Source: an uncultured Geobacter sp.
GTDB lineage: Bacteria; Desulfobacterota; Desulfuromonadia; Geobacterales; DSM-12255
Direction: 5' to 3'
DNA length: 64,000 bases
NCBI GenBank assembly: GCA_937860145.1
Contig: CALMBF010000116.1
Location: 1-64,000, forward strand
Shown here: positions 1-64,000 of the stretch, piece after piece
How positions within the stretch are numbered: position 1 is the first letter of the stretch
Layout of the letters: the number at the start of each line of letters is the position of its first letter
Program-made: the position numbers and the translations under genes
Notes under the pieces: generated by a model
Databases searched by the model: none
What the model was told of the DNA's origin: nothing
The model's input: only the letters and a program-made list of their open reading frames with translations

Positions 1-66
1 CAGAGCAAAACAATAACCAGCTGTTTTTATTCAACTAAACGTTGGGACACTACTGCTACGAGATAG

Positions 67-221
67 TTGTAAAGAAATTTTACACTTTGTTGCCAGTATC
101 GGTTAAGTCTTCAAAATAATTGAATAAAATGATGTGTAAAATTTCTTTACACTTGGCACATGAAAGGCAGATATGCTTAATGATATCAACATGTTAGGTC
201 TGGTGTAAAAAATCTTGCACC
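67..221. promoter_or_regulatory. Three copies of a TGTAAA-N5-TTTACA palindrome
   Basis: The 18-mer TGTAAAGAAATTTTACAC occurs at 68-85 and, exactly inverted, at 134-151. Each copy is itself a palindrome (TGTAAA/TTTACA around a 5-base spacer; the second extends to GTGTAAA/TTTACAC at 134-152). A third, diverged copy (GGTGTAA...TTGCACC, one G-T pair) lies at 202-221, just beyond the stop codon of the radical SAM gene. Repeated palindromes of this size look like dimeric regulator operators for a gene beyond the left edge, or for the operon that ends here. The two exact copies could also pair with each other as an 18-bp stem. The cognate regulator is unknown to me. Confidence 0.5.
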
Positions 222-229
222 CCATTACA

Positions 230-1534
230 TCAGGGCACTTTCCTTCCGGAGCGTAGTTCCAAATCCTGATGCACTATGTCTCCTAGTGCTGCATCAAGGT
301 ATTCTTTTCGACAATCAACACCATCAATGGCTCCAGTACGCAGACGGCGGAGAAATCTACAGCCGCCGAAACATAAGGGGAGATAGGAGCAGTCGAGGCA
401 TTCGTCCGTTTTCCATACGTCCATATTGTGGGATTCGCTATAGTCATGAATCCCATCGAGCAGTGTGCCGATGCGCATATCATCCCAACCCATGAACGCC
501 GGGCATTTATAGAGTGAACCGTCCCAGTTGATAACTACATCACTGTCGAACTCCACCATGCATGCTGAGATCTTCGGTCTTGGAGTGTTGAAACCGCGCA
601 GAAGGGTTTCGCGACGGAGGAAGAGACTTGCTTCGATCAGCCATGGTTCGTTGGGAGAGGCACAGCCGATGGAAAAATCTTTCAAACCGGCTTCGCCGGT
701 GTTTGGCATGACCGGTGAAAAGGTAACCATGCCGAGACGCTCCGGCGTGAGATCATGTTCAATAAGAATATCGAGTAATTCGGGGAAACGTCGGTAATTC
801 TCTCTCGTATAGTTCCCCCCTAGCTGAACATTGACCGTGTCGCAAATCAAACCCATGTTTTCCAGGATACGTTCGAAACTCCCTGTGCCCGAGGTAAACG
901 GCCGCTGACTGTTATGCACGTCTGGTGGGCCGTCCAGGGTGAAGCGGGTGCTCTGTAACCCCATTCTCTTCAGTTCTGCTGAGAGTTCGCGTGAGAGCAG
1001 GGTGCCGTTGGTAACCAGGTTGAAGGAGAAATTCCGTCCATAGAGTGACGCGTCCTCGCCGATTTTTGTGGCAATGTGCCGCAGTATGGGTAAGGAGAGG
1101 AGCGCTTCCCCTCCGTAAAAATCGAGAATAACGTCTCTCCCTTTAGCCAGGCGCTCAGTCCGGATGTGGGCAATCAGGTGGTCAGCAGTATCGAGAGTCA
1201 TGTAACGTTTGCCGCGGAAATGCTCCTCGTAGCAGTAGACGCATGCAAGATTACAGTCCAGGTTAAGGGTCACCAGCGCGGTAAAGGGGCGGCACTGACT
1301 GTTCAATTGATCGAAGAGGGTTCGTAGTTCCTCGCGCTCGGCATCTGTATCGTGCACCAGAATCCCGAGGCGGGTGAGGGCCGCCTCTTCCTCCCGTGTA
1401 AGTCTCCCCTCCCGGGCATCGTCTAGTACTTCACGGGGGACCCGTACCGCTGCCCCACGGGATGTGGAATAGAGAAGGAGCGACTCTGGCGATTGTGGAG
1501 ATGGATATATTTTCAGATAGTTGGAAAGTTCCAT
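230..1534 (-). CDS. Radical SAM/SPASM peptide maturase (geopeptide maturase type)
   Basis: This 434-residue protein has the radical SAM cluster motif CNLACVYC (Cys94, Cys98, Cys101), which binds the 4Fe-4S cluster that cleaves S-adenosylmethionine. The C-terminal third has the cysteine pattern of a SPASM domain (a Cys before DGSLYKC, then CLDCSYLPLCFGGC and a final Cys), for auxiliary iron-sulphur clusters. This architecture is typical of enzymes that modify ribosomally made peptides (AlbA/PqqE/anSME-like). The first ~80 residues resemble a short peptide-recognition or PqqD-like segment, but this is weak. The gene lies 58 bases downstream of a 31-residue Cys-containing peptide gene in the same direction, which is its likely substrate. 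I recall a Geobacter 'geopeptide maturase' family with this arrangement; the assignment is from memory. The start at 1534 gives a normal N-terminus. Confidence 0.85.
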   Translation of the reverse strand: MELSNYLKIYPSPQSPESLLLYSTSRGAAVRVPREVLDDAREGRLTREEEAALTRLGILVHDTDAEREELRTLFDQLNSQCRPFTALVTLNLDCNLACVYCYEEHFRGKRYMTLDTADHLIAHIRTERLAKGRDVILDFYGGEALLSLPILRHIATKIGEDASLYGRNFSFNLVTNGTLLSRELSAELKRMGLQSTRFTLDGPPDVHNSQRPFTSGTGSFERILENMGLICDTVNVQLGGNYTRENYRRFPELLDILIEHDLTPERLGMVTFSPVMPNTGEAGLKDFSIGCASPNEPWLIEASLFLRRETLLRGFNTPRPKISACMVEFDSDVVINWDGSLYKCPAFMGWDDMRIGTLLDGIHDYSESHNMDVWKTDECLDCSYLPLCFGGCRFLRRLRTGAIDGVDCRKEYLDAALGDIVHQDLELRSGRKVP

Positions 1535-1554
1535 AAAATCTCATTTCAATGAAG

Positions 1555-1582
1555 ATGGCGGGGGAGGGAGGTCCCCCGCCAT
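1555..1582 (-). promoter_or_regulatory. Perfect 10-bp G/C hairpin between peptide and maturase genes
   Basis: ATGGCGGGGG (1555-1564) and CCCCCGCCAT (1573-1582) pair perfectly around an 8-base loop. It sits in the short spacer between the peptide stop codon and the maturase start. There is no U-tract on the minus strand after it, so it is not a clean intrinsic terminator. It is more likely an mRNA-stabilising or attenuating hairpin that lets the peptide be made in excess over the enzyme, as in many RiPP operons. That role is inference. Confidence 0.6.
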
Positions 1583-1592
1583 TGTTTTGCTT

Positions 1593-1688
1593 CTATCGAA
1601 TCATAACAACAGTTACCCAACAACAACTGTAGGATGGTCCCACGAGTTGCGGCCCAACACCTTCTTCCAGAATTTCCAGCCTGTTCAT
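1593..1688 (-). CDS. Small precursor peptide, probable geopeptide-type RiPP substrate
   Basis: This 31-residue ORF begins with MNRLEILEEG, has a central GPS-Y segment and ends in a core with SCCWVTVVMIR. It has a good ribosome binding site (AGGAGAG at 1694-1700, five bases before the ATG). It is followed by a strong hairpin and then a radical SAM/SPASM gene in the same direction. Small size, a charged leader-like N-terminus, a Cys-Cys-Trp core and maturase adjacency are the usual signs of a radical-SAM-modified peptide. There is no double-Gly cleavage site and no obvious signal peptide, so export is not explained. No dedicated protease or exporter is visible next to it within the window; the left neighbour is cut off. 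The specific name 'geopeptide' is by recall. Confidence 0.75.
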   Translation of the reverse strand: MNRLEILEEGVGPQLVGPSYSCCWVTVVMIR

Positions 1689-1774
1689 GCTTTCTCTCCT
1701 TTCTGTTGTTATACCTGCCCGAATCATGGACATTAGGGCACGGTTTCTGCTATATGAGTTACTCCGAGTTCAAT

Positions 1775-3613
1775 ATGACGAGATCATCTTTCATTCATAG
1801 ACTTATACTCCAAATAATTTTCATCCTGTTATGTTTTTCTTCCCCACTGATGGGGATGCCGCAGGATGAAGCTTTGCTTCTTTATGCTACGGGAGAGGAG
1901 GTGAGCGTTACTGCTAGCCGGGGACCTAAACCTCTGTCCCGAAGCGCAGAAAACATCTCTATCATCTCTTCCGTTGAGATTGACGCCCTCCATGCCCATT
2001 CTCTTGCAGATGTTCTGGCGACTGTTCCTGGCGTGCAGATAGAGTCGTTGCGCACCCCAGGAAGTCATGCGTTTCTGCGTCTACAGGGATCTGCCTTCGG
2101 TCACGTGCAAGTTTTGGTGGATAACGTCCCCCTTAATACTCTGGGTGACAATTTTGCCGATATCGGCCTGATTCCGGCCCGGATCATCGAGCGGATCGAG
2201 ATAGTCAAGGGCGCAGCCTCTTCTTCGTGGGGGCAGGCCCTCGGAGGCGTCATCAATGTCATTACCAAGGCTCCGGAAGATTCGGAACGTCTGGCACAGG
2301 GGAGTATTACCGCAACAATAGGTGAGAGAGGTACGCGGGATACGGGGGCCGAGCTGGTTGGTACTACCAACAGGTTTGGTTATTATCTTTCCGGCGGCTA
2401 CCTCACATCGTCAGGATTGTTGTCCAATAACCAGTCTCATATAAGCAACGGCTATGCCAAATTTGTTTACGATCTTCCCTGGCAGGGACAGCTAACGGGC
2501 ATTTTCGCCAACTTTTGGGGTCAGCGTGGGGACTTTGCTTATTCTGCATTGGATATGCAGGAGAATAGTCTACCTCTCACGACCTTGCGCAGTTTGACAC
2601 TTCGTCAGCCTCTGAGTGAACGGCTAGAGGTGGAGGTGAACGGCCGCTATTCTGAGAAAAAGTATGACATTTTCATCAGAACCATTCAGGATGCAATTTT
2701 TCTTCAACGAGCACTTTCGAATGAATCCACTTTAGGACTTTCCACAAATCTTCTTTGGCGGGGCACAACGAATCTTCTGGCTGCCGGGGTGGAGTACGAG
2801 AAGGTTCATCTTAAACAGAGTGATTCTCTCATGAATGTAGACACTCTGGATCGCGACGACGACCGGTGGGGATTTTACCTGAACGACACCCTTTCCTTTG
2901 GAACGTTGGCGCTATCACCCGGACTCCGTTATGACCTGACCGGTAATGGAGACAACCAGTTCAGTCCCTCCCTTGGAGTTACCTGGCAGGTGTCGGACAA
3001 TAATCTGCTGCGTGCCTATACGGCCCGAGGTTACAGCCTGCCATCCCTCCTGCGCAACCTCTCTGCAGAAAAGGTCTGGACTTCCCAGGTCGGTTTCGAA
3101 AGCAGTGCGATAACAAACCTCTGGCTTAAGGGGACCCTGTTTCGTAACCAGACCTGGGACATCGTCACGTATGATTCAATTACCCGCGAGCAGAGGCTGG
3201 AGCAACAGGTAAAGCAGGGGGGGGAGCTGGAACTGCGCACAACCCCTTGGCATGATCTTTCCTTTACCAGTGGCTATACCTATATGGATGCCCGCAGGAG
3301 CGGTGATCATGCGAGAGTCCCTGATGTCCCTGCGCAGACGGTGCAGCTTGGACTCCGTTATGACGATCTGAAGTATCTGCAAAGCGTTCTTACCGGCAGG
3401 TATATCTGGTGGAATGCGGCTTCGAACCATTCCGGCCAATACAACTCAATGGTCTGGGACCTGCATCTGACAGCAACCCCTTTCGGACGCAGTGACAACT
3501 CTGCTGAATTCTATCTATCCATCCGTAACCTTTTCGACGGTTCCCAGTATCTGGACGAGGCTTTCCGCAATGCCGGTCGTTGGGCTGAGGTTGGCGTGAG
3601 GTTGCGGTTTTGA
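1775..3613 (+). CDS. TonB-dependent outer membrane receptor
   Basis: Outer-membrane gated channel for uptake of a scarce ligand (siderophore, cobamide, haem or similar), energised by TonB. From the ATG at 1775 the protein starts with a signal peptide (MTRSSF then a hydrophobic run ending LMG), followed by a TonB-box-like EEVSVTA, a plug domain (PGVQIESLR, VLVDNVPLN, IERIEIVKG, GGVINVITK) and a long beta-barrel ending in aromatic VRLRF. An in-frame ATG at 1754 is an alternative start. No further-upstream start is likely because that sequence overlaps the divergent peptide promoter. It is divergent from the peptide/maturase pair with about 86 bases between start codons, so the two may be co-regulated. 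The 3' end overlaps the next gene (TGATG). The substrate cannot be told from sequence; the plug is BtuB/siderophore-receptor-like. Confidence 0.85.
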   Translation: MTRSSFIHRLILQIIFILLCFSSPLMGMPQDEALLLYATGEEVSVTASRGPKPLSRSAENISIISSVEIDALHAHSLADVLATVPGVQIESLRTPGSHAFLRLQGSAFGHVQVLVDNVPLNTLGDNFADIGLIPARIIERIEIVKGAASSSWGQALGGVINVITKAPEDSERLAQGSITATIGERGTRDTGAELVGTTNRFGYYLSGGYLTSSGLLSNNQSHISNGYAKFVYDLPWQGQLTGIFANFWGQRGDFAYSALDMQENSLPLTTLRSLTLRQPLSERLEVEVNGRYSEKKYDIFIRTIQDAIFLQRALSNESTLGLSTNLLWRGTTNLLAAGVEYEKVHLKQSDSLMNVDTLDRDDDRWGFYLNDTLSFGTLALSPGLRYDLTGNGDNQFSPSLGVTWQVSDNNLLRAYTARGYSLPSLLRNLSAEKVWTSQVGFESSAITNLWLKGTLFRNQTWDIVTYDSITREQRLEQQVKQGGELELRTTPWHDLSFTSGYTYMDARRSGDHARVPDVPAQTVQLGLRYDDLKYLQSVLTGRYIWWNAASNHSGQYNSMVWDLHLTATPFGRSDNSAEFYLSIRNLFDGSQYLDEAFRNAGRWAEVGVRLRF

Positions 3614-4488
3614 TGCGATTGGGACTCCTGCTTGCATTCTGCGGCCTCTTGTTCCCCTCGGGCGGACTGGCGTATGACCTCCTGGTCGTGCAGAGCCAGC
3701 GTTCACCGGTGTATGACGAGATCATGAGGGGGGTCCGGTCTGTTGCGCCCTATTCCCACCGGGTGATTGCACTGAACGAGTATAGCGAAGTCGACCTGAA
3801 GCGGATCGTCCGGGAAGAGAACCCCCTTGCCATTCTTGCCCTTGGTGACAATGCCCTTGTGGCAGCCAAAAAGGTGAAGCAGGTACCGGTAGTTTCTCTC
3901 ATGGCGCTCGGCTACAGGGCTGGCATGGGTGGACATCCTGCCCTGACAGGGGTTGAAGTACAGATTCCCCCGGAACGTTATCTGGCCGTCCTCAGAGCCA
4001 TAAAAGCCCACAGGGTCGGCATCATTGCCAATGTATCCCGTAATGCCGGTTATCTCAAACTGGCACAGAAGATCGCGAACCGCAACGGAATTGAGCTGAT
4101 ACTCAGGGATGTGAAGTCTCCGAAGGATGTTTCCGCCCAGCTTGATTCACTTGCCGGAAACGTGGATGCACTCTGGATGCTTCCCGATACGTCTATTGCG
4201 ACCGGCGAGGCAGCCGATGCCTTTTTTCTCTTCTCTGCCAGTCGCCGTATCCCGGTACTTTCGTTTTCCTCCAACTATCTGGCTTCGGGTGCAGCCATAA
4301 TAATAGAAATGGATCGGTTCGACCTTGGCAGGCAGGGGGGGGAAATGGTCGAACAGATCCTGGAAGGAAATGACAGTACCGCCTTTGTTTCAGCGTATCC
4401 GCGTAAATCCCACCTTAAAACCAATACCTCAATTCTCCGCAGACTCGGTATTCCTCTCGAGCTGTCGATTTTCAAAAATGGTAATTAG
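3613..4488 (+). CDS. Periplasmic ABC-type substrate-binding protein (PF04392-like)
   Basis: About 291 residues with a signal peptide (MRLGLLLAFCGLLFPSGGLAYD). The fold resembles the TrpX/YtfQ-like 'ABC transporter substrate-binding' family: an N-terminal lobe (LLVVQSQRSPVYDEIMRG), ILALGDNA, a hinge region RVGIIANVSRN, and a C-terminal lobe VDALWMLPDTSIA. The start codon overlaps the receptor stop (TGATG), indicating translational coupling. No permease or ATPase gene lies nearby. The next gene, three bases on, is a sensor kinase. The protein is therefore more likely a periplasmic ligand sensor feeding that kinase, or a periplasmic carrier for the TonB ligand, than part of a complete importer. 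Which of these is right is inference. Confidence 0.75.
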   Translation: MRLGLLLAFCGLLFPSGGLAYDLLVVQSQRSPVYDEIMRGVRSVAPYSHRVIALNEYSEVDLKRIVREENPLAILALGDNALVAAKKVKQVPVVSLMALGYRAGMGGHPALTGVEVQIPPERYLAVLRAIKAHRVGIIANVSRNAGYLKLAQKIANRNGIELILRDVKSPKDVSAQLDSLAGNVDALWMLPDTSIATGEAADAFFLFSASRRIPVLSFSSNYLASGAAIIIEMDRFDLGRQGGEMVEQILEGNDSTAFVSAYPRKSHLKTNTSILRRLGIPLELSIFKNGN

Positions 4489-4491
4489 TCC

Positions 4492-6069
4492 ATGGAATTG
4501 AGCAGTAGGGCAAGTCGCTTCCAAAGAAGTTTTCGCAGTAGATTATTCCTGATATTTACCTGCTTTACCTTTGCCATATCCATTCTGTTCGTCATGCTTT
4601 ACATCAAGGCAGAGATCAGAAATTACCATGAGCGATCCAGCGAACGGGCACAACTTCTTGCTTCGCAGCTTGCTGTGGCCATCAGACTGCCACTTTATGC
4701 TGAAAATTCAACGGAACTCGTACGTCAGGCCAACAATCTTCTCGCTACACCGAAGGTAAAACGTATTATTATATACGGCAGCAATAACCGGGTACTGGTC
4801 GATCAGAAAACAGATGCCGTTGTTAATGATGCTGACCTGGCCATGTCGACCGTCCAGGTTACATCGGCGCCGGCCAGTCCTTCTGTGGAGTCGGCCATCA
4901 GCGGCGTCTCCCCATTTGTCGGATTGCCACTCGGAACAGTAACGGTTTATATCGATTCCAGTGATTTGAAAGAATCGATCATATCTGCCATTCTCGGTAG
5001 TGCCGCAATAGCTTTTCTCTTCTGGATTGCCGTACTCCTTGCCTGTTATCCTGTCTTAAAAAAAGTCACCAATTCTTTTGGCATTCTCACTAACGGCCTT
5101 ACACGTATGAAGGACGGTGATTTTTCCATTATTCTTGAAATTGACGAGGACACCGAGGCGGGCAGAGCCGCTCAGGCTGTCAACAGGTTGTCATCGATGT
5201 TGAGAGAAAGGGATAGGGAAAATCTCAGGTTGCAGGAAGAGCTTGTCAACTCCATGCGTCTTGAGGTGCAGGAGGAGAAGCGCCGGATCATGGCCAAGCT
5301 GATTCAGACCAACAGGATGACCTCTCTTGGTCTCCTCATCTCCAGTATGGCTCACAACATCAATACCCCTAATGGTGCCATCAAACTCGCGGCCCAGCAT
5401 TTGGACAGGTCCTGGAAGGATGCCTTGCCGATTCTGGAGCAGGTAACGAAAGAAGAGGGTGAGTTCACCTTGGCAGGGTTGCCTTTCGGGGTGGCCCGGG
5501 AAGAAATACTGGGGGCAAACGCTTCCGTGCTCAGTAATGCAGACAAAGTTGAACGGGTCATCAAGGATCTGCGGTCTTATAATGTTGGTGAAAAGAATGA
5601 ATTTTGTCCAGGAGTGTCAGTCAACCATGTTGTCACTGAGGCGTTGACAGTCATACGTGCTCACGGTCGACAGGGTGATGTCAGCATTCAGACTGAATTA
5701 GCACCTGACATTCCGAAGATTATGGGGAACAAGTATCAACTGGAGCAGGTTGTGGTCAACCTGTTGATGAACGCCATGCAAGCTACTATAAGTCAAAACG
5801 GTGTCGTGAAAGTGCATACTGATTACATAACTACCGATAAAATCGTCAGAATCGTCGTTAAAGACCAGGGTATTGGGATATCTCCCGAGGTACGCAAGCA
5901 TCTGTTTGAAGCATTTTTCTCCACGAGAATCGCAAGCGGAGGGAGTGGTCTCGGTTTATACATTTCTAAATTCATCGTTGCCGAGCACAACGGCAGTCTT
6001 ACACTCGAGTCTGATCAGGTTAATGGCACTGTAGCCACCGTCAATCTTCCTCTCAACCCGTCTACGTGA
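4492..6069 (+). CDS. Membrane sensor histidine kinase
   Basis: A 525-residue kinase. It has a transmembrane helix near residues 18-40, a periplasmic region of about 120 residues, a second helix near 165-190, a HAMP-like stretch, a coiled-coil linker, a dimerisation/phosphoacceptor segment with His near residue 288 in SSMAHNINTPNGAI, and a HATPase domain with N box (QVVVNLLMNAMQA), G1 (VKDQGIGI), F box and G2 (SGGSGLGLYIS). The phosphoacceptor context is NINTPN rather than the usual ELNNPL, resembling the NtrB/ZraS-like kinases that partner sigma-54 regulators. It follows the binding-protein gene by three bases. The convergent NtrC-type regulator overlaps its 3' end by 8 bases, so the two form a likely two-component pair despite opposite strands. 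Confidence 0.88.
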   Translation: MELSSRASRFQRSFRSRLFLIFTCFTFAISILFVMLYIKAEIRNYHERSSERAQLLASQLAVAIRLPLYAENSTELVRQANNLLATPKVKRIIIYGSNNRVLVDQKTDAVVNDADLAMSTVQVTSAPASPSVESAISGVSPFVGLPLGTVTVYIDSSDLKESIISAILGSAAIAFLFWIAVLLACYPVLKKVTNSFGILTNGLTRMKDGDFSIILEIDEDTEAGRAAQAVNRLSSMLRERDRENLRLQEELVNSMRLEVQEEKRRIMAKLIQTNRMTSLGLLISSMAHNINTPNGAIKLAAQHLDRSWKDALPILEQVTKEEGEFTLAGLPFGVAREEILGANASVLSNADKVERVIKDLRSYNVGEKNEFCPGVSVNHVVTEALTVIRAHGRQGDVSIQTELAPDIPKIMGNKYQLEQVVVNLLMNAMQATISQNGVVKVHTDYITTDKIVRIVVKDQGIGISPEVRKHLFEAFFSTRIASGGSGLGLYISKFIVAEHNGSLTLESDQVNGTVATVNLPLNPST

Positions 6070-7522
6070 CAACAGTTTCTGCTTTTCCACCATCGTTATT
6101 TTCGGCGGCAAGCTGCTCCATTCTTTTCTGCAACGTTGGTCGGCTGATGCCAAGCATCTTCGCTGCCATGCTTCTGTTCCCTTCAGCCAGAATCATTGCC
6201 TCTTGTACCAGGAGGGTTTCAACTTCATCCACAGTCGGGAACGTATGGAAAATACCGTTGAGTGAAAACTGGCTGTTACCAATTTTCCTGATGATTTGAT
6301 TGGGGAGGACGGTTCCCGGCATCAAGCCGGGGAAATCGGACAACGTGAGGGTTCCTGTACGGTTATGCATGACCGCATGATGTATCTTGTTAATCATTTC
6401 CCGCACATTACCGGGGAAATCGTAAGAAATGAGCGCCTGACGAGCCTCACGGGATAGTTCCGGCTGTTTTATGGTCAGGTTTGCGGCCGTAATTTCTATG
6501 AAATGTTCCACAAGGGGCAGGATATCCTCTCGCCGTTCCCGGAGTGGGGGGATAGCAAGTGTCTGGGCGCTGATCCTGTAATAGAGGTCACTCCTGAAGG
6601 TTCCCGCACTCATCATGGCATGGAAATTAGCATTCGAGGCCGCTACGATACGGGCGTCGCTTTTGTGGAGGACATCGGAGCCGAGTCGGTAGTATTCACC
6701 CTGCTGCAGCAGACGCAACAGCTTAATCTGGGATGCATTACTGAGGTCGCCTATTTCGTCGAGGAAAAGGGTTCCGCCCTTAGCTTGTTCGATCAGGCCT
6801 TCACGGCTTTCGTTGGCACCCGTGTATGCGCCTTTTTTGTGACCAAAAAGGGTGTCAGCGAACATGGCGTCATCCAGTCCAGCCACGTTAACGGTTACCA
6901 TCCTGCCTTTCAATCCACTGCAGCGGTGAAGGGCATTGGCTATAAGTTCCTTGCCGACTCCGGTTTCACCAGTAATCAGGACCGGTTGCTTTGAACATGC
7001 TAGAGTTTCAATTACCTTGAAAATGGCCTGCATTTTTTCGCAACACGTAATAATGTCGCAAAAATGTTGTGGATTAGACAGGGGTTCTCCCAGTAAATAA
7101 TCTGTGAGTTGGCGATTTCTTGCAATGAGCTCGCTGCTATTGCAAGCGTTTTGTACAACCGATACAAGTTTGGTTGTATCCACAGGCTTGGTGATATAAT
7201 CATATGCCCCTTGCTTGATACAGCTTACCGCGTTTTCCAGGTCGCTCACTCCGGTTATTACGATTACCGGTATGTGGGGATACTGGCGGGTCAATTCCGG
7301 CAGGAGGTCTGCACCAGAAATGTTCGGCATGACCCAGTCGAGAATGATTGTTGTGAACGAGTTATCTGCAAGAGCAGGCAGGACTGAGGCGCTATCCTGA
7401 AGCGTGGTGATATTTCTGATATTATGAGCGAGAAGTGCTCTTCGGGTGCCGTCAAGAAATGTTGCATCATCATCTACTATCAGGATTGAGTGCTCTCTTT
7501 CTAACTTTGGGGTAGTGGGCAT
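6062..7522 (-). CDS. Sigma-54-dependent response regulator (NtrC family)
   Basis: A 486-residue transcription activator. The receiver domain has the acidic pocket VDDDA and phosphoacceptor Asp62 (IILDWVMP), with a switch Thr in VITGV and Lys in TKPVD. The AAA+ domain has Walker A GETGVGKE, the sigma-54 contact loop GAYTGA (a Phe-to-Tyr form of GAFTGA), Walker B GGTLFLDEIG and the R-finger region FRSDLYYR. The C-terminus has a Fis-type helix-turn-helix (EGNRSMAAKMLGISRPTLQKRM). It would drive transcription from -24/-12 promoters in response to the adjacent kinase. Targets could include the divergent receptor/peptide region, but I see no convincing -24/-12 site there. It is transcribed toward the kinase gene and overlaps its end by 8 bases. 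Confidence 0.92.
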   Translation of the reverse strand: MPTTPKLEREHSILIVDDDATFLDGTRRALLAHNIRNITTLQDSASVLPALADNSFTTIILDWVMPNISGADLLPELTRQYPHIPVIVITGVSDLENAVSCIKQGAYDYITKPVDTTKLVSVVQNACNSSELIARNRQLTDYLLGEPLSNPQHFCDIITCCEKMQAIFKVIETLACSKQPVLITGETGVGKELIANALHRCSGLKGRMVTVNVAGLDDAMFADTLFGHKKGAYTGANESREGLIEQAKGGTLFLDEIGDLSNASQIKLLRLLQQGEYYRLGSDVLHKSDARIVAASNANFHAMMSAGTFRSDLYYRISAQTLAIPPLRERREDILPLVEHFIEITAANLTIKQPELSREARQALISYDFPGNVREMINKIHHAVMHNRTGTLTLSDFPGLMPGTVLPNQIIRKIGNSQFSLNGIFHTFPTVDEVETLLVQEAMILAEGNRSMAAKMLGISRPTLQKRMEQLAAENNDGGKAETVVT

Positions 7523-7721
7523 GTCTTACTCCATAAGGGGTCTGTAGTTGGTTATCATTGTGCAAGCATGGTAAAAAAAACTCTGTGTTTCAGGCGGAAG
7601 GTGATTGTCTAATATATACATACATAAATAATGCCAACTGGTTTTGAGGTTTAGGGAAATTGCACGCCGATTGACCATCAATCAATATCCAGTTACATGT
7701 AGAATTACAATAATTAAATGC

Positions 7722-7750
7722 TTGCGTTTGTGCTTGAAAATGTATATAAG
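7722..7750 (+). promoter_or_regulatory. Possible sigma-70 promoter for tRNA-Asp
   Basis: TTGCGT (7722-7727), a 17-base spacer and TATAAG (7745-7750) lie about 50 bases upstream of the tRNA-Asp gene in an A+T-rich intergenic stretch (7523-7801). Apart from this motif I see no gene or clear signal in that 279-base gap, which also carries the promoter of the leftward regulator. Confidence 0.35.
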
Positions 7751-7801
7751 AGTTTTCCACACGTAATTTCGTTAACCAATGCCCGAATAACGTATATAAA
7801 T

Positions 7802-7878
7802 GGGGTAGTAGCTCAGTAGGTTAGAGTGCCGGCCTGTCACGCCGGAGGTCGCGGGTTCGAGCCCCGTCTGCCCCGCCA
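7802..7878 (+). tRNA. tRNA-Asp (GTC)
   Basis: A 77-base cloverleaf with acceptor stem GGGGTAG/CTGCCCC (one G-T pair), D arm GTAGCTCAGTAGGTTAGAG, anticodon loop CTGTCAC giving anticodon GTC, T arm GGGTTCGAGCCCC, discriminator G and genomically encoded CCA. It is followed at once by an intrinsic terminator, so it is a single-gene transcript. Confidence 0.97.
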
Positions 7879-7882
7879 AATT

Positions 7883-7914
7883 AAAAGGTCATGCTTCAGC
7901 ATGACCTTTTTTTT
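7883..7914 (+). terminator. Intrinsic terminator after tRNA-Asp
   Basis: AAAAGGTCATGC and GCATGACCTTTT pair perfectly around the loop TTCA, followed by a run of T. It ends the tRNA-Asp transcript a few bases after the CCA end. Confidence 0.9.
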
Positions 7915-8012
7915 ATTAAACCAATCACCATTCTTCCCTTTCACTTGCATGATTAAGCAGATTCATTTATTCTACGATGTGGTGTATATCCGAATTATTC
8001 AGGACGAATGAC

Positions 8013-8747
8013 TTGAAAATTACTGTTGTCATCCCTACTTACAATGAACGTGAAAATATCGAAAAGTTATGTGATTCGATACTTTTGCAAGATGAAAGAA
8101 TTCATATTCTGATTGTCGACGATAATTCACCTGATGGAACAGGGGAAATTGCTGACCGGATTGCCGCAACCAATCCTCGGGTTAATGTTCTTCACCGGGA
8201 GGGCAAGCTGGGCCTTGGTTCAGCGTATCGTGAAGGTTTCAGAATTGCTCTTGACAATGGCTCGGATTATATCGTCGAGATGGATGCGGATTTCTCTCAC
8301 GATCCGGCCATGTTGCCCCAGTTCATTGAGAAAATGGGGAATTGTGACTTGGTGATCGGTTCCAGATACATTAATGGGGTAAGTGTCGTCAACTGGCCGA
8401 TTCGCAGGCTGATTCTGAGCTATTGTGCAAGTGTCTATACCCGTGTCATTACGGGCTTGAAGTTGTCCGATTGCACAGGTGGCTTCAAATGTTTCCGACG
8501 CGAAGTCCTTGAGTCGATAGATATCGATTCCATCAGATCCGACGGGTACTCTTTCCAGATTGAAATGAATTATCGATGCAACGAAAAGGGGTATAGAATA
8601 TGTGAAGTCCCGATTATTTTCGTTGACCGACACGCGGGAACGTCAAAAATGTCTAAGCAGATAGTTAGAGAAGCTGTTTTCATGGTGTGGAAGCTGAAAA
8701 TGGGTAGTATACGCAGATCAATTTTGGGGGCAGTCCGGGGCAAATGA
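8013..8747 (+). CDS. GT2 glycosyltransferase, polyprenol-phosphate mannose synthase-like
   Basis: A family 2 glycosyltransferase of about 244 residues. It transfers a sugar, probably mannose or glucose, from a nucleotide to a polyprenyl phosphate at the inner face of the membrane. The sequence shows the GT-A start VVIPTYNERENI, the nucleotide motif IVDDNSPDGTG, the metal-binding EMDADFSHDP, GSRYINGV, and DCTGGFKCFRREVL, all typical of dolichol/polyprenol-phosphate mannose synthases. There are no membrane helices, as in the bacterial Ppm/DPM1 type. I chose the TTG at 8013 because AGGACGA lies five bases before it and the conserved region begins there; an ATG at 7977 would add 12 residues. The next gene overlaps by four bases (ATGA) and encodes a tiny two-helix membrane protein, possibly an anchor. 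Confidence 0.88.
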   Translation: MKITVVIPTYNERENIEKLCDSILLQDERIHILIVDDNSPDGTGEIADRIAATNPRVNVLHREGKLGLGSAYREGFRIALDNGSDYIVEMDADFSHDPAMLPQFIEKMGNCDLVIGSRYINGVSVVNWPIRRLILSYCASVYTRVITGLKLSDCTGGFKCFRREVLESIDIDSIRSDGYSFQIEMNYRCNEKGYRICEVPIIFVDRHAGTSKMSKQIVREAVFMVWKLKMGSIRRSILGAVRGK

Positions 8748-8926
8748 ACGAATATTATGCGCTTTTTTCACAAATAGGATTGTGGGGATGGATTGTCACT
8801 GTAATTTTTTTCATTCACTATTCATTCCCTGCTGCTAATTGTTTCGTTAAAAAAGAAGCTTTTTGCTGGGGTTTTCTTTCACTGATTTTTTTCGCCTGTT
8901 GGATAACAGGTATGGTCCTCGCTTAA
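8744..8926 (+). CDS. Small membrane protein with two predicted helices
   Basis: A 60-residue protein, not recognised by family. It is strongly hydrophobic, with one helix around residues 10-28 (LWGWIVTVIFFIHYSF) and one near 42-59 (FLSLIFFACWITGMVLA), joined by a short charged link (NCFVKKEAF). The start overlaps the stop of the glycosyltransferase gene (ATGA), so the two are translationally coupled. This supports it being a real gene and a membrane partner for that soluble enzyme or for the exported lipoprotein that follows. It also resembles small membrane proteins often found at the head of Geobacter cytochrome/NHL gene sets, but that is an impression only. Confidence 0.65.
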   Translation: MNEYYALFSQIGLWGWIVTVIFFIHYSFPAANCFVKKEAFCWGFLSLIFFACWITGMVLA

Positions 8927-8939
8927 TAAAGGGTATCCA

Positions 8940-9983
8940 TTGAAAAAAATTACATTTCTTGTATTGTTATCCACTTTTCTGTTAACGGCATGCACCAAGC
9001 CGCATACCAACCCTCTGTTTTTCAATGATCCACATTTAAGTGATGTATGGCCGCCTCCTCCAGAAAAACCAAGAATCAAATTGATCAAGGTATTCAAGGG
9101 AGCTGAAGAGTTTCTTGCTCCTAAGGGGCGCATTCAATCCTTTTTCGAAGCTTTCACGGGGGAGCATGGTCAGCCGTTGGAATTTATGGCTCCGGCGGGT
9201 ATTGCTACTGACGGTGAACGATTCATATATGTTGCTGACCCTTCTTCACGGTTGGTGCATCGTTTTGATCTCCAAGAGAACGAGATTGTCTATCTGACCC
9301 ACTCGGGTACAGAACCCTTGGCGAGTCCGGTTGGCGTGGCATTGGACAGCGCCGGGAACTGTTACGTCACAGATTCAGTCAAGGCCAAAGTGTACAAATT
9401 TAATGTCAATGCCGAATACGTAGGTGCTCTGGGAGAAGGAGTAGTAGATTTCCAGCGGCCTGCCGGAATAGCTGTCGCTAAGAATGACTATAAATATGTC
9501 GTTGATGTGTTAGCCAATAAGGTTTTCGTTTTTGACCAAAAAGACCGTTTCGTTTCCGATTTCCCGAATGAAATGAACGCCCAGAATTTAAATAAACCCG
9601 TTAATATCGCCGTTGATAAAGTTAACAACATTTACATCACCGATGCCTTCAATTTTTCGGTTAAGGTTTTTGATAGTAAAGGCAATCTGTTGAGAGTTAT
9701 AGGAAGTGTCGGTGATGCACCAGGCTCATTTTCAAGGCCGAAAGGTGTCGCCGTAGACAGTGAATCGCATATATATATCGTTGACGCAAATTTTGATAAC
9801 TTCCAGATTTTTGATCAGGCGGGTAGATTGTTATTGTACGTCGGGAGTACCGGTAAGAAGCCCGGTCAGTTTTTCATGCCAAACGGCATTTTTATAGATC
9901 GTGAGGACAGGATCTACGTGTCAGACTCCTATAACCAGAGACTTCAGATATTTCAATACCTTAAGGAGCAAACCATAAAGTAA
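8940..9983 (+). CDS. NHL-repeat lipoprotein
   Basis: A 347-residue secreted lipoprotein starting at a TTG. The signal MKKITFLVLLSTFLLTAC gives a lipobox with the lipidated Cys at 18. From about residue 85 it consists of NHL-type beta-propeller blades, seen as repeated units of the form 'PxGIAxDxxxxxYVxDxxxxxVxxFDxxGxxL' (for example SPVGVALDSAGNCYVTDS, RPAGIAVAKNDYKYVVDV, KPVNIAVDKVNNIYITDA, RPKGVAVDSESHIYIVDA, MPNGIFIDREDRIYVSDS). The N-terminal part has proline-rich PHLSDVWPPPPEKPRI, common to Geobacter NHL lipoproteins. The gene precedes two multihaem cytochrome genes with 1-base and 8-base spacings, so it is likely a structural or scaffold partner of those cytochromes on the outer surface or in the periplasm. 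Confidence 0.88.
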   Translation: MKKITFLVLLSTFLLTACTKPHTNPLFFNDPHLSDVWPPPPEKPRIKLIKVFKGAEEFLAPKGRIQSFFEAFTGEHGQPLEFMAPAGIATDGERFIYVADPSSRLVHRFDLQENEIVYLTHSGTEPLASPVGVALDSAGNCYVTDSVKAKVYKFNVNAEYVGALGEGVVDFQRPAGIAVAKNDYKYVVDVLANKVFVFDQKDRFVSDFPNEMNAQNLNKPVNIAVDKVNNIYITDAFNFSVKVFDSKGNLLRVIGSVGDAPGSFSRPKGVAVDSESHIYIVDANFDNFQIFDQAGRLLLYVGSTGKKPGQFFMPNGIFIDREDRIYVSDSYNQRLQIFQYLKEQTIK

Positions 9984-9984
9984 C

Positions 9985-10752
9985 ATGAGAGTTGCTGCCC
10001 TTAGCATACTGTTAACGATATTGTTCGGAGCACACTTCTCGGAAGGAGCTGGAAAGAAGATATCCGAGAGAGGGAATAAGCATAACTTTTCCTATCAGAA
10101 TACTTCTGCCAACTACCGTGCACTCCCCACCGTAGAAATTCCCGAATATTCCCGGAGCAATCAGATATGTGTCTTCTGTCATACTCCCCATAAATCAAGC
10201 GGGGAGGGGCCACTTTGGAACAGAAAGGCCTCATCGGTGTCGTTCTTTAAGCATTACTCTTCTCCAACCCTGGCGATCGATGATCCGGCAGTAAGAGGTG
10301 CAAGTGAGTACGGCCAGCCGAATGGTTCAACACGACTCTGTCTTAGTTGCCATGATGGTGTTACTGCTCTTGGTGCAGTTTTTGCGACACCAATCGACCC
10401 GTATAATCAGTACCCTATTCACTTTCTCGACGTGAAAACAGGTATCTCAGGCCCTGACGTTCATCTCCCGTATGAGACCTATTCATCTCATCATCCCGTT
10501 TCATTCAAATATAATGCGACTGTCAGGAATATATTGACCAGTCCACCATATAACAAGACCGAGTATTGGTATTCCCCCGCAAATGGTGTCAAATTGGACA
10601 GGTACGAACGGATGCAGTGTACAACCTGCCACGACCCACACCAGGACAAGTCCGATAGTCCCAGTTCGTTGACGCCATTCTGGGTATCTAAAACTTATGC
10701 AGAAGTCTGTCGATCATGCCACAATCTCGTAACTCCTCCACCACTGCCTTAG
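9985..10752 (+). CDS. Tetrahaem c-type cytochrome
   Basis: A 255-residue exported cytochrome. It has a signal peptide (MRVAALSILLTILFGAHFSEG) and four CXXCH haem sites: CVFCH (62-66), CLSCH (119-123), CTTCH (212-216) and CRSCH (242-246). Extra His residues near the sites (TPHK, SHHP, DPHQ) could be distal ligands. The spacing resembles the 'cytochrome c family/doubled CXXCH' proteins of Geobacter. Its likely role is periplasmic or surface electron transfer, but no partner redox enzyme is encoded beside it. It starts one base after the NHL lipoprotein stop and is followed by a second, larger cytochrome gene. Confidence 0.9.
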   Translation: MRVAALSILLTILFGAHFSEGAGKKISERGNKHNFSYQNTSANYRALPTVEIPEYSRSNQICVFCHTPHKSSGEGPLWNRKASSVSFFKHYSSPTLAIDDPAVRGASEYGQPNGSTRLCLSCHDGVTALGAVFATPIDPYNQYPIHFLDVKTGISGPDVHLPYETYSSHHPVSFKYNATVRNILTSPPYNKTEYWYSPANGVKLDRYERMQCTTCHDPHQDKSDSPSSLTPFWVSKTYAEVCRSCHNLVTPPPLP

Positions 10753-10760
10753 GACAGAAT

Positions 10761-11837
10761 ATGAGACTGTTTGCTTGTATACTGCTTTACGCAGGTTCAT
10801 TAATAGTTTTGCCTGCCAACGGGTTTGCTGCATCCCATCTGGATAAATTCAATCTTCCCAGGGAGTGCGCTACATGCCATTACAAGTCCAATCTCAGGGG
10901 CGGGGGAGGGACCGAGGGGTGTATTACCTGTCACGGTAATCCTCAACGACGGGTAGATAACAAGAAGATGCCACCGGGCTCAATTGTCAACAAGTCCGGT
11001 ATGCTCAACATAGAGGCCGAATTCTTCAAAACCTACCGTCATCCCACGTTTGATTCGCCGGGACGCCACCGTTATAGCGAGACTCTTCCTGAGACGGACC
11101 CCAAAGCTCTTCGCCATGCAGATTGTGTTGACTGTCATAATCCCCATTATGTCTCGAAGGAAAACAAGTTTGCCGGTATAAGGGCAAAGCGGGTAGTAAA
11201 CCAACTGACCGACGTAACCAGGGAAACTGATATGTGTTACCGTTGTCATGGTGATTCAGCCAATTTGCCTGGTAAATACACAAATAAACGGATTGAGTTC
11301 CTGCTTACTAATCCTTCATTTCATCCTGTCGAGGGAGAGGGCAGAAACTTGTCGGTCATCAGCCTTGTCCGCCCATACCGGGAGAAAAAGATAGACTCTG
11401 CAGATATTTCCACGATCCTCTGCTCCGACTGTCATGGCAATGACGATGCCAAGGGACCAAAAGGAGTACATGGTTCCCGGAATCAATACATTCTTGTGGA
11501 TAATTACAATACAGCTGATAATATTTTCGAAAGCCCGCAGGCATTTGCCCTATGCTACAGGTGTCACAGCCGCGCGAGCATTCTTGGAAACGAGAGTTTT
11601 CGGTACCACTCGCTTCACATCCAGGGATCGTCCATTCAGAAACTGGGGACCTCCTGTTTTACCTGCCACAATTCACATGGCAGTACTGAGTATAAATACC
11701 TGATCAAGTTTAATCCGTTGGTCGTCTCCCCTAACTCCAAGGGGTTGTTAAAGTACGTTGAAAAGGGGAGTGCCAAATTCAGCGGTGAATGTTACCTGAA
11801 GTGTCATGGGGTTGATCATGATCCTAAATCTTATTGA
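10761..11837 (+). CDS. Octahaem-type c-type cytochrome with one CX3CH site
   Basis: A 358-residue exported cytochrome. The ATG at 10761 follows AGGACAG and gives a clean signal peptide (MRLFACILLYAGSLIVLPANGFAA); an upstream in-frame start inside the previous gene is not used. It has seven CXXCH motifs at about residues 36, 54, 122, 159, 221, 265 and 299, and a last atypical C344-YLK-C348-H with three residues between the cysteines. CX3CH or CX4CH sites are known in some multihaem proteins and may still carry a haem, so the total is seven or eight. Several motifs are followed by xPH or xSH, as in decahaem-like families. It is likely periplasmic or outer-surface electron transfer, encoded with the NHL lipoprotein and tetrahaem protein. 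Confidence 0.88.
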   Translation: MRLFACILLYAGSLIVLPANGFAASHLDKFNLPRECATCHYKSNLRGGGGTEGCITCHGNPQRRVDNKKMPPGSIVNKSGMLNIEAEFFKTYRHPTFDSPGRHRYSETLPETDPKALRHADCVDCHNPHYVSKENKFAGIRAKRVVNQLTDVTRETDMCYRCHGDSANLPGKYTNKRIEFLLTNPSFHPVEGEGRNLSVISLVRPYREKKIDSADISTILCSDCHGNDDAKGPKGVHGSRNQYILVDNYNTADNIFESPQAFALCYRCHSRASILGNESFRYHSLHIQGSSIQKLGTSCFTCHNSHGSTEYKYLIKFNPLVVSPNSKGLLKYVEKGSAKFSGECYLKCHGVDHDPKSY

Positions 11838-11858
11838 TATGATTCTGAACTGATAACT

Positions 11859-13067
11859 ATGGCGATATTTTCATGTAAAATAGGGTCCGCTGACGGCAAA
11901 ATAATCGAGAAAGAATTTGAGGCGGTCAGTGCGGACATCCTCAGACAAAGCCTGATTTCTCAGGGTTTTTTTGTCTTTTCCATCAAGAAAAAGCCATTTC
12001 AATTTGTCTGGAATAAAGGCCTCTCTCGGAAAAAAATTGATATAAAAGGCCTGATTACTTTTAATCAGGAACTTCTTGTGCTCATCAAATCCGGCCTGCC
12101 GATTATTCAGTCGCTGGACACGATTCTGGAAAGGATTGATAACGCCAGGTTAGCGGAAATACTTGAGGTTATACGCGACGATATCAAGGGAGGGAGTTCG
12201 TTGTCGGATGCGTTTGAACGTCATCCCAGTGCATTTTCCCATCTTTACATAGCTTCTATACGCGCCGGAGAAAGAACCGGTGACCTGCCACAGACCATCA
12301 GGCGTTATATTACCTTTCTGAAAAAAACTGAAGGATTCAAAAAGAAGGTTGTAACTGCCATGTTTTATCCGGCAATTCTCCTGGTCGTGGCATTCACTGC
12401 CGTGACACTCTTGCTGGTATATGTTGTCCCGACGTTCAGTCAGGTGTATGCTGATGCAGGCTCCAAGCTGCCTGTCCCCACCCTGGTGTTAATCAGCTTT
12501 ACGTCGGTTTTGAAAAAGTATTTTCTCCTTTTTGTCGCGATGATTTTTCTTGGTGGTTATCTTTTTAACAGGTGGGTCGAGACCTCTAGCGGCCGTTATG
12601 CCGTCGATTCCTTCAAGCTTAAAATCCCCGTTGTCGGTGATATTTTCGCTAAGTATTCAATCGTAAGTTTTACCAGAACCCTTGCCACTATTATTGAAAG
12701 CGGTATACCTATAGTTGAATCATTGAAAATGTCTGTAGCAACGCTCAACAACAAGGTTCTTGAATCAAGGATGCTTGCTGCGATCAAGAAGGTCGAAGAA
12801 GGGGTGAGCTTGAGTGTCGCCATAGACGGTGCCCATCTGATGCCTTCACTTGCCCTGCGCATGCTTGGAGTAGGTGAGTCAACTGGCGCACTTGAGGAGA
12901 TGCTGGAGAGTATCTCTGATTATTTCGAGGAGGAACTTGACCAGCGTCTGCATTTGCTGAGCACTGCAATTGAGCCGGCAATCATGATTTTGATGGGAGT
13001 CGTTATCGGAGCTATCATCGTTACCATGTATCTGCCAGTATTTAAAATTGCGGGAACTGTCGGCTGA
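11859..13067 (+). CDS. gspF: Type II secretion/type IV pilus inner-membrane platform protein (GspF/PilC)
   Basis: A 402-residue polytopic protein with two tandem T2SSF domains: a cytosolic N-terminal half (FNQELLVLIKSGLPIIQSL...FERHPSAFSHLYIASIRAGERTGDLP), a transmembrane helix (YPAILLVVAFTAVTLLLVYVV), the second domain (FTRTLATIIESGIPIVESL...MLGVGESTGALEEML) and a final helix (IEPAIMILMGVVIGAIIVTMYLP). It anchors the assembly ATPase and turns its motion into pseudopilus growth. It heads a tightly packed operon with ATPase, PilM/N/O/P-like proteins, secretin and pseudopilins. The set mixes GspE/F-type components with PilMNOP-type alignment proteins and resembles the Geobacter Oxp secretion system for OmpB-like oxidases; that identification is by recall. 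Confidence 0.92.
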   Translation: MAIFSCKIGSADGKIIEKEFEAVSADILRQSLISQGFFVFSIKKKPFQFVWNKGLSRKKIDIKGLITFNQELLVLIKSGLPIIQSLDTILERIDNARLAEILEVIRDDIKGGSSLSDAFERHPSAFSHLYIASIRAGERTGDLPQTIRRYITFLKKTEGFKKKVVTAMFYPAILLVVAFTAVTLLLVYVVPTFSQVYADAGSKLPVPTLVLISFTSVLKKYFLLFVAMIFLGGYLFNRWVETSSGRYAVDSFKLKIPVVGDIFAKYSIVSFTRTLATIIESGIPIVESLKMSVATLNNKVLESRMLAAIKKVEEGVSLSVAIDGAHLMPSLALRMLGVGESTGALEEMLESISDYFEEELDQRLHLLSTAIEPAIMILMGVVIGAIIVTMYLPVFKIAGTVG

Positions 13068-13072
13068 TAACT

Positions 13073-14794
13073 ATGAGCATATCATTCACGAGACGAAAAA
13101 TAGGCGAGATACTCCATGATCTGGGTGAACTGACCCTGGGGCAGGTCGCCTATATTGCTGAAAAACAGAAAACGAGCACACTGCGCTTTGGCGAACTATG
13201 TCTTCAGGATGGCCTGATTACTGAGGATCAGCTTTATACCGCCCTTGCAGACCAATTCAACCTCGACTTCATAGATCTATCCTCATTTCGTCTTGATGAG
13301 GGGGTTTTGAATCTTTTCCCTGCCGATATCATCTATCGTTATTCATTTATCCCCGTGGCAGTGGAAGGGGACTCGCTGGTCATTGCCGTTGCGGATCCCC
13401 TCGACGTGCTGAAACTCGACGAGTTGGAGATTCTGCTCGACAGGCCTCTTATTGTCAAACTTGCATCACCATCACGTATTCAGCAGATCCTCAAGAAAGG
13501 CGACGGTACAAGCAGGGTATTGAAGGAAGTCTCTGAAGATTTCATGCTACAGCTTGTCACCGAGACGGAAAAAGGGGAGGAAGTACTTTCCGTAGAAGCC
13601 ATTAGCGCAGACACCAGTCCGATCATCAAACTGCTCAATTCGACCATTATGGATGCCCTTTCCCGGAGGGCCAGCGACATTCATATCGAAACCGCCATGG
13701 AAGGGGTAATAATCAAATACCGTATCGATGGCGTCCTTTATAAGGCAACTGACATTATAGACATGCATTTCCAGGGGCCCATCATTTCTCGCCTCAAGGT
13801 CATGAGTGAGCTTGACATTTCCGAGCGAAGGATCCCACAGGATGGACGGTTCAAGCTCCGCATCAACAACAAATCCATAGATTTTCGCGTATCCATCATG
13901 CCAAGCGCTTTTGGCGAGGATGCGGTTATCAGGATTCTCGACAAGGAGAGTATTGCGAGTGACCTGAAAGGGTTGACGCTCAATGTTCTCGGCATGTCAG
14001 ACAGGGAGATGAGGCGGTTCAGGAAAATGATCCGCGAGCCCTATGGCATGGTCCTCGTGACCGGACCGACCGGCTCGGGTAAGACCACCACCCTGTATGC
14101 GGCCCTGACAGAAATTCATACAGGTGAAGAGAAGATAATTACTATTGAGGACCCCGTGGAATATCTTCTCAAAGGGATTGTACAGATTCCGGTAAATGAA
14201 AAGAAGGGGCTTACCTTTGCACGAGGCTTGCGCTCGATTCTTCGTCACGACCCCGACAAAATAATGGTCGGAGAGATTCGTGATCCCGAGACTGCCCAGA
14301 TTGCCGTGCAATCGGCTTTGACAGGTCACCTTGTGTTTACCACAGTCCATGCCAATAATGTTTTTGATGTTATAGGCAGATTTATACATATGGGAATAGA
14401 TCCGTACAATTTCGTGTCGTGCCTGAACTGCGTGATGGCTCAGCGTCTGGTACGGAAGGTGTGTCCCAAGTGCAAGCAGCCAGTGCAGTACAGTGATGAT
14501 TTTCTGCATGAATCTGCCATCAATCCGGATGATTGCAGATCTGTCGTGTTCTACGAAGCTAAAGGATGTGAAGAGTGTAACAACACGGGCTATCGCGGTC
14601 GTTCCGCCATAGTTGAACTGCTTGATCTCACCGACGAACTGCGTGAACTGATCGTTTCAAAGGCACCGGCGGCTGTTCTCAAGAAGGCAGCAAAGGAAGC
14701 CGGAACGCTTTTTTTACGTGAATCGGCAGTGGAAAAGGTCTTGATGGGTGAAACTACCATCAAGGAAATCAACCGAGTAACTTTTGTGGAATGA
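13073..14794 (+). CDS. gspE: Type II secretion/pilus assembly ATPase (GspE/PilB)
   Basis: A 573-residue hexameric AAA+-like secretion ATPase. Its N-terminal MshEN-type domain (GELCLQDGLITEDQLYTALADQF) is followed by the core: Walker A GPTGSGKTTT near residue 330, Asp box IITIEDPVEY, Walker B IMVGEIRDPETA and His box LTGHLVFTTVHANN. Two Cys pairs (CPKCK near 463 and CEECNNTGYRGR near 503) form the zinc-binding domain of this family. It powers addition of pseudopilin subunits from the cytosol. The start ATG follows the gspF stop by a few bases. Length and motifs are complete, so it should be active. Confidence 0.94.
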   Translation: MSISFTRRKIGEILHDLGELTLGQVAYIAEKQKTSTLRFGELCLQDGLITEDQLYTALADQFNLDFIDLSSFRLDEGVLNLFPADIIYRYSFIPVAVEGDSLVIAVADPLDVLKLDELEILLDRPLIVKLASPSRIQQILKKGDGTSRVLKEVSEDFMLQLVTETEKGEEVLSVEAISADTSPIIKLLNSTIMDALSRRASDIHIETAMEGVIIKYRIDGVLYKATDIIDMHFQGPIISRLKVMSELDISERRIPQDGRFKLRINNKSIDFRVSIMPSAFGEDAVIRILDKESIASDLKGLTLNVLGMSDREMRRFRKMIREPYGMVLVTGPTGSGKTTTLYAALTEIHTGEEKIITIEDPVEYLLKGIVQIPVNEKKGLTFARGLRSILRHDPDKIMVGEIRDPETAQIAVQSALTGHLVFTTVHANNVFDVIGRFIHMGIDPYNFVSCLNCVMAQRLVRKVCPKCKQPVQYSDDFLHESAINPDDCRSVVFYEAKGCEECNNTGYRGRSAIVELLDLTDELRELIVSKAPAAVLKKAAKEAGTLFLRESAVEKVLMGETTIKEINRVTFVE

Positions 14795-14798
14795 TGCC

Positions 14799-15725
14799 AT
14801 GTTTTTTCCCGGTAAAACCATAGGACTCGAGCTATTCCAGAGTGGCGTATCATTTGTTATGGCCGGAGGGAGTAAATCCATCCCCCATATCGAAAAATAT
14901 GATGTGGTCCGTTTGCCAAAGGACGTGATCAAGCCTTCCCTCAAAGAACAAAACATAATCGAACCCCTTCTCTTAAAGGAGGCGATTGCATCTAGCTATG
15001 ACAGATTGTCCACCAGGAACAAGCGGGTTTCCCTGTCCATACCGGATTCGGCCGGCAGGGTAATGCTTGTAGAACTGGAAACGCCCCTGAAAAACAAGGC
15101 TGAAGGGATCGATCACGTACGATGGAAGTTGAAGAAGAGTTTCCCGATTGATCTTAACGAAGTACATCTGGACTACCAGGTCGTCCGTCAAGACAGTGCT
15201 GGCGCTGCCATGGTGCTTGTAGGGCTTGTTTCAAAATCTGTTATTAATGAATATGAGGACGTTGTCTGTGAGCTAGGTCTGGAACCGGCTTTTATCGATT
15301 TCACCTCCTTAAACCTCTATCGACTCTTTTCCTCCCGTCTTGATGTACAGGACCATTTGACATTTATTTCTCTCTACAGAGGTTCACTTTCGCTGCTTAT
15401 TTTTCAAGATGGATATCTCGATTTTTCTCGCAACAAGTTTCTGGGAACTGTTGTTTCCGACCCGGCACGTCTCTATCGTGAAATCAACAGTTCTCTGGTG
15501 GTATATTCCGATGCAAAGGGCGGTTGGAAACCACGTAATGTCAGTTACTATGCTGCTGCCGAGGAGAAAGATATCCTGAGGGAGATGCTTCTAGAAGTGA
15601 TTGGCAGTGAGCCGGTTCTCATGGATACTGATGCCATTACGAACAGTTCGCATCAGCAGATTGACCGTAAATTTATACCGGATGTACTGAGTGCCCTGGG
15701 GGCTGCGTCAAGGAGTCTGAGATGA
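14799..15725 (+). CDS. pilM: PilM/GspL-like actin-fold protein
   Basis: A soluble protein of about 308 residues. It begins MFFPGKTIGLELFQSGVSFVM, like the actin-type N-terminus of PilM, and has the later segments VSLSIPDSAGRVMLVELE, VHLDYQVV and LTFISLYRGSLSLLIFQDG expected of the PilM fold. It would bind the N-terminal tail of the PilN-like protein on the cytosolic face and link the platform to the ATPase. I use the ATG at 14799, just after the gspE stop; a TTG at 14784 overlaps gspE and is less likely. The sequence is divergent, so the family call rests partly on position between gspE and pilN-like genes. Confidence 0.72.
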   Translation: MFFPGKTIGLELFQSGVSFVMAGGSKSIPHIEKYDVVRLPKDVIKPSLKEQNIIEPLLLKEAIASSYDRLSTRNKRVSLSIPDSAGRVMLVELETPLKNKAEGIDHVRWKLKKSFPIDLNEVHLDYQVVRQDSAGAAMVLVGLVSKSVINEYEDVVCELGLEPAFIDFTSLNLYRLFSSRLDVQDHLTFISLYRGSLSLLIFQDGYLDFSRNKFLGTVVSDPARLYREINSSLVVYSDAKGGWKPRNVSYYAAAEEKDILREMLLEVIGSEPVLMDTDAITNSSHQQIDRKFIPDVLSALGAASRSLR

Positions 15726-16252
15726 ATTTACAACTCAACCTGGCGACGAGGGTTTATGTTGACTTTCGCAAAGTCAACCTTCTGATAGCACTTTTGTTTC
15801 TGCTTGCATGCGGATGGTGTTCGTACGAGATATATGTCGTTGCATCAAATAATGAAGAAAGTCAGAGGCTCTCGGGGTTCATGGCAAAATCCGTTGCCAA
15901 GGGCTCGGGAAAGATTTCCGATGCGGAATTCAACAAATTGATGGCAAACATTAAGATTGCTAACACAATTCTCGATAAAAAGGGAGTTGACTGGTTATCA
16001 CTTCTCGATAACCTGGAACTGGTTGTCCCGGAAGGGATTGCTTTGACTGGCCTCGCACCGGCTGACAAAGGAAACGGCTTTAAAGTGAGCGGTACTGCGA
16101 GAACCTTTAGCGCCGTAAAGAAGTTTATCGAAAATCTCGAGAGTTCTGCAAAATTTGCCGATGTGTATTTGACGGATCAGTCACAGGTAAAGGAAGGTTC
16201 AGCCGTCAAGGGAATTGGTTTTACCGTGACCTGCAGGGCACTTATCCAATGA
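15722..16252 (+). CDS. pilN: PilN-like inner-membrane alignment protein
   Basis: A 176-residue bitopic protein. The short cytosolic N-terminus (MNLQLNLATRVYVDFRK) matches the conserved PilN motif 'INLATRPY' that docks to PilM. It is followed by one membrane helix (LLIALLFLLACGWCSYEIYVV) and a periplasmic ferredoxin-like domain (DWLSLLDNLELVVPEGIALTGLAP...FKVSGTARTFSAVKKFIENLE). It overlaps pilM by four bases (ATGA) and pilO by four bases, implying coupled, equimolar synthesis. Confidence 0.85.
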   Translation: MNLQLNLATRVYVDFRKVNLLIALLFLLACGWCSYEIYVVASNNEESQRLSGFMAKSVAKGSGKISDAEFNKLMANIKIANTILDKKGVDWLSLLDNLELVVPEGIALTGLAPADKGNGFKVSGTARTFSAVKKFIENLESSAKFADVYLTDQSQVKEGSAVKGIGFTVTCRALIQ

Positions 16253-16803
16253 ACTTAGCAATCGTAAAGCAGATAGCGCTGTTGCGTAAAAGACCGTTGC
16301 TCGCTCTAGCTGCGGTCATGATAGTTGCCGCAGCCCTCCAGGTATTCGTCTCCCTGTATCAGCAGCCAATGCTGGAGAAGACCAGATCTGCATGGCTGCA
16401 GCAGCGTGCGGCGGAAGGGCGTGGTGCCGCTATGCTCAGCAGGGACCTGGTTTTCAAGAACGGACAAGCCGACTTCATCAAATTCAAGGAAAGCATCTAC
16501 CCCAAGAACCAGTTTGCCCGCTTTGTTGCTGAAATATACGAAGCGGTCGGCAGAAACAATCTGGAAGTGAGTTCGATTTCCTACAAACCGGATCTCAATA
16601 AGGAGAGCAATCTGCTCCAATACTCCCTGGGACTTTCACTGGTAGGTAACTATACCCAGTTGAAGAAATTTATCGGTGATCTGGATAATACAGGAAATCT
16701 GCTGCATATCGATTCCCTGTCTCTGACAGTTCAAGCCAGCAAGAGCGATCTGGTACAACTTCAGGTTCAATTGACTGCCTATTTCAGAATGGAGGCGCAA
16801 TGA
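16249..16803 (+). CDS. pilO: PilO-like inner-membrane alignment protein
   Basis: A 184-residue bitopic protein with a membrane helix (LALAAVMIVAAALQVFVSLY) and a periplasmic coiled-coil and ferredoxin-like domain (FIKFKESIYPKNQFARFVAEIYE...LGLSLVGNYTQLKKFIGDLDN). It is equivalent to PilO/GspM and would pair with the PilN-like protein. Start and stop overlap its neighbours by four bases each. Sequence identity to characterised PilO is likely low, so the call rests on topology plus position. Confidence 0.8.
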   Translation: MNLAIVKQIALLRKRPLLALAAVMIVAAALQVFVSLYQQPMLEKTRSAWLQQRAAEGRGAAMLSRDLVFKNGQADFIKFKESIYPKNQFARFVAEIYEAVGRNNLEVSSISYKPDLNKESNLLQYSLGLSLVGNYTQLKKFIGDLDNTGNLLHIDSLSLTVQASKSDLVQLQVQLTAYFRMEAQ

Positions 16804-17420
16804 ACCGGCAGAAGCTGATACTTTCCATACTGCTCAGTCTGTTCCTCTGTTCGCTCGTGATCAGCTATCTGCGTATGCCTCGGCAAAAAAGCGTCGAGAA
16901 GCTTACATATGTCAGCGGCATGAAGGTTCCCGTGGTAAAGCCGGCACTGAAAAACACTGCTGGTGATGAAAACAGGATTCATCTGGAAATGCTTGGCCGC
17001 AATCGTGGCCGCGTGGTAACCGTCAAGCGAAATCTGTTCCGAAACATGTTCGCCCTAGAGACGAAAAAGGCACTCATACCGCTGCCGCCACCTCCGCCAC
17101 CGCCTGTCAGAAAAATCGTACCCGAAGAACCTCGGGAGGCGGTCGTCCAACCGACTCCCGTCGTAGCAGAGCCTACGCCCCTGCAAAGGGACATGGCCAG
17201 GTTTACTTTTCTGGGTTTCATGAAGAAAGATAATCGCAAGACAATTTTTCTCTCCAATGACAAAGAAATTTTCCTTGTCAAAAAGGGGGATAAAATTGCC
17301 GGCAAATATGACGTGACGTCACTCACGGAAGAAGCCTTAACAATTTCAAGCATGCAGGACGGCGGAGAGATCATCATTCCTCTCGTTGAAAACAGGCCGC
17401 TTGCCGCACCCAAGAGATGA
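16800..17420 (+). CDS. pilP: PilP/GspC-like periplasmic adaptor
   Basis: A 206-residue bitopic protein. An N-terminal membrane helix (LILSILLSLFLCSLVISYL) is followed by a linker, a proline stretch (PLPPPPPPPVRK) and a C-terminal small beta-domain (FTFLGFMKKDNRKTIFLSN...FLVKKGDKIAGKYDVTSL) that matches the GspC homology region/PilP fold. It would connect the inner-membrane PilN/PilO pair to the secretin N domains. It has a membrane helix rather than the lipobox of true PilP, which makes it more GspC-like. It is the last of the four-base-overlapping set before the secretin. Confidence 0.78.
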   Translation: MNRQKLILSILLSLFLCSLVISYLRMPRQKSVEKLTYVSGMKVPVVKPALKNTAGDENRIHLEMLGRNRGRVVTVKRNLFRNMFALETKKALIPLPPPPPPPVRKIVPEEPREAVVQPTPVVAEPTPLQRDMARFTFLGFMKKDNRKTIFLSNDKEIFLVKKGDKIAGKYDVTSLTEEALTISSMQDGGEIIIPLVENRPLAAPKR

Positions 17421-17448
17421 TAACACTGGTTTTTCAGGAGAGCGCACG

Positions 17449-20049
17449 ATGAAAGTCGCCATTAAAATAGGTTGCTTGTTGCTGGTATTCGTATCTTTTG
17501 GGTGCGCTCCGGGCCGCACGGCCTTTGACAAGGCTCAGCAACTTGAGCGGAGCGGCATGTATGATGAAGCAGTGATGAAATACGCCGAAGCCGTGAGCAA
17601 GAATCCCGATACAAGCGAATACCGTCTGCGATTCCTGAAGGCCAGTGAAATCGCTGCGAAGAACCATCTGCAGGCAGGGGACGCTCTGCTCAATGACTCC
17701 CGGTTCGATGAGGCGTATGAAGAGTACCAGAAAGCGATGGCAATGGATGCGTCTCAGGAAAGGGCGAAACAGCAGAGCGAACTGGTACTCAAGTTCCGTA
17801 ACTCAAAGTCGGCCTATGAAGAGGGTGTCGCCTTTCAGAAGGAAAACAAGTTCAAGGAGGCGGTACGTTCCTACCAGCGGGCCCTTAATCTGAATCCTGC
17901 CAACAAGGATGCGGGTGATGCGCTGGAAAAGTTGATGAAGACCAGGCGCCTGAAAAGTGAGTCATTTGAGCTGAACCTCAGATCGACCAAGCCGATCACC
18001 TTGAAATTCAAGGATGCGAAGCTCAAGGATGTTTTCAATATAATCACGCAGCTCTCAGGCATTAATTTTGTTTTCGATGATGCGATCAAGGAAGCTAATG
18101 TCACTATTTACCTTGAAAATGCCACGTTCCAGCAGGCTCTGGACATAATAACCGGCATGCAGAAACTGAACAAAAAGGTGCTGAACGAATCGACCATTAT
18201 CATATACCCGAAAACTCCGGACAAGATAAAGCAGTACGAGGATCTGTACGTTCAGACTTTTTTCCTCAACAAGCTTGATGCAAAAAAAGCCGTCAATCTT
18301 ATCCGCACCATGCTGCAGGTTAAGAAGATATACGTGAATGAAGAGATGAACACGCTTGTTATCAGGGATACCCTTGATGTCATCGAGGTTGCGCAACGGA
18401 TACTCGAGGCCAATGACGTTCCTGATGCAGAGGTTATCCTTGAGGTCGAGGTCATAGAACTTTCCAAGAAGAATTCGGAAACTTTCGGGATGGCTCTCAG
18501 CAAGTACGCCATCGGATACAATACTCTCTCGCCATCCGGTGCATTCTTCACCGATACCATGATGTCAACTACCACGACCGGCACTACGACAACAACGTCC
18601 ACTGCAGACACGAGCCAACTTCTCAACCTGTTCAGGTGGGGGAGTTACAATGGTTTCATCACCGTTCCGAACGCAACATTCAATTTCGGGAAAAAACTGG
18701 GAAATGCTGAAACGCTTTCAAACCCTAAAATAAGGGTGAAGAATCGTGAGAAAGCCAAGTTTAACGTCGGCACAAGGGTGCCGATCACCACGACGTCCAG
18801 CAACGGTGTCGGCAACTACAACGTCAACGTACAGTATGTTGATGTCGGCGTTAAAATCAATGCAGAACCGACGATCCAGCTCAACAATGATGTCAATATC
18901 AAGCTGGGGCTTGAGGTAAGCTCGATCCTGTCAAAGGAAACAGTTGGTTCAGATAAGAACACCACGGTCGCGACCATAGGCACAAGAAACCTGGATACGG
19001 TGCTTTCCCTCAAGGATGGGGAGACCAGCATAATCGGCGGTCTTATCCAGGATACCAAGGGGCAGAACGCGGACAAGATTTTTTTCCTCGGAGATATTCC
19101 CGTCATCGGTCAGCTTTTTTCAAATCGTGACAATTCCAATGACAAAACAGAACTTGTCCTGGCTATAACACCACGGATCATCAGGAGCGTTGCGGTTGCA
19201 GACCCGGATATTTCCGCCTTCTGGTCGGGTCTGGAGGATGACCCGGCCGTGAGCAAACATTACGGCTCATTTACTCAGGAGCCCGAATTCGCTGCCCAGG
19301 AAGGCAAGCAGACCAAGCCTGCTCAGTCTGAAGCAGGGGCCAAGCAGGCACCTGCTGTTCCGGTCCCCGCACCCGCTCTCCCCGTGCAGAAAGAGAGCGC
19401 GCAGCAGGCAGCTGAGAAACAGGCTATAAAGCAGATTCCCTCTGGTCCTGAGCCGATTGCATCACCCCAGCCGCCGGTTGTGCCCGGTGCGCCCACCACT
19501 GCCGGCGTCCCCTCATTACCACCCGTCGTTCAGCCGGTGCCACTCGTCCCCCAGCCAGCGGGTGCTGCGGGAACTCCTGTTGCAGCGGCCCCACCGGTAC
19601 CGTCACCGCCCCCGCCTCCACCGGTGCTGAACAAGGTGTCTCTCAGAATTGCAGCACCTGCCAGTGTGAAACAGAACGAACAGTTTACCGTTGACGTCAT
19701 GGTCGGGGATGCCTCCAACCTCTCCTCCACGCCACTTACCCTGGTGTTTGATGCTGCCGCTCTGGAGGTGATCTCGCTGGCTGAAGGCAACTTCCTTAAT
19801 CAGGACGCCCGTAAAACGGTGTTCACGAATAAAGTCGATAACCAGGCTGGCCAGCTTTCGGTAAAGATCAGCAGGGAAGGGGAGGGCCCCGGTATTTCCG
19901 GAGCAGGCAAACTCTTCTCGGTAACCTTCAAGGCCAAGGCTAAAGGGCCTGCCAGTATCGGATTTATCGGGGTAAAGCTGGCCACCGCAGAAGGGAAGCA
20001 ACTTGATTCCATTCTGTATAACGCGGTAGTTGAAGTAAAGCAGATTTAA
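17449..20049 (+). CDS. gspD: Secretin lipoprotein with TPRs and a C-terminal cohesin domain
   Basis: An 866-residue outer-membrane secretin. The ATG at 17449 follows AGGAG and gives a lipoprotein signal (LLLVFVSFGC, lipidated Cys near 19). Next come two or three TPR units (residues ~25-150), a secretin N0/STN-like domain (LKDVFNIITQLSGINFVF), an N1-type domain (TFFLNKLDAKKAVNLIRTML) and the secretin barrel (NPKIRVKNREKAKFNVGTRVPI, LSLKDGETSIIGGLIQD, FFLGDIPVIGQLF, TELVLAITPRII). After a Pro/Ala/Gln-rich linker (about 640-730) there is a cohesin-like beta-domain (VSLRIAAPASVKQNEQFTVDVMV...LTLVFDAAALEVISL...GKLFSVTFKAKAKG). The TPRs and cohesin are additions to a standard GspD. A Thr/Ser-rich loop (TTTTGTTTTT) lies in the barrel region. 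Confidence 0.9.
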   Translation: MKVAIKIGCLLLVFVSFGCAPGRTAFDKAQQLERSGMYDEAVMKYAEAVSKNPDTSEYRLRFLKASEIAAKNHLQAGDALLNDSRFDEAYEEYQKAMAMDASQERAKQQSELVLKFRNSKSAYEEGVAFQKENKFKEAVRSYQRALNLNPANKDAGDALEKLMKTRRLKSESFELNLRSTKPITLKFKDAKLKDVFNIITQLSGINFVFDDAIKEANVTIYLENATFQQALDIITGMQKLNKKVLNESTIIIYPKTPDKIKQYEDLYVQTFFLNKLDAKKAVNLIRTMLQVKKIYVNEEMNTLVIRDTLDVIEVAQRILEANDVPDAEVILEVEVIELSKKNSETFGMALSKYAIGYNTLSPSGAFFTDTMMSTTTTGTTTTTSTADTSQLLNLFRWGSYNGFITVPNATFNFGKKLGNAETLSNPKIRVKNREKAKFNVGTRVPITTTSSNGVGNYNVNVQYVDVGVKINAEPTIQLNNDVNIKLGLEVSSILSKETVGSDKNTTVATIGTRNLDTVLSLKDGETSIIGGLIQDTKGQNADKIFFLGDIPVIGQLFSNRDNSNDKTELVLAITPRIIRSVAVADPDISAFWSGLEDDPAVSKHYGSFTQEPEFAAQEGKQTKPAQSEAGAKQAPAVPVPAPALPVQKESAQQAAEKQAIKQIPSGPEPIASPQPPVVPGAPTTAGVPSLPPVVQPVPLVPQPAGAAGTPVAAAPPVPSPPPPPPVLNKVSLRIAAPASVKQNEQFTVDVMVGDASNLSSTPLTLVFDAAALEVISLAEGNFLNQDARKTVFTNKVDNQAGQLSVKISREGEGPGISGAGKLFSVTFKAKAKGPASIGFIGVKLATAEGKQLDSILYNAVVEVKQI

Positions 20050-20549
20050 TGAACAACCGCGCCGTACATAACGCCGGCATCAGTCTTGTCGAGCTTATAG
20101 TTACCCTATCCATCCTGGCAATCTTGGCTTCCGTGATCCTCCCGTCTGCGCAGATGATCTCCAAAAGGAACAGGGAGATCGAGTTGCGGCGGAATCTGCG
20201 CACCATCAGGATGGCAATCGACGATTACAAGAAAACCTATGACAAGTGCGTGGACGATAAGAAGATTCCCAATATTGCTAATAAAAATGGTTATCCCGAG
20301 ACACTCGATCAGCTGGTTGAAGGGAGCAAGTTTTACGACTGTTTGACGGAGACCAAGAAGTTTCTCCGCAGGGTACCTTTGGATCCTTTCAGTGACAAGC
20401 AGGCTGCCCAGTCTCCGGATTGGGGGTGGGGGTTGAGGTCCTATACGGACAAGCCGGATTCATCCTCCTGGGGACGGGAGGATGTTTATGATGTCTACTC
20501 ACTCAGTGATGGCACCGCTATTGACGGCACCAAGTACAAGGATTGGTAA
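20049..20549 (+). CDS. Type II pseudopilin (GspG-like)
   Basis: A 166-residue pseudopilin. The leader MNNRAVHNAG ends in Gly, the prepilin peptidase site, and the mature protein begins ISLVELIVTLSILAILASVILP. It has Ile instead of Phe at +1 but keeps the key Glu5. The C-terminal part (AIDDYKKTYD, GYPETLDQLVEG, RRVPLDPFSD, WGLRSY) matches the GspG/major pseudopilin family. The ATG overlaps the secretin stop. It may be the subunit called OxpG in Geobacter, but the following gene is the other candidate. No prepilin peptidase is encoded in this window. Confidence 0.88.
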   Translation: MNNRAVHNAGISLVELIVTLSILAILASVILPSAQMISKRNREIELRRNLRTIRMAIDDYKKTYDKCVDDKKIPNIANKNGYPETLDQLVEGSKFYDCLTETKKFLRRVPLDPFSDKQAAQSPDWGWGLRSYTDKPDSSSWGREDVYDVYSLSDGTAIDGTKYKDW

Positions 20550-20553
20550 CTCG

Positions 20554-20958
20554 ATGAAACTACGCTCAATAATTGACGCTCGCGGATTCACTCTGATCGA
20601 GTTGATGATTGTCATGTCAATAGTCGGTATTCTTGCCTCTATCGCGGCTCCGAATTTCAGGTGGGGGCTGATCAAAGCCAGGGAGTCGGTATTGCGTGAA
20701 AATCTGTACACTATGAACTCGACCATTGATCAGTTTTACGCCGACCAGGGAAAATTCCCTGACAGTCTGCAGGAACTGGTAACAAAAACCTATTTGCCCA
20801 AAATTCCGAAGGACCCCATGACCGGCCAGGACGACTGGGTCGTCATCGGTCCCGCCCCTTCGCCAGACGGGGCCGAGGTGAAGGGGTCTGTGTACAAGGT
20901 GCACAGCAACTCCCATCTGATCGGCACCGATGGCAAGCCCTATAACGAGTGGGAATAG
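20554..20958 (+). CDS. Type II pseudopilin (GspG-like), second copy
   Basis: A 134-residue pseudopilin. The leader MKLRSIIDARG is followed by the canonical FTLIELMIVMSIVGILASIAAPNF with Glu5, then a GspG-type C-domain (IDQFYADQGKFPDSLQELVTKTYLPKIPKDPMTGQDDWVV, YKVHSNSHLIGTDGKPYNEW). The start ATG is five bases after the previous stop; longer in-frame extensions would run into that gene. With +1 Phe and the KDP...DW signature it is the more typical major pseudopilin of the pair. Minor pseudopilins H to K are not present, so the machine is compact. Confidence 0.9.
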   Translation: MKLRSIIDARGFTLIELMIVMSIVGILASIAAPNFRWGLIKARESVLRENLYTMNSTIDQFYADQGKFPDSLQELVTKTYLPKIPKDPMTGQDDWVVIGPAPSPDGAEVKGSVYKVHSNSHLIGTDGKPYNEWE

Positions 20959-20964
20959 GATACG

Positions 20965-21642
20965 ATGATTGAATTGCACAATGTAACGGTAACCTATCAG
21001 AAAGATGCTCCGGCACTCAACGGTATCAATCTCAAAATCCCCAAAGGGGATTTTGTTTTTCTGACTGGCGCATCCGGAGCAGGGAAGTCGACACTGCTCC
21101 GATTGATTTATGCGGCGGTCACGCCTACGCGCGGACATGTGGTGGTAGACGGGCAGAACGTTACGCGGATGACCAGGCACCAGATCCCCTTTCTGCGCAG
21201 GAACATTGGTGTTGTATTTCAGGATTTCAAGCTACTCCAGTCCCGAAGCGTCTATGATAATGTTGCCATCACACTTGAGGTGCTTGGCTGGGAGAAGAAG
21301 GATATCGGGAAAAAGGTGTACCATATCCTGAAACAGCTGGGGATTGAACACAAACTCGACGCCAGCCCCCAACGCCTGTCGGGTGGCGAACAGCAACGTG
21401 TTGCCCTAGCCAGGGCTCTTGTTAATGAGCCCAGGATACTGCTTGCTGATGAGCCGACCGGAAATCTGGATGACCACAACAAGGACCAGATCCTGAGAAT
21501 TTTCAAAGAAGCCAATATTCGCGGAACGACGGTTGTTATCGCATCCCATGACAAACGGGTGGTACATTACAGCCACAATCGCATTGTTCACCTGGATAAG
21601 GGAAGCATAAAGGAGGCCCATGATGTCACGCCCCAGGCATAA
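20965..21642 (+). CDS. ftsE: Cell division ABC ATPase FtsE
   Basis: A 225-residue ATPase with Walker A GASGAGKSTLL, Q-loop VFQDFKLL, signature LSGGEQQRVALARAL, Walker B RILLADEPTGNLD and switch His in IASHDKRVV. With FtsX it forms a transmembrane signalling complex that activates peptidoglycan hydrolysis at the septum. It begins six bases after the pseudopilin stop and overlaps ftsX, so it lies in the same transcript as the secretion genes. The following envC-like and ctp genes fit this role. Confidence 0.96.
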   Translation: MIELHNVTVTYQKDAPALNGINLKIPKGDFVFLTGASGAGKSTLLRLIYAAVTPTRGHVVVDGQNVTRMTRHQIPFLRRNIGVVFQDFKLLQSRSVYDNVAITLEVLGWEKKDIGKKVYHILKQLGIEHKLDASPQRLSGGEQQRVALARALVNEPRILLADEPTGNLDDHNKDQILRIFKEANIRGTTVVIASHDKRVVHYSHNRIVHLDKGSIKEAHDVTPQA

Positions 21643-22567
21643 CCTCAGGCCACATGCATCCACCATGGGGCACTGGAGCAGGTTCTGCTATTTCGCCGGT
21701 AAAGCCTGGGCAAATCTGATTGGTAACAAACTTGTGACCATTTTGACGGTGTTTACCATAACACTTGCCCTGTTGATAATTTCCCTGTTTCTCCTTTTTT
21801 ACGTGAATCTTGAAGGAACTGTTGAACAATGGAGCCGGAAGGTTGTGGTTACTGCATATTTTGACAACGAACTGTCTCCCCAGGAACTGGGAGCGCTCAA
21901 AAACAGGATAGCGGCTTTGCCGGGGACCGAGTCCGTAAAATACATTGCCAAAGATGAAGCGCTGAAACGGTTTCGCTCAAGGCTCAAAGGTCAAGAGGCT
22001 CTGCTTGAAGGGGTTGCTCCCGACGTTCTTCCCGCTTCCATAGAGATATCGCTGAAAAAACAGTTCCGCTCCGTGGATTCGGTAACCGGTTTCGTTGTGG
22101 GGCTCAAAAGAATTCAGGGAATTGGCGAGGTACAGTACGGAGAAGAATGGGTACGCAAATTCTTTACATTTTTCCAGTTTCTCCGCGTGCTTGGCATCCT
22201 TATCGGCAGTTTCCTGATTCTGGCGGTTCTTTTTATAGTTTCCAACACCATAAAACTTACGATACTGGCCAGAAAAGAGGAGTTGGAGATTTTAAGTCTG
22301 GTGGGAGCAACTCCTTTTTTCATAAAAGCTCCTTTTCTCATCGAGGGGATGCTCCAGGGGGCTGTCGGGTCGTTGCTTGCGGTGATTTTGCTTGTCGGAG
22401 GGTACTACACTTTTCTGGCACAGGCGGTAAATTTCCTTTCTTTCAATCCTGCTGAATCCGGCCTCATCTTTCTGCCGACAGAGTATATCGTCGCCTTGTT
22501 GCTCGGCGGAATCATGCTAGGACTGATCGGTAGCCTCGCCTCATTGAAGAAGTTTGCCACGACCTGA
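21620..22567 (+). CDS. ftsX: Cell division permease-like protein FtsX
   Basis: A 315-residue FtsX. An N-terminal helix (LVTILTVFTITLALLIISLFLLF) precedes a periplasmic domain of about 150 residues (VVVTAYFDNELSPQELGALKNRI...YGEEWVRKFFTF), followed by three more helices. It couples FtsE ATP hydrolysis to a periplasmic hydrolase activator. The start at 21620 (or ATG at 21623) overlaps the ftsE stop by 23 bases, and the stop abuts the next start (TGATG), showing tight coupling. Length and domain order match the family. Confidence 0.93.
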   Translation: MMSRPRHNLRPHASTMGHWSRFCYFAGKAWANLIGNKLVTILTVFTITLALLIISLFLLFYVNLEGTVEQWSRKVVVTAYFDNELSPQELGALKNRIAALPGTESVKYIAKDEALKRFRSRLKGQEALLEGVAPDVLPASIEISLKKQFRSVDSVTGFVVGLKRIQGIGEVQYGEEWVRKFFTFFQFLRVLGILIGSFLILAVLFIVSNTIKLTILARKEELEILSLVGATPFFIKAPFLIEGMLQGAVGSLLAVILLVGGYYTFLAQAVNFLSFNPAESGLIFLPTEYIVALLLGGIMLGLIGSLASLKKFATT

Positions 22568-23754
22568 TGCCGATGACCGGGAAATTCCTACTGCAGATAC
22601 TGTTGCTTCTTGTTCTTGAGGGGATCTCTTATGCCGATGTGAAGGATGACCTTAAAGGGATCAACAGCCAGATACGTGAAAAACAGAACCTGTTAAAGCA
22701 GACCAAAAAGGCTGAATCCAAGGTTTCGTCCGAACTGGTCAAGATTGACAGGACACTCAAGGAGAAAGAATCCAGCCTGCTCCAACTTAACGGTGAGTTG
22801 AAGGTAGTCGAGTCGGGTCTTTCCAATACGCAGCGCCAGATACAGGCGCTTGTCTCCGAACTGGATAAGCGCAAGCAACAGATAGCCAAGCGGGTCTCGT
22901 CCGTCTACAAGGCGGGAGAGATGGGCAACCTGCGCATGTTCTTCGCTTCCGAGTCAATTCCCGAAGTACTGGAAAACAGCCGTTACATGCAATCGGTTCT
23001 CGATTATGACCGTAAGCTGTTTCAGGAGTACCAGGTAAAACTTGCCCAACTGCAGTCCCTCAAGGTATCCCTGGAAAAAGAAATGAATAAAAAAGAGAAG
23101 TTAGGTGAAAAGATCAAGGCGAAGAAACAAGAAATAGAAGATGAAAAGTTAAAGAAGGCAGCCAATCTTACCAAGATACGGCAGGAGAAGATGTCATATC
23201 AGGTATCGCTGAAGGAACTTCAGGCAAATGCGCGTAGGCTGCAGTCGATGGTTGAAAGGCTTGAAGCACGGAGCAGAAAAAGCTATACTCAAAAAAGTGA
23301 CAAAAAACCCGTGATTTCTGGAAATTATGCCCAGCCTCCCGTTGCTGACAAAGGTTTCGGCTCCCAGCGTGGCAGACTATCCGTTCCAGTTTCAGGGGAC
23401 ATCGTCAGCCGATTCGGCAAACAGAAACACCCTGAATTCAATTCATTTACCTTCAATAATGGTATATCCATTGCTGCTCAAATGAATGCCGACATCCATG
23501 CAGTGTATGATGGGGAAGTTATATTTGCCGACAAGTTTAAGGGGTATGGCAACATGCTCATTATCGACCACGGAGGAGGGTATTTCACTCTCTATGCCCA
23601 TACCTCGCACATTAACAAGCGGGTAGGCGCTTCGGTTCGCAAAAACGAGACTGTTGCCCAGGTAGGTGATACGGATTCAGCCAGGGGGGCACAACTCTAT
23701 TTTGAAATCCGTTACCAGGGGAAACCTATTGACCCTGGACCCTGGTTGCGGTAG
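22567..23754 (+). CDS. envC: EnvC-like murein hydrolase activator (degenerate LytM domain)
   Basis: A 395-residue exported protein with a signal peptide (LLQILLLLVLEGISYA), long coiled coils (about residues 25-240, many Lys/Glu/Gln heptads) and a C-terminal LytM/M23 domain (NADIHAVYDGEVIFADKFKGYGNMLIIDHGGGYFTLYAHTSHI). The usual first zinc-ligand motif HxGxD is replaced by NNGIS, so the domain probably lacks catalytic zinc. It would act like E. coli EnvC, activating an amidase under FtsEX control. Position directly after ftsEX supports this. The amidase itself is not in the window. Confidence 0.88.
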   Translation: MPMTGKFLLQILLLLVLEGISYADVKDDLKGINSQIREKQNLLKQTKKAESKVSSELVKIDRTLKEKESSLLQLNGELKVVESGLSNTQRQIQALVSELDKRKQQIAKRVSSVYKAGEMGNLRMFFASESIPEVLENSRYMQSVLDYDRKLFQEYQVKLAQLQSLKVSLEKEMNKKEKLGEKIKAKKQEIEDEKLKKAANLTKIRQEKMSYQVSLKELQANARRLQSMVERLEARSRKSYTQKSDKKPVISGNYAQPPVADKGFGSQRGRLSVPVSGDIVSRFGKQKHPEFNSFTFNNGISIAAQMNADIHAVYDGEVIFADKFKGYGNMLIIDHGGGYFTLYAHTSHINKRVGASVRKNETVAQVGDTDSARGAQLYFEIRYQGKPIDPGPWLR

Positions 23755-23785
23755 CCCAGTTTATATCAAACAAGGTGGAGGAGTA

Positions 23786-25114
23786 ATGTTGCACTCAAAA
23801 CATAAAGGCAAATTTATTCTCGCACTGCTGGTAGTGGTACTTGTTACGATAGTCACGACGACCACCAGGCATAGTTCGGCGGCATCCGGAAATGATTACG
23901 AGTCGATCGAACTGTTCACCGACGTTCTTGCCATCGTGAAAAAGAGTTACGTGGAAGAAGTCGATACGAAAAAACTCATCTATGGCGCAATCAACGGCAT
24001 GCTTGCGTCACTCGACCCCCATAGTTCCTTCATGCCTCCCGAAACCTACAAGGAGATGAAGATTGAGACCAAGGGGACTTTTGGCGGTCTGGGCATCGAG
24101 ATATCCATCAAAGACGGCATACTTACGGTCATTTCCCCCATAGAAGATACGCCAGCCTACCGTGCCGGCATAAAGGCAGGTGACCAGATCCTCAAGATCG
24201 ACGACAAGTACACCAAGGATCTATCGATCATGGAAGCTGTCAAGCGGATGCGCGGGACCAAAGGGACGAAAGTAACCCTGTCGATCATGCGCGAAGGATT
24301 TGACAAACCCAAGGAATTTCCCCTCGTAAGGGATATTATCCAGGTCAAAAGCGTCAAGTTCAAAACCCTCGACGAAGGTTACGGATACGTAAGGATTGCC
24401 CAGTTCCAGGAAAAGACCGCGGATGATCTGCACAAGGCGCTGGAATCCTTGCAGGAAGCGAACAAGGGAAAACTTAACGGTCTTGTGCTTGACCTCAGGA
24501 ATGATCCCGGCGGGTTGCTGGACCAGGCTGTCAGGGTTTCGGAGCAGTTTCTCGATGAGGGTAAACTTATCGTGTATACCGAGGGACGGGAGAAGGAGTC
24601 CCAGATGCGCTTTGCTTCCCGCAAGGGGAACAAGCAGCCCAACTATCCGATTGTTGTCCTGATAAACAGCGGCAGTGCCAGTGCCTCCGAAATCGTGGCC
24701 GGAGCGCTGCAGGATCATAAACGGGCGGTAGTAATGGGAGTACAGAGTTTCGGAAAGGGGTCTGTTCAGACTATTGTCCCCCTTTCAGACAACTCTGGAC
24801 TGAGGTTGACCACCGCCCGGTACTTTACGCCAAGTGGCCGTTCAATCCAGGCCAAGGGAATCACTCCCGATATCGTTGTTGAAAAACTCGAGCTTGCGTC
24901 GTCTGGTGAGAAGAAGGATTCAATGCATCTTCGTGAGAAGGATCTGGAGAACCACTTCGAAAATGAAAAGAAGGAGCCTGCAACCGAGAAGTCCGAAGCC
25001 CTGCCGCTCTACAAGACCGATGAGCAGGTCAAGAATGACTATCAGATTCTCCGCGCTCTTGACCTGCTCAAGGGGTGGGAGATCCTGAAAAAAGTCATGG
25101 TAACCGCATCCTAA
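23786..25114 (+). CDS. ctpA: Carboxyl-terminal processing protease (S41 family, CtpA-like)
   Basis: A 442-residue periplasmic serine protease. From the ATG at 23786 (preceded by GGAGGAG) it has an N-terminal signal/anchor (FILALLVVVLVTIVTTTT), a pre-PDZ helical region (DPHSSFMPPETYKEM), a PDZ domain (GTFGGLGIEISIKDGILTVISPIEDTPAYRAGIKAGDQIL) and the S41 core with catalytic Ser in NSGSASASEIVAGAL and Lys in QSFGKGSVQTI. It is of normal length. Such proteases trim or turn over periplasmic proteins, often peptidoglycan hydrolases. The ftsEX-envC-ctp order suggests control of the cell-wall machinery here. Confidence 0.93.
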   Translation: MLHSKHKGKFILALLVVVLVTIVTTTTRHSSAASGNDYESIELFTDVLAIVKKSYVEEVDTKKLIYGAINGMLASLDPHSSFMPPETYKEMKIETKGTFGGLGIEISIKDGILTVISPIEDTPAYRAGIKAGDQILKIDDKYTKDLSIMEAVKRMRGTKGTKVTLSIMREGFDKPKEFPLVRDIIQVKSVKFKTLDEGYGYVRIAQFQEKTADDLHKALESLQEANKGKLNGLVLDLRNDPGGLLDQAVRVSEQFLDEGKLIVYTEGREKESQMRFASRKGNKQPNYPIVVLINSGSASASEIVAGALQDHKRAVVMGVQSFGKGSVQTIVPLSDNSGLRLTTARYFTPSGRSIQAKGITPDIVVEKLELASSGEKKDSMHLREKDLENHFENEKKEPATEKSEALPLYKTDEQVKNDYQILRALDLLKGWEILKKVMVTAS

Positions 25115-25132
25115 CCTCTACGGAGAACCGCG

Positions 25133-26641
25133 ATGAAACGACTAGTTGTCCTTAGTGTATTTGCTGTTTCCGTTCTGTACGCCGCGATCTGCGAGGCAGC
25201 TGATGTACAGGTTGTTCCCGGAGCGAACGGGGTCTTTTACATCAAAGCGATTGATTTTGTCGATATCACAGGAGTCGAGCTGGAGCTTTCCTATGATACT
25301 GCCGCACTCGCAAATCCTCGGATAACCCAGGGGGATGTCCTTGCATCGACGATGTTCGTCCCTAATCCAACGTACAAGCCGAATGCTGTCAAGATTGCCG
25401 CAATGTCCCTTTCACCGTTGAAATCGTCCGGTGATCTCGTCGTTTTGACATTTGACCTCAAGGGTTCTGCACCGGGAACAGTCGGGATTCGACTCAAGCG
25501 GTTAGCTTCGTCGAAAGGGACACCAGTAAGTACCGCGAGCAGCAGCACGTCCACTGATACCAGCACAAGCTCACCCACAAGTTCTGCATCGTCAACGAAT
25601 GCGACCGGTACGACGACTACAGGAACAACATCGGGGACGTCGAGCAGCGGGACGAGTACCAACCTTGCCGGTATCTCCATGGGCACCATCACGTTGCCCC
25701 AGGACCAGCTTGCCACCACTGATAAGAAGACCGAGTACCAGCCTCTTGTCACCGATCTGCGCAAGGACATGACCCTGCCGCTGCCGGGATCAGACAGCAC
25801 CCAGGGGGGGGGTGGGAAGGCAGCCGCCGCTGCTGCAGGAAAGCAGACTGACCAGCCATCTGTTGCCTACAAATCGGTGCTGCAGATGTTCAAGGAGTTC
25901 AAAGGGGAGAAGAGTCCCAAATCGCTGGTTGCTCTTTTCGCCTCTGCCGACTACCCTGATTTCAAGCAGGATCCTCCTGTTATTATCGCGGATGGGGTTA
26001 AACCGGTCAGACTCACCCTCAGGTTGAAACCGAGCGGTAACGAGTCTCCCAAGTTCATCCTTCAAGGCGCAAACGTGCAGCAGCTTCGCGGAGTGGGCGA
26101 GGACTACGTGTGGGTTGTGGACGCTGTGCCTAAAAAAGGGGTCAGTGAGGCGAAACTCACAGCCATCGATGGTCAGCGGATCCTTGAATTCCCTCTGGTG
26201 GTGGCTCCGCTTATAGATACTGCCCTCGCTGGAGGTGGCAAGACCACAGAAGCCGATTTCACCAAGTATCTGACCAAGCCGGCCAAGTATGACCTCAACA
26301 AGGACAGCAAGTTTGATTATGTCGATGATTATATCTATACGGCTAACTATATCGTCGCCATGAAGATCAAACCTGAGAAGCTGGTTGACAAGGGGACGAA
26401 GGAGCCTGCAAAGGTAGAAAAGAAAGAGGAAAAGAGAAAAGGAGAACCCGCAAAGCTTCCTGAAACAAAATCAGGAGCCGCTGATAAAAAAGACAAACTT
26501 CCCGGGAAGGGAAGCGACGGCAAGAATGGCGAGCGGGAGAAAGATGTGAAGAAAAAGCCTGCTGCCAAGCAGGATGAAAAAGCTGAAGGTAAAAAAGGAG
26601 AGAAAAAGCCTGAAACTCCAGAACCTTCGGTCGTCAAGTAA
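25133..26641 (+). CDS. Secreted cohesin-like protein with one dockerin-type calcium loop
   Basis: A 502-residue exported protein: signal peptide (VVLSVFAVSVLYAAICEA), a cohesin-like beta-domain (VQVVPGANGVFYIKAIDF, GVELELSYDTAALANP, DLVVLTFDLKGSAPGTVGI), a Ser/Thr-rich low-complexity linker (about residues 135-185), a middle domain of unknown type, a loop DLNKDSKFDYVDD with D1-N3-D5-D9-D12 spacing identical to a dockerin F-hand near residue 390, and a Lys/Glu-rich tail. Dockerins normally have two such repeats; only one is visible. Cohesin-dockerin pairing is known from cellulosomes but also occurs in other bacteria. It is last in the operon whose secretin carries a cohesin, so it may dock to the secretin or to itself. 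Function unknown. Confidence 0.75.
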   Translation: MKRLVVLSVFAVSVLYAAICEAADVQVVPGANGVFYIKAIDFVDITGVELELSYDTAALANPRITQGDVLASTMFVPNPTYKPNAVKIAAMSLSPLKSSGDLVVLTFDLKGSAPGTVGIRLKRLASSKGTPVSTASSSTSTDTSTSSPTSSASSTNATGTTTTGTTSGTSSSGTSTNLAGISMGTITLPQDQLATTDKKTEYQPLVTDLRKDMTLPLPGSDSTQGGGGKAAAAAAGKQTDQPSVAYKSVLQMFKEFKGEKSPKSLVALFASADYPDFKQDPPVIIADGVKPVRLTLRLKPSGNESPKFILQGANVQQLRGVGEDYVWVVDAVPKKGVSEAKLTAIDGQRILEFPLVVAPLIDTALAGGGKTTEADFTKYLTKPAKYDLNKDSKFDYVDDYIYTANYIVAMKIKPEKLVDKGTKEPAKVEKKEEKRKGEPAKLPETKSGAADKKDKLPGKGSDGKNGEREKDVKKKPAAKQDEKAEGKKGEKKPETPEPSVVK

Positions 26642-26661
26642 ACGTTATTTACTCTAAACGC

Positions 26662-26696
26662 AAAAGCCCTGCAGCCAGTTATGCTGCAGGGCTTTT
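26662..26696. terminator. Bidirectional terminator between convergent genes
   Basis: AAAAGCCCTGCAG and CTGCAGGGCTTTT pair perfectly around a 9-base loop, with A and T runs on both sides so that it can stop transcription from either direction. It closes the long secretion operon and overlaps the 3' end of the leftward PHP gene. Confidence 0.92.
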
Positions 26697-27554
26697 CTCT
26701 TTTCTGCCTCCGCGTATACCGTTCAGGTTATCGAGAATGGCATGGGTAAGAAGAAGATTCCCACGCCCGTATCCCATGGTCAAGCCCTCTTCGCTGCCAT
26801 GAAAATCCGATCCTCCCGTCACGGTCAGACCCAGTTGTTTCGCCAGATTCTGGAGAAATGTTTCGTCGTCATCGAGTCCCATGGTGTTGAGCGCTTCAAG
26901 ACCGTCAAGTCCTTTTGCCGCCATGTCGGACATGATGGCGGCTAACTCGGTACGGTTGCGGCTGATACTCTGTGGATGGGCCAGAACGGCTAGTCCCCCG
27001 ATCCGTTTGATTTCAGCGAGAGCGTCATCAAAGTTGAAATACTCCTTGGGCACGTTGCACGGCATGAGGTAATTGGTGAATGCGTCCTGCATCGTCTTTG
27101 CATGGCCGTGGTCCATGAGAACCCGGGCAATATGAGGTCTACCCAGGGCACCATCTGCACGTGCGAGAACCTCCGCACTGCTGATAGTTGATTTACCTTC
27201 GAACGAGAGTTTCTCATTTATTTTGTCGATTATTCTGAGCCCCCGCGATTCCCTGCGTTGTCGAAACAGGTCCAGCTTCCGGCAAAACTCGGAGTCGTGG
27301 TGGTCGATCCAGTAACCGAGAAGGTGGACATCGTGGTAATTCTTGTATTCCACCGACAGCTCTACGGCCGGAATGACCTGGATTCCCAAGGGAGTCCCCG
27401 CAGTGACTGCTTCATCGATCCCTTCCGTCGAGTCGTGGTCGGCAATCGCGATGGCGGAAATGCCGGAGCGATACGCGATCTGTATCAGTTCGGACGGTTT
27501 GTATATACCGTCCGATGCGGTTGAGTGAACATGCAGGTCTATCGTCGGGTTCAT
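26679..27554 (-). CDS. PHP-family phosphoesterase (RNase AM/TrpH-like)
   Basis: A 291-residue metal-dependent phosphoesterase. PHP motifs are complete: DLHVHSTASDG, ADHDSTEG, PAVELS, a His in VHLLGY, LAHPQSISR and GGSDFHG. The family includes E. coli YciV (RNase AM/TrpH), a 3',5'-nucleotide bisphosphate phosphatase and 5'-3' exonuclease on short RNAs, and this protein has the same length and motif layout. It faces the secretion operon and ends within the shared terminator. It is likely monocistronic; the divergent nth start lies 75 bases from its own start. Confidence 0.88.
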   Translation of the reverse strand: MNPTIDLHVHSTASDGIYKPSELIQIAYRSGISAIAIADHDSTEGIDEAVTAGTPLGIQVIPAVELSVEYKNYHDVHLLGYWIDHHDSEFCRKLDLFRQRRESRGLRIIDKINEKLSFEGKSTISSAEVLARADGALGRPHIARVLMDHGHAKTMQDAFTNYLMPCNVPKEYFNFDDALAEIKRIGGLAVLAHPQSISRNRTELAAIMSDMAAKGLDGLEALNTMGLDDDETFLQNLAKQLGLTVTGGSDFHGSEEGLTMGYGRGNLLLTHAILDNLNGIRGGRKEKSPAA

Positions 27555-27628
27555 TTTGTTCCTTTACAAATGAAACTGGACATTATTTACTACACCGTCA
27601 CGCCTAATTTGGCGGGAAAGGATGACGC

Positions 27629-28285
27629 ATGACGAAATTTGCGATCGATGAGATCATGGAACGGCTCGAAAGCGCTGTAGCAGCCTGGCATACTCCGGCA
27701 GTCACGATTGTGTCCCAAAGGTACGGCGACCCTTTCAAGGTACTCGTCTCCTGCATACTCTCGCTCCGCACCAAGGATACCACAACAGGGCCGGCAGCGG
27801 AGAGGCTTTTTCTGTTGGCGGATACTCCTGCTGCAATGTCGTCGTTGTCCCAGGATATGCTCGAAAAGGCCATATATCCGGTAGGATTTTACCGTACCAA
27901 GGCCACACAGATCCGAGCCTTGTGCCGGCAGCTTGTCGCCGAGTACGATGGACGGATACCTGATGCAATTGACGCATTGCTTAAATTCAAGGGGGTAGGT
28001 CGTAAAACAGCCAATCTGGTATTGACGCTCGGTCATGGTCTTCCGGGCATCTGCGTTGACACCCACGTTCACCGAATCTGCAATCGATGGGGATATGTTC
28101 AGACAAGGAATCCGGAAGAGACCGAGTTCAGGCTTCGTGAGATACTTCCCCTGAAATATTGGTCGAGAATCAACGACCTGTTGGTCTCGTTCGGACAGAA
28201 CCTCTGCAAGCCTGTTTCGCCGTTCTGTACAAAGTGCCCGATTTATCAATACTGTAGGCGTTGTAATGTCATTAAAAACAGATGA
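27629..28285 (+). CDS. nth: Endonuclease III (DNA glycosylase/AP lyase)
   Basis: A 218-residue base-excision repair enzyme that removes oxidised pyrimidines and nicks at abasic sites. It has the helix-hairpin-helix LKFKGVGRKTANLVL with the catalytic Lys, the catalytic Asp in VDTHVHRI, and the 4Fe-4S loop at the C-terminus (CKPVSPFCTKCPIYQYC, Cys-X6-Cys-X2-Cys-X5-Cys type). The length is normal. The start ATG at 27629 is preceded by GGAAAGGA. Confidence 0.94.
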   Translation: MTKFAIDEIMERLESAVAAWHTPAVTIVSQRYGDPFKVLVSCILSLRTKDTTTGPAAERLFLLADTPAAMSSLSQDMLEKAIYPVGFYRTKATQIRALCRQLVAEYDGRIPDAIDALLKFKGVGRKTANLVLTLGHGLPGICVDTHVHRICNRWGYVQTRNPEETEFRLREILPLKYWSRINDLLVSFGQNLCKPVSPFCTKCPIYQYCRRCNVIKNR

Positions 28286-28292
28286 AGCATTC

Positions 28293-28320
28293 TTGCATTA
28301 TTTACTTAAATATGTATAGT
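28293..28320 (+). promoter_or_regulatory. Possible sigma-70 promoter of the oxidoreductase gene
   Basis: TTGCAT (28293-28298), 16-base spacer and TATAGT (28315-28320) sit in the 93-base gap before the dehydrogenase gene, which then has GGAGG before its ATG. No terminator is evident after nth, so read-through is also possible. Confidence 0.4.
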
Positions 28321-28378
28321 GTTCCAACAGCTCTTTATCTAATACGATAACGTTTATATTTAATGACCGGAGGTTTGT

Positions 28379-29245
28379 ATGTTGAAGAAAGTTGGTTTTC
28401 TCGGTTTGGGGACTGTCGGAAAATACATGGCAATCAACCTGATCAAGGCTGGTTACGACCTGACGGTGTATGATTCGAACACGTCGGTGGCGGCAGAGCT
28501 TGTCAATCTGGGGGCCAAATTCGCATCCTCTACGAAGGAGGCAGTAAAAGGGATGGATGTCGTGCTCCATATCCGTCCTGAAAAGGAGCGACTGAGACCC
28601 GATATCTATGGGCCTGACGGCATTTTCGCGGGGATTGATCCCGGGACGATACTCGTTGATATGGGTACCCATTCCCTCGAGAGTACGTTGGAAATCGCCG
28701 AGGAGGCTACCAAGCATCGGGTACTGTTCCTTGACGCGCCGGTATGGGGGACCAAGGAACATGCCGCAAACGGGCTGCTTACCATTCTCACCGGTGGCGA
28801 CCCTGCACTTGTGGGACGTTGCCGGGAGCTTTTCTCCTATTTCGGCCTGAATATCATTCATGTTGGAGCAATAGGTGACGCAACCCGGATGAAATTCATA
28901 GTAAATCTCGTCCAGGCCGAGCTGATTCAAGCACTATCCGAAGGCTTGGTTTTCGGTGAGAAAATGGGCTTTTCCGTTGACAAGATACTTGAGGTACTCG
29001 ATTCCGGCGGGGTTGCATCCCCCCTGTTCCATTCCAAGGGGCGTACCATGGCGCGGGGCGACTTTACCCGGAACCTTGCCCTCAAATATGTCCACGAACA
29101 GCTTGAACTGGTTCTTGACCAGGCCAAGAAGCTCAACCTCGATCTACCCGGCGCCACATGTGCCTGCAGGCTTTATGAGCAGGCGGACAAGGATGGTCGC
29201 GGCGAGGAGGATTTCTCGGCAGTCATCAAGGTGCTGAGACGATAA
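28379..29245 (+). CDS. NAD(P)-dependent beta-hydroxyacid dehydrogenase family protein
   Basis: A 288-residue oxidoreductase of the 3-hydroxyisobutyrate/6-phosphogluconate dehydrogenase superfamily. The Rossmann motif GFLGLGTVGKYMAINLIKAG is at the N-terminus, the substrate-binding block FLDAPVWGTKEHAANGLLTILTGG in the middle, and the catalytic Lys segment GDATRMKFIVNL near residue 170. Geobacter has related enzymes reported to reduce succinic semialdehyde or glyoxylate; substrate choice cannot be read here. The substrate motif 'DAPVxGxxxxAxxGxL' has the usual form. It stands alone between a promoter-like sequence and a terminator. Confidence 0.85.
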   Translation: MLKKVGFLGLGTVGKYMAINLIKAGYDLTVYDSNTSVAAELVNLGAKFASSTKEAVKGMDVVLHIRPEKERLRPDIYGPDGIFAGIDPGTILVDMGTHSLESTLEIAEEATKHRVLFLDAPVWGTKEHAANGLLTILTGGDPALVGRCRELFSYFGLNIIHVGAIGDATRMKFIVNLVQAELIQALSEGLVFGEKMGFSVDKILEVLDSGGVASPLFHSKGRTMARGDFTRNLALKYVHEQLELVLDQAKKLNLDLPGATCACRLYEQADKDGRGEEDFSAVIKVLRR

Positions 29246-29266
29246 GTTCTTCTTCCTACCTGTCTG

Positions 29267-29301
29267 AAAAGGGACGGTCTGTCTGGGCTGTCCCTTTTTT
29301 C
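29267..29301 (+). terminator. Intrinsic terminator after the dehydrogenase gene
   Basis: AAAGGGAC (29268-29275) pairs with GTCCCTTT (29290-29297) around a 14-base loop, and a run of T follows. It separates the dehydrogenase from the ettA promoter region. Confidence 0.85.
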
Positions 29302-29307
29302 TTGCTC

Positions 29308-29336
29308 TTGACAGATGTTCCACTGACCTATAAAAA
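29308..29336 (+). promoter_or_regulatory. Sigma-70-type promoter of ettA
   Basis: TTGACA at 29308-29313 is a perfect -35 box. TATAAAAA at 29329-29336 offers a -10 with 15 (TATAAA) or 17 (TAAAAA) bases of spacing. It lies between the upstream terminator and the ettA start. Confidence 0.55.
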
Positions 29337-29375
29337 TATTCGTTTACCACATCAATCATGGAGGGGTTGCACGGC

Positions 29376-31052
29376 ATGAGTATAGATCCTAACAAGGTCA
29401 TCTACTCGATGATGAGAGTATCAAAGTTTTACGACAAAAAACCTGTCATCAAGGATATATCCCTTTCCTATTTTTACGGAGCGAAGATCGGCGTCCTCGG
29501 CCTCAACGGTTCGGGTAAGAGTTCTCTCCTCAGAATCATGGCAGGAGTGGATCACGAGTATAATGGCAAGGCGGTTCTTTCAGCCGGTTATACCGTCGGC
29601 TATCTCGAACAGGAGCCGAAACTGGATGAAACAAGGACGGTGCGGCAGATTGTCGAAGAGGGGGTGCAGCAGACTGTCGATCTTCTCGCGGAATTTAATG
29701 CCATCACCGACAAGTTTTCCGAGCCGGATGCGGATTTTGACAAGCTGTGTGAACGGCAGGCGGAACTGCAGGAAAAACTCGATCATCTCAATGCCTGGGA
29801 CCTCGACTCCAGGTTGGAGATGGCCATGGATGCCCTTCGCTGTCCAGATGGGGACACCCCGGTCACGGTACTCTCCGGCGGAGAAAAACGACGCGTAGCC
29901 CTCTGTCGCCTTCTCCTGCAGAAGCCGGACATCCTGCTGCTGGACGAACCGACCAATCATCTTGACGCAGAGACTGTTGCCTGGCTGGAACAGCATCTGC
30001 AGCGCTACGAAGGGACTGTCATCGCCGTGACCCACGACCGGTATTTCCTTGACAACGTTGCCGGCTGGATACTCGAACTCGATCGTGGCGAAGGGATCCC
30101 CTGGAAGGGGAACTACTCTTCGTGGCTAGAGCAGAAACAGAACCGCCTTGCTACTGAGGAGAAGCAGGAGAGTGAACGGCAAAAGACGCTGCAGAGGGAA
30201 TTGGAATGGATCAGGATGTCCCCCAAAGGCCGTCACGCCAAGTCACAGGCGCGTATCAACGCCTATGATCAGCTTCTTGCCCAGGAGACTGAAAAACATG
30301 CACGGGAGCTTGAGATTTACATCCCTTCGGGACCGCGACTGGGAGATGTTGTCATCGAGGCGGAAGATTTGTCGAAATCCTTTGGCGACCGCCTGCTTTT
30401 CGATTCGCTTAGCTTCAAGCTGCCCAGAGGTGGCATAGTCGGTGTCATCGGACCGAACGGTGCCGGCAAGTCAACGCTTTTTAAAATAATCGCCGGACAG
30501 GAGCAGGCCGATGGCGGTTCTTTCAGGGTGGGAGAGACCGTCAAGATCGCGTATGTTGACCAGAGCCGTGATTCACTCGATCCGATGAAAAACATCTGGG
30601 AAGAGATTTCCGAAAGGCAGGATGTCCTGCAGCTTGGCAATCTCTCGGTAAATTCGAGAGCCTATGTTTCCCGGTTCAATTTTTCCGGCTCCGATCAACA
30701 GAAGAAGGTCGGGGCTCTTTCGGGGGGGGAGCGTAACAGGGTTCATCTCGCCAAGCTACTGAAATCAGGAGCAAACGTCATTCTTCTTGACGAACCTACC
30801 AACGATCTGGATGTGAATACGATGCGCGCCCTTGAAGAGGCCCTGGAAAGTTTCACCGGATGTGCGGTTGTGATCAGCCATGACAGATGGTTTCTTGACC
30901 GCATCGCCACCCACATCCTCGCATTTGAGGGGGAAAGCTCGGTTGTCTGGTTCGAGGGGAATTTTTCCGAATACGAGGAAGATCGGAAAAAACGCCTGGG
31001 TGCGGCTGCCGACCAGCCTCACAGGATCAGGTACCGTTCACTGACTCGTTGA
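29376..31052 (+). CDS. ettA: Energy-dependent translational throttle protein EttA (ABC-F)
   Basis: A 558-residue soluble ABC-F protein with two ATPase domains (Walker A GLNGSGKSSLL and GPNGAGKSTLF; signatures LSGGEKRRVAL and LSGGERNRVHL; Walker B ILLLDEPTNHLD and VILLDEPTNDLD) and the charged interdomain linker (about residues 245-310) that contacts peptidyl-tRNA at the ribosomal E site. EttA gates the first elongation step by ATP level. I use the ATG at 29376, which has GGAGGGG nine bases upstream, rather than the ATG at 29358, which lies in front of that site. Length and motifs match EttA rather than Uup or antibiotic-resistance ABC-Fs. Confidence 0.93.
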   Translation: MSIDPNKVIYSMMRVSKFYDKKPVIKDISLSYFYGAKIGVLGLNGSGKSSLLRIMAGVDHEYNGKAVLSAGYTVGYLEQEPKLDETRTVRQIVEEGVQQTVDLLAEFNAITDKFSEPDADFDKLCERQAELQEKLDHLNAWDLDSRLEMAMDALRCPDGDTPVTVLSGGEKRRVALCRLLLQKPDILLLDEPTNHLDAETVAWLEQHLQRYEGTVIAVTHDRYFLDNVAGWILELDRGEGIPWKGNYSSWLEQKQNRLATEEKQESERQKTLQRELEWIRMSPKGRHAKSQARINAYDQLLAQETEKHARELEIYIPSGPRLGDVVIEAEDLSKSFGDRLLFDSLSFKLPRGGIVGVIGPNGAGKSTLFKIIAGQEQADGGSFRVGETVKIAYVDQSRDSLDPMKNIWEEISERQDVLQLGNLSVNSRAYVSRFNFSGSDQQKKVGALSGGERNRVHLAKLLKSGANVILLDEPTNDLDVNTMRALEEALESFTGCAVVISHDRWFLDRIATHILAFEGESSVVWFEGNFSEYEEDRKKRLGAAADQPHRIRYRSLTR

Positions 31053-31083
31053 TGACATTGTCCCAGCAGAACCGGAGTTGCAG

Positions 31084-32049
31084 GTGGCGCAGAAAAACAG
31101 ATCAATGAAGCATCCGCGAAGGGCAGGAACTGACAAGCGCAAACAGATTGCCGTTGTCATCGTCGTCATTCTTGTTTTAGCCGGCGTCTTCAGCCTGCTG
31201 GAGATGGTGAAGAGGGGGGGGGAGCTGGAGACGAAAGTACCGGAGGCAACGGTGCAGACGCACAAGATGCCCCGGAAAGAGTCAACAGATTACTCCATGG
31301 GAGCATACACGTCCGTTCCGCCGCAACCACCTGCTGCACCAACTGCTGCCAAGCCACCGAAACCGACGATCAGCAGATCAGTGCGTCATGGGAGCATCGC
31401 CATCATCATCGATGACATGGGAGCCAGTCCCAAGGATGCGGAACGCTTGCTCGCCATCGACTTGCCGGTTACGTTTTCCATCATACCCGGGCTGTCACAT
31501 TCCAAAAGAGTCGCTGAAATCGCCCATGCAAAGGGAAGGGGGGTGATGGTTCACATGCCGATGGAGCCCCAGGGGTATCCGCAACAGCGCCTTGAAAAAA
31601 ACGGCTTGCTCCTTTCCCAGAGTGATGAGGAAATTGCGGGGAAGGTCGCTTCGTACCTGCAGGAGATCCCCTACGCGATCGGTGCAAACAACCACATGGG
31701 CTCAGGTTTTACCGAGCACGAAGACAAGATGATTCCTGTCCTTGATGTCTTGAAACAGCGCAACATGTTTTTCATCGACAGCAGGACCAGTAGCAGGTCG
31801 GTAGGATACGCTCTGGCTAAGCGTATGGGCATCCCGGCCGGCACACGTAATATCTTTCTGGACAATGACCAGAGTGTTGAAAAGGTCAAGGCACAACTGA
31901 ACGAGGCCGCAAGTATGGCTGAAAAAAGGGGGAGCGTGATAGCAATATGTCATCCGCACCCCGGCACCATACAGGCCTTGCAGGAAATGATGCCGGAACT
32001 GCACCGTAGGGGGATAAGCTTTATCTCCGCGGCCCAGATCGTCAGATAA
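31084..32049 (+). CDS. Divergent polysaccharide deacetylase family protein (PF04748)
   Basis: About 321 residues with an N-terminal membrane anchor (IAVVIVVILVLAGVFSLLEMV), a Pro/Ala-rich linker (PPQPPAAPTAAKPPKP) and a polysaccharide-deacetylase-like NodB-fold domain (IAIIIDDMGASPKDAERLLAIDLPVTFSIIPGL, GVMVHMPMEPQGYP, GANNHMGSGFT, FFIDSRTSSRS, VIAICHPHPGT). The family often neighbours ctp/envC genes and is thought to act on cell-wall or surface glycans, but its activity is not established. The start is uncertain: GTG 31084 has GGAG six bases upstream, while ATG 31105 and TTG 31078 are alternatives. The 3' end overlaps the convergent ParA-like gene by 8 bases. Confidence 0.82.
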   Translation: MAQKNRSMKHPRRAGTDKRKQIAVVIVVILVLAGVFSLLEMVKRGGELETKVPEATVQTHKMPRKESTDYSMGAYTSVPPQPPAAPTAAKPPKPTISRSVRHGSIAIIIDDMGASPKDAERLLAIDLPVTFSIIPGLSHSKRVAEIAHAKGRGVMVHMPMEPQGYPQQRLEKNGLLLSQSDEEIAGKVASYLQEIPYAIGANNHMGSGFTEHEDKMIPVLDVLKQRNMFFIDSRTSSRSVGYALAKRMGIPAGTRNIFLDNDQSVEKVKAQLNEAASMAEKRGSVIAICHPHPGTIQALQEMMPELHRRGISFISAAQIVR

Positions 32050-33433
32050 GCCTTGTTGCGATATTCCCCTTGAGATGGGAGAAGCTGCGATAGGAATCCT
32101 TCTGCAGGATCTTATCGGGGCTGTGTGGGTCAACAGGATGGATTATGAGGAATGCCTCTCTGAAGGTGTTTCCGTAGCCGGCGAGTGCTGCCCCCATGAG
32201 GTCATACAGTGGGCACCTGTCATCATGAAACATCCCGCCTGCATGTTCACGGTAGTTGATGCGACGGCTGGTCAGGAGCTGTCCGCTGGTATCGAACCGC
32301 CTGAACTCCATTGCACCGCTGCTGTTTCCCGGGTCAGGTCTGAACACAAAAACTGATTCCCGCGTTGACTCTTTCAGGAGCATGAGTGTGGGGTCATCCT
32401 CGGACTCGGTAACCTTGAATTTGTAGACCGAGGTTGTCAGTACCTTGAGAAAGCACTCTTCATCCATGAATCCGCTTGAGATGCCGTCTGAGGTTTCATA
32501 ATAATAGCCTGCCGTTTGGGTTGTTGCCTGAAGGATATGCTTGTTGCAAATCAGGCACTCCTTTTTAACCCCGCCAAGTCGAGCTTCGAAGGTACTTCTT
32601 TCCTTCTCGCTTTCGGCTACAAGCCATTGATGAAACAGATACGATCTCGGCTCACTGGTCTCGCGGTATTCGTAGAGGATGTCTCTGGCCAGCGATGTAA
32701 ACTGTCCATGTACGTCGGTACCTCGACCGTGGGTGAGTACGGGGTAGATTCTCCCGTCCGGATTTGTATTCAAGCTTTCCACTTTTGGACTCTTCGAGAT
32801 ATAGGTCTCGTGGCATTTATACCCGCGATTGATGGCAAATGCGCGCAGGAGGGTTTTCTGGTCGGTAAAGAGGCCGTCAAACTTGATCCTCTCGTCAATC
32901 AGGCAGGGGATCAATACAAGGCTTTTCTTGTCGAGTCCGCGCTTGTCGAAGAGGGTGAAGATGTTTTTACAGTTTTCCAGGCTCGGCATGTCCTTGACTG
33001 GAATTAGGACCTTGTCGGCCGCATAGAGGGCATTTTCCGTGAGAATATCGAGGTCAGGCCGAGTATCGATGATGACAATGCCATCGAGCCCGGAGGAGGC
33101 GAGCAGTTTTGCCAAGGCCATGGGATCTTTGACCTTCACCTTTTCCTGGGAGAGGGTGCCGGAAGAGGGGATATAGTTGACCCCGTACTGACCCGTTCGG
33201 ACTAGCTCCCCACCGGGTTTTCCCGTGAGCAGGTCAGACACCGAGCCGCTATGTTCCATCCCTTTGAAAGAAAACATCTTGTCAATGGTGAAGTGATTGT
33301 CAAAGGAGAAGATTGATACTGGCAGTTCTTCGTCAAGAGCTTTCAGAAATATGGCGAGATTGGTTGCCAGTGTCGTCTTGCCGACCCCACCTTTTTCCGA
33401 AGATACAGTGATAACATAGGGAAATGTAGTCAT
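32042..33433 (-). CDS. Stand-alone ParA/MinD-like ATPase with a Cys-containing C-terminal domain
   Basis: A 463-residue P-loop ATPase. It has the deviant Walker A KGGVGKTTLATNLA with the signature Lys, switch region VIIDTRPDLD and a further conserved VLIPVKD, as in ParA/MinD/Soj proteins. After about residue 265 comes a C-terminal part of about 200 residues that is not typical of ParA, with a Cys pair CLICNKHI, a later Cys in DEECFLK and another in DDRCPLYDL, perhaps binding metal. There is no ParB, MinC or chemotaxis partner next to it. It may position a surface, pilus or chemoreceptor complex, but I do not recognise its role. It is preceded by an untranslated region that contains the tRNA-Leu terminator. 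Confidence 0.75.
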   Translation of the reverse strand: MTTFPYVITVSSEKGGVGKTTLATNLAIFLKALDEELPVSIFSFDNHFTIDKMFSFKGMEHSGSVSDLLTGKPGGELVRTGQYGVNYIPSSGTLSQEKVKVKDPMALAKLLASSGLDGIVIIDTRPDLDILTENALYAADKVLIPVKDMPSLENCKNIFTLFDKRGLDKKSLVLIPCLIDERIKFDGLFTDQKTLLRAFAINRGYKCHETYISKSPKVESLNTNPDGRIYPVLTHGRGTDVHGQFTSLARDILYEYRETSEPRSYLFHQWLVAESEKERSTFEARLGGVKKECLICNKHILQATTQTAGYYYETSDGISSGFMDEECFLKVLTTSVYKFKVTESEDDPTLMLLKESTRESVFVFRPDPGNSSGAMEFRRFDTSGQLLTSRRINYREHAGGMFHDDRCPLYDLMGAALAGYGNTFREAFLIIHPVDPHSPDKILQKDSYRSFSHLKGNIATRLI

Positions 33434-33464
33434 GATCCGAAGCTTCTCTTGTTAGATATTCAGA

Positions 33465-33517
33465 AAGAAAAAAAGGCGCTCACTGCCCGCTCTTTTATAG
33501 CGATTTGTGTAGCGCCT
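33465..33517 (-). terminator. Intrinsic terminator downstream of tRNA-Leu
   Basis: Read on the minus strand, AGGCGCT (33517-33511) and AGCGCCT (33480-33474) form a stem with a long loop, followed by TTTTTTTC. A second small hairpin AGCTGAA/TTCAGCT (33522-33542) lies between it and the tRNA. Confidence 0.7.
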
Positions 33518-33548
33518 GATAAGCTGAATCTTTTGTTCAGCTGATTAT

Positions 33549-33635
33549 TGGTGCCGAAGACTGGACTCGAACCAGCACACCCTTGCGAGCACAAGAACCT
33601 GAATCTTGCGTGTCTACCAATTCCACCACTTCGGC
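33549..33635 (-). tRNA. tRNA-Leu (CAG)
   Basis: An 87-base class II tRNA: acceptor stem GCCGAAG/CTTCGGC, D loop with GGTAGACACG, anticodon loop ATTCAGG giving CAG, a long variable arm (GTGCTCGCAAGGGTGTG region), T arm CTGGTTCGAGTCCAG, discriminator A and encoded CCA. The long variable arm supports leucine identity. rluB lies 12 bases upstream on the same strand, so the two may be cotranscribed. Confidence 0.96.
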
Positions 33636-33647
33636 AAGTGATTTTAT

Positions 33648-34430
33648 TTATATAACATTCTTTTTACGGCTATGCAAGAACTTTTGGTGGCCCCGGCCCT
33701 TTTCTTGTTTCTGGGGAGTGTTCGTCACAAGCGACGTGATTTCGGCCGGGGTCAGATGGCGATACTCGCCAGGTTTAAGAGAGTCGATCTGGAGGTTTCC
33801 GTATCTGAACCTTGTGAGCCTGGCAACCAGAAGGCCTACTGCTTCACACATCCGACGCACCTGGCGATAGCGCCCTTCATGGATAGCAATCGAGAGCCAG
33901 CTGTTTTTTCCTACGGCCCTAATCACGGTAACCGCTGCCGGGGCAGTCCAGCCGTCGTCCAGTTTTACCCCATGGGCAAGTTTGTCAAGGGTCTGGGTAT
34001 TGATATCTCCGCGTACCTTTACGTGGTACTCTTTGATGACTTCGTGGCTCGGGTGCGCCAGTTTGTTTGCCCAATCGCCATCGTTGGTGAGAAGGAGAAG
34101 TCCTTCGGTGTTGAAATCGAGGCGTCCCACGGGGAACAGTCTTTCCGGAATGTCTTTGATGATATCCGTTACTATGGGGCGGCCTTCGGGGTCGCTCATG
34201 GTGGTCACGTAGCCTGCCGGTTTGTTGAGGAGAATGTAGATTCTGGGCCTCTCTACCGTGATGGGTTTTCCGTCTAGGGTAATCGTATCGTGCTCGGGAT
34301 CTGCTTTCGAACCGAGGGTGGTTACGGTTGTACCGTTGACGGCAACCCGGCCCGAAGTGATCATGGTTTCGGCGGCGCGTCTTGAGGTGATTCCGGCACG
34401 GGATAAAATTTTCTGGAGACGTTCCTGCAT
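33648..34430 (-). CDS. rluB: 23S rRNA pseudouridine synthase, RluB/RsuA family
   Basis: A 260-residue enzyme that isomerises a specific uridine in 23S rRNA. An S4 RNA-binding domain is at the N-terminus (RLQKILSRAGITSRRAAETMI), followed by the catalytic core with the Asp motif GRLDFNTEGLLLLTNDG, the segment ILLNKPAGYVTT and a C-terminal EGRYRQVRRMCEAVG signature. This is the RsuA/RluB/E/F group; RluB (U2605 in E. coli numbering) is most likely given the S4 domain, but RluF or RsuA specificity cannot be excluded. A basic tail (QKQEKGRGHQKFLHSRKK) may add RNA contacts. Confidence 0.9.
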   Translation of the reverse strand: MQERLQKILSRAGITSRRAAETMITSGRVAVNGTTVTTLGSKADPEHDTITLDGKPITVERPRIYILLNKPAGYVTTMSDPEGRPIVTDIIKDIPERLFPVGRLDFNTEGLLLLTNDGDWANKLAHPSHEVIKEYHVKVRGDINTQTLDKLAHGVKLDDGWTAPAAVTVIRAVGKNSWLSIAIHEGRYRQVRRMCEAVGLLVARLTRFRYGNLQIDSLKPGEYRHLTPAEITSLVTNTPQKQEKGRGHQKFLHSRKKNVI

Positions 34431-34436
34431 AGGTTT

Positions 34437-34494
34437 AAAAAGTACGGCCCATTCAGAACTCCAGGAAAGCTGGTGGTTCTTAAAATGGGCCGTA
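34437..34494 (-). terminator. Long hairpin terminator between tRNA-Met and rluB
   Basis: TACGGCCCATT (34443-34453) and AATGGGCCGTA (34484-34494) are perfect 11-base complements, with an inner stem AGAAC/GTTCT and CCAG/CTGG. On the minus strand a CTTTTT run follows. It ends the tRNA-His/tRNA-Met transcript just before rluB and could also act as an attenuator for it. Confidence 0.8.
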
Positions 34495-34522
34495 GGGTTA
34501 ACCTCTGTTACAAGGTTGAAGA

Positions 34523-34599
34523 TGGTGGCGGTGCAGGGACTTGAACCCCGGACACTACGGATATGAGCCGTATGCTCTAACCAGCTGAGCTACACCGCC
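34523..34599 (-). tRNA. tRNA-Met (CAT)
   Basis: A 77-base cloverleaf: acceptor GGCGGTG/CACCGCC with a clean 1-72 G-C pair, D arm GTAGCTCAGCTGGTTAGAGC, anticodon stem TACGG/CCGTA with loop CTCATAT giving CAT, T arm GGGGTTCAAGTCCC, discriminator A and encoded CCA. The paired first acceptor position argues against initiator tRNA. Elongator Met is most likely, although lysidine-modified tRNA-Ile2 also reads CAT in DNA. Confidence 0.92.
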
Positions 34600-34643
34600 G
34601 TATTTTGATTATGAGAGCTCCGACATTGGAGTTTTGAATTGTA

Positions 34644-34720
34644 TGGGGTGGCTAGTGGGATTCGAACCCACGTATGTACGAGTCACAGTCGTAAGTGTTA
34701 ACCGCTTCACCATAGCCACC
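34644..34720 (-). tRNA. tRNA-His (GTG)
   Basis: Begins with the extra 5' G (G-1) opposite C73, giving an 8-base acceptor GGTGGCTA/TAGCCACC, the hallmark of tRNA-His. The anticodon loop CTGTGAC reads GTG. The T arm is GTGGGTTCGAATCCCAC and CCA is encoded. It leads the His-Met tRNA transcript, under the strong promoter at 34768-34796. Confidence 0.97.
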
Positions 34721-34767
34721 ATATATTGTGCAGCAACGATCATGGTCGTTGCCAGTGAAGAAAACAT

Positions 34768-34796
34768 TTTATAGTTGATACGGAGAGATTTGTCAA
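34768..34796 (-). promoter_or_regulatory. Strong sigma-70 promoter of the tRNA-His/tRNA-Met unit
   Basis: On the minus strand TTGACA (34796-34791), a 17-base spacer and TATAAA (34773-34768) are near consensus, and transcription would start roughly 40 bases before tRNA-His. The leader holds a 7-bp hairpin GCAACGA/TCGTTGC (34733-34752). Confidence 0.8.
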
Positions 34797-34853
34797 CCGT
34801 ATTTTTGTGGAAGCTCAGTTGCTGGGGATAATTGGTCTTTTGTTCACGGAATT

Positions 34854-34869
34854 ATTATGCTTGCATAAT
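34854..34869. promoter_or_regulatory. Perfect palindrome ATTATGC-TT-GCATAAT
   Basis: A 7-bp inverted repeat with a 2-base centre lies about 70 bases upstream of the -35 box of the yceD-rpmF-plsX-fab promoter. It has the look of a dimeric repressor or activator site; no regulator gene is adjacent, so its role is only suggested by position. Confidence 0.35.
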
Positions 34870-34936
34870 TGCCGCCAATGGTTTAAGAAGTGCGCGGAGT
34901 ATGCTGGTTGGCGAATGCCTGTCAAGTCGTTTCTGA

Positions 34937-34964
34937 TTGACAAAATTTCTCATATATTTATACT
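34937..34964 (+). promoter_or_regulatory. Sigma-70-type promoter of the yceD-rpmF-plsX-fab operon
   Basis: TTGACA (34937-34942), 16-base spacer and TATACT (34959-34964), with transcription expected about 25 bases before the yceD start. The 275-base gap 34721-34995 holds this promoter, the opposing tRNA promoter and the palindrome at 34854. Confidence 0.65.
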
Positions 34965-34995
34965 GCACGTTTCTGACAATTCTGTGGAGTAGGCA

Positions 34996-35544
34996 TTGAA
35001 GATACGTGTAGCCGACATAACCGAGAAGGAAAAGATACTCGAATCCAGTACGCCTGCATCAACCTACCCAACACTTCTTCAGGTTCAGGAAGCTGGCGAA
35101 GGTACTTTTGCGGGACCTGTCGATGCGACTCTCTCAATCGTCAGGGAGTATGATCACCTCAAAGTAAAAGGCCGGGTTGTGACCAGGGTCGTCCTCACCT
35201 GTTCCAGGTGCTTGACTGACTTTGACTTTGATATCACATCAAATTTCACGATTTACCTCACCAAGGCGACGGGTACGGTCGAAGAGGATGAGGTTGAGCT
35301 GGCTGAAGAAGACCTGCTCTCGGTTACTTATACCGGCGACGAGATAGATCTGACTAATGAAATTGCCGAACAGGTGCTTCTGGAGCTTCCTTACAAGCCG
35401 CTTTGCAAGGAAGCCTGTCTGGGCCTCTGTCCGGTGTGTGGTGTGGATAACAACAGTACGGTATGCGGTTGCATGGATAGCCGGCCATCTATGGCATTCA
35501 GCTCCCTCGGGAGCTTTAAGGTGAAACCCGATAAAGGAGAATAG
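34996..35544 (+). CDS. yceD: DUF177/YceD family protein
   Basis: A 182-residue protein with a TTG start and GGAG upstream. It matches the YceD (DUF177) family that nearly always precedes rpmF and is linked to 23S rRNA accumulation or ribosome assembly. Cys pairs are visible in [10 protein letters not shown] and in the C-terminal cluster [13 protein letters not shown]...VCGC, suggesting a zinc site; the family's usual form includes the 'CLGLCPxCGxxLN' block. It is translationally close to rpmF (2-base gap). Confidence 0.9.
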
Positions 35545-35546
35545 TT

Positions 35547-35729
35547 ATGGCAGTACCCAAAAAGAAGACATCCAAATCGAGAAAAAATATGAGAAGGGCC
35601 CACGATTTTCTTACTGCCCCGTCAGTGTCCACCTGCCCGCAGTGTAAAGCTGCCAAGCTTCCTCACCGTGCTTGTCCTTCATGTGGCACCTATAAAGGCA
35701 AAGAAGTAATCAAGACTGAAGAAGTGTAA
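35547..35729 (+). CDS. rpmF: 50S ribosomal protein L32
   Basis: A 60-residue ribosomal protein: [20 protein letters not shown] at the N-terminus and a four-Cys zinc ribbon CPQC...[12 protein letters not shown]. Position between yceD and plsX is the classic arrangement. It starts two bases after yceD. Confidence 0.98.
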
Positions 35730-35756
35730 TCGGTAGTTTCTACCGTACAGTCCCTC

Positions 35757-36803
35757 ATGTCCATGAAGATAGCCGTAGATGCCATGGGTGGCGACAATGC
35801 TCCGCAAGTAGAGGTTGCCGGAGCAGTTGCCGCTGCCAGGGAATTTGCTGTATCCATAATCCTGGTCGGTGACAAGGAACGTCTGGTTTCCGAGCTTGCA
35901 CAGTATGATGTCGCTGGTCTCGATATATCCATACATCATGCAAGTGAAGTGGTCGGTATGCATGATTCCGCCTCTGATGCCATTCGCAAGAAGAAAGACT
36001 CTTCCGTAAGGGTGGCTTTTGAACTTGTGAAGGACGGACGTGCCGATGCTGTTGTCAGCGCGGGTAATTCCGGTGCGACGATGGCTGCTGGAATGTTCGT
36101 TCTCAAGAGGATGAAAGGGATTGACCGTCCGGCAATCGCTCAGGTTTTTCCTACGCTGACCGGCCACACCGTTGTCCTGGATATTGGTGGCAATGTTGAC
36201 TGCAAGCCAGTGCATCTGGTCCAGTTTGCCATCATGGGTGAGGTTTATGCTCGTCATATCCTCGGGATCAGGCAGCCCAAGGTCGGCCTCCTTTCCAATG
36301 GCGAGGAGGATTCAAAGGGTAATGACCTGACCCGTGAAACCAATTGCATGCTGCGTGAAGTCGCCTTTGATTACGCCGGTTACATAGAGGGTAGGGATAT
36401 TTTTGCCGGCAAGGTCAATGTGGTAGTATGTGACGGCTTTGTGGGGAATATTGTTCTCAAGCTATCCGAAGGGCTAGCCGAGGCGGTCGGCACCATGCTC
36501 AAGGATGAGATTAAAAGAAGCCTGATTTACAAGATAGGGTATCTCCTCTCCCGGCCGGCTTTTGCTCGCTTCAAGAAGAAGGTCGACTATGCCGAGTACG
36601 GCGGAGCTCCCCTTCTCGGAATCAACGGCGTGGGTATGATATGTCATGGTGGATCAAACGTCAAAGCGATCAAGAATGCTATCCGCTTTGCTTCCGAGTA
36701 TGCGGCGAAAGGCGTTAATCAGCGCATGGCGGAAAAGATCCATGACAATTTCACCATATACTCACAGCAACGCGATACATCTAAAGAACCATCTGTTAAC
36801 TGA
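35757..36803 (+). CDS. plsX: Phosphate acyltransferase PlsX
   Basis: A 348-residue enzyme converting acyl-ACP to acyl phosphate for phospholipid synthesis. It begins [18 protein letters not shown] and has the conserved [29 protein letters not shown] block and the C-terminal signature [18 protein letters not shown]. Starts at 35757 (MSMKIA) and 35763 are both possible; neither has a clear ribosome binding site, so it may be coupled to rpmF. It begins the phospholipid/fatty acid part of the operon. Confidence 0.96.
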
Positions 36804-36817
36804 CAAGAGGTTGATAT

Positions 36818-37795
36818 ATGCGTGGCCGAGTGACGGGTACAGGGTCGGCAGTTCCCGATAAGGTGCTGTCAAACCATGACCTTGAGTCGATGGTTGATAC
36901 AACAGATGAGTGGATCGTAACACGCACCGGTATAAGGGAACGCCGTATTGCTGCTCCCGACGAGTTCACCTCCACATTCGCGACTCGTGCAGCATTGAAT
37001 GCCCTGGAAATGGCAGGGGTGCTGCCGGAAGAACTGGATATGATCATCGTTGCAACCGTGACCCCTGACTATCCGTTCCCGTCCACAGCATGCCTCCTGC
37101 AGAACAATATCAAAGCGTACAATGCAGCAGCTTTTGACATGTCAGCTGCCTGTTCCGGTTTTCTTTATGCTCTTACCACTGTGGACAGATATATCAGGTC
37201 GGGGGCGGTTAAGAAGGCTCTTGTCGTAGGCGCGGAGGTTTTGTCGCGAATCGTCGATTGGACCGACCGTAACAGCTGTCTTCTCTTTGGCGACGGAGCA
37301 GGTGCTGTCGTTGTCGAAGCCATTAGTGGCGAGCATGGTATCAAAGACTCGATGTTGAAGAGTGACGGTTCCTGCTGGGAACTTCTTTATCAGCCTGGCC
37401 CGGGATGCCGTAACCCGGCTTCGCAGAAGTTGCTCGATGGACGGCAAAATTACCTGAGAATGCAAGGTAATGAAGTCTTTAAGCTTGCCGTCAGGGCCAT
37501 GGAAGAGGCCGCGGTCAAGGTATTGTCAGCAGGAGGGTACTGCAGTGACGATATTGACCTTTTCGTCCCTCACCAGGCTAATAAGCGTATAATCGACGCA
37601 ATTGGCAAAAGGCTGAGGTTGCCGGATGAAAAGGTATTTGTCAATCTGGACCGCTACGGTAACACGTCGGCAGCATCTATTCCGATAGCACTCGACGAAG
37701 CCAACCGTGCTCAACGCATGCGTTCCGGTGACCTAGTTCTGCTGGACTCGTTTGGAGGCGGGCTCACCTGGTCGGCCATGTCGATGATCTGGTAA
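36818..37795 (+). CDS. fabH: 3-oxoacyl-ACP synthase III
   Basis: A 325-residue condensing enzyme starting fatty acid synthesis from acetyl-CoA and malonyl-ACP. Catalytic Cys112 is in AFDMSAACSGFLYAL, His in DLFVPHQANKRI and Asn in DRYGNTSAASIP. RBS AGAGG precedes the ATG. Length and triad are complete. Confidence 0.97.
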   Translation: MRGRVTGTGSAVPDKVLSNHDLESMVDTTDEWIVTRTGIRERRIAAPDEFTSTFATRAALNALEMAGVLPEELDMIIVATVTPDYPFPSTACLLQNNIKAYNAAAFDMSAACSGFLYALTTVDRYIRSGAVKKALVVGAEVLSRIVDWTDRNSCLLFGDGAGAVVVEAISGEHGIKDSMLKSDGSCWELLYQPGPGCRNPASQKLLDGRQNYLRMQGNEVFKLAVRAMEEAAVKVLSAGGYCSDDIDLFVPHQANKRIIDAIGKRLRLPDEKVFVNLDRYGNTSAASIPIALDEANRAQRMRSGDLVLLDSFGGGLTWSAMSMIW

Positions 37796-37856
37796 TTCGA
37801 TGCTATCTTCGTAGCATAGATACGCTACCGTGCGTAGTCCGAGAAAGGATCCGCTG

Positions 37857-38783
37857 ATGTCTAAAAGAGCATTCATTTTCCCTGGCCAAGGTTCCCAGTA
37901 CGCAGGTATGGGGAAGGACCTTGCCGACAATTTCAAGATTGCGGCCGAGACATTCGCAGAGGCTGATGATGCCCTGGGGTTCAAGCTGTCCGAGCTCTGT
38001 TTCAATGGGCCGGAAGAAGACCTCAAGCTGACAAAGAACACCCAGCCGGCAATTCTGGCTGCCAGTATCGCTGTGCTGCGGGTCGTACGGTCGGAGACGG
38101 GGCTTGTGCCCGATTTCCTCGCCGGCCACTCGTTGGGAGAATTTTCCGCTCTGGTGGCTTCGGGAGCTTTTCCCCTTGCCGATGCACTCCGGACGGTACG
38201 GTCCCGGGGCATGTTCATGCAGGAGGCGGTGCCGGTAGGAGTCGGCGCCATGGCGGCAATTCTTTCCGTCGAAGCGAACGTCCTCGCCGAAATATGCCGT
38301 GAAGCGGAGCAGGGTGAAGTCGTTGCTCCTGCCAACTTCAATTCCCCCGGTCAGATCGTCATAGCCGGTCATGCAACGGCAGTCAACAGGGCAATAGAAA
38401 TCGCCAAGGCCCGCGGGTTCAGAAAGGCGATGCTTCTGCCGGTAAGTGCTCCGTTCCATTCAGCACTCATGGTTCCTGCCGGCGAGCGGCTCCGCGAAGT
38501 ACTCGATAGCATAGAGCTCTCCGATATTGAAATCCCGGTTGTAACCAACGTCGAGGCAGCGCCAAACAGGGACAAATCCCGCATCAGAGAGCTGTTGGTA
38601 ACCCAGGTGAGTGCTCCGGTACGATGGGATGAGTCGGTCAAGCGCATGATAGACGACGGTGTCTCGTCATTTGTTGAAATCGGGCCGGGCAAGGTGCTTT
38701 CCGGCCTCGTTAAAAGGATCAATAAAGAGGTTCTGACCTTGAATGTCGAAGACTCTCAAGGTCTGACTACGTTACGTGATTAA
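37857..38783 (+). CDS. fabD: Malonyl-CoA:ACP transacylase
   Basis: A 308-residue enzyme loading malonate onto ACP. The active-site motif is GHSLGEFSAL with Ser92; QGSQYAGMG is at the N-terminus, a conserved Arg near VRSRGMFMQEA, and the catalytic His region is SAPFHSALM. The ATG at 37857 follows AGAAAGGA. A longer in-frame start at 37830 would lie in the fabH-fabD gap without a ribosome site. Confidence 0.96.
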   Translation: MSKRAFIFPGQGSQYAGMGKDLADNFKIAAETFAEADDALGFKLSELCFNGPEEDLKLTKNTQPAILAASIAVLRVVRSETGLVPDFLAGHSLGEFSALVASGAFPLADALRTVRSRGMFMQEAVPVGVGAMAAILSVEANVLAEICREAEQGEVVAPANFNSPGQIVIAGHATAVNRAIEIAKARGFRKAMLLPVSAPFHSALMVPAGERLREVLDSIELSDIEIPVVTNVEAAPNRDKSRIRELLVTQVSAPVRWDESVKRMIDDGVSSFVEIGPGKVLSGLVKRINKEVLTLNVEDSQGLTTLRD

Positions 38784-38818
38784 CTGGTTGCCTTTAAACT
38801 GCACGGAGAGGAGCAAGC

Positions 38819-39253
38819 ATGATGGATGTGAATGAAATTATGAATATTCTGCCTCACCGGTATCCTTTTCTCCTCGTTGACAGGATACTGGAGTTCGAAC
38901 CGGGCAAGAAAATTGTCGGATTGAAAAATGTGACCATGAATGAACCGTTTTTCCCGGGCCATTTCCCCGGTCATCCTGTCATGCCGGGCGTTCTCATTAT
39001 TGAAGCTATGGCGCAGGTAGCCGCTCTTCTTGCCTACCGGTCGTCAGACGACGATATCCGCTCCAAGGTTACCTATTTCGTTGGAATCGACAATACCAAG
39101 TTCAGGAAACCTGTTGTGCCGGGAGACCAGTTGCGGCTCGAGCTGGAAGCTACCGGCTGTCGCCGGGGCATATGGACATTCGTTGGAAAAGCCTATGTTG
39201 ATGGCAAACTGGTGACGGAATCCGAGCTGAAGGCTACTTTTGCCGACAAGTAA
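38819..39253 (+). CDS. fabZ: 3-hydroxyacyl-ACP dehydratase FabZ
   Basis: A 144-residue hot-dog-fold dehydratase for the elongation cycle. The motif [15 protein letters not shown] and the catalytic [19 protein letters not shown] (His and Glu) are intact. The start is at 38819 or 38822 (ATGATG) behind GGAGAGGAG. Its placement between fabD and fabG is less common than with lpxA, so a second fabZ may exist elsewhere in the genome. Confidence 0.95.
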
Positions 39254-39274
39254 GAACTAAAAGGAGATAACTAG

Positions 39275-40012
39275 ATGCCGAAAGATAAAATTGCCGTTGT
39301 AACAGGAGCATCCCGGGGGATTGGCAGAAGCATTTCCTTGGCGCTTTCCGCCGCTGGAGCAACTATCGTTGCGATGGATATGGACCAGAGTGCTACCGAT
39401 GCGGTTGTTGCTGAGATCAAGGCGGCAGGGGGAAAGGCGATGGCCGTCGTCGGCAATGTGACAGTTCCCGATGATGCCGAAAGGATGATCGATGCCGCCA
39501 TGAACGAGTATGGCCGCGTCGATATCCTCGTGAACAATGCCGGCATTACCCGGGATGGCATCTTCCTGAGGATGAAGGACGAGGACTGGGATGCCGTTCT
39601 GACGGTTAACCTCAAGGGCGCTTTCCTCTGCAGTCGCGCAGCTTCCAAGGTGATGACGAAGCAGCGCTCCGGCAGAATCATCAATATTGCATCAGTTGTC
39701 GGCCAGATGGGGAATGCCGGACAGGCAAACTACTGTGCTAGCAAGGCAGGACTTATCGGGCTGACGAAATCCAATGCCCGGGAGCTGGCCAAGCGCAACA
39801 TCACGGTGAATGCCGTGGCTCCGGGGTTCATTGCCACAGCCATGACCGATGCGCTCTCAGACAAGGTCAAGGCGGAGTTGACCGCCCAGATCCCCTTGGA
39901 GCGTCTCGGTACTGCTGATGATATCGCCAACGCGGTCCTGTTTCTGGCATCCGAAAATTCCGGGTACATCACCGGCCACGTCCTGTCGGTTAACGGCGGC
40001 ATGTATATGTAA
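39275..40012 (+). CDS. fabG: 3-oxoacyl-ACP reductase FabG
   Basis: A 245-residue short-chain dehydrogenase reducing 3-oxoacyl-ACP with NADPH. It has the cofactor motif TGASRGIGRS, NNAGITRD, catalytic Ser in IASVVGQMG and Y-X3-K in NYCASKAGL, and ends in the family GHVLSVNGGMYM. Full length, with AAAGGAG ahead of the ATG. Confidence 0.97.
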   Translation: MPKDKIAVVTGASRGIGRSISLALSAAGATIVAMDMDQSATDAVVAEIKAAGGKAMAVVGNVTVPDDAERMIDAAMNEYGRVDILVNNAGITRDGIFLRMKDEDWDAVLTVNLKGAFLCSRAASKVMTKQRSGRIINIASVVGQMGNAGQANYCASKAGLIGLTKSNARELAKRNITVNAVAPGFIATAMTDALSDKVKAELTAQIPLERLGTADDIANAVLFLASENSGYITGHVLSVNGGMYM

Positions 40013-40016
40013 GCAG

Positions 40017-40042
40017 CCGGAAAAAAATATTGCATTTTCCGG
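40017..40042 (+). promoter_or_regulatory. Hairpin between fabG and acpP
   Basis: CCGGAAAA (40017-40024) and TTTTCCGG (40035-40042) form a perfect 8-bp stem with a 10-base A+T loop and no U-tract. It could mark RNA processing or attenuation that lets acpP be expressed at a different level. The remaining fabG-acpP gap shows no clear promoter. Confidence 0.4.
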
Positions 40043-40120
40043 TAATCATGATAAGAACCAATTCGGTTCGAATCAATACCACACATCCTGAAAAAGGAAA
40101 TTACAAACGGAGGTAATAAG

Positions 40121-40351
40121 ATGTCTGTTGAGAAAAGAATTAAAGAGATCGTAGCCGAGCAGCTTGGAGTTGAAGAGTCACAGGTAACCAACGAAGCATC
40201 TTTCATGGATGATCTCGGCGCAGACTCCCTCGATACGGTTGAACTTGTCATGGCTCTTGAAGAGGAGTTCGACATTGAAATCTCCGACGAAAACGCTGAA
40301 AAGATCCAGACTGTGCAGGACGCAATCGATTACATCACCGAGCACACCTGA
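40121..40351 (+). CDS. acpP: Acyl carrier protein
   Basis: A 76-residue acidic four-helix carrier. The 4'-phosphopantetheine site is Ser36 in [24 protein letters not shown] precedes the ATG. It sits between fabG and fabF as usual, followed by its own terminator. Confidence 0.98.
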
Positions 40352-40358
40352 TCAGAAG

Positions 40359-40415
40359 AGCTCCGGATGGTTGGCACTGCATATATGTGGCGCACCGCAA
40401 CGGAGCTTTTTTTTT
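40359..40415 (+). terminator. Intrinsic terminator after acpP
   Basis: AGCTCCG (40359-40365) pairs with CGGAGCT (40401-40407) across a 35-base loop that can itself fold, followed by nine T. It partly separates acpP from fabF, which begins 80 bases on and has TATAAT (40448-40453) but a poor -35. Confidence 0.7.
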
Positions 40416-40495
40416 GCGCTAGTCGTAGAGTCGTGATTGTTGCTGGTTATAATTAATTTTATCCTTGTTCAGTGCAGGCAGAGGAGAGTTGCAAC

Positions 40496-41728
40496 ATGAG
40501 AAGAGTTGTTATTACAGGGGTCGGACTTGTTTCTCCATTGGGAATCGGGAACACCCAGAACTGGGAAAATGCAGTTGCCGGCAAATCCGGTCTCGGTCAT
40601 ATCACGCGTTTTGACACTACCGACTTTCCCGTAAAGATCGCCGGTGAAGTGAAAAACTTCAACGCGGAAGATTTCATCGACAAAAAAGAAGTCAAGAAGA
40701 TGGATCTTTTCATCCAGTATGCCCTCGCTGCATCCCATTTTGCCATGGAAGATTCCGGCCTGGTAATTGACGACAGCAATGCCGAACGTGTCGGGGTTCT
40801 GGTCGGTGCCGGTCTTGGCGGACTGCCGACCATCGAAAAGTACCACGATGCTCTCAAGGAGGGTGGATACAAGAAGATATCTCCCTTCTTCATTCCGATG
40901 CTCATCATCAACCTGGCACCGGGGCACATTTCCATGAAGTATGGTGCCAAAGGGCCGAATGTCTCGTCTGTATCTGCCTGCGCAACAGGTACCCATTCGA
41001 TCGGCGACGCCTTCCACATGATCAAGAGAGGTGATGCCGATGCCATGATCGCCGGTGGTACCGAATCTACGGTTACCCCTCTGGCAATCGGTGGATTTGC
41101 GGTTATGAAGGCTCTGTCGACCAATAACGACAACCCTACCGAGGCGTCCCGCCCGTTTGAAAAGAACAGGGACGGGTTCATTCTCGCCGAGGGGGCCGGC
41201 ATTGTCGTCATGGAAGAGTATGAAGCTGCGAAAAAGCGTGGTGCCAAGATTTACGCAGAAGTAGTCGGTTACGGGTTGACCGGGGACGCCTATCACCTCA
41301 CCGCACCTGCTCCGGGAGGCGAGGGTGCGGCACGCTGCATGAAGATGGCTCTGAACGGTGCTGGGGTAAAACCGGAAGATGTCACCTACATCAATGCACA
41401 CGGCACTTCTACCCCGTTCAACGATCTTTATGAGACGATGGCGATCAAGTCAGTGTTTGGTGACCATGCCAACAAGCTGATGGTCTCCTCAACCAAGTCC
41501 ATGACCGGTCATATGCTCGGTGCGGCCGGCGGTCTTGAAGCGGCATTCTGTGCACTCTCCATCGCCAATGGCGTTGTGCCTCCTACCATCAACTACCATG
41601 AGCAGGACCCGGAATGTAACCTTGATTACGTTCCCAATGCAGCACGTAACGCTGACGTGAAGTATGCCATGAGCAACTCGTTCGGCTTTGGTGGTACCAA
41701 TGCCACGCTGCTCTTCAAGAAGGTCTAG
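40496..41728 (+). CDS. fabF: 3-oxoacyl-ACP synthase II
   Basis: A 410-residue elongating condensing enzyme. N-terminus [15 protein letters not shown]; catalytic Cys in [14 protein letters not shown], His in [12 protein letters not shown] and His in [18 protein letters not shown]. The ATG at 40496 is behind GAGGAGAG; an in-frame upstream start at 40472 is not needed. It completes the cluster with rpiB following seven bases later. Confidence 0.97.
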
Positions 41729-41734
41729 GGAGAG

Positions 41735-42193
41735 ATGATGATATTGCTCGGCAGTGATCATGGTGGCCTCGCTCTCAAGGAGAGCATAAAATCCCTTCTT
41801 GAGGAGCGTGGCATCGAGTTCGAGGATTGCGGTACCTATTCAACCGATTCGGTTGATTATCCCGATTTCGGGGAAAAGGTGGCTCGCAGGGTGTCAAACG
41901 GCGAAGCAGAGAAGGGGATTCTTTTCTGTGGCACCGGGATCGGCATGTCCATCATTGCCAACAAGTTTATCGGTGTACGCGCTGCGCTGGCCACCGACCT
42001 GTTTACCGCACAAATGGCCAAAGAGCATAACAACGCCAACATACTGGTACTTGGGGGCCGGGTACTTCCGGAGGAACTGGCCCGGTCAATGGTGGCAATC
42101 TGGTTGGACTCCCCGTTCGATGGTGGACGCCATCAGAAGCGTCTTGACAAGATAAGTCAGATAGAGCACGAGCTACGTCGGAACAATTCCTGA
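41735..42193 (+). CDS. rpiB: Ribose-5-phosphate isomerase B
   Basis: A 152-residue RpiB-type isomerase of the pentose phosphate pathway. Conserved SDHGG near the N-terminus, catalytic Cys65 in GILFCGTGIGMSI, and LGGRVLPEELA. Starts at 41735 or 41738 (ATGATG after GGGAGAG). It sits with fabF and glyA as in other Geobacter genomes. Confidence 0.95.
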   Translation: MMILLGSDHGGLALKESIKSLLEERGIEFEDCGTYSTDSVDYPDFGEKVARRVSNGEAEKGILFCGTGIGMSIIANKFIGVRAALATDLFTAQMAKEHNNANILVLGGRVLPEELARSMVAIWLDSPFDGGRHQKRLDKISQIEHELRRNNS

Positions 42194-42207
42194 CAGAGCG
42201 ATTAGGT

Positions 42208-42235
42208 ACGGGACTGCAAAGTCCCGTTTCCTTTT
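42208..42235 (+). terminator. Intrinsic terminator after rpiB
   Basis: ACGGGACT (42208-42215) and AGTCCCGT (42220-42227) pair around GCAA, followed by TTCCTTTTT. glyA, about 125 bases further, therefore needs its own promoter; I see only weak candidates there (TTGACG at 42255). Confidence 0.85.
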
Positions 42236-42361
42236 TCTGGAGTTTGTCCTATTGTTGACGTAGGCGTCGAGAGCATCAGTATTCAGTTTAAACTAGCATA
42301 ATTTAGATACGTTACCTGGTAAGCAGGCTGTTAATCACACATTCATCAAAGGGGTTGTAAC

Positions 42362-43609
42362 ATGTCGATTCTCGAATCTTTCGATCAGGAAGTTGCCACT
42401 GCTATTCGTCTTGAGACGGAGCGTCAGGAATACAACCTGGAGCTCATAGCTTCGGAGAATTTCGTATCAGAGGCCGTTCTTGAGGCACAGGGGTCAGTTC
42501 TGACCAATAAGTACGCCGAAGGATATCCCGGCAAGAGATACTATGGCGGCTGCCACCAGGTGGATGTCGTTGAGAACCTTGCCATTGAACGGGCTAAGCA
42601 GCTTTTCGGGGCAGAGCACGTTAATGTCCAGCCCCATTCCGGTTCCCAGGCCAACATGGCGGTTTACTTTGCCGCCTGCAAACCGGGTGATACCATCCTC
42701 GGCATGAACCTTGCTCACGGTGGGCACCTGACCCATGGCAGCCCGGTCAATTTCTCGGGAAAGCTTTTCAATATCGTCCCTTACGGTGTTTCCAAGGAGA
42801 CAGAAACAATTGACTACGAAGAAGTAGAGCGTCTCGCGCTTGAGCATAAACCGAAGATGATTGTCGTCGGCGCCAGCGCTTATCCCCGCATCATCGACTT
42901 TGCCGCATTCCGCGCGATTGCCGACAAGGTCGGGGCAGTGGTAATGGTAGATATGGCCCACTTTGCAGGTCTGGTGGCAGCCGGCTTGCATCCGAATCCT
43001 GTCCCCTTTGCAGAATTCGTGACCACCACCACCCATAAAACCCTTCGCGGACCGCGCGGCGGCATGATCCTTTGTCGCGAGGAGTTTGCCAAGACTCTCA
43101 ACTCCCAAATTTTCCCGGGTATCCAGGGGGGACCGCTCATGCATGTCATTGCTGCCAAGGCAGTGGCGTTCAAAGAAGCTCTTCAACCCGAGTTCAAGCT
43201 GTATCAGCAGCAAATTGTCAATAATGCCAAGGCACTTTCCCAAGCTCTTATCAGCAAGGGCTTCAAGCTGACCAGCGGAGGGACCGACAACCATCTGATG
43301 CTGGTAAACTTCTCCGGTACCGACATTACCGGCAAGGCTGCTGAAGAGGCTTTGGACAAGGCCGGCATAACTGTCAATAAAAATACTGTTCCTTTCGAGA
43401 CACGTTCTCCGTTTGTTACGTCCGGAATCCGTATCGGTACCCCGGCAGCAACGTCTCACGGTCTCAAGGAGAAAGAGATGGAAACGGTGGCGACGTTCAT
43501 TGCCGAGGCCATTGCAAGCATGAACGATGAAGCCGTTCTTGCCCGGATCAAGAACGATGTCAATGCGCTGATGAAGAAGTTCCCTCTCTATGCGCACCGT
43601 CTCAAATAA
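42362..43609 (+). CDS. glyA: Serine hydroxymethyltransferase
   Basis: A 415-residue PLP enzyme interconverting serine and glycine with tetrahydrofolate. [20 protein letters not shown] and [15 protein letters not shown] at the N-terminus, PLP Lys in [14 protein letters not shown], and [13 protein letters not shown]. Full length, AAAGGGG before the ATG, terminator immediately after. In many Geobacter genomes nrdR follows; here a terminator and an efflux gene do. Confidence 0.97.
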
Positions 43610-43631
43610 TGAGAACTGTTTCCGATTCAAG

Positions 43632-43655
43632 AGGGCGCCATGCGGCGCCCTTTTT
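43632..43655 (+). terminator. Intrinsic terminator after glyA
   Basis: AGGGCGCC (43632-43639) and GGCGCCCT (43644-43651) pair around ATGC with TTTTTA after. Confidence 0.92.
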
Positions 43656-43667
43656 ATTTCGAATCCC

Positions 43668-43696
43668 TTGACAGCATAGATGATTGTCAAGATAAT
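43668..43696 (+). promoter_or_regulatory. Near-consensus sigma-70 promoter of the TolC-like gene
   Basis: TTGACA (43668-43673), exactly 17 bases, then GATAAT (43691-43696). The expected transcript starts about 40 bases before the ATG at 43743, which has GGAGGGAG. Confidence 0.75.
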
Positions 43697-43742
43697 CCGC
43701 CTACTGCCTATCTATCTGTACCACGTCGTCCTAGGAGGGAGT

Positions 43743-45227
43743 ATGAACCGATTCACTGCTGCTCTGCTGCTGCAGTGCTTGCTCGTCGGGATTGCTGCGG
43801 CTGCTGAAGGACCGATCAACCTGTCTCTCAAGGAGTCGCTGCGGTACGCCATTGAGCGAAATCTTGATCTGAAGGCCGGGTTTTATGCTCCGGCACAGGC
43901 CGAATCCGATATCAGGAAAAACCGGGCAATCTATGAAACCCATCTGACACTCGATACGTCCTATCGCGATTCAACGACCTTTTCTCCATCGATACGTGAC
44001 GAACTGCACCAGAGTTCATTCACTCTGACGCCGGGTGCCTACAGATTGCTCCCCTCTGGCGGTACCCTGGCAGTAAATTTTCAGAACATCCGTCAGGAAA
44101 ACAGCACTGTTTCACCTGTCGGTTCGTACTGGTCATCTTCCCTGGAGTTGTCACTTACCCAGCCTCTTCTGAAAAATTTCGGGAGGGATGCTACCGAATT
44201 GAGCATAAGAGTTGCGGAAACGGCTAAAGACGGATCGTTCAGCCATTTGAAAACACAGATTATGACAACCATTGCCCAGGTTGCCAGTGAATATTACCGG
44301 TTGGGGAGTCTGCAGGAGGACCTTGTATCCAAAAAGGTGTCGCTTCAGCTTGCACGGACTATCCTTTCCGAGACGGAAGCACGTGTCAAGGCAGGTGTGA
44401 TGCCGGCCATGGAAATCCTGAATGCTCAGTTTGGTGTATCGTCCCGGGAAAAGGACCTGATCGATGCTGAAAAGGCCGTCAGCGATCAGGTTGATCTGCT
44501 CAGATTGTTGCTCCAGTTGGGTGAGGGGACGGATATAGTGACAACCGATAAACCGGAGCGCACGGTGTATCAGGTAAATGAAGCAGACGCGGTCAGCAGG
44601 GCGCTAGCTAACAGGCCGGAACTCGACGAGTTGCAGAGCCAGTTGAAATCCTTCGAACTGCAGACCAGTGTGGCGAGAACTCAGACTCAGCCTGACCTCA
44701 ACCTTGTAACGTCCGCAGCTTTAACCGGAGCAGACAGCAAATTCGGTCGCAATGTGGAGCGGACAGGATCGATGGATTATCCGGTCTGGAGTGTAGGTTT
44801 GCAGTTTGACTATCCACTGGGTAATCAGGCAGCCGAGAACGATTATATAAAAAACAGGCTGAAAACGGATCAGGTGAAGGTACAAATCGACAGTTTGAAA
44901 GCTTCCATCGTGAACGAGGTACGGCTGGCACTACGTGCGGTCCAGTCAAATTACAAGCAGCTTGATGTAGCAGACCGTGCCCGGGCCTATGCAGATGAAA
45001 GACTCAAGGCTTACATGAAAAAACTCGAAGTCGGTTTGGCCACCAACAAGGATCTGCTCGATGTGGAAAACGACCTGTCAACTGCCAGGTCCAACCAGAT
45101 CAAGGCTCAGGCCGCCTATGCAATTTCCCTTCAGCAGCTCTGGAAAGCTACCGGAGAAATTCTTGATAAAGATGGGGTTACCATCAGTTCAGACCGCTCA
45201 GATAGCCTTTACAGGGGTGCCAGGTGA
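43743..45227 (+). CDS. TolC-family outer membrane efflux protein
   Basis: A 494-residue outer membrane channel. The start at 43743 gives a signal peptide (LLLQCLLVGIAAAA). Two outer-membrane efflux repeats: SLKESLRYAIERNLDLK and DAVSRALANRPELDELQSQL heads, long coiled-coil stretches, and the family end AYAISLQQLWKATGEIL. It would be the outer duct of a tripartite pump, but no inner-membrane pump or adaptor is adjacent. The next gene is a membrane glycosyltransferase 32 bases on, in the same direction, so the two may be cotranscribed. Confidence 0.88.
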   Translation: MNRFTAALLLQCLLVGIAAAAEGPINLSLKESLRYAIERNLDLKAGFYAPAQAESDIRKNRAIYETHLTLDTSYRDSTTFSPSIRDELHQSSFTLTPGAYRLLPSGGTLAVNFQNIRQENSTVSPVGSYWSSSLELSLTQPLLKNFGRDATELSIRVAETAKDGSFSHLKTQIMTTIAQVASEYYRLGSLQEDLVSKKVSLQLARTILSETEARVKAGVMPAMEILNAQFGVSSREKDLIDAEKAVSDQVDLLRLLLQLGEGTDIVTTDKPERTVYQVNEADAVSRALANRPELDELQSQLKSFELQTSVARTQTQPDLNLVTSAALTGADSKFGRNVERTGSMDYPVWSVGLQFDYPLGNQAAENDYIKNRLKTDQVKVQIDSLKASIVNEVRLALRAVQSNYKQLDVADRARAYADERLKAYMKKLEVGLATNKDLLDVENDLSTARSNQIKAQAAYAISLQQLWKATGEILDKDGVTISSDRSDSLYRGAR

Positions 45228-45259
45228 GAAATGCGGATCAGAATATATAGGCTTGAATA

Positions 45260-46780
45260 ATGGCGTCCAATCCCAATAATACTTCTTCCGAAAAAGAACC
45301 TTTGTCCTCTCGATACGAGATTCTTTTATTTATTCTGATTCTTGTTATCGGATTCAGCCTTCGAATGTTTTTTTTGCATGAGCCGTTCGAGAGGGATGAA
45401 GGGGTGTATGCGTATATTGGCCAGCAAATTCTCAGGGGAGAGATACCCTATCGAGATGTTATCGATATCAAACCACCGGGAATATATTATCTCTATGCCA
45501 TTGGAATTTACCTTTTCGGAGATAAAACAGAATCAATCCGACTATTTACGGCATTTTATTCGCTCTTTACCATAGGTGCCGTCTACCTGACAGCACGTTG
45601 TTTACGTGGTGTACCCACTGCGCTCTCAGCCGCCCTGATTTACTGCACCTATTCCACCCTGCCTCACCTCCATGGGGGCAGCAGCAATACCGAAGTGTTC
45701 CTGGCGCTTCCTCTTGTCCTGAGCATTTATTTTCTCCTCGGAATTAATAATGATCGACGCACGAATCTCGTGCTCAGCGGTTTTTTTGCCGGCACTGCAA
45801 TGGTTGTGAAAACCGTCGCAATTACCCAGGTCAGTGTGATCATCGTATTCCTCGCGCTCTTCCAAACGGCAGGGAGAGGATACAGGAGGGTACTCAGCGA
45901 TATTTTCTTTTTCTGTCTGCCGATTCTGATACTTGCTACCGGGGTGCTGGCATACTTTGCTGCTGTCGGTGCTCTAGAGGATTTTGTCTACTGGAATGTG
46001 ACATTTCCAGGAAAATATGTGAATTCTGACCTGAAAGGCCCGAACTGGTTCCCGGTATTCGTGTATCTCTTTACCGATATTTTTCCACTTGCAGTCCTGG
46101 GTGTGCCCGCGGCAATAGGTATGTATGTGAAAAACAGGGAAAAAGGATATCTGCTGCTCTTGTTTTCCGTCATTGCTGCCTGTATTGCTATCCTTCTTCC
46201 TGGAAAGCTGTTCCCCCATTATTTTTTACTAGTAATCCCGCCGCTTGCCCTGTGCGCAGGTATTGGTCTTGGAGAGGTGGTGGAGAAACGTGACCGATCA
46301 TCACAGGGTGTAACTGTTTTGCTCGTGATTCTTTTGCTCTTTCCGGTACAGAAATATTATTCCTATTACCTAGTGGATTCGCCTGATGAGGTTTCGGAGA
46401 AAAAATACGGGCCTGTTTTCGTGAGGTCTCGTGAGATTGCGGCATACATCAAGGCCAATTCTCTCTCGACAGATTATATTTATCAGTGGGGGATGGCGAT
46501 GGAGCTCTATTTCCTTTCTGGACGTCGTTCTCCCAATAAATTCCCGTGTAATTATTTTCTCCAGTGGTCACCTGATTCTCTACAGGCATTGAGGGAGATG
46601 TTGACGAGCATCGACGAGAACAGACCTAAATTCATCTATGTTGACCGCAGTTGGGCTCAGATGTTTGGTTACAGTGAATTACAGTCTTTGCTAAAAAAGG
46701 ATTATCTGTTTGACAGGAAAAATGATTTCGGAACACTTTTCCGCCGTCGAGAGTTGTCTGCAGCCACATCTGCACTCTAG
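45260..46780 (+). CDS. GT39/ArnT-type polyprenol-sugar membrane glycosyltransferase
   Basis: A 506-residue polytopic membrane protein, about 11-13 hydrophobic helices. The first periplasmic loop has the acidic catalytic motif FERDEGVYAYIGQQILRGEIPYRDV typical of ArnT/PMT-like GT-C enzymes, with KPPGIYYLYAIG next. Such proteins transfer a sugar from a polyprenyl-phosphate carrier onto lipid, protein or glycan in the periplasm. The polyprenol-phosphate sugar synthase-like gene at 8013 is one possible supplier. It is convergent with, and overlaps by four bases, the TPR-OGT gene, next to the pilins, suggesting surface-protein or polysaccharide glycosylation. Confidence 0.82.
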   Translation: MASNPNNTSSEKEPLSSRYEILLFILILVIGFSLRMFFLHEPFERDEGVYAYIGQQILRGEIPYRDVIDIKPPGIYYLYAIGIYLFGDKTESIRLFTAFYSLFTIGAVYLTARCLRGVPTALSAALIYCTYSTLPHLHGGSSNTEVFLALPLVLSIYFLLGINNDRRTNLVLSGFFAGTAMVVKTVAITQVSVIIVFLALFQTAGRGYRRVLSDIFFFCLPILILATGVLAYFAAVGALEDFVYWNVTFPGKYVNSDLKGPNWFPVFVYLFTDIFPLAVLGVPAAIGMYVKNREKGYLLLLFSVIAACIAILLPGKLFPHYFLLVIPPLALCAGIGLGEVVEKRDRSSQGVTVLLVILLLFPVQKYYSYYLVDSPDEVSEKKYGPVFVRSREIAAYIKANSLSTDYIYQWGMAMELYFLSGRRSPNKFPCNYFLQWSPDSLQALREMLTSIDENRPKFIYVDRSWAQMFGYSELQSLLKKDYLFDRKNDFGTLFRRRELSAATSAL

Positions 46781-48894
46781 CCTTTTCCTGTCTCACACCA
46801 TCTTTTCCACATTTCCCGATATGCAGCTTCCAGATTTGCTGTAAAGCGTTTTCCGTCACAAAGCAGAGACGAAGTCATCCGATTCCGTAACCCCCCCCTG
46901 ATTTCCGCGAGTTCCCCGAGATGATTACTCCATCTCGCAGCCAGATCACAACATTCTTGTTCGTTGCTGGCGATAAAACCTTCCAATCCGATTGTTCTCA
47001 GGAAGCCTGCTGACTGTCTGGCAATCGGCCTGGTGCCAAGCATCGTTAAAACGGGTACTCCCATCCAGAGTGCTTCGCAACTGGTAAGCCCTCCGTTGAA
47101 GGGGAAGGGGTCGAGAGCTATATCCATGTCACCGTATTCGGCCAGCATTTCCACATGGGGTGACACGCCACGCAGGTCAAGCCGGTCTTGTGAGATCCCC
47201 TCGGTGCTAAACTGCTTGCCAATCCTCTCCTTGACGTTGTCATTTCCTAGTGCGAGTGACTTGAGGATTATTCGGGAGTTCGGCACACTGTTGAGGATAG
47301 ATGCCCAGAGACGTATTACTGCCGGGGTCACTTTTGCCAAGTTGTTGAAAGAGCCGAAGGTTATATATCCGTTCTTCATGGCAGGTAGAGGCGAGACATC
47401 GGGGGCGACTCTTAGAGGCTCATAGCAGAAGCGGGTTTCTGGCAGCCGTACGACTTGTTCGGAAAAATACTGTTCTTCGCCCGGGAGTACGGCTGTCTCG
47501 TCCATTAAAATGTAATCGATCTCCTTTAGTCCCGTTGTGAAGAAGTAACCTATCCATGAAACCTGTACCGGTGCTGGTTTGCTGGTGAAGACAAAAAGAC
47601 GGTTCCCTCCCGTATGGCCTGACAGATCCACCAAGATATCTATCCCGTCGCTTACAATCAGATCGTGCAGTTCATTATCCTTGAGTTCAACGACATTTCT
47701 CCACCCGTCTGCATAACTTCTGAGCCGCTCTGTGAAGATGTCCGATTCTTTACTGTTTGAATAACAGTGGACTTCGTACCTGTTGGCATTGTGATGATAG
47801 AGTGCGGGGAGCAGGAAAAATCCGACCGGGTGCATTCTGAGATCTGCCGATACGTAGCCGATTCTTATTTTCCTCTCCGGATCGCGGCGATTCTGGTGAT
47901 CCGTTTTCCTGGAAACATCGCCAGCACAGAACTGGGGCCAGAGAATTGCCTCACTGTACAACTCTTCCATGGTTGGAGACGGATGGTACTGTCTGCTCAT
48001 CAAAATGCAACTTCTGGCTATCTGGTCGTAGGGCTTGATGGCAAGTGCCTGCCTGAACTGTTTAAGCGCTTCGTCAATCTCGCCACGTGCAACCAGTAAA
48101 TTACCTATGGTGATGTGTATTTCGTAGTTATCCGGTTTCAGTTCTGAGGCGCGGCTATAGCACTCCAGCACCTCTTCCTGAGCCCAATCCTTGCCGAACT
48201 TCACCTGGTCGCTCAAAAGATTGCCCAATGCCACGTATGCATCGAACATATCGGGTTTGATTGATATCAGTCGCCGGAAATGGTCATATGCCTCTTTGGG
48301 TTTGTCCACATCCTTGAGAAGGGTGGCATAACCATAGAGCGCATCGGCGTGATGGGGATTCAGGCTCATGATTTCCTGGTATTCAGCTTCTGCCTCTTCA
48401 TTTTGTCCGAGTTTTTGATAGGAGAGGGCAAGAGCAAGGCGGGCGTCGAGATATGCAGGATCTATTCGTATTGCTTCCCTATAGCAGGTAATTGCTGAGT
48501 TGCTGTCATCCAAGTCTCTCGAGACATTGCCAATATTGTAATGGATGAGGGCGGAATCTGGCCGCAACTGTTCCGCATGTTTGTACAAGGCTAATGCTTC
48601 CTGAAAATTACCGATGTCACGCATGATACCGCCAAGATTGTTGTACGCCTCAAAATATTCGGGGTTTATAGCGAGAGCCCGTTTGATGTGGTCTACTGCA
48701 ACATCGGTTCTCCCCGCACGATGAAGTCCCAGGCCAATGCCATGATGGGCGCGGTAATGGTTTGGTTCAACGGCTACAATCTTCGTACAGATATCGGCAA
48801 CATCCAGAAAACAGCTTCTTCCCAAGCGTTCCAGCGCAAGCTGGAATGCGTCATCTAGAGAAAATTCTTTACCCTCGAAGCGTATGGTCTTCAT
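46777..48894 (-). CDS. TPR protein O-GlcNAc transferase-like glycosyltransferase (GT41)
   Basis: A 705-residue protein. The first ~340 residues are about nine TPR repeats (YFEAYNNLGGIMRDIGNFQEAL, ALIHYNIGNV and so on), which form a superhelix for protein substrates. The rest is the OGT/SPINDLY catalytic domain: RKIRIGYVSADLRMHPVGFFLLP with the conserved His, ILVDLSGHTGGNRL, APVQVSWIGYF, YITFGSFNNLAKVTP with the UDP-contact Lys, and DIALDPFPFNGGLTSCEALWMGVPVLT. It would transfer GlcNAc or another sugar from UDP to Ser/Thr of cytosolic proteins. It is divergent from the tandem pilin genes with 185 bases between, so prepilins or other surface proteins are candidate substrates; this is inference. 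Confidence 0.9.
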   Translation of the reverse strand: MKTIRFEGKEFSLDDAFQLALERLGRSCFLDVADICTKIVAVEPNHYRAHHGIGLGLHRAGRTDVAVDHIKRALAINPEYFEAYNNLGGIMRDIGNFQEALALYKHAEQLRPDSALIHYNIGNVSRDLDDSNSAITCYREAIRIDPAYLDARLALALSYQKLGQNEEAEAEYQEIMSLNPHHADALYGYATLLKDVDKPKEAYDHFRRLISIKPDMFDAYVALGNLLSDQVKFGKDWAQEEVLECYSRASELKPDNYEIHITIGNLLVARGEIDEALKQFRQALAIKPYDQIARSCILMSRQYHPSPTMEELYSEAILWPQFCAGDVSRKTDHQNRRDPERKIRIGYVSADLRMHPVGFFLLPALYHHNANRYEVHCYSNSKESDIFTERLRSYADGWRNVVELKDNELHDLIVSDGIDILVDLSGHTGGNRLFVFTSKPAPVQVSWIGYFFTTGLKEIDYILMDETAVLPGEEQYFSEQVVRLPETRFCYEPLRVAPDVSPLPAMKNGYITFGSFNNLAKVTPAVIRLWASILNSVPNSRIILKSLALGNDNVKERIGKQFSTEGISQDRLDLRGVSPHVEMLAEYGDMDIALDPFPFNGGLTSCEALWMGVPVLTMLGTRPIARQSAGFLRTIGLEGFIASNEQECCDLAARWSNHLGELAEIRGGLRNRMTSSLLCDGKRFTANLEAAYREMWKRWCETGKG

Positions 48895-48994
48895 GTGACC
48901 TCCAGTATTCGCTCTGCTCAGGTATAAAAAAAGTGCGATGGAGTGAGTCGCTCCCGTTACCTGAGGCGAGCAGTGAGTCTAATTGTTCCACAGT

Positions 48995-49010
48995 AGGTTG
49001 GTATGTTGCG
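48995..49010 (+). promoter_or_regulatory. Sigma-54 (-24/-12) promoter of the first pilin gene
   Basis: AGGTTGGTATGTTGCG keeps the invariant GG and GC with ten bases between and the full TTGC of the -12 element. Transcription would start near 49021, about 60 bases before the pilin ATG. Geobacter pilA is known to be RpoN-dependent, which supports the call. Confidence 0.7.
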
Positions 49011-49079
49011 AGATGATAGATATATAAAAAAAGGAACATCATTTGCAAGATAAATGCTGCCTGACCCTGGAGGGGAGAA

Positions 49080-49286
49080 ATGTTCAATAATATAAAGACG
49101 GTAAAAGGTTTTACTTTGATAGAACTACTTATCGTCGTGGCAATCATCGGTATCCTGGCGGCAATCGGCATCACTCAATATGGCAGTTATCGGATGAAGG
49201 GCTTTAATGCGGCAGCAACGGGGGATCTCAGAAATTTCAAATCCGCCATGGAGGCTTTTTTTGCGGACCATCAAATCTACCCCTGA
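49080..49286 (+). CDS. Short type IV pilin (PilA-N-like), first tandem copy
   Basis: A 68-residue pilin: leader MFNNIKTVKG, then FTLIELLIVVAIIGILAAIG with Phe1 and Glu5, giving a mature 58-residue truncated pilin. It ends HQIYP like a Geobacter geopilin and lacks the globular C-domain. The conserved Pro22 of geopilins is Thr here (GITQY) and position 24 is Tyr. Aromatics fall at mature positions 1, 24, 27, 32, 43, 50, 51 and 57. AGGGGAG precedes the ATG. It has its own sigma-54 promoter, so it is probably a distinct minor or condition-specific pilin. Confidence 0.9.
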   Translation: MFNNIKTVKGFTLIELLIVVAIIGILAAIGITQYGSYRMKGFNAAATGDLRNFKSAMEAFFADHQIYP

Positions 49287-49298
49287 GTGTCAAAAAAT

Positions 49299-49312
49299 GT
49301 CACCCAGGTGAC
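49299..49312. promoter_or_regulatory. Perfect palindrome GTCACC-CA-GGTGAC
   Basis: A 6-bp inverted repeat with a 2-base centre lies just after the first pilin stop codon, about 85 bases before the second -24/-12 promoter. No T-run follows, so it is not a terminator. At that distance it could be an upstream activator site for the second pilin promoter; this is inference. Confidence 0.35.
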
Positions 49313-49396
49313 GTAAAGGGTTATCGTGATTGCCCGGTAAATCATGATTCATCTCTGATGTCGTGTAAATTCAGTCTAGTAGGTATATGTCGCAGC

Positions 49397-49412
49397 TGGT
49401 ATGTCTTGTGCA
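49397..49412 (+). promoter_or_regulatory. Sigma-54 (-24/-12) promoter of the pilA gene
   Basis: TGGTATGTCTTGTGCA has GG and GC correctly spaced and matches TGGCACG-N4-TTGCA at most positions (T-for-C at two places). The start would be near 49423, about 58 bases before the ATG at 49481 and 10 bases before an in-frame ATG at 49433. Confidence 0.7.
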
Positions 49413-49480
49413 TAAATAATGATGTAGCTCTGATGAACAGATTGCTCTCTCGAGCATATATCCCACGAAAGGAGAACAAC

Positions 49481-49687
49481 ATGCTTAACAAAATCAGAAA
49501 CAGAAAAGGCTTCACCCTGATCGAGCTGCTGATCGTTGTCGCGATCATCGGTATCCTTGCAGCCGTAGCCATCCCGCAGTTCGCGGCCTACCGTATGAGG
49601 GGTTACAACTCTGCCGCCACTAGCGACATCAAAAACTTCAAGTCCGCTATGGAAGCTTACTTTGCAGACAACTCTGCATATCCTTGA
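49481..49687 (+). CDS. pilA: Short geopilin PilA (PilA-N)
   Basis: A 68-residue prepilin: leader MLNKIRNRKG, then FTLIELLIVVAIIGILAAVA-IPQF with Phe1, Glu5 and Pro22. The mature 58-residue protein ends DNSAYP. It closely matches G. sulfurreducens PilA (mature 61 residues) but has two extra aromatics, Phe43 and Tyr50, and lacks the last three residues. AAAGGAG lies nine bases before the ATG. An in-frame ATG at 49433 would give a leader 16 residues longer; long and short prepilin forms are described in G. sulfurreducens. It is the structural partner of the Spc/PilA-C protein encoded next. It forms the pilus filament studied for extracellular electron transfer or for secretion. Confidence 0.95.
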   Translation: MLNKIRNRKGFTLIELLIVVAIIGILAAVAIPQFAAYRMRGYNSAATSDIKNFKSAMEAYFADNSAYP

Positions 49688-49740
49688 TTGGTTAGTGTCT
49701 GATACTCTTTAACAAAAACGATTCATACGGAGGATAGTAT

Positions 49741-50088
49741 ATGAAAAAAGTTATCATTACACTGGCTGCAGCGATGCTGTATGCATCTACCGCATTCGCC
49801 GGCGTTGGCGCAACCAACACCAATGTCACATCAGTAGCAGGTTCGCTCAAAGGCTTCAACCCTACCAAGAACGTAAGCCTTTATTTCCAGGAAAACGCCG
49901 AGTTTACTACTTGGGGCGCAGTATCCGCCCACTCTCAGGGCGACAAGGAGTTTGTCACCAGCAGTGCCTTCGGCGGCATCGCCTCCAAGGTTGTCACCCC
50001 GGGATCCACGAATGGGACTTCTTCTCCGACCGCACCCACAACCCCCACCGATTCTACTGTTCCCGGCACGGGCTACACTGCCATGTGA
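49741..50088 (+). CDS. spc: Spc/PilA-C-type partner of the short pilin
   Basis: A 115-residue exported protein with signal peptide MKKVIITLAAAMLYASTAFA, followed by a compact beta-rich segment (VTSVAGSLKGFNPTKNVSLYFQENAEFTTWGAVSAHSQGDKEFVTSSAFGG in character) and a Thr/Pro-rich tail. In Geobacter the gene after pilA (spc, also called pilA-C) encodes the missing globular half of the split pilin and stabilises PilA. Position, 53 bases after pilA, size and exported form match. GGAGGA precedes the ATG. A UUCG terminator follows. Confidence 0.88.
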   Translation: MKKVIITLAAAMLYASTAFAGVGATNTNVTSVAGSLKGFNPTKNVSLYFQENAEFTTWGAVSAHSQGDKEFVTSSAFGGIASKVVTPGSTNGTSSPTAPTTPTDSTVPGTGYTAM

Positions 50089-50110
50089 TTATTTCACAAG
50101 CTTTGTTGAA

Positions 50111-50139
50111 AAGGGTGTGTTCGCACACCCTTTTTTTTT
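50111..50139 (+). terminator. Strong UUCG-loop terminator after spc
   Basis: AAGGGTGTG (50111-50119) and CACACCCTT (50124-50132) pair perfectly around a stable TTCG tetraloop, then a long T run follows. It ends the pilA-spc transcript ahead of the ABC exporter genes. Confidence 0.95.
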
Positions 50140-50264
50140 GCCTTGTCCAAGTATGTGACATGATCATATAATTCTACGAGTTTGTTGCCTTCCGTGTCAG
50201 TTTGTCTCCATTGCTTTTTTGAGCATGTATACCTATACTTATCTCCCATATTAAACCTTGGAGC

Positions 50265-51065
50265 ATGTCCTTGAATACCTTGTTAATCCTGAACATCAGA
50301 TGGATCATCCGTGACCGGATACTACAGGCGCTTGCCGCCGTCTCCCTCTTCCTGATCATGCTGGTGCCCGCAATAAGTGCATTTTCCATGAGGCAGACCC
50401 AGGAACTTGCCGTGACTCTCTCCCTTTCCTTTGTCTCCTTCACTCTGCTGATATTTGCCCTGTCTCTCGGCAGTACCATCGTCTGGAGAGATATCGAGCG
50501 GCGCTATACATATACCGTACTCTCTCTGCCCCTGGACCGGGGGGGGTACGTTATGGCGAAGTTCCTGGCTGTTGCCCTGTTCCTTGTAGTGGCTGCAGCA
50601 CTCGTTGGCTCCTGTTCCTTTATTGCCATTTTCATAAGTTCCTTTAAATATCCGTCCCAGATCCCCGTTCAGTGGGGGATGATCATGATTGCTATATTCA
50701 TGGACACTCTGAAATACATGCTGCTCGCGGCGATCGCCATACTTGTCACAACGGTTTCTACCTCGTTTTTCATGCCCTTTTTTACCTCAATCGCTATTTT
50801 CATGGCCGGTTCGGCCTCGCAGGAGGTTTTCGAGTTCGCCACCTCCGAGGCAGGGACCAGGGTCAGCGGGGTTGTCCGTCTCGCGACCAGGGTGATTTAT
50901 TATATCATTCCCAACTTCAGCGCCTTCAACTTCAAGCTCCAGGCTGTCTATCCGATACCCTTCGACCCCAAGCAGATCAGCTATGTAACACTTTATTTCC
51001 TTGTCTATACAGCACTCACGCTTTCAGCTGCGGTCTGGATATTTTCCCGGAGAGAGCTGACGTGA
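50265..51065 (+). CDS. ABC-2 type transporter permease
   Basis: A 266-residue polytopic protein with about six membrane helices (ALAAVSLFLIMLVPAISAF, TLLIFALSLGS, FLAVALFLVVAAALVG, MLLAAIAILVTTVS, FFMPFFTSIAIFM, TLYFLVYTALTLSAAVWIF). The topology and the RRYTYTVLSLPLDRGGYVMAKF segment fit ABC-2 exporters of the NosY/CcmB-like group. It pairs with the ATPase at 51956 across a TPR gene. The GTG start of that TPR gene overlaps its stop. This is the region called xap in G. sulfurreducens, next to pilA and linked to extracellular matrix polysaccharide and cytochrome anchoring; that link is from memory. Confidence 0.82.
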   Translation: MSLNTLLILNIRWIIRDRILQALAAVSLFLIMLVPAISAFSMRQTQELAVTLSLSFVSFTLLIFALSLGSTIVWRDIERRYTYTVLSLPLDRGGYVMAKFLAVALFLVVAAALVGSCSFIAIFISSFKYPSQIPVQWGMIMIAIFMDTLKYMLLAAIAILVTTVSTSFFMPFFTSIAIFMAGSASQEVFEFATSEAGTRVSGVVRLATRVIYYIIPNFSAFNFKLQAVYPIPFDPKQISYVTLYFLVYTALTLSAAVWIFSRRELT

Positions 51066-51943
51066 GAGTTGCACGTATTTCCTTCTTTGTAGCCTTAACG
51101 GCGTATCTCATCCTGATCCTGCCGTTTACATCGCACCTGAAAAACCGCCCTTTGCAACTGAAGGTCGGTTACGTCCCGGAAGCCAAGGCCCTTAAATTCA
51201 TAACGGCTGACCAGCGCTACGCCGTAGCAGACTGGGTGATACTGAAGGTGCTTTTTTACTTCGGGACTCTGATCGAGAAGGCGAAAGGGGCGAACGTCTA
51301 CGCTTCCAACCCAGATTATCCCGGAATGTTCAGGGTGCTGCAGACCGGACTTCGTCTCGAACCGTACAATGCGGATGCCTATTATTTCGCCCAGGCTGCA
51401 TTTACGTGGGAGGTCGGACGCTATGCAGAGGTCAACAATATGCTCGAGTACGGGATGAAGTATCGTACCTGGGATTCCCAACTCCCCTTTTTCGCCGGAT
51501 TCAACGCAGCATACTTCATGAAGGACTATAAGAAGGCCGCTGAATATATGAAGAAGGCAGCTGAAATTGCCCAGGAGCAGCAGTTCGCAACCCTTGCTGC
51601 CCGCTATTTCTACGAGGCAGGAGATACCGAGTTCGGCATTCTCTTCATCGACATGATGAAGAGCAGTGCAAAGGATGCCAACGAGAAAAAGTTGTATGAA
51701 TTCAGAAAGCGGGCACTGTTAGCGGTGAAGAGTATCGAAAACGCAGTAAAGATCTACAAACAGCGCTCGGGTATGGCGCCGTTGTCACTAGATGAGCTGG
51801 TTTCGGGCGGGTATCTTCTCGCAATTCCCAGGGACCCGTACGGCGGGAAATTTTATCTGGAGCAGGATGGCAAGGTGCGGAGTACCAGCAAGCTTTCCTT
51901 CGCGGGTGCCAAGGCAGCTGCCGGTGAAAACCAGAAGCATTGA
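51062..51943 (+). CDS. TPR-like membrane-anchored protein of the ABC exporter set
   Basis: A 293-residue protein starting at a GTG that overlaps the permease stop (GTGA). One N-terminal helix (ISFFVALTAYLILILPF) anchors it, followed by TPR-like alpha-helical repeats (YFAQAAFTWEVGRYAEVNNMLEYGMK, YKKAAEYMKKAAEIA). The C-terminal ~60 residues (ENAVKIYKQRSGMAPLSLDELVSGGYLLAIPRDPYGGKFYLEQDG) look like the C-terminal part of GspG-type pseudopilins (the 'LxALV..LPKDPWGxxY' pattern). The function is unknown; it probably assists the exporter or binds its cargo. Confidence 0.7.
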   Translation: MRVARISFFVALTAYLILILPFTSHLKNRPLQLKVGYVPEAKALKFITADQRYAVADWVILKVLFYFGTLIEKAKGANVYASNPDYPGMFRVLQTGLRLEPYNADAYYFAQAAFTWEVGRYAEVNNMLEYGMKYRTWDSQLPFFAGFNAAYFMKDYKKAAEYMKKAAEIAQEQQFATLAARYFYEAGDTEFGILFIDMMKSSAKDANEKKLYEFRKRALLAVKSIENAVKIYKQRSGMAPLSLDELVSGGYLLAIPRDPYGGKFYLEQDGKVRSTSKLSFAGAKAAAGENQKH

Positions 51944-51955
51944 AAGGCTTTAATC

Positions 51956-52876
51956 ATGACTTTCCCCATTGAAATAGAGTCCCTAGCCAAGACGTACCGT
52001 GGCAAGAAACGGATGCAGGTCGAAGCTCTCAGGGAACTGAGTCTGAACATCAACCAAGGTGAAGTTTTCGGCTTTCTTGGCCCCAATGGCGCAGGAAAAA
52101 GCACGACGATAAAGATCCTGATGGGACTCATCTCAGCCACTGCCGGGTCTGCACGCCTTTTCGGTACCGAGGTAAGGCAGGCTGCGGCACGGCGGAACGT
52201 CGGCTATCTTCCAGAAAATCCGGCACTTTACGACTTTCTGACCGGCCGGGAATATCTCTCCTTTGTCGGTAAAGCCTTTGCAATGACCGACGGTGCCATA
52301 GCTGAACGTTCTGGTGTTGTTCTGGAGCAACTGCAGCTGACCGATGCTGCCAACCGTCCTGTGCGCTCCTACAGCAAGGGGATGGTGCAGCGGCTTGGAC
52401 TTGCTCAGACCCTGTTACACGAACCCGAACTCTACATTCTCGACGAGCCCATGAGCGGGCTTGACCCGATAGGGCGCTCCCTGGTGAAGGATATCATCAG
52501 GCAACTGAAGCGACAGGGGAAAACAGTTTTCTTCAGTACGCATATCACCGCAGATGTTGAAGCGGTGTGTGACCGCGTGGGTGTTATCGCCAAGGGTAAG
52601 CTTCAGGCTCTGGATTCGGTGGATAATATTCTGCGCAGCGGTGTGGAAGGGTATACCGTCCAGATTAACGGTGGCGGAGACCTCGCTGCTCATGGTTATA
52701 CGCAGTTGGAGGAGCAGGGGGGGATGCGCGAGTTTCTCGTTCCCAAGGATCAGTTCAATGATTTTATCGCGCAGGTTGCCGTTGAAGATGGGAAAGTTGA
52801 GCTTATCGAGACAAAAAGAAAGGATCTAGAGGAGTTTTTCCTTGAGATAGTGAAACAGGGAAATGTTTCAGCTTAG
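51956..52876 (+). CDS. ABC transporter ATPase
   Basis: A 306-residue ATPase of the ABC-2/CcmA-like exporter group: Walker A GPNGAGKSTTIKIL, Q-loop, signature YSKGMVQRLGLAQTLL (a variant of LSGGQ), Walker B LYILDEPMSGLDPIG and His switch FSTHITADVEA. It has a ~70-residue C-terminal extension common in this group. It would power the permease at 50265. It overlaps the next gene by 14 bases. Confidence 0.9.
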   Translation: MTFPIEIESLAKTYRGKKRMQVEALRELSLNINQGEVFGFLGPNGAGKSTTIKILMGLISATAGSARLFGTEVRQAAARRNVGYLPENPALYDFLTGREYLSFVGKAFAMTDGAIAERSGVVLEQLQLTDAANRPVRSYSKGMVQRLGLAQTLLHEPELYILDEPMSGLDPIGRSLVKDIIRQLKRQGKTVFFSTHITADVEAVCDRVGVIAKGKLQALDSVDNILRSGVEGYTVQINGGGDLAAHGYTQLEEQGGMREFLVPKDQFNDFIAQVAVEDGKVELIETKRKDLEEFFLEIVKQGNVSA

Positions 52877-54620
52877 ACGAGGCTATGCGGTTCTGTTTAT
52901 CATCTTGGTCGTCTTATCCGTCTACTATTCGACGCTTTTTGCTGAAGTGCTTTCAATAGATGACCAGGCTATGATTAATAGTCTGCTCAATAATGACAAT
53001 TTTACCTTTAAGTCGGTCCTCCTGCCTGGAGGAGGATATTATTATCGGCCACTCATTCTCTCCAGCTTCATACTTGACAAGTATCTGTGGGGACTCCACG
53101 AGAGTTTCATGCATCTGGAGAACATTGTTCTTCATGCCCTCAATGCCTGTCTTGTTTATATCATTGCAGCAAATGTTTCCGAAAGACGTGGAGAAAAATC
53201 TGCCGCCGTACCTCTGTTTGCTGCCTTCCTCTTTGCTGTACACCCTTTGGCGACCGAACCGGTAAACTGGATCTCGGGAAGAACAGATCTGCTCGCAGGG
53301 GCTTTTCTCTTGGCATCCTTCCTACTGCTTCTCCTCTCGCTTACTCGCAGGTCAATTGCTCTGCTTCTTGCATCAACATGCTTCTTCTTCGTTTCCGCGC
53401 TGGCTAAGGAAACCGCGATATTCTGGTATCCAGCTGCATTGTTCATGGTGTATGTCAACGGCAGGGATAGCGACATGGGCTTTCCTCGTGATCTGATTGC
53501 TACATTAAAATCCCACTGGATTTATTTTCTCGCAGTGACGGCCGCCCCGACAGGTTACTTCACCCTCCGATACTTTGCACTGAAAAGCTATGATTCCGGG
53601 ATAGGTCTCGCTGTCAAGGGCGTAATCGTTGGGCAAAATTTTGATATACTGAACAAACTGCGCGTGACGCTCAAGGTCTTCGGTTTCTACCTCAAAAAAC
53701 TTGTTGCTCCACTTCCCCTCAACTTCACGATTCTATCCGTCTCCAACTGGTATGTGCCGGTCGGTATAGCCGGGGTCATTCTCTGTGTCTTTCTCGTGTA
53801 CAAGCGTAATGAGCTTTCTGCATTGTTACTAATGGCGTTGTGTATCATCTCCCCGGCACTACTCGTTCCGTTGGGGAAAATGGCTCTCGCACCGGTAGCT
53901 GAACGATACCTTTATATGCCATCAGCGTTCTTCGCTATATGTGCTTCCGTGGGTGGAGCATCCTGTCTACAGCGATACAAAATTTCACAAGGGGTGGTTA
54001 CCGCAACTGCCACTTTGCTCCTGCTACTAGCGGGGTGCGCCACGTGGCAACGGAATCTTGTCTGGCAGACCAATCTCGGTTTTTTTCAGGAAGCCGTCAG
54101 GCAGAATCCTGATTATGTCCCGGTCAAAAACGAGTTAGCGAAAGCTCTGCAAGGAGCCGGGAGGTACGAAGAAGCACGGCGGATTTATCTTTCCATAAAG
54201 ATGCCTGCAACTGAAGCATACCATATCGTTACTGTCCTCAATAGGGCGACTGCAATGGCTGCACAAGATATCGCAGGTGCTATCATGCTTCTGAAGAATA
54301 CAGAGTGTCCTGAGTTAAATCCGTTTTACGCCAATTACCTGCAGACAAGGATGTACCTGAATGGACTTATGTTGGACAAGACTATCGACCGGCAGGTAAA
54401 GTGCGAAATTCATGCGGAAAATATTGAGCTGATGAAAAAATTGCAATTACGGACCGGGGACCCATACTATTATTATCGGATTGGCCAGCTGTGTCTGACG
54501 GTCGGTGACAATCGTGAAGCTATGGAATATTTCAAGCTGGCCGCGGAAAAATCTCCCGAAAACTCTTATTACAAAGCACCTGCACGGAAACTTTACGAGC
54601 GTTTAGCTGGTAATATGTAG
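52863..54620 (+). CDS. TMTC-like membrane protein with C-terminal TPRs
   Basis: A 585-residue protein: about ten membrane helices in the first ~400 residues and TPR repeats after ~410 (NPDYVPVKNELAKALQGAGRYEEARRIYLSI, YYYYRIGQLCLTVGDNREAMEYFKLAA). The first loop has SIDDQAMINSLL and GGGYYYRPLILSSFILDKYLWG, and FAVHPLATEPVNWISGRTDLLAGAF, which match the bacterial homologues of eukaryotic TMTC O-mannosyltransferases and related GT-C enzymes. It likely transfers a sugar from a polyprenyl carrier onto a protein or glycan in the periplasm. The start overlaps the ATPase gene. Confidence 0.78.
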   Translation: MFQLRRGYAVLFIILVVLSVYYSTLFAEVLSIDDQAMINSLLNNDNFTFKSVLLPGGGYYYRPLILSSFILDKYLWGLHESFMHLENIVLHALNACLVYIIAANVSERRGEKSAAVPLFAAFLFAVHPLATEPVNWISGRTDLLAGAFLLASFLLLLLSLTRRSIALLLASTCFFFVSALAKETAIFWYPAALFMVYVNGRDSDMGFPRDLIATLKSHWIYFLAVTAAPTGYFTLRYFALKSYDSGIGLAVKGVIVGQNFDILNKLRVTLKVFGFYLKKLVAPLPLNFTILSVSNWYVPVGIAGVILCVFLVYKRNELSALLLMALCIISPALLVPLGKMALAPVAERYLYMPSAFFAICASVGGASCLQRYKISQGVVTATATLLLLLAGCATWQRNLVWQTNLGFFQEAVRQNPDYVPVKNELAKALQGAGRYEEARRIYLSIKMPATEAYHIVTVLNRATAMAAQDIAGAIMLLKNTECPELNPFYANYLQTRMYLNGLMLDKTIDRQVKCEIHAENIELMKKLQLRTGDPYYYYRIGQLCLTVGDNREAMEYFKLAAEKSPENSYYKAPARKLYERLAGNM

Positions 54621-54644
54621 CTTCTCATGGAAGGCTGCAGTTAT

Positions 54645-55496
54645 ATGAAACTTCTCCCCTATATAAAGCTTGTTAGACCGGTTCAGTGGTTGAAGAATCT
54701 GATGTTGTTCTTCCCACCCTTTTTAGGTGGCAGCTTTTCCAATCAGGGATTTTTCATCGCGGGTCTGGTTCCTTTGGCAGCTTTCTCCTTTGCCTCAAGT
54801 GCTACCTACATTATTAACGATATTTTTGACAAGGATAACGACCGTCATCACCCAAGTAAGTGCGTGAGACCAATTGCTTCAGGTATTGTTCCCGTCAATG
54901 CGGCACAGTTTCTTGTCGTCGTACTATTGATTTGTAGCGTTGTCAGCGCGCGAAATGTTTCGAATGCTTTTTTTCTCGACCTGGTAGTGTATGTAGTAGT
55001 TTCCCTCAGTTATAGTGCGAAGCTCAAAGATATAGTACTACTCGATATTTTTTGTATATCTTCAGGTTTTCTCCTTCGCCTTCATGCCGGTGGAATTGCA
55101 TTTAACATAACAATTTCCGAATGGCTGTTTTTGAGTGTTTTTCTGCTTTCTGTATTTTTAAGTACAGGCAAGAGGTTATCGGAGAAACAAAGCCTTGGAG
55201 ATGTTGCCCGGCACCATCGCAAAGCTTTGGTTGCCTACCCGAAAGGATTTCTTGAAGGTACCATGTATATGACCGGTGGGGCAGTCTTGGTAACGTATAC
55301 CATGTATGTACTTTCGCGACATTCCCCTTTGTTAGTTTACTCCGTGCCTCTTTGCTGTTTTGGTTTGATGCGATATATGCTCAGGGTGCATCTCGGTTTG
55401 TGTGGTGATCCTACAAACTCACTCTTAAAGGACTTACCGCTATTAATCGTTGGTTTGATTTGGGTGATTTTGATAGGGTGCGCAATCTACGGATAG
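54645..55496 (+). CDS. UbiA-family prenyltransferase (decaprenyl-phosphate phosphoribosyltransferase-like)
   Basis: A polytopic protein of about 283 residues. It has the UbiA metal-binding motif NDIFDKDNDRHHPSKCVRPIASG and the second acidic region near YSAKLKDIVLLDIFCISSGFLLR. The order and sequence fit the group that includes DPPR synthase, which attaches phosphoribose to a polyprenyl phosphate, and other polysaccharide-locus members. I use ATG 54645, with GGAAGG ten bases upstream; ATG 54627 would add six residues. It may supply a carrier-linked sugar for the nearby membrane glycosyltransferases. It is visibly A+T-richer than neighbours on both sides. Confidence 0.8.
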   Translation: MKLLPYIKLVRPVQWLKNLMLFFPPFLGGSFSNQGFFIAGLVPLAAFSFASSATYIINDIFDKDNDRHHPSKCVRPIASGIVPVNAAQFLVVVLLICSVVSARNVSNAFFLDLVVYVVVSLSYSAKLKDIVLLDIFCISSGFLLRLHAGGIAFNITISEWLFLSVFLLSVFLSTGKRLSEKQSLGDVARHHRKALVAYPKGFLEGTMYMTGGAVLVTYTMYVLSRHSPLLVYSVPLCCFGLMRYMLRVHLGLCGDPTNSLLKDLPLLIVGLIWVILIGCAIYG

Positions 55497-55502
55497 TGAT
55501 AC

Positions 55503-56543
55503 ATGAAAATTTATTTCGTCAGGCATTCACTGCTTAATCGGGGTGGGGACAAGATGATTGTCGCCTACGCCTCTTTTCTTGCCGAAACCGGCCATCACGT
55601 TGTCATCAAAGCAAATCTGGTTGATACCGTATTTGAACTTAGCCCACGTGTCATTCTTGAACCACTCAAGTATTCAGGGAAAGTTGGAACAATTCTGTCA
55701 CTTTTGTTTAATCCTGTGGATTCGGATATTGTTATTGCCGATATCATACCACTTGCTTTTATCCTCTCCGTCAGAAACGTGAAACGTGTACTGTATTTTG
55801 CCCAAGACTATAATGAAAACACATACCATAATCTCATACAAAAAATTGTTATCCGTTGTTTATATGCTCTATCATTCAAGCTTTTAAAAATTCCCGTCAT
55901 AGCCGTATCTGATACTCTGGCACATATTTTTGCCGCTCGGTTCGCGACTGAATCCAAGGTGGTTCATAATGGTGTCGACCTGAATACTTTCTATTTCGAT
56001 CCTGATGAAAATCTTATTAACCAGAAAGGGACCAGTAAGGTAATTCTCTTCTTCTCGCGAAGGGACTACCGGAAGGGATTCGATCTTGCGCTTGCTACCA
56101 TAGAAAAGCTGGTCAGCAATCATTTTCCTGAGGTGACGGTGTGGACAGTTGGTGAGCATCTGGTTGATGGCGAACTTTCCTGTACATATCGGGATTTTGG
56201 TTATGTCAGTGAGAATAATCTGCGTCGCATCATGAGTAGTGCAGATGTTTTCCTTTATCCTTCAAGAAATGAAGGGTTCGGACTAATGGTGCTGGAAGCT
56301 TTTGCCTGTAAATGCGCTGTAGTTACTACTGACGCTATTCCCTTCGCAATTGATGGTGAAAATGCATTGGTAGCACCTATCGAAAACGTCGACGCACTAG
56401 TCACGAAGGTTTCTCAGCTTTTGACGAAGGCTGATCTAGCACATGAACTAACTGACAAGGCCAGCAAATTTGTATTAAGCTATTCGCTCGATTCTTCTGC
56501 TAAGGAGTTCGAGTCATCTTTGCAATCTCAACTGGAGTTATAA
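55503..56543 (+). CDS. GT4-family glycosyltransferase
   Basis: A 346-residue GT-B enzyme. The N-terminal half has GGDKMIVAYASFLAETGH; the C-terminal donor half has KVILFFSRRDYRKGFDLALATI, WTVGEHLVDG and the catalytic EX7E-type segment FLYPSRNEGFGLMVLEAFACKCAVVTTD. It uses a nucleotide sugar to extend a surface glycan. It is A+T-rich (AAAATTTATTT and similar runs), like the UbiA gene. Its stop overlaps the PseB start by one base. Confidence 0.87.
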   Translation: MKIYFVRHSLLNRGGDKMIVAYASFLAETGHHVVIKANLVDTVFELSPRVILEPLKYSGKVGTILSLLFNPVDSDIVIADIIPLAFILSVRNVKRVLYFAQDYNENTYHNLIQKIVIRCLYALSFKLLKIPVIAVSDTLAHIFAARFATESKVVHNGVDLNTFYFDPDENLINQKGTSKVILFFSRRDYRKGFDLALATIEKLVSNHFPEVTVWTVGEHLVDGELSCTYRDFGYVSENNLRRIMSSADVFLYPSRNEGFGLMVLEAFACKCAVVTTDAIPFAIDGENALVAPIENVDALVTKVSQLLTKADLAHELTDKASKFVLSYSLDSSAKEFESSLQSQLEL

Positions 56544-57565
56544 TGTTCACAGGAAAATCTGTTCTTGTTACGGGTGGCACCGGATCGTTCGGCAGGAAAT
56601 TTGTTGAAACAATACTGAATGATCATCCGGACATAGAACGCTTGGTAGTGTTTTCCCGTGACGAACTGAAACAATTCGAGATGTCTCAGGTATTTCCGGA
56701 CACTCGATATCGTCAGTTACGTTACTTTATTGGGGACGTGCGTGACAAGGAACGTCTACGTCGTGCGTTCGAGGGAGTTGATATCGTTGTTCACGCTGCG
56801 GCACTCAAACAGATTCCAGCTTGTGAATACAATCCGTTCGAGGCAATTAAGACAAATATTCTCGGGGCACAAAATGTGATTGAAGCTGCAATCGAGAGCG
56901 ATGTTCGTCAGGTGGTAGCGCTGAGCACCGATAAGGCCGCCGCTCCCATAAACCTTTATGGTGCTACCAAACTCTGCTCTGACAAACTGTTTGTTGCGGC
57001 TAACAATTTTCGAGGGAAACGAGATCTTAAATTTTCAGTTGTCCGCTATGGAAATGTGATGGGGAGCCGCGGCAGCGTTATTCCTCTTTTTATCAAAAAA
57101 AGACAAGATGGACTGCTACCCATTACCGACGAAAGGATGACCCGTTTCAATATTACGCTAAAGGATGGTGTAAATCTGGTAATATTTGCCCTGCAGAACA
57201 TGTGGGGTGGGGAAATATTTGTCCCGAAGATACCAAGCTATCGTATTGTGGATGTAGCTGATGCTATTGCTCCGGGTGTCCGTAGGGAGATTGTCGGCAT
57301 AAGACCAGGGGAAAAATTGCATGAGGAGATGATCACAGAAACTGACTCCCTGAACACTGTCGAGTTTGCCAACTACTTTGTCATATTACCCTCTCTGCCT
57401 CTCTGGGACGTGGGGCGTTTTATAACAAATTTTTCTGGAAAGCTCTGCTCTGAGGGGTTTAAGTATAATAGCGGCAATAATACTGACTGGCTTTCGGTTG
57501 AAGATATTTGCAAACTTATAAAGAGCGATGTTGACCCGGGTTTCGCACCCAATATGGAAAGCTGA
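56543..57565 (+). CDS. pseB: UDP-GlcNAc 4,6-dehydratase (inverting), PseB
   Basis: A 340-residue SDR enzyme making UDP-2-acetamido-2,6-dideoxy-L-arabino-hexos-4-ulose, the first pseudaminic acid step. NAD motif VTGGTGSFGRKF, the PseB hallmark HAAALKQIPACEYNPFEAIKTN, catalytic STDKAAAPINLYGATK (Y-X3-K), and VRYGNVMGSRGSVIP. Close in length to PseB and distinct from larger PglF/WbpM dehydratases. It overlaps the next start by one base. Confidence 0.94.
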   Translation: MFTGKSVLVTGGTGSFGRKFVETILNDHPDIERLVVFSRDELKQFEMSQVFPDTRYRQLRYFIGDVRDKERLRRAFEGVDIVVHAAALKQIPACEYNPFEAIKTNILGAQNVIEAAIESDVRQVVALSTDKAAAPINLYGATKLCSDKLFVAANNFRGKRDLKFSVVRYGNVMGSRGSVIPLFIKKRQDGLLPITDERMTRFNITLKDGVNLVIFALQNMWGGEIFVPKIPSYRIVDVADAIAPGVRREIVGIRPGEKLHEEMITETDSLNTVEFANYFVILPSLPLWDVGRFITNFSGKLCSEGFKYNSGNNTDWLSVEDICKLIKSDVDPGFAPNMES

Positions 57566-58734
57566 TGGGAAAAATCAATATTCCCTATGGTAAACAGACC
57601 ATTTCGGAACAGGATATCCAGGCAGTGGTGGATGTGCTCCGTTCGGATTGGCTCACACAAGGTCCTTCTGTCGAGCGTTTTGAGAGAGCTGTTGCCGATT
57701 ACTGTGGCGTAAACTGTGCTGTGGCGGTCAACAGTGCAACCTCTGCACTGCATATTGCCTGTCTTGCTGCCGGACTGGGGGGCGGTGATATTCTCTGGAC
57801 CTCCCCCATTTCTTTTGTCGCCTCGGCAAACTGCGCCCGCTATTGTGGCGCCGACGTGGATTTTGTTGACATAGACCCCGACACCTGCACCATGAGTGTT
57901 GAGGAGTTGGAGAAAAAACTGGTAGAGGCTGAAAAAACGGGCCGATTGCCAAAGGTTGTGGTGCCCGTCCACTTCGCTGGCCAATCGTGTGACATGGAGC
58001 GAATAGCTGCCCTTGGCGAACACTACGGATTTACCGTCATAGAAGACGCAGCGCATGCTATCGGTGGGAGATACCGTGGGCAGCTTATCGGGAACTGCCG
58101 CTACTCCGCCATGACGGTGTTCAGTTTTCACCCGGTCAAATTAATAACGACCGGTGAGGGTGGGATGGTAGTCAGCAGGAGCGAGGAGCTCTGTTCCAGG
58201 CTCGTGCGACTCCGTTCCCATGGGATTACAAGGGATCCTGCCGAGTTTACTTTCCAATCCCATGGTCCATGGTATTACGAACAGATCGAACTGGGATTCA
58301 ATTACCGCATGACCGATATCCAGGCAGCTCTGGGATGTAGCCAACTGCTTCGCCTGGATGCCAATGTTGCCCGTCGCCATGAACTGGTGGCCCGGTATCG
58401 CCAGGCCTTTGCCGATCTCCCGATCCGTTTTCTGTCCCAGGACTCAGACTGTTATTCTGCGTATCACCTTTTTGTGGTCATGCTTGATTGCGATCTGATC
58501 GCGACTCAAAGGGAGGAACTGGCGGCGAAATTGCGGGCTGACGGCATTGCCTCCAATGTTCACTATATACCAATCCATTTGCAGCCCTATTATCGCCAGT
58601 ACGGCTTTCGGCCCGGCGATTTTCCCAAAGCGGAGGAATATTACCGGCATGCGCTGACCCTGCCTCTTTATCCAGCAATGACCGACGCCCAGCAGCAGCA
58701 CGTCATCGACGTCTTCCGCAGAGTGATCGGATGA
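57565..58734 (+). CDS. pseC: UDP-4-amino-4,6-dideoxy-L-AltNAc transaminase, PseC
   Basis: A 389-residue DegT/AryC1-type aminotransferase. SDWLTQGPSVERFERAVADYCG at the N-terminus, PLP Lys in FSFHPVKLITTGEGGMVV, and YHLFVVMLD near the end. Follows pseB directly, so it aminates the PseB product with Glu as donor. Confidence 0.94.
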   Translation: MGKINIPYGKQTISEQDIQAVVDVLRSDWLTQGPSVERFERAVADYCGVNCAVAVNSATSALHIACLAAGLGGGDILWTSPISFVASANCARYCGADVDFVDIDPDTCTMSVEELEKKLVEAEKTGRLPKVVVPVHFAGQSCDMERIAALGEHYGFTVIEDAAHAIGGRYRGQLIGNCRYSAMTVFSFHPVKLITTGEGGMVVSRSEELCSRLVRLRSHGITRDPAEFTFQSHGPWYYEQIELGFNYRMTDIQAALGCSQLLRLDANVARRHELVARYRQAFADLPIRFLSQDSDCYSAYHLFVVMLDCDLIATQREELAAKLRADGIASNVHYIPIHLQPYYRQYGFRPGDFPKAEEYYRHALTLPLYPAMTDAQQQHVIDVFRRVIG

Positions 58735-59609
58735 AGCTGGGACTCGGTACAGTCCAGTTCGGCCTGGATTATGGCATAACCAACCGGTCCGGGAGAACCG
58801 GTGCCGAGGAAGTTGGATTGATCCTGGAGACTGCGACCAGAAATGGCATTCGCTTCATCGACACTGCTGCTCTCTATGGTGCCAGTGAAGAGGTGTTGGG
58901 CAATACTCTCCCGGCAGACCATGACTTCAACCTGATTACCAAGACGATTCGCTTTGACGCTGAGAAAATCTCGGCAGAGGATGTGTCCCGGCTCGAACGT
59001 GCATTTGCTTCGTCACTGACAAAACTGCATGCAGCATCCCTTTATGGGCTGCTGATTCACAATGCCAATGATATTCTAGTTGCCGGCGGTGAACAGTTGA
59101 TGGCAAAGCTGTCCGATCTGAAGAGGCAGCATCTGGTGGAAAAGGTGGGGATATCGGTGTATACGTCGGAACAGATTGATTCTATATTGAATAGATACGA
59201 AATAGATCTGATCCAGTTGCCGGTGAACGTTTTGGACCAGAGGTTGCTCGCAGGTGGTAAACTGTCCGATCTAAAGGCAAAAGGAATAGAAATACATGCA
59301 AGGTCGGCCTTCTTGCAGGGGGTATTGCTGGCGGATCCCGACTCCCTTCCCGCTCATTTTGACCCGGTCAAACCGCACCTCAAGCGTTATCATGCAGTGC
59401 TGAAAGAGCGGGGGGTTAGTCCGGTCCGGGCAGCTCTCGGTTTTCTCTCCTCATGTGCCGATATCGATGTGATCATTTGCGGTGTCGATAATCATGATCA
59501 GTTAATGGAACTCTGCCATGAGGCCGGGTCTCCGCCCGACCTCGACTTTTCATCGTTTGCCCTTGACGATGAATCGATATTGAGTCCACCGTTATGGAGG
59601 GTTGGGTGA
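58731..59609 (+). CDS. Aldo/keto reductase in the nonulosonate cluster
   Basis: A 292-residue NAD(P)H-dependent reductase. LGTVQFGLDYGITN at the N-terminus, catalytic FIDTAALYGASE (Asp and Tyr), Lys in NLITKTIRF, His in GLLIHNAND. It is not part of the core Pse pathway but such reductases recur in surface-sugar clusters, where they may reduce a keto intermediate or side chain. Its start overlaps pseC and its stop overlaps the methyltransferase, so it belongs to the same operon. Confidence 0.88.
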   Translation: MKLGLGTVQFGLDYGITNRSGRTGAEEVGLILETATRNGIRFIDTAALYGASEEVLGNTLPADHDFNLITKTIRFDAEKISAEDVSRLERAFASSLTKLHAASLYGLLIHNANDILVAGGEQLMAKLSDLKRQHLVEKVGISVYTSEQIDSILNRYEIDLIQLPVNVLDQRLLAGGKLSDLKAKGIEIHARSAFLQGVLLADPDSLPAHFDPVKPHLKRYHAVLKERGVSPVRAALGFLSSCADIDVIICGVDNHDQLMELCHEAGSPPDLDFSSFALDDESILSPPLWRVG

Positions 59610-60283
59610 CACAGGATAGTCTTTTCATTTCCGGTGAAGGGGACAACTGGTACCGGCGCAATCGGTCTGCACTCGACAATCCTGATAAACTCGATTGGCC
59701 GCTGCATCTGTTCGATCTCCTCGGCAACAAGGAAGCAATCACATCGGTGATTGAACTGGGCTGCAGCAACGGTTTCAGACTGGCAAAATTTAAAAGGGAG
59801 TACCTGCCCAATGCCCGTTGCGTCGGCGTTGATGCCAGCACGGAGGCCATATCCACCGGGAAGTCACTCTTCCCAGAAGTGGAACTCTATCATGGGACGA
59901 TTTCCGCACCTCCCGTAGAAGGTCACTTCGATCTGGTAGTTGTCAATTATGTCCTCCACTGGGTCGACCGGTCCCAGTTGTCACGCTCGCTTGCGGCCGT
60001 GGACTGTCTGGTAAAGGATGGCGGCTTGCTGCTTCTGGGGGATTTCCTTCCTGACTATCCCCAAAGACGCCGTTATCATCACCGTCCAGAAGAGCAGGTG
60101 TTTACCTACAAGCAGAACTATTCTGCAAGTTTTCTCGCACTGGGCCTATACCGCGAGATGGCCCGTCTGACCTATGATCATGATGGCGCCTCCTCCTATG
60201 AACTGTTACCCGTAGATTCGCAACGCAGAGGCGTGTGTACACTTCAGGTGAAGTCGCTTAATGGCTACTATCCGGAGGTTTGA
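59606..60283 (+). CDS. SAM-dependent methyltransferase
   Basis: A class I methyltransferase of about 225 residues. SAM motif I is VIELGCSNGFRLAKF, followed by CVGVDASTEAI, with YHGTISAPP and FDLVVVNYVLHWVD. I use the GTG at 59606, which has GGAGG five bases upstream and overlaps the previous stop (GTGA); an ATG at 59594 would add four residues. It probably O- or N-methylates a sugar or acyl group on the nonulosonate, but the substrate is unknown. Confidence 0.85.
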   Translation: MTQDSLFISGEGDNWYRRNRSALDNPDKLDWPLHLFDLLGNKEAITSVIELGCSNGFRLAKFKREYLPNARCVGVDASTEAISTGKSLFPEVELYHGTISAPPVEGHFDLVVVNYVLHWVDRSQLSRSLAAVDCLVKDGGLLLLGDFLPDYPQRRRYHHRPEEQVFTYKQNYSASFLALGLYREMARLTYDHDGASSYELLPVDSQRRGVCTLQVKSLNGYYPEV

Positions 60284-60286
60284 GCC

Positions 60287-61030
60287 GTGATAATCTGCAT
60301 CCTGCAGGCACGTTGCACTTCGACACGACTGCCAGGGAAAGTGCTGCTTCCGTTGTTGGGAAAGCCAATGATTCTTCGCCAGCTCGAGCGTGTTTCCCGC
60401 ACCACGGGAATCGACCGGCTGATTGTGGCGACCAGCACAGACCCGTCTGACGACCGGCTTGCGGAAATCTGCACACAGGAGGGGATCGCATGCTTTCGCG
60501 GCCAGCTTGACGACGTGCTGGACCGGTTCTATCAGGCGGCACTGCCCTACCGGCCGGACCATGTGATCCGCCTGACAGCTGACTGTCCGCTGGCAGACCC
60601 GGCATTAATCGACCGATTGGTTGATTTTTTTCTTGAACGGGGGGATGACTACGCCAGCAACTGCCTCGAACCGACTTACCCGGACGGTCTCGATGCGGAG
60701 ATCTTTCGCTTTTCCTGTCTGGAACAGGCGTGGCAGGAGGCGAGCCTGACTTCCCATCGCGAGCACGTCACGCCGTTCATGTACCAGAATCCGGGCCGGT
60801 TCCGGATCGGCTGTCTGAAAAATGATTCCGATCTGTCGAGCCTGCGCTGGACCGTCGACGAACCGAGTGACTTCGAACTGATCAGGCGGATTTATGAGTG
60901 CCTTTATCCGCAGAATCCCTGTTTTACGACACAGGATATTCTTGCCCTGTTGGACCGGGCTCCAGAGCTGACAGCGATCAATGCGGGGATAACCCGCAAC
61001 GAAGGTTTTCTGAAGTCATTGTCAGGATGA
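60287..61030 (+). CDS. pseF: Pseudaminic acid cytidylyltransferase, PseF
   Basis: A 247-residue nucleotidyltransferase activating pseudaminate to CMP-Pse. ILQARCTSTRLPGKVLLPLLGKPMI is the CMP-sugar synthase N-terminal motif; VIRLTADCPLADPALID and LRWTVDEPSDFELIRRIYECL are conserved later. Starts at GTG 60287. SpsF/PseF-like enzymes share this form, so the sugar may also be a relative of pseudaminate. Confidence 0.88.
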   Translation: MIICILQARCTSTRLPGKVLLPLLGKPMILRQLERVSRTTGIDRLIVATSTDPSDDRLAEICTQEGIACFRGQLDDVLDRFYQAALPYRPDHVIRLTADCPLADPALIDRLVDFFLERGDDYASNCLEPTYPDGLDAEIFRFSCLEQAWQEASLTSHREHVTPFMYQNPGRFRIGCLKNDSDLSSLRWTVDEPSDFELIRRIYECLYPQNPCFTTQDILALLDRAPELTAINAGITRNEGFLKSLSG

Positions 61031-61056
61031 TGCATGCTGAACTCAGGGAGAAACAG

Positions 61057-62385
61057 ATGAATGACATAACCAATTTTGACCGTTCACGGGTTTTTTCTGC
61101 CGAAATTCATAATCTGATACCTGGCGGTGCTCATACGTATTCCAAGGGAGACGACCAGTTTCCCTGCAATGCCCCGGCAGCGATTACCCATGGCAAAGGT
61201 GCCTATGTGTGGGATCTGGACGGTAATGAATATCTCGATTGCAGCATGGGGTTGACATCGGTCAGTATCGGGCATGGCTACGAACCGGTTGCTCAGGCCG
61301 TCTGCGACGCCGCATTTCGGGGGACCAATTTCCAGCGGCCCGCTGCCATAGAACGGGAAGCGGCGCAGACGTTTCTGGAAACGGTCCAGTCCGGTGACAT
61401 GGTGAAGTTCGCCAAGAACGGTTCAACAGTGACCACAGCAGCCATCAAGCTAGCCCGTGCCTTTACCGGGCGCACGAGAGTGGCCATTGCCCGTGAACAC
61501 CCGTTCTTCAGTTACGACGATTGGTTCATCGTCACCACCCCCTGCAGCCGGGGAATTCCCGCGTCAACATGGAACCTCTCCGTCGGCTTCGGTTATAACG
61601 ACATCACCTCGGTGGAGAAACTGTTCGCTGACCCGGACCACGATATTGCCTGCCTGATCATGGAACCGGTCAAATTCGATCCGCCGGTCGACGATTTCCT
61701 GCAGCAGGTTGCTGCTCTCTGCCGGGACAACGGTGTGGTATTCATCCTCGACGAAATGATAACCGGGTTCAAGTGGGGGGTGCGGGGAGCGCAGCATGTT
61801 TTCGGGGTAACGCCTGATCTGTCCACGTGGGGCAAGGGGATTGCCAACGGATTTTCCTGCTGCGCCCTGACGGGAAAGGCAGAGATCATGGAGCTTGGCG
61901 GTATCCGCCGGGAAGGGGAGGACAAGCTTTTCCTGATCTCCACAACTCATGGCGCCGAGACCACGGGTCTTGCAGCCCTGCTCGCCACAGTCGAGGCTTT
62001 TGGGCAGCACGACATGATAGTCAGCAACCATGAACGGGGAGCTTCACTGAAAAAGATGCTCGAGCAGATTATTTCCGTCCACGGTCTTGACCGTGCCTTG
62101 CAGCTCTCTGGTCACCCCTGCCTGTTTGCCCTGACCTGCCGGAACGCTGCCGGTGAGCCCGACGATGCATTCCGTACCCTGATGATGCAGGAGATGATTT
62201 CCCGCGGCGTTCTGTTTCAGGGGCTGTTTTACCCCACCTGGTCCCATCAGCGGCCGGAACTGGATACCATTGCGGCGGCCTTTGACGGGTCATGTTCTGT
62301 CTATGCCAGGGCGATTGCTGCGACCAGCACGAAGGGGTTGCTGGTCGGCCGGCCTGCAAAGGCGGTTTTCCGTAAAACCATATAA
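61057..62385 (+). CDS. Class III aminotransferase (glutamate-1-semialdehyde aminomutase-like)
   Basis: A 442-residue PLP enzyme. LIPGGAHTYSKGDDQFP, GAYVWDLDGNEYLDCSMGLTSVSIGHGY, FAKNGSTVTTAAIKLARAFTGR, Asp motif FILDEMITGFKWG, PLP Lys in STWGKGIANGFSCCAL. Closest by pattern to HemL-like enzymes, but lies in a sugar cluster, not a haem one; similar genes occur beside pse/leg and spore-coat clusters where the aminated substrate is a sugar or acyl precursor. The ATG at 61057 is behind AGGGAG; ATG 61027 overlaps pseF and is an alternative. Confidence 0.85.
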   Translation: MNDITNFDRSRVFSAEIHNLIPGGAHTYSKGDDQFPCNAPAAITHGKGAYVWDLDGNEYLDCSMGLTSVSIGHGYEPVAQAVCDAAFRGTNFQRPAAIEREAAQTFLETVQSGDMVKFAKNGSTVTTAAIKLARAFTGRTRVAIAREHPFFSYDDWFIVTTPCSRGIPASTWNLSVGFGYNDITSVEKLFADPDHDIACLIMEPVKFDPPVDDFLQQVAALCRDNGVVFILDEMITGFKWGVRGAQHVFGVTPDLSTWGKGIANGFSCCALTGKAEIMELGGIRREGEDKLFLISTTHGAETTGLAALLATVEAFGQHDMIVSNHERGASLKKMLEQIISVHGLDRALQLSGHPCLFALTCRNAAGEPDDAFRTLMMQEMISRGVLFQGLFYPTWSHQRPELDTIAAAFDGSCSVYARAIAATSTKGLLVGRPAKAVFRKTI

Positions 62386-62414
62386 TGCCGTAAGGTCTAC
62401 GACAGGGTGCAACG

Positions 62415-63518
62415 GTGAAGATCTGCTTTCGTGTTGATTCATCCCAGAGTATCGGTTCCGGGCACCTCATGCGCTGTCTGACCCTTGCCGACGAGTTGAG
62501 CCTTCGGGGAGCCGAAATTCTCTTTGTCTGCCGCGAGCACCCGGGCAACCTGAATGCAGTCGCGGTGGAGAGAGGCTACACGATCGTTTCGCTGCCCTAT
62601 GTCTCACGAGGCTCTTCGGGTGCAGGCCAGATACCGGCTCACGCATCCTGGCTGGGAGCGCCCTGGCAGGAGGATGCCGCAGAGACGTTGACAGCCGTTG
62701 CCAGGTTTCATCCGAATTGGCTGGTTGTCGATCATTATGCAATCGATCATCGCTGGGAGCTTCTACTCCGGCCGCACACCGGCAAATTGATGGTTATCGA
62801 CGACCTGGCAGACCGGCGCCACGACTGTGATCTTTTGCTGGACCAGAACCTCTACTTGAACATGGATAGCCGTTATGACGGGCTTCTTCCCGACCGGTGT
62901 GTCCGGTTTCTCGGCCCCAGATACGCTCTGCTCCGCCGAGAATTCGTGGTTGCACGCAGGAACCTCCGCCAGAGGGATGGTAAGGTGCGGCGTATTCTGG
63001 TATTTTTTGGCGGCAGCGATCCGACCAACGAAACCGCAAAGGCCCTTGAGGCCGTTCGCCGGTTCGGCAGACCCGACATTCTCGTCGATGCCGTCGTCGG
63101 GGGGGGGAATCCCCGGAGGAGAGAGATCGAGGACCTCTGCGCATCGATGTCTGCGGTCCGCTACCATTGCCAGGTGTCCAATATGGCGGAGCTGACGGCT
63201 GCTGCCGATCTGGCCATCGGCGCAGGCGGAAGCGCCACTTGGGAACGATGTTTTCTCGGCCTTCCGGCAATTGTTCTCATCATTGCGCAGAATCAGTATG
63301 AAGCCACCAAGGCCGTTTCCAGGGAGGGGGCTGTCCTGGAGTTGGGGGATGCGGCCTTAGTCTCCGTCGAACTCCTGGCTGCAACGATCAGCACAGCCAT
63401 TCAGAATTCCGCCCATCTGAAGGCGATGGGCGAAAAAGCGCTTCTGCTCATGGGCGATGACCTGATCAACGGCCGTTTCCCGTTGGTGGCGGCCATAGAG
63501 GAGGGTGTCGGTGCCTGA
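62415..63518 (+). CDS. pseG: UDP-2,4-diacetamido-2,4,6-trideoxy-L-altropyranose hydrolase, PseG
   Basis: A 367-residue GT28-like hydrolase that removes UDP to free the Pse precursor. N-terminal FRVDSSQSIGSGHLMRCLTLADEL contains the catalytic His in GHLMRC; VVDHYAIDHRWE, ILVFFGGSDPTNETAKAL and IGAGGSATWERCFLGLPAIVL are family hallmarks. It starts at GTG 62415 and overlaps the next gene by eight bases. Confidence 0.93.
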   Translation: MKICFRVDSSQSIGSGHLMRCLTLADELSLRGAEILFVCREHPGNLNAVAVERGYTIVSLPYVSRGSSGAGQIPAHASWLGAPWQEDAAETLTAVARFHPNWLVVDHYAIDHRWELLLRPHTGKLMVIDDLADRRHDCDLLLDQNLYLNMDSRYDGLLPDRCVRFLGPRYALLRREFVVARRNLRQRDGKVRRILVFFGGSDPTNETAKALEAVRRFGRPDILVDAVVGGGNPRRREIEDLCASMSAVRYHCQVSNMAELTAAADLAIGAGGSATWERCFLGLPAIVLIIAQNQYEATKAVSREGAVLELGDAALVSVELLAATISTAIQNSAHLKAMGEKALLLMGDDLINGRFPLVAAIEEGVGA

Positions 63519-64000
63519 CCGTGAGGACTATCGTCTTCGGCCTATCGAGGAGAGGGATCTTGAGTTGGTCCTGCAGTGGCGCAATTCTGACCGTATCCGC
63601 CGCTATATGTATCGTGATACGATAATAGAAATGGACGAACACCGTGAATGGTACAGCCGTCTTGCCGGGAATGCCGATGCAGTTTATCTGCTTTTCGAAG
63701 CCAACCATACGCCGCTAGGCGTGGTAAATTTTACCGATATAGATAGAATCAATGGCAGATGTTTCTGGGGGTTTTATCTGGGAGAGGAGCACCTGCCACG
63801 GGGGACCGGCACGATCATGGGCGTGTTGGGACTTGAATATGCCTTTGAAACACTGAAAATCAGAAAATTGTGCGGCGAAGTCTTCGGATTTAATTCTTCC
63901 AGCCTCAAATTTTTCAAGAGGCTCGGCTTTGCAACCGAAGGGCACTTTGTTGAGCATGTCCTGAAGGGTGATCGTTACGAGGACATAATTACGTTTGCGA
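63511..64000 (+). CDS. pseH: UDP-4-amino-sugar N-acetyltransferase PseH (3' end cut)
   Basis: The reading frame is open from GTG 63511 to the window end, 163 codons without a stop, so the gene is truncated by the window. It encodes a GNAT protein: YRLRPIEERDLELVLQWRN at the N-terminus, RRYMYRDTIIEMDEHREWYSRL, FWGFYLGEEHLPRGTGTIMG with the acetyl-CoA loop, and FNSSSLKFFKRLGFATEGHF. This is the PseH pattern for N-acetylation at C4 of the PseC product. The start overlaps pseG. pseI (synthase) is expected further on. Confidence 0.85.
   Translation, partial: MPDREDYRLRPIEERDLELVLQWRNSDRIRRYMYRDTIIEMDEHREWYSRLAGNADAVYLLFEANHTPLGVVNFTDIDRINGRCFWGFYLGEEHLPRGTGTIMGVLGLEYAFETLKIRKLCGEVFGFNSSSLKFFKRLGFATEGHFVEHVLKGDRYEDIITFA

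Follow-up and report, generated by a model that had tools for sequence, protein, structure and literature searches.

Organisation of the locus

The left edge of the window (the whole 64,000-nucleotide stretch of Geobacter DNA that was analysed) is a contig end, and the genes of interest lie next to it. On the minus strand, a short peptide gene is followed by a gene for a radical SAM enzyme. Divergent from this pair are genes for a TonB-dependent receptor, a binding protein and a kinase, and a regulator gene faces the others. All of the divergent genes listed in an earlier interpretation of the bare letters (hereafter the sequence-only reading) are present. The features, by position in the window, are as follows.

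230..1534, minus strand: geopeptide radical SAM maturase, 434 aa (TIGR04280)
1555..1582, minus strand: intercistronic hairpin, 11 perfect pairs with a loop of 6 (folding)
1593..1688, minus strand: precursor peptide MNRLEILEEGVGPQLVGPSYSCCWVTVVMIR, 31 aa, stop codon included (ORF call)
1620..1625, minus strand: codons for Cys22-Cys23, the near-invariant core motif (alignment, Cys-Cys columns at least 90%)
1696..1701, minus strand: ribosome-binding site AAGGAG, 7 nt ahead of the ATG (sequence)
1727..1732, plus strand: TGGACA/TGTCCA element common to related divergent promoters (motif counts)
1736..1751, plus strand: sigma-54-like site GGGCACGGTTTCTGCT before the receptor gene (GG-N10-GC spacing)
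1775..3613, plus strand: TonB-dependent receptor, divergent (Pfam Plug and TonB_dep_Rec)
3613..4488, plus strand: periplasmic binding protein, PF04392, with no permease partner in the locus (Pfam)
4492..6069, plus strand: sensor histidine kinase (HATPase_c; weak HAMP match)
6062..7522, minus strand: sigma-54-dependent NtrC-type response regulator, facing the others (Response_reg, Sigma54_activat, HTH_8)

Judged by sequence, the peptide and the maturase are a genuine, unannotated and divergent geopeptide-maturase pair. The sequence-only reading treated the system as one without a name, but NCBIfam already calls it 'geopeptide' (TIGR04280/TIGR04229). It was right about a small open reading frame with a good ribosome site: AAGGAG stands 7 nt before the ATG of the 31-residue frame, and AAGGAGG is one of the most enriched 7-mers 5' of homologous peptides. 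A longer in-frame version from an ATG at 1733 (46 aa) was rejected because homologues begin at the 31-residue site. Like the NCBIfam geopeptides, the window peptide has its place beside a full-member maturase, the same leader motif (here LEILEEG) and, close to its C-terminal end, a Cys-Cys core; unlike them, it scores only 10.2 bits against TIGR04229, where the cut-off is 30, and is therefore classed as a divergent relative rather than a member of the model family. Five peptides of its own clade give no match to that model. In the wide sense of homology to peptides 5' of TIGR04280 maturases, with LxVLEEG and Cys-Cys, it does qualify as a geopeptide-like precursor. When a profile is built from its relatives alone, the peptide comes out first among the 1805 open reading frames of the window (E 6.5e-8), and it is still first when its nearest clade is also left out (E 5.8e-6; next-best frame 0.085). 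Related peptides are under purifying selection (pN/pS 0.30, with pS 0.315 and pN 0.096, over 16 independent pairs).

The maturase starts 58 nt past the end of the peptide frame, so that a SPASM radical SAM gene does lie directly 3' of it, as had been proposed. It matches TIGR04280 with 623.9 bits (cut-off 400) over positions 1-427 of 428, and the SPASM model TIGR04085 with 52.8 bits (cut-off 27). The radical SAM motif CX3CX2C (C94/C98/C101) is conserved in 98-100% of 137 sequences and the SPASM cysteines (C325, C344, C379, C382, C388, C392 and C408) in 99-100%, and an additional Cys291 is kept in nearly all of them. The AF2 model (pLDDT 92.7) predicts an RRE-like N-terminal domain at residues 1-71, whose secondary structure is that of a PqqD-like fold: three strands (7-11, 18-23, 28-33) and three helices (34-42, 47-55, 63-71). 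The best PDB match by both sequence and fold is CteB (5why/5wgg), then TigE, anSME, SuiB and ChlB. CteB shares the RRE, radical SAM and SPASM arrangement, but its identity to the window maturase is only about 20%, and its SCIFF peptide has six cysteines with other spacing. A tree groups the window maturase with those of L178, L110, L124, L167 and L186/187/193 (SH-aLRT 80, a weak grouping that is drawn open). L186, L187 and L193 have a maturase, kinase and regulator near the window type, with neither a receptor nor a recognisable peptide between them.

The spacer between the two genes is strongly structured. The sequence-only reading described a perfect 10-bp stem of G and C; the hairpin is there, but its stem has 11 pairs with A-T at both ends. 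For the spacer of 58 nt the folding energy is -24.2 kcal/mol (z = -3.9), a stability reached by only 1 of 200 shuffles, and Rfam holds no known RNA that matches the hairpin. Stems of at least 5 pairs occur in 122 of 124 peptide-maturase spacers and of at least 8 pairs in 109, frequently in the form GGGGAGC-loop-GCTCCCC; 113 of the 124 fall within the best 5% of their shuffles. Since the minus strand lacks a T-run at the window copy and only 60/124 spacers have at least 4 T in the following 8 bases, we do not claim intrinsic termination as the sole role of the hairpin. Its purpose is likely the differential expression of precursor and enzyme. Given homologous peptides and hairpins at the same place in more than 100 loci, the peptide locus is more than a product of chance.

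On the receptor side, the sigma-54-like site recurs at the same place in the related loci L197, L178, L167, L068 and L134. Such sites are found overall on the peptide side of 15 and the receptor side of 7 of 102 loci, with about 3 expected on each; they are thus not general, and the clade of the window locus is the only one to support such a site. The candidate site in the window is suggestive only. TGTCCA occurs in 31 of 127 upstream regions against 4.65 expected. Further into the window, at 8940-11837, there is an NHL-repeat-like lipoprotein frame, then two frames for multihaem c-type cytochromes (4 and 7 CXXCH) that adjoin an apparent type II secretion/pilus operon starting at 11859.

The peptide family among relatives

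The surroundings of about 150 maturases from the order and the phylum were compared. Among the 158 maturases with an intact 5' end, 132 are preceded by a frame with the leader L-x-V-L-E-E-G and a Cys-Cys pair (strict pattern), the pair lying 6-13 residues, with a mode of 8, before the C-terminal end. About 13 further maturases have a relaxed variant of the peptide, with CTC, CKC or only one Cys, or with a changed leader, which brings the total to about 145 of 158; of the maturases lacking such a peptide, several belong to distant outgroups or stand at the end of a contig. Homologous maturases thus do carry a conserved peptide alongside, as the proposal of a RiPP-type precursor and maturase had predicted. 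The CTC and CKC peptides are at L144, L152, L176 and L195.

What is conserved is the leader LxVLEEG plus Cys-Cys. The Cys-Cys-Trp motif first singled out in the window peptide survives in its cysteines, with columns of at least 90%, and not in its tryptophan, which follows the pair in only 16 of about 140 peptides. As a family motif Cys-Cys-Trp is rejected, Trp being just one option among T, A, W, S, F, I and K for the residue following the pair. The known peptides of the window clade share EEGT-PF..GP...CC, a hydrophobic residue in the tail and a final R.

Geopeptide maturases are found in 103 of 141 genomes of the order and also elsewhere in the phylum; a scan of genome contigs added only distant maturases from other phyla. 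The window genome contains one more maturase, paired with a peptide of its own (L064) and likewise accompanied by receptors, a binding protein, a kinase and a regulator. Other arrangements occur as well. L119 (G050:C1 2263697-2282896) has two maturases, several tandem geopeptide copies and one receptor operon. At L197, a broken maturase (around 8979) has next to it a complete receptor operon and a very similar peptide (MERIDVLEQGSCSFIDIPTYSCCFTAMSLVR), possibly a case of decay from producer to listener.

Linkage to a receptor and sensor

All long open reading frames of 130 loci were clustered with no preselection. The receptor family is present in 120 of these loci, the binding protein in 101, the histidine kinase in 97 and the sigma-54 regulator in 56; the next neighbour family is found in just 18. 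The receptor occurs in 98 of 103 genomes with a maturase vs 10 of 38 without one (Fisher p 2.6e-16, for genomes that are not independent of one another), and 110 of the 150 receptor homologues listed have a maturase within 6.5 kb. The receptor consists of Plug and barrel only, lacking an N-terminal signalling domain, and the accompanying regulators, an NtrC-type protein and a histidine kinase, are no sigma/anti-sigma pair, so that signalling of the FecIR type does not apply. The binding protein model (pLDDT 93.4) has a TrpX-like fold closest to CD0873 and the L-Trp-bound 3lft; its fold matches point to amino-acid binders rather than peptide binders, although the lack of a peptide-binding protein among the 50 entries listed rules nothing out. 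XylFII-LytS (5xsd), also among the matches, similarly places a permease-less periplasmic binding protein beside a kinase, an analogy of arrangement only.

A receptor of this kind could serve a metallophore: a secreted, modified Cys-Cys peptide would bind copper, iron or another metal, the TonB receptor would retrieve it, and the two-component system would sense the loaded peptide. Methanobactin, which is re-internalised by a TonB-dependent transporter (PMC9601215), provides the parallel of a small two-Cys precursor with a cognate receptor (PMC3621798, PMC9601215), and the nearest solved relatives of the window receptor are BtuB and the colicin I and enterobactin receptors. Methanobactin maturation, however, uses MbnB/MbnC where the window locus has a radical SAM enzyme; none of the six locus proteins matches either of these, and no other neighbour is conserved. 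Nor do the 130 loci share a metal-binding partner, a Fur-type regulator or an exporter, and a TrpX-like binding protein is atypical of metal uptake. The tail after the cysteines varies widely, with Cys-Cys as the sole conserved ligand. We regard a metallophore as unlikely.

The peptide's own variation bears on whether the receptor belongs with it at all. The leader co-varies mainly with the maturase; for the tail after Cys-Cys, co-variation with the receptor is no weaker than with the maturase. In partial Mantel tests over 72 loci, which give moderate correlations and include no control for the species tree, the leader-maturase value was 0.36 and the leader-receptor value 0.14, and the tail gave 0.31 with the receptor given the maturase and 0.28 with the maturase, an excess that is not significant by itself. 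The pattern survives thinning by similarity, the interaction falling below zero in 0.25% of subsamples. Over 62 loci, the binding protein gave 0.10 (p 0.011) with the tail vs -0.10 with the leader. Such a pattern would be expected with a leader recognised by the enzyme and a core recognised by the receptor.

It could nevertheless be imagined that two unrelated modules, a cytoplasmic peptide modification and a receptor-sensor for some other nutrient, have been co-inherited by chance or through shared regulation. Kinases and regulators of these kinds come from large families, and 36 of the 150 listed receptor homologues, some of them second copies within a single large genus, are near neither a maturase nor a geopeptide. 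The receptor family is thus not exclusive to a geopeptide ligand, and some relatives may serve other ligands or listen to the peptides of others. The synteny, however, spans four families of the order, with looser versions in the phylum; tail and receptor co-vary; and peptides that lack a maturase retain the receptor. Four of the 150 listed receptors are beside a peptide with no maturase match nearby, and orphan peptides next to a receptor, with no maturase in cis, are found at L227 and L226. In G070 the contig continues past the orphan peptide and has no maturase in cis; in G119 it ends about 430 nt past the peptide, and no maturase start is seen on that stretch. The orphan at L227 (644-745) is a Cys-Ile-Cys geopeptide (MREEHDDLLVLEEGSDTEMPMTCICTTSVTKIK) divergent from its TonB receptor. 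Chance association appears improbable, and the functional link to the receptor, first offered as speculation, is now backed by synteny in more than 100 loci and by the co-variation of tail and receptor.

It is very doubtful that the peptide is a toxin or bacteriocin, its receptor used against kin or for the producer's own clearance: sactipeptides and similar radical SAM RiPPs are often antimicrobial (PMC8326336) and the tails diversify strongly, but clustering of the 130 loci yielded no conserved immunity gene, dedicated exporter or protease, and a regulator pair with a divergent receptor is unlike the usual bacteriocin set.

A possible loop of peptide and receptor

We favor, with a probability of about 0.6, the reading that the locus both produces a ribosomal peptide and perceives the product. 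The product is most likely a RiPP with a radical-modified Cys-Cys core, which its own receptor would recognise and the two-component system would report; the adjoining radical enzyme is very probably the one that modifies the 31-residue peptide. The RRE-like domain would bind the leader, and a 5'-deoxyadenosyl radical would install a crosslink at one or both cysteines, perhaps a thioether like those made by CteB. The hairpin would lower read-through and so provide more precursor than enzyme, and housekeeping enzymes would release the core. The TonB receptor would then re-import the core, the periplasmic protein would bind it and report to the kinase, and the sigma-54 regulator would govern how strongly the receptor operon is expressed. 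The product could plausibly control its own receptor in such a loop, and may be either a signal in itself or a carrier of metal or other cargo. Two observations count against the reading: the loci share neither an exporter nor a protease, and the binding protein is more like amino-acid binders than peptide binders. Tentatively, the geopeptides of Geobacter-type bacteria may be self-made signals, re-imported through TonB, read out by the binding protein and kinase and switching a sigma-54 regulon; genomes with only the receptor would then listen without producing. We put this forward as possible rather than probable.

A comparable return of the product to the cell is suspected for lasso peptide clusters of the isopeptidase type (PMC9266682), in which RiPP genes likewise occur together with a regulator pair and a gene for a TonB-dependent transporter. 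These differ in peptide class and enzymes; the window locus has no isopeptidase, and where the lasso clusters use a sigma/anti-sigma pair it has a binding protein, a kinase and a sigma-54 regulator. A survey of RiPPs in anaerobes gives only lasso clusters for Geobacter and Pelobacter. The literature searched contained no mention of 'geopeptide', TIGR04229 or TIGR04280, and no paper joining Geobacter with radical SAM, RiPP and TonB. The geopeptide kind is already known to NCBIfam; the divergent subfamily and the linkage to a receptor and sensor appear undescribed in that literature.

Geopeptides are thus widespread, yet no published product or role was found in the literature searched, and the annotation model now in use does not detect the divergent subfamily. 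The receptor, binding protein, kinase and regulator conserved alongside them point to self-sensing or re-uptake as a role that can be tested, in bacteria that matter for metal reduction and extracellular electron transfer.
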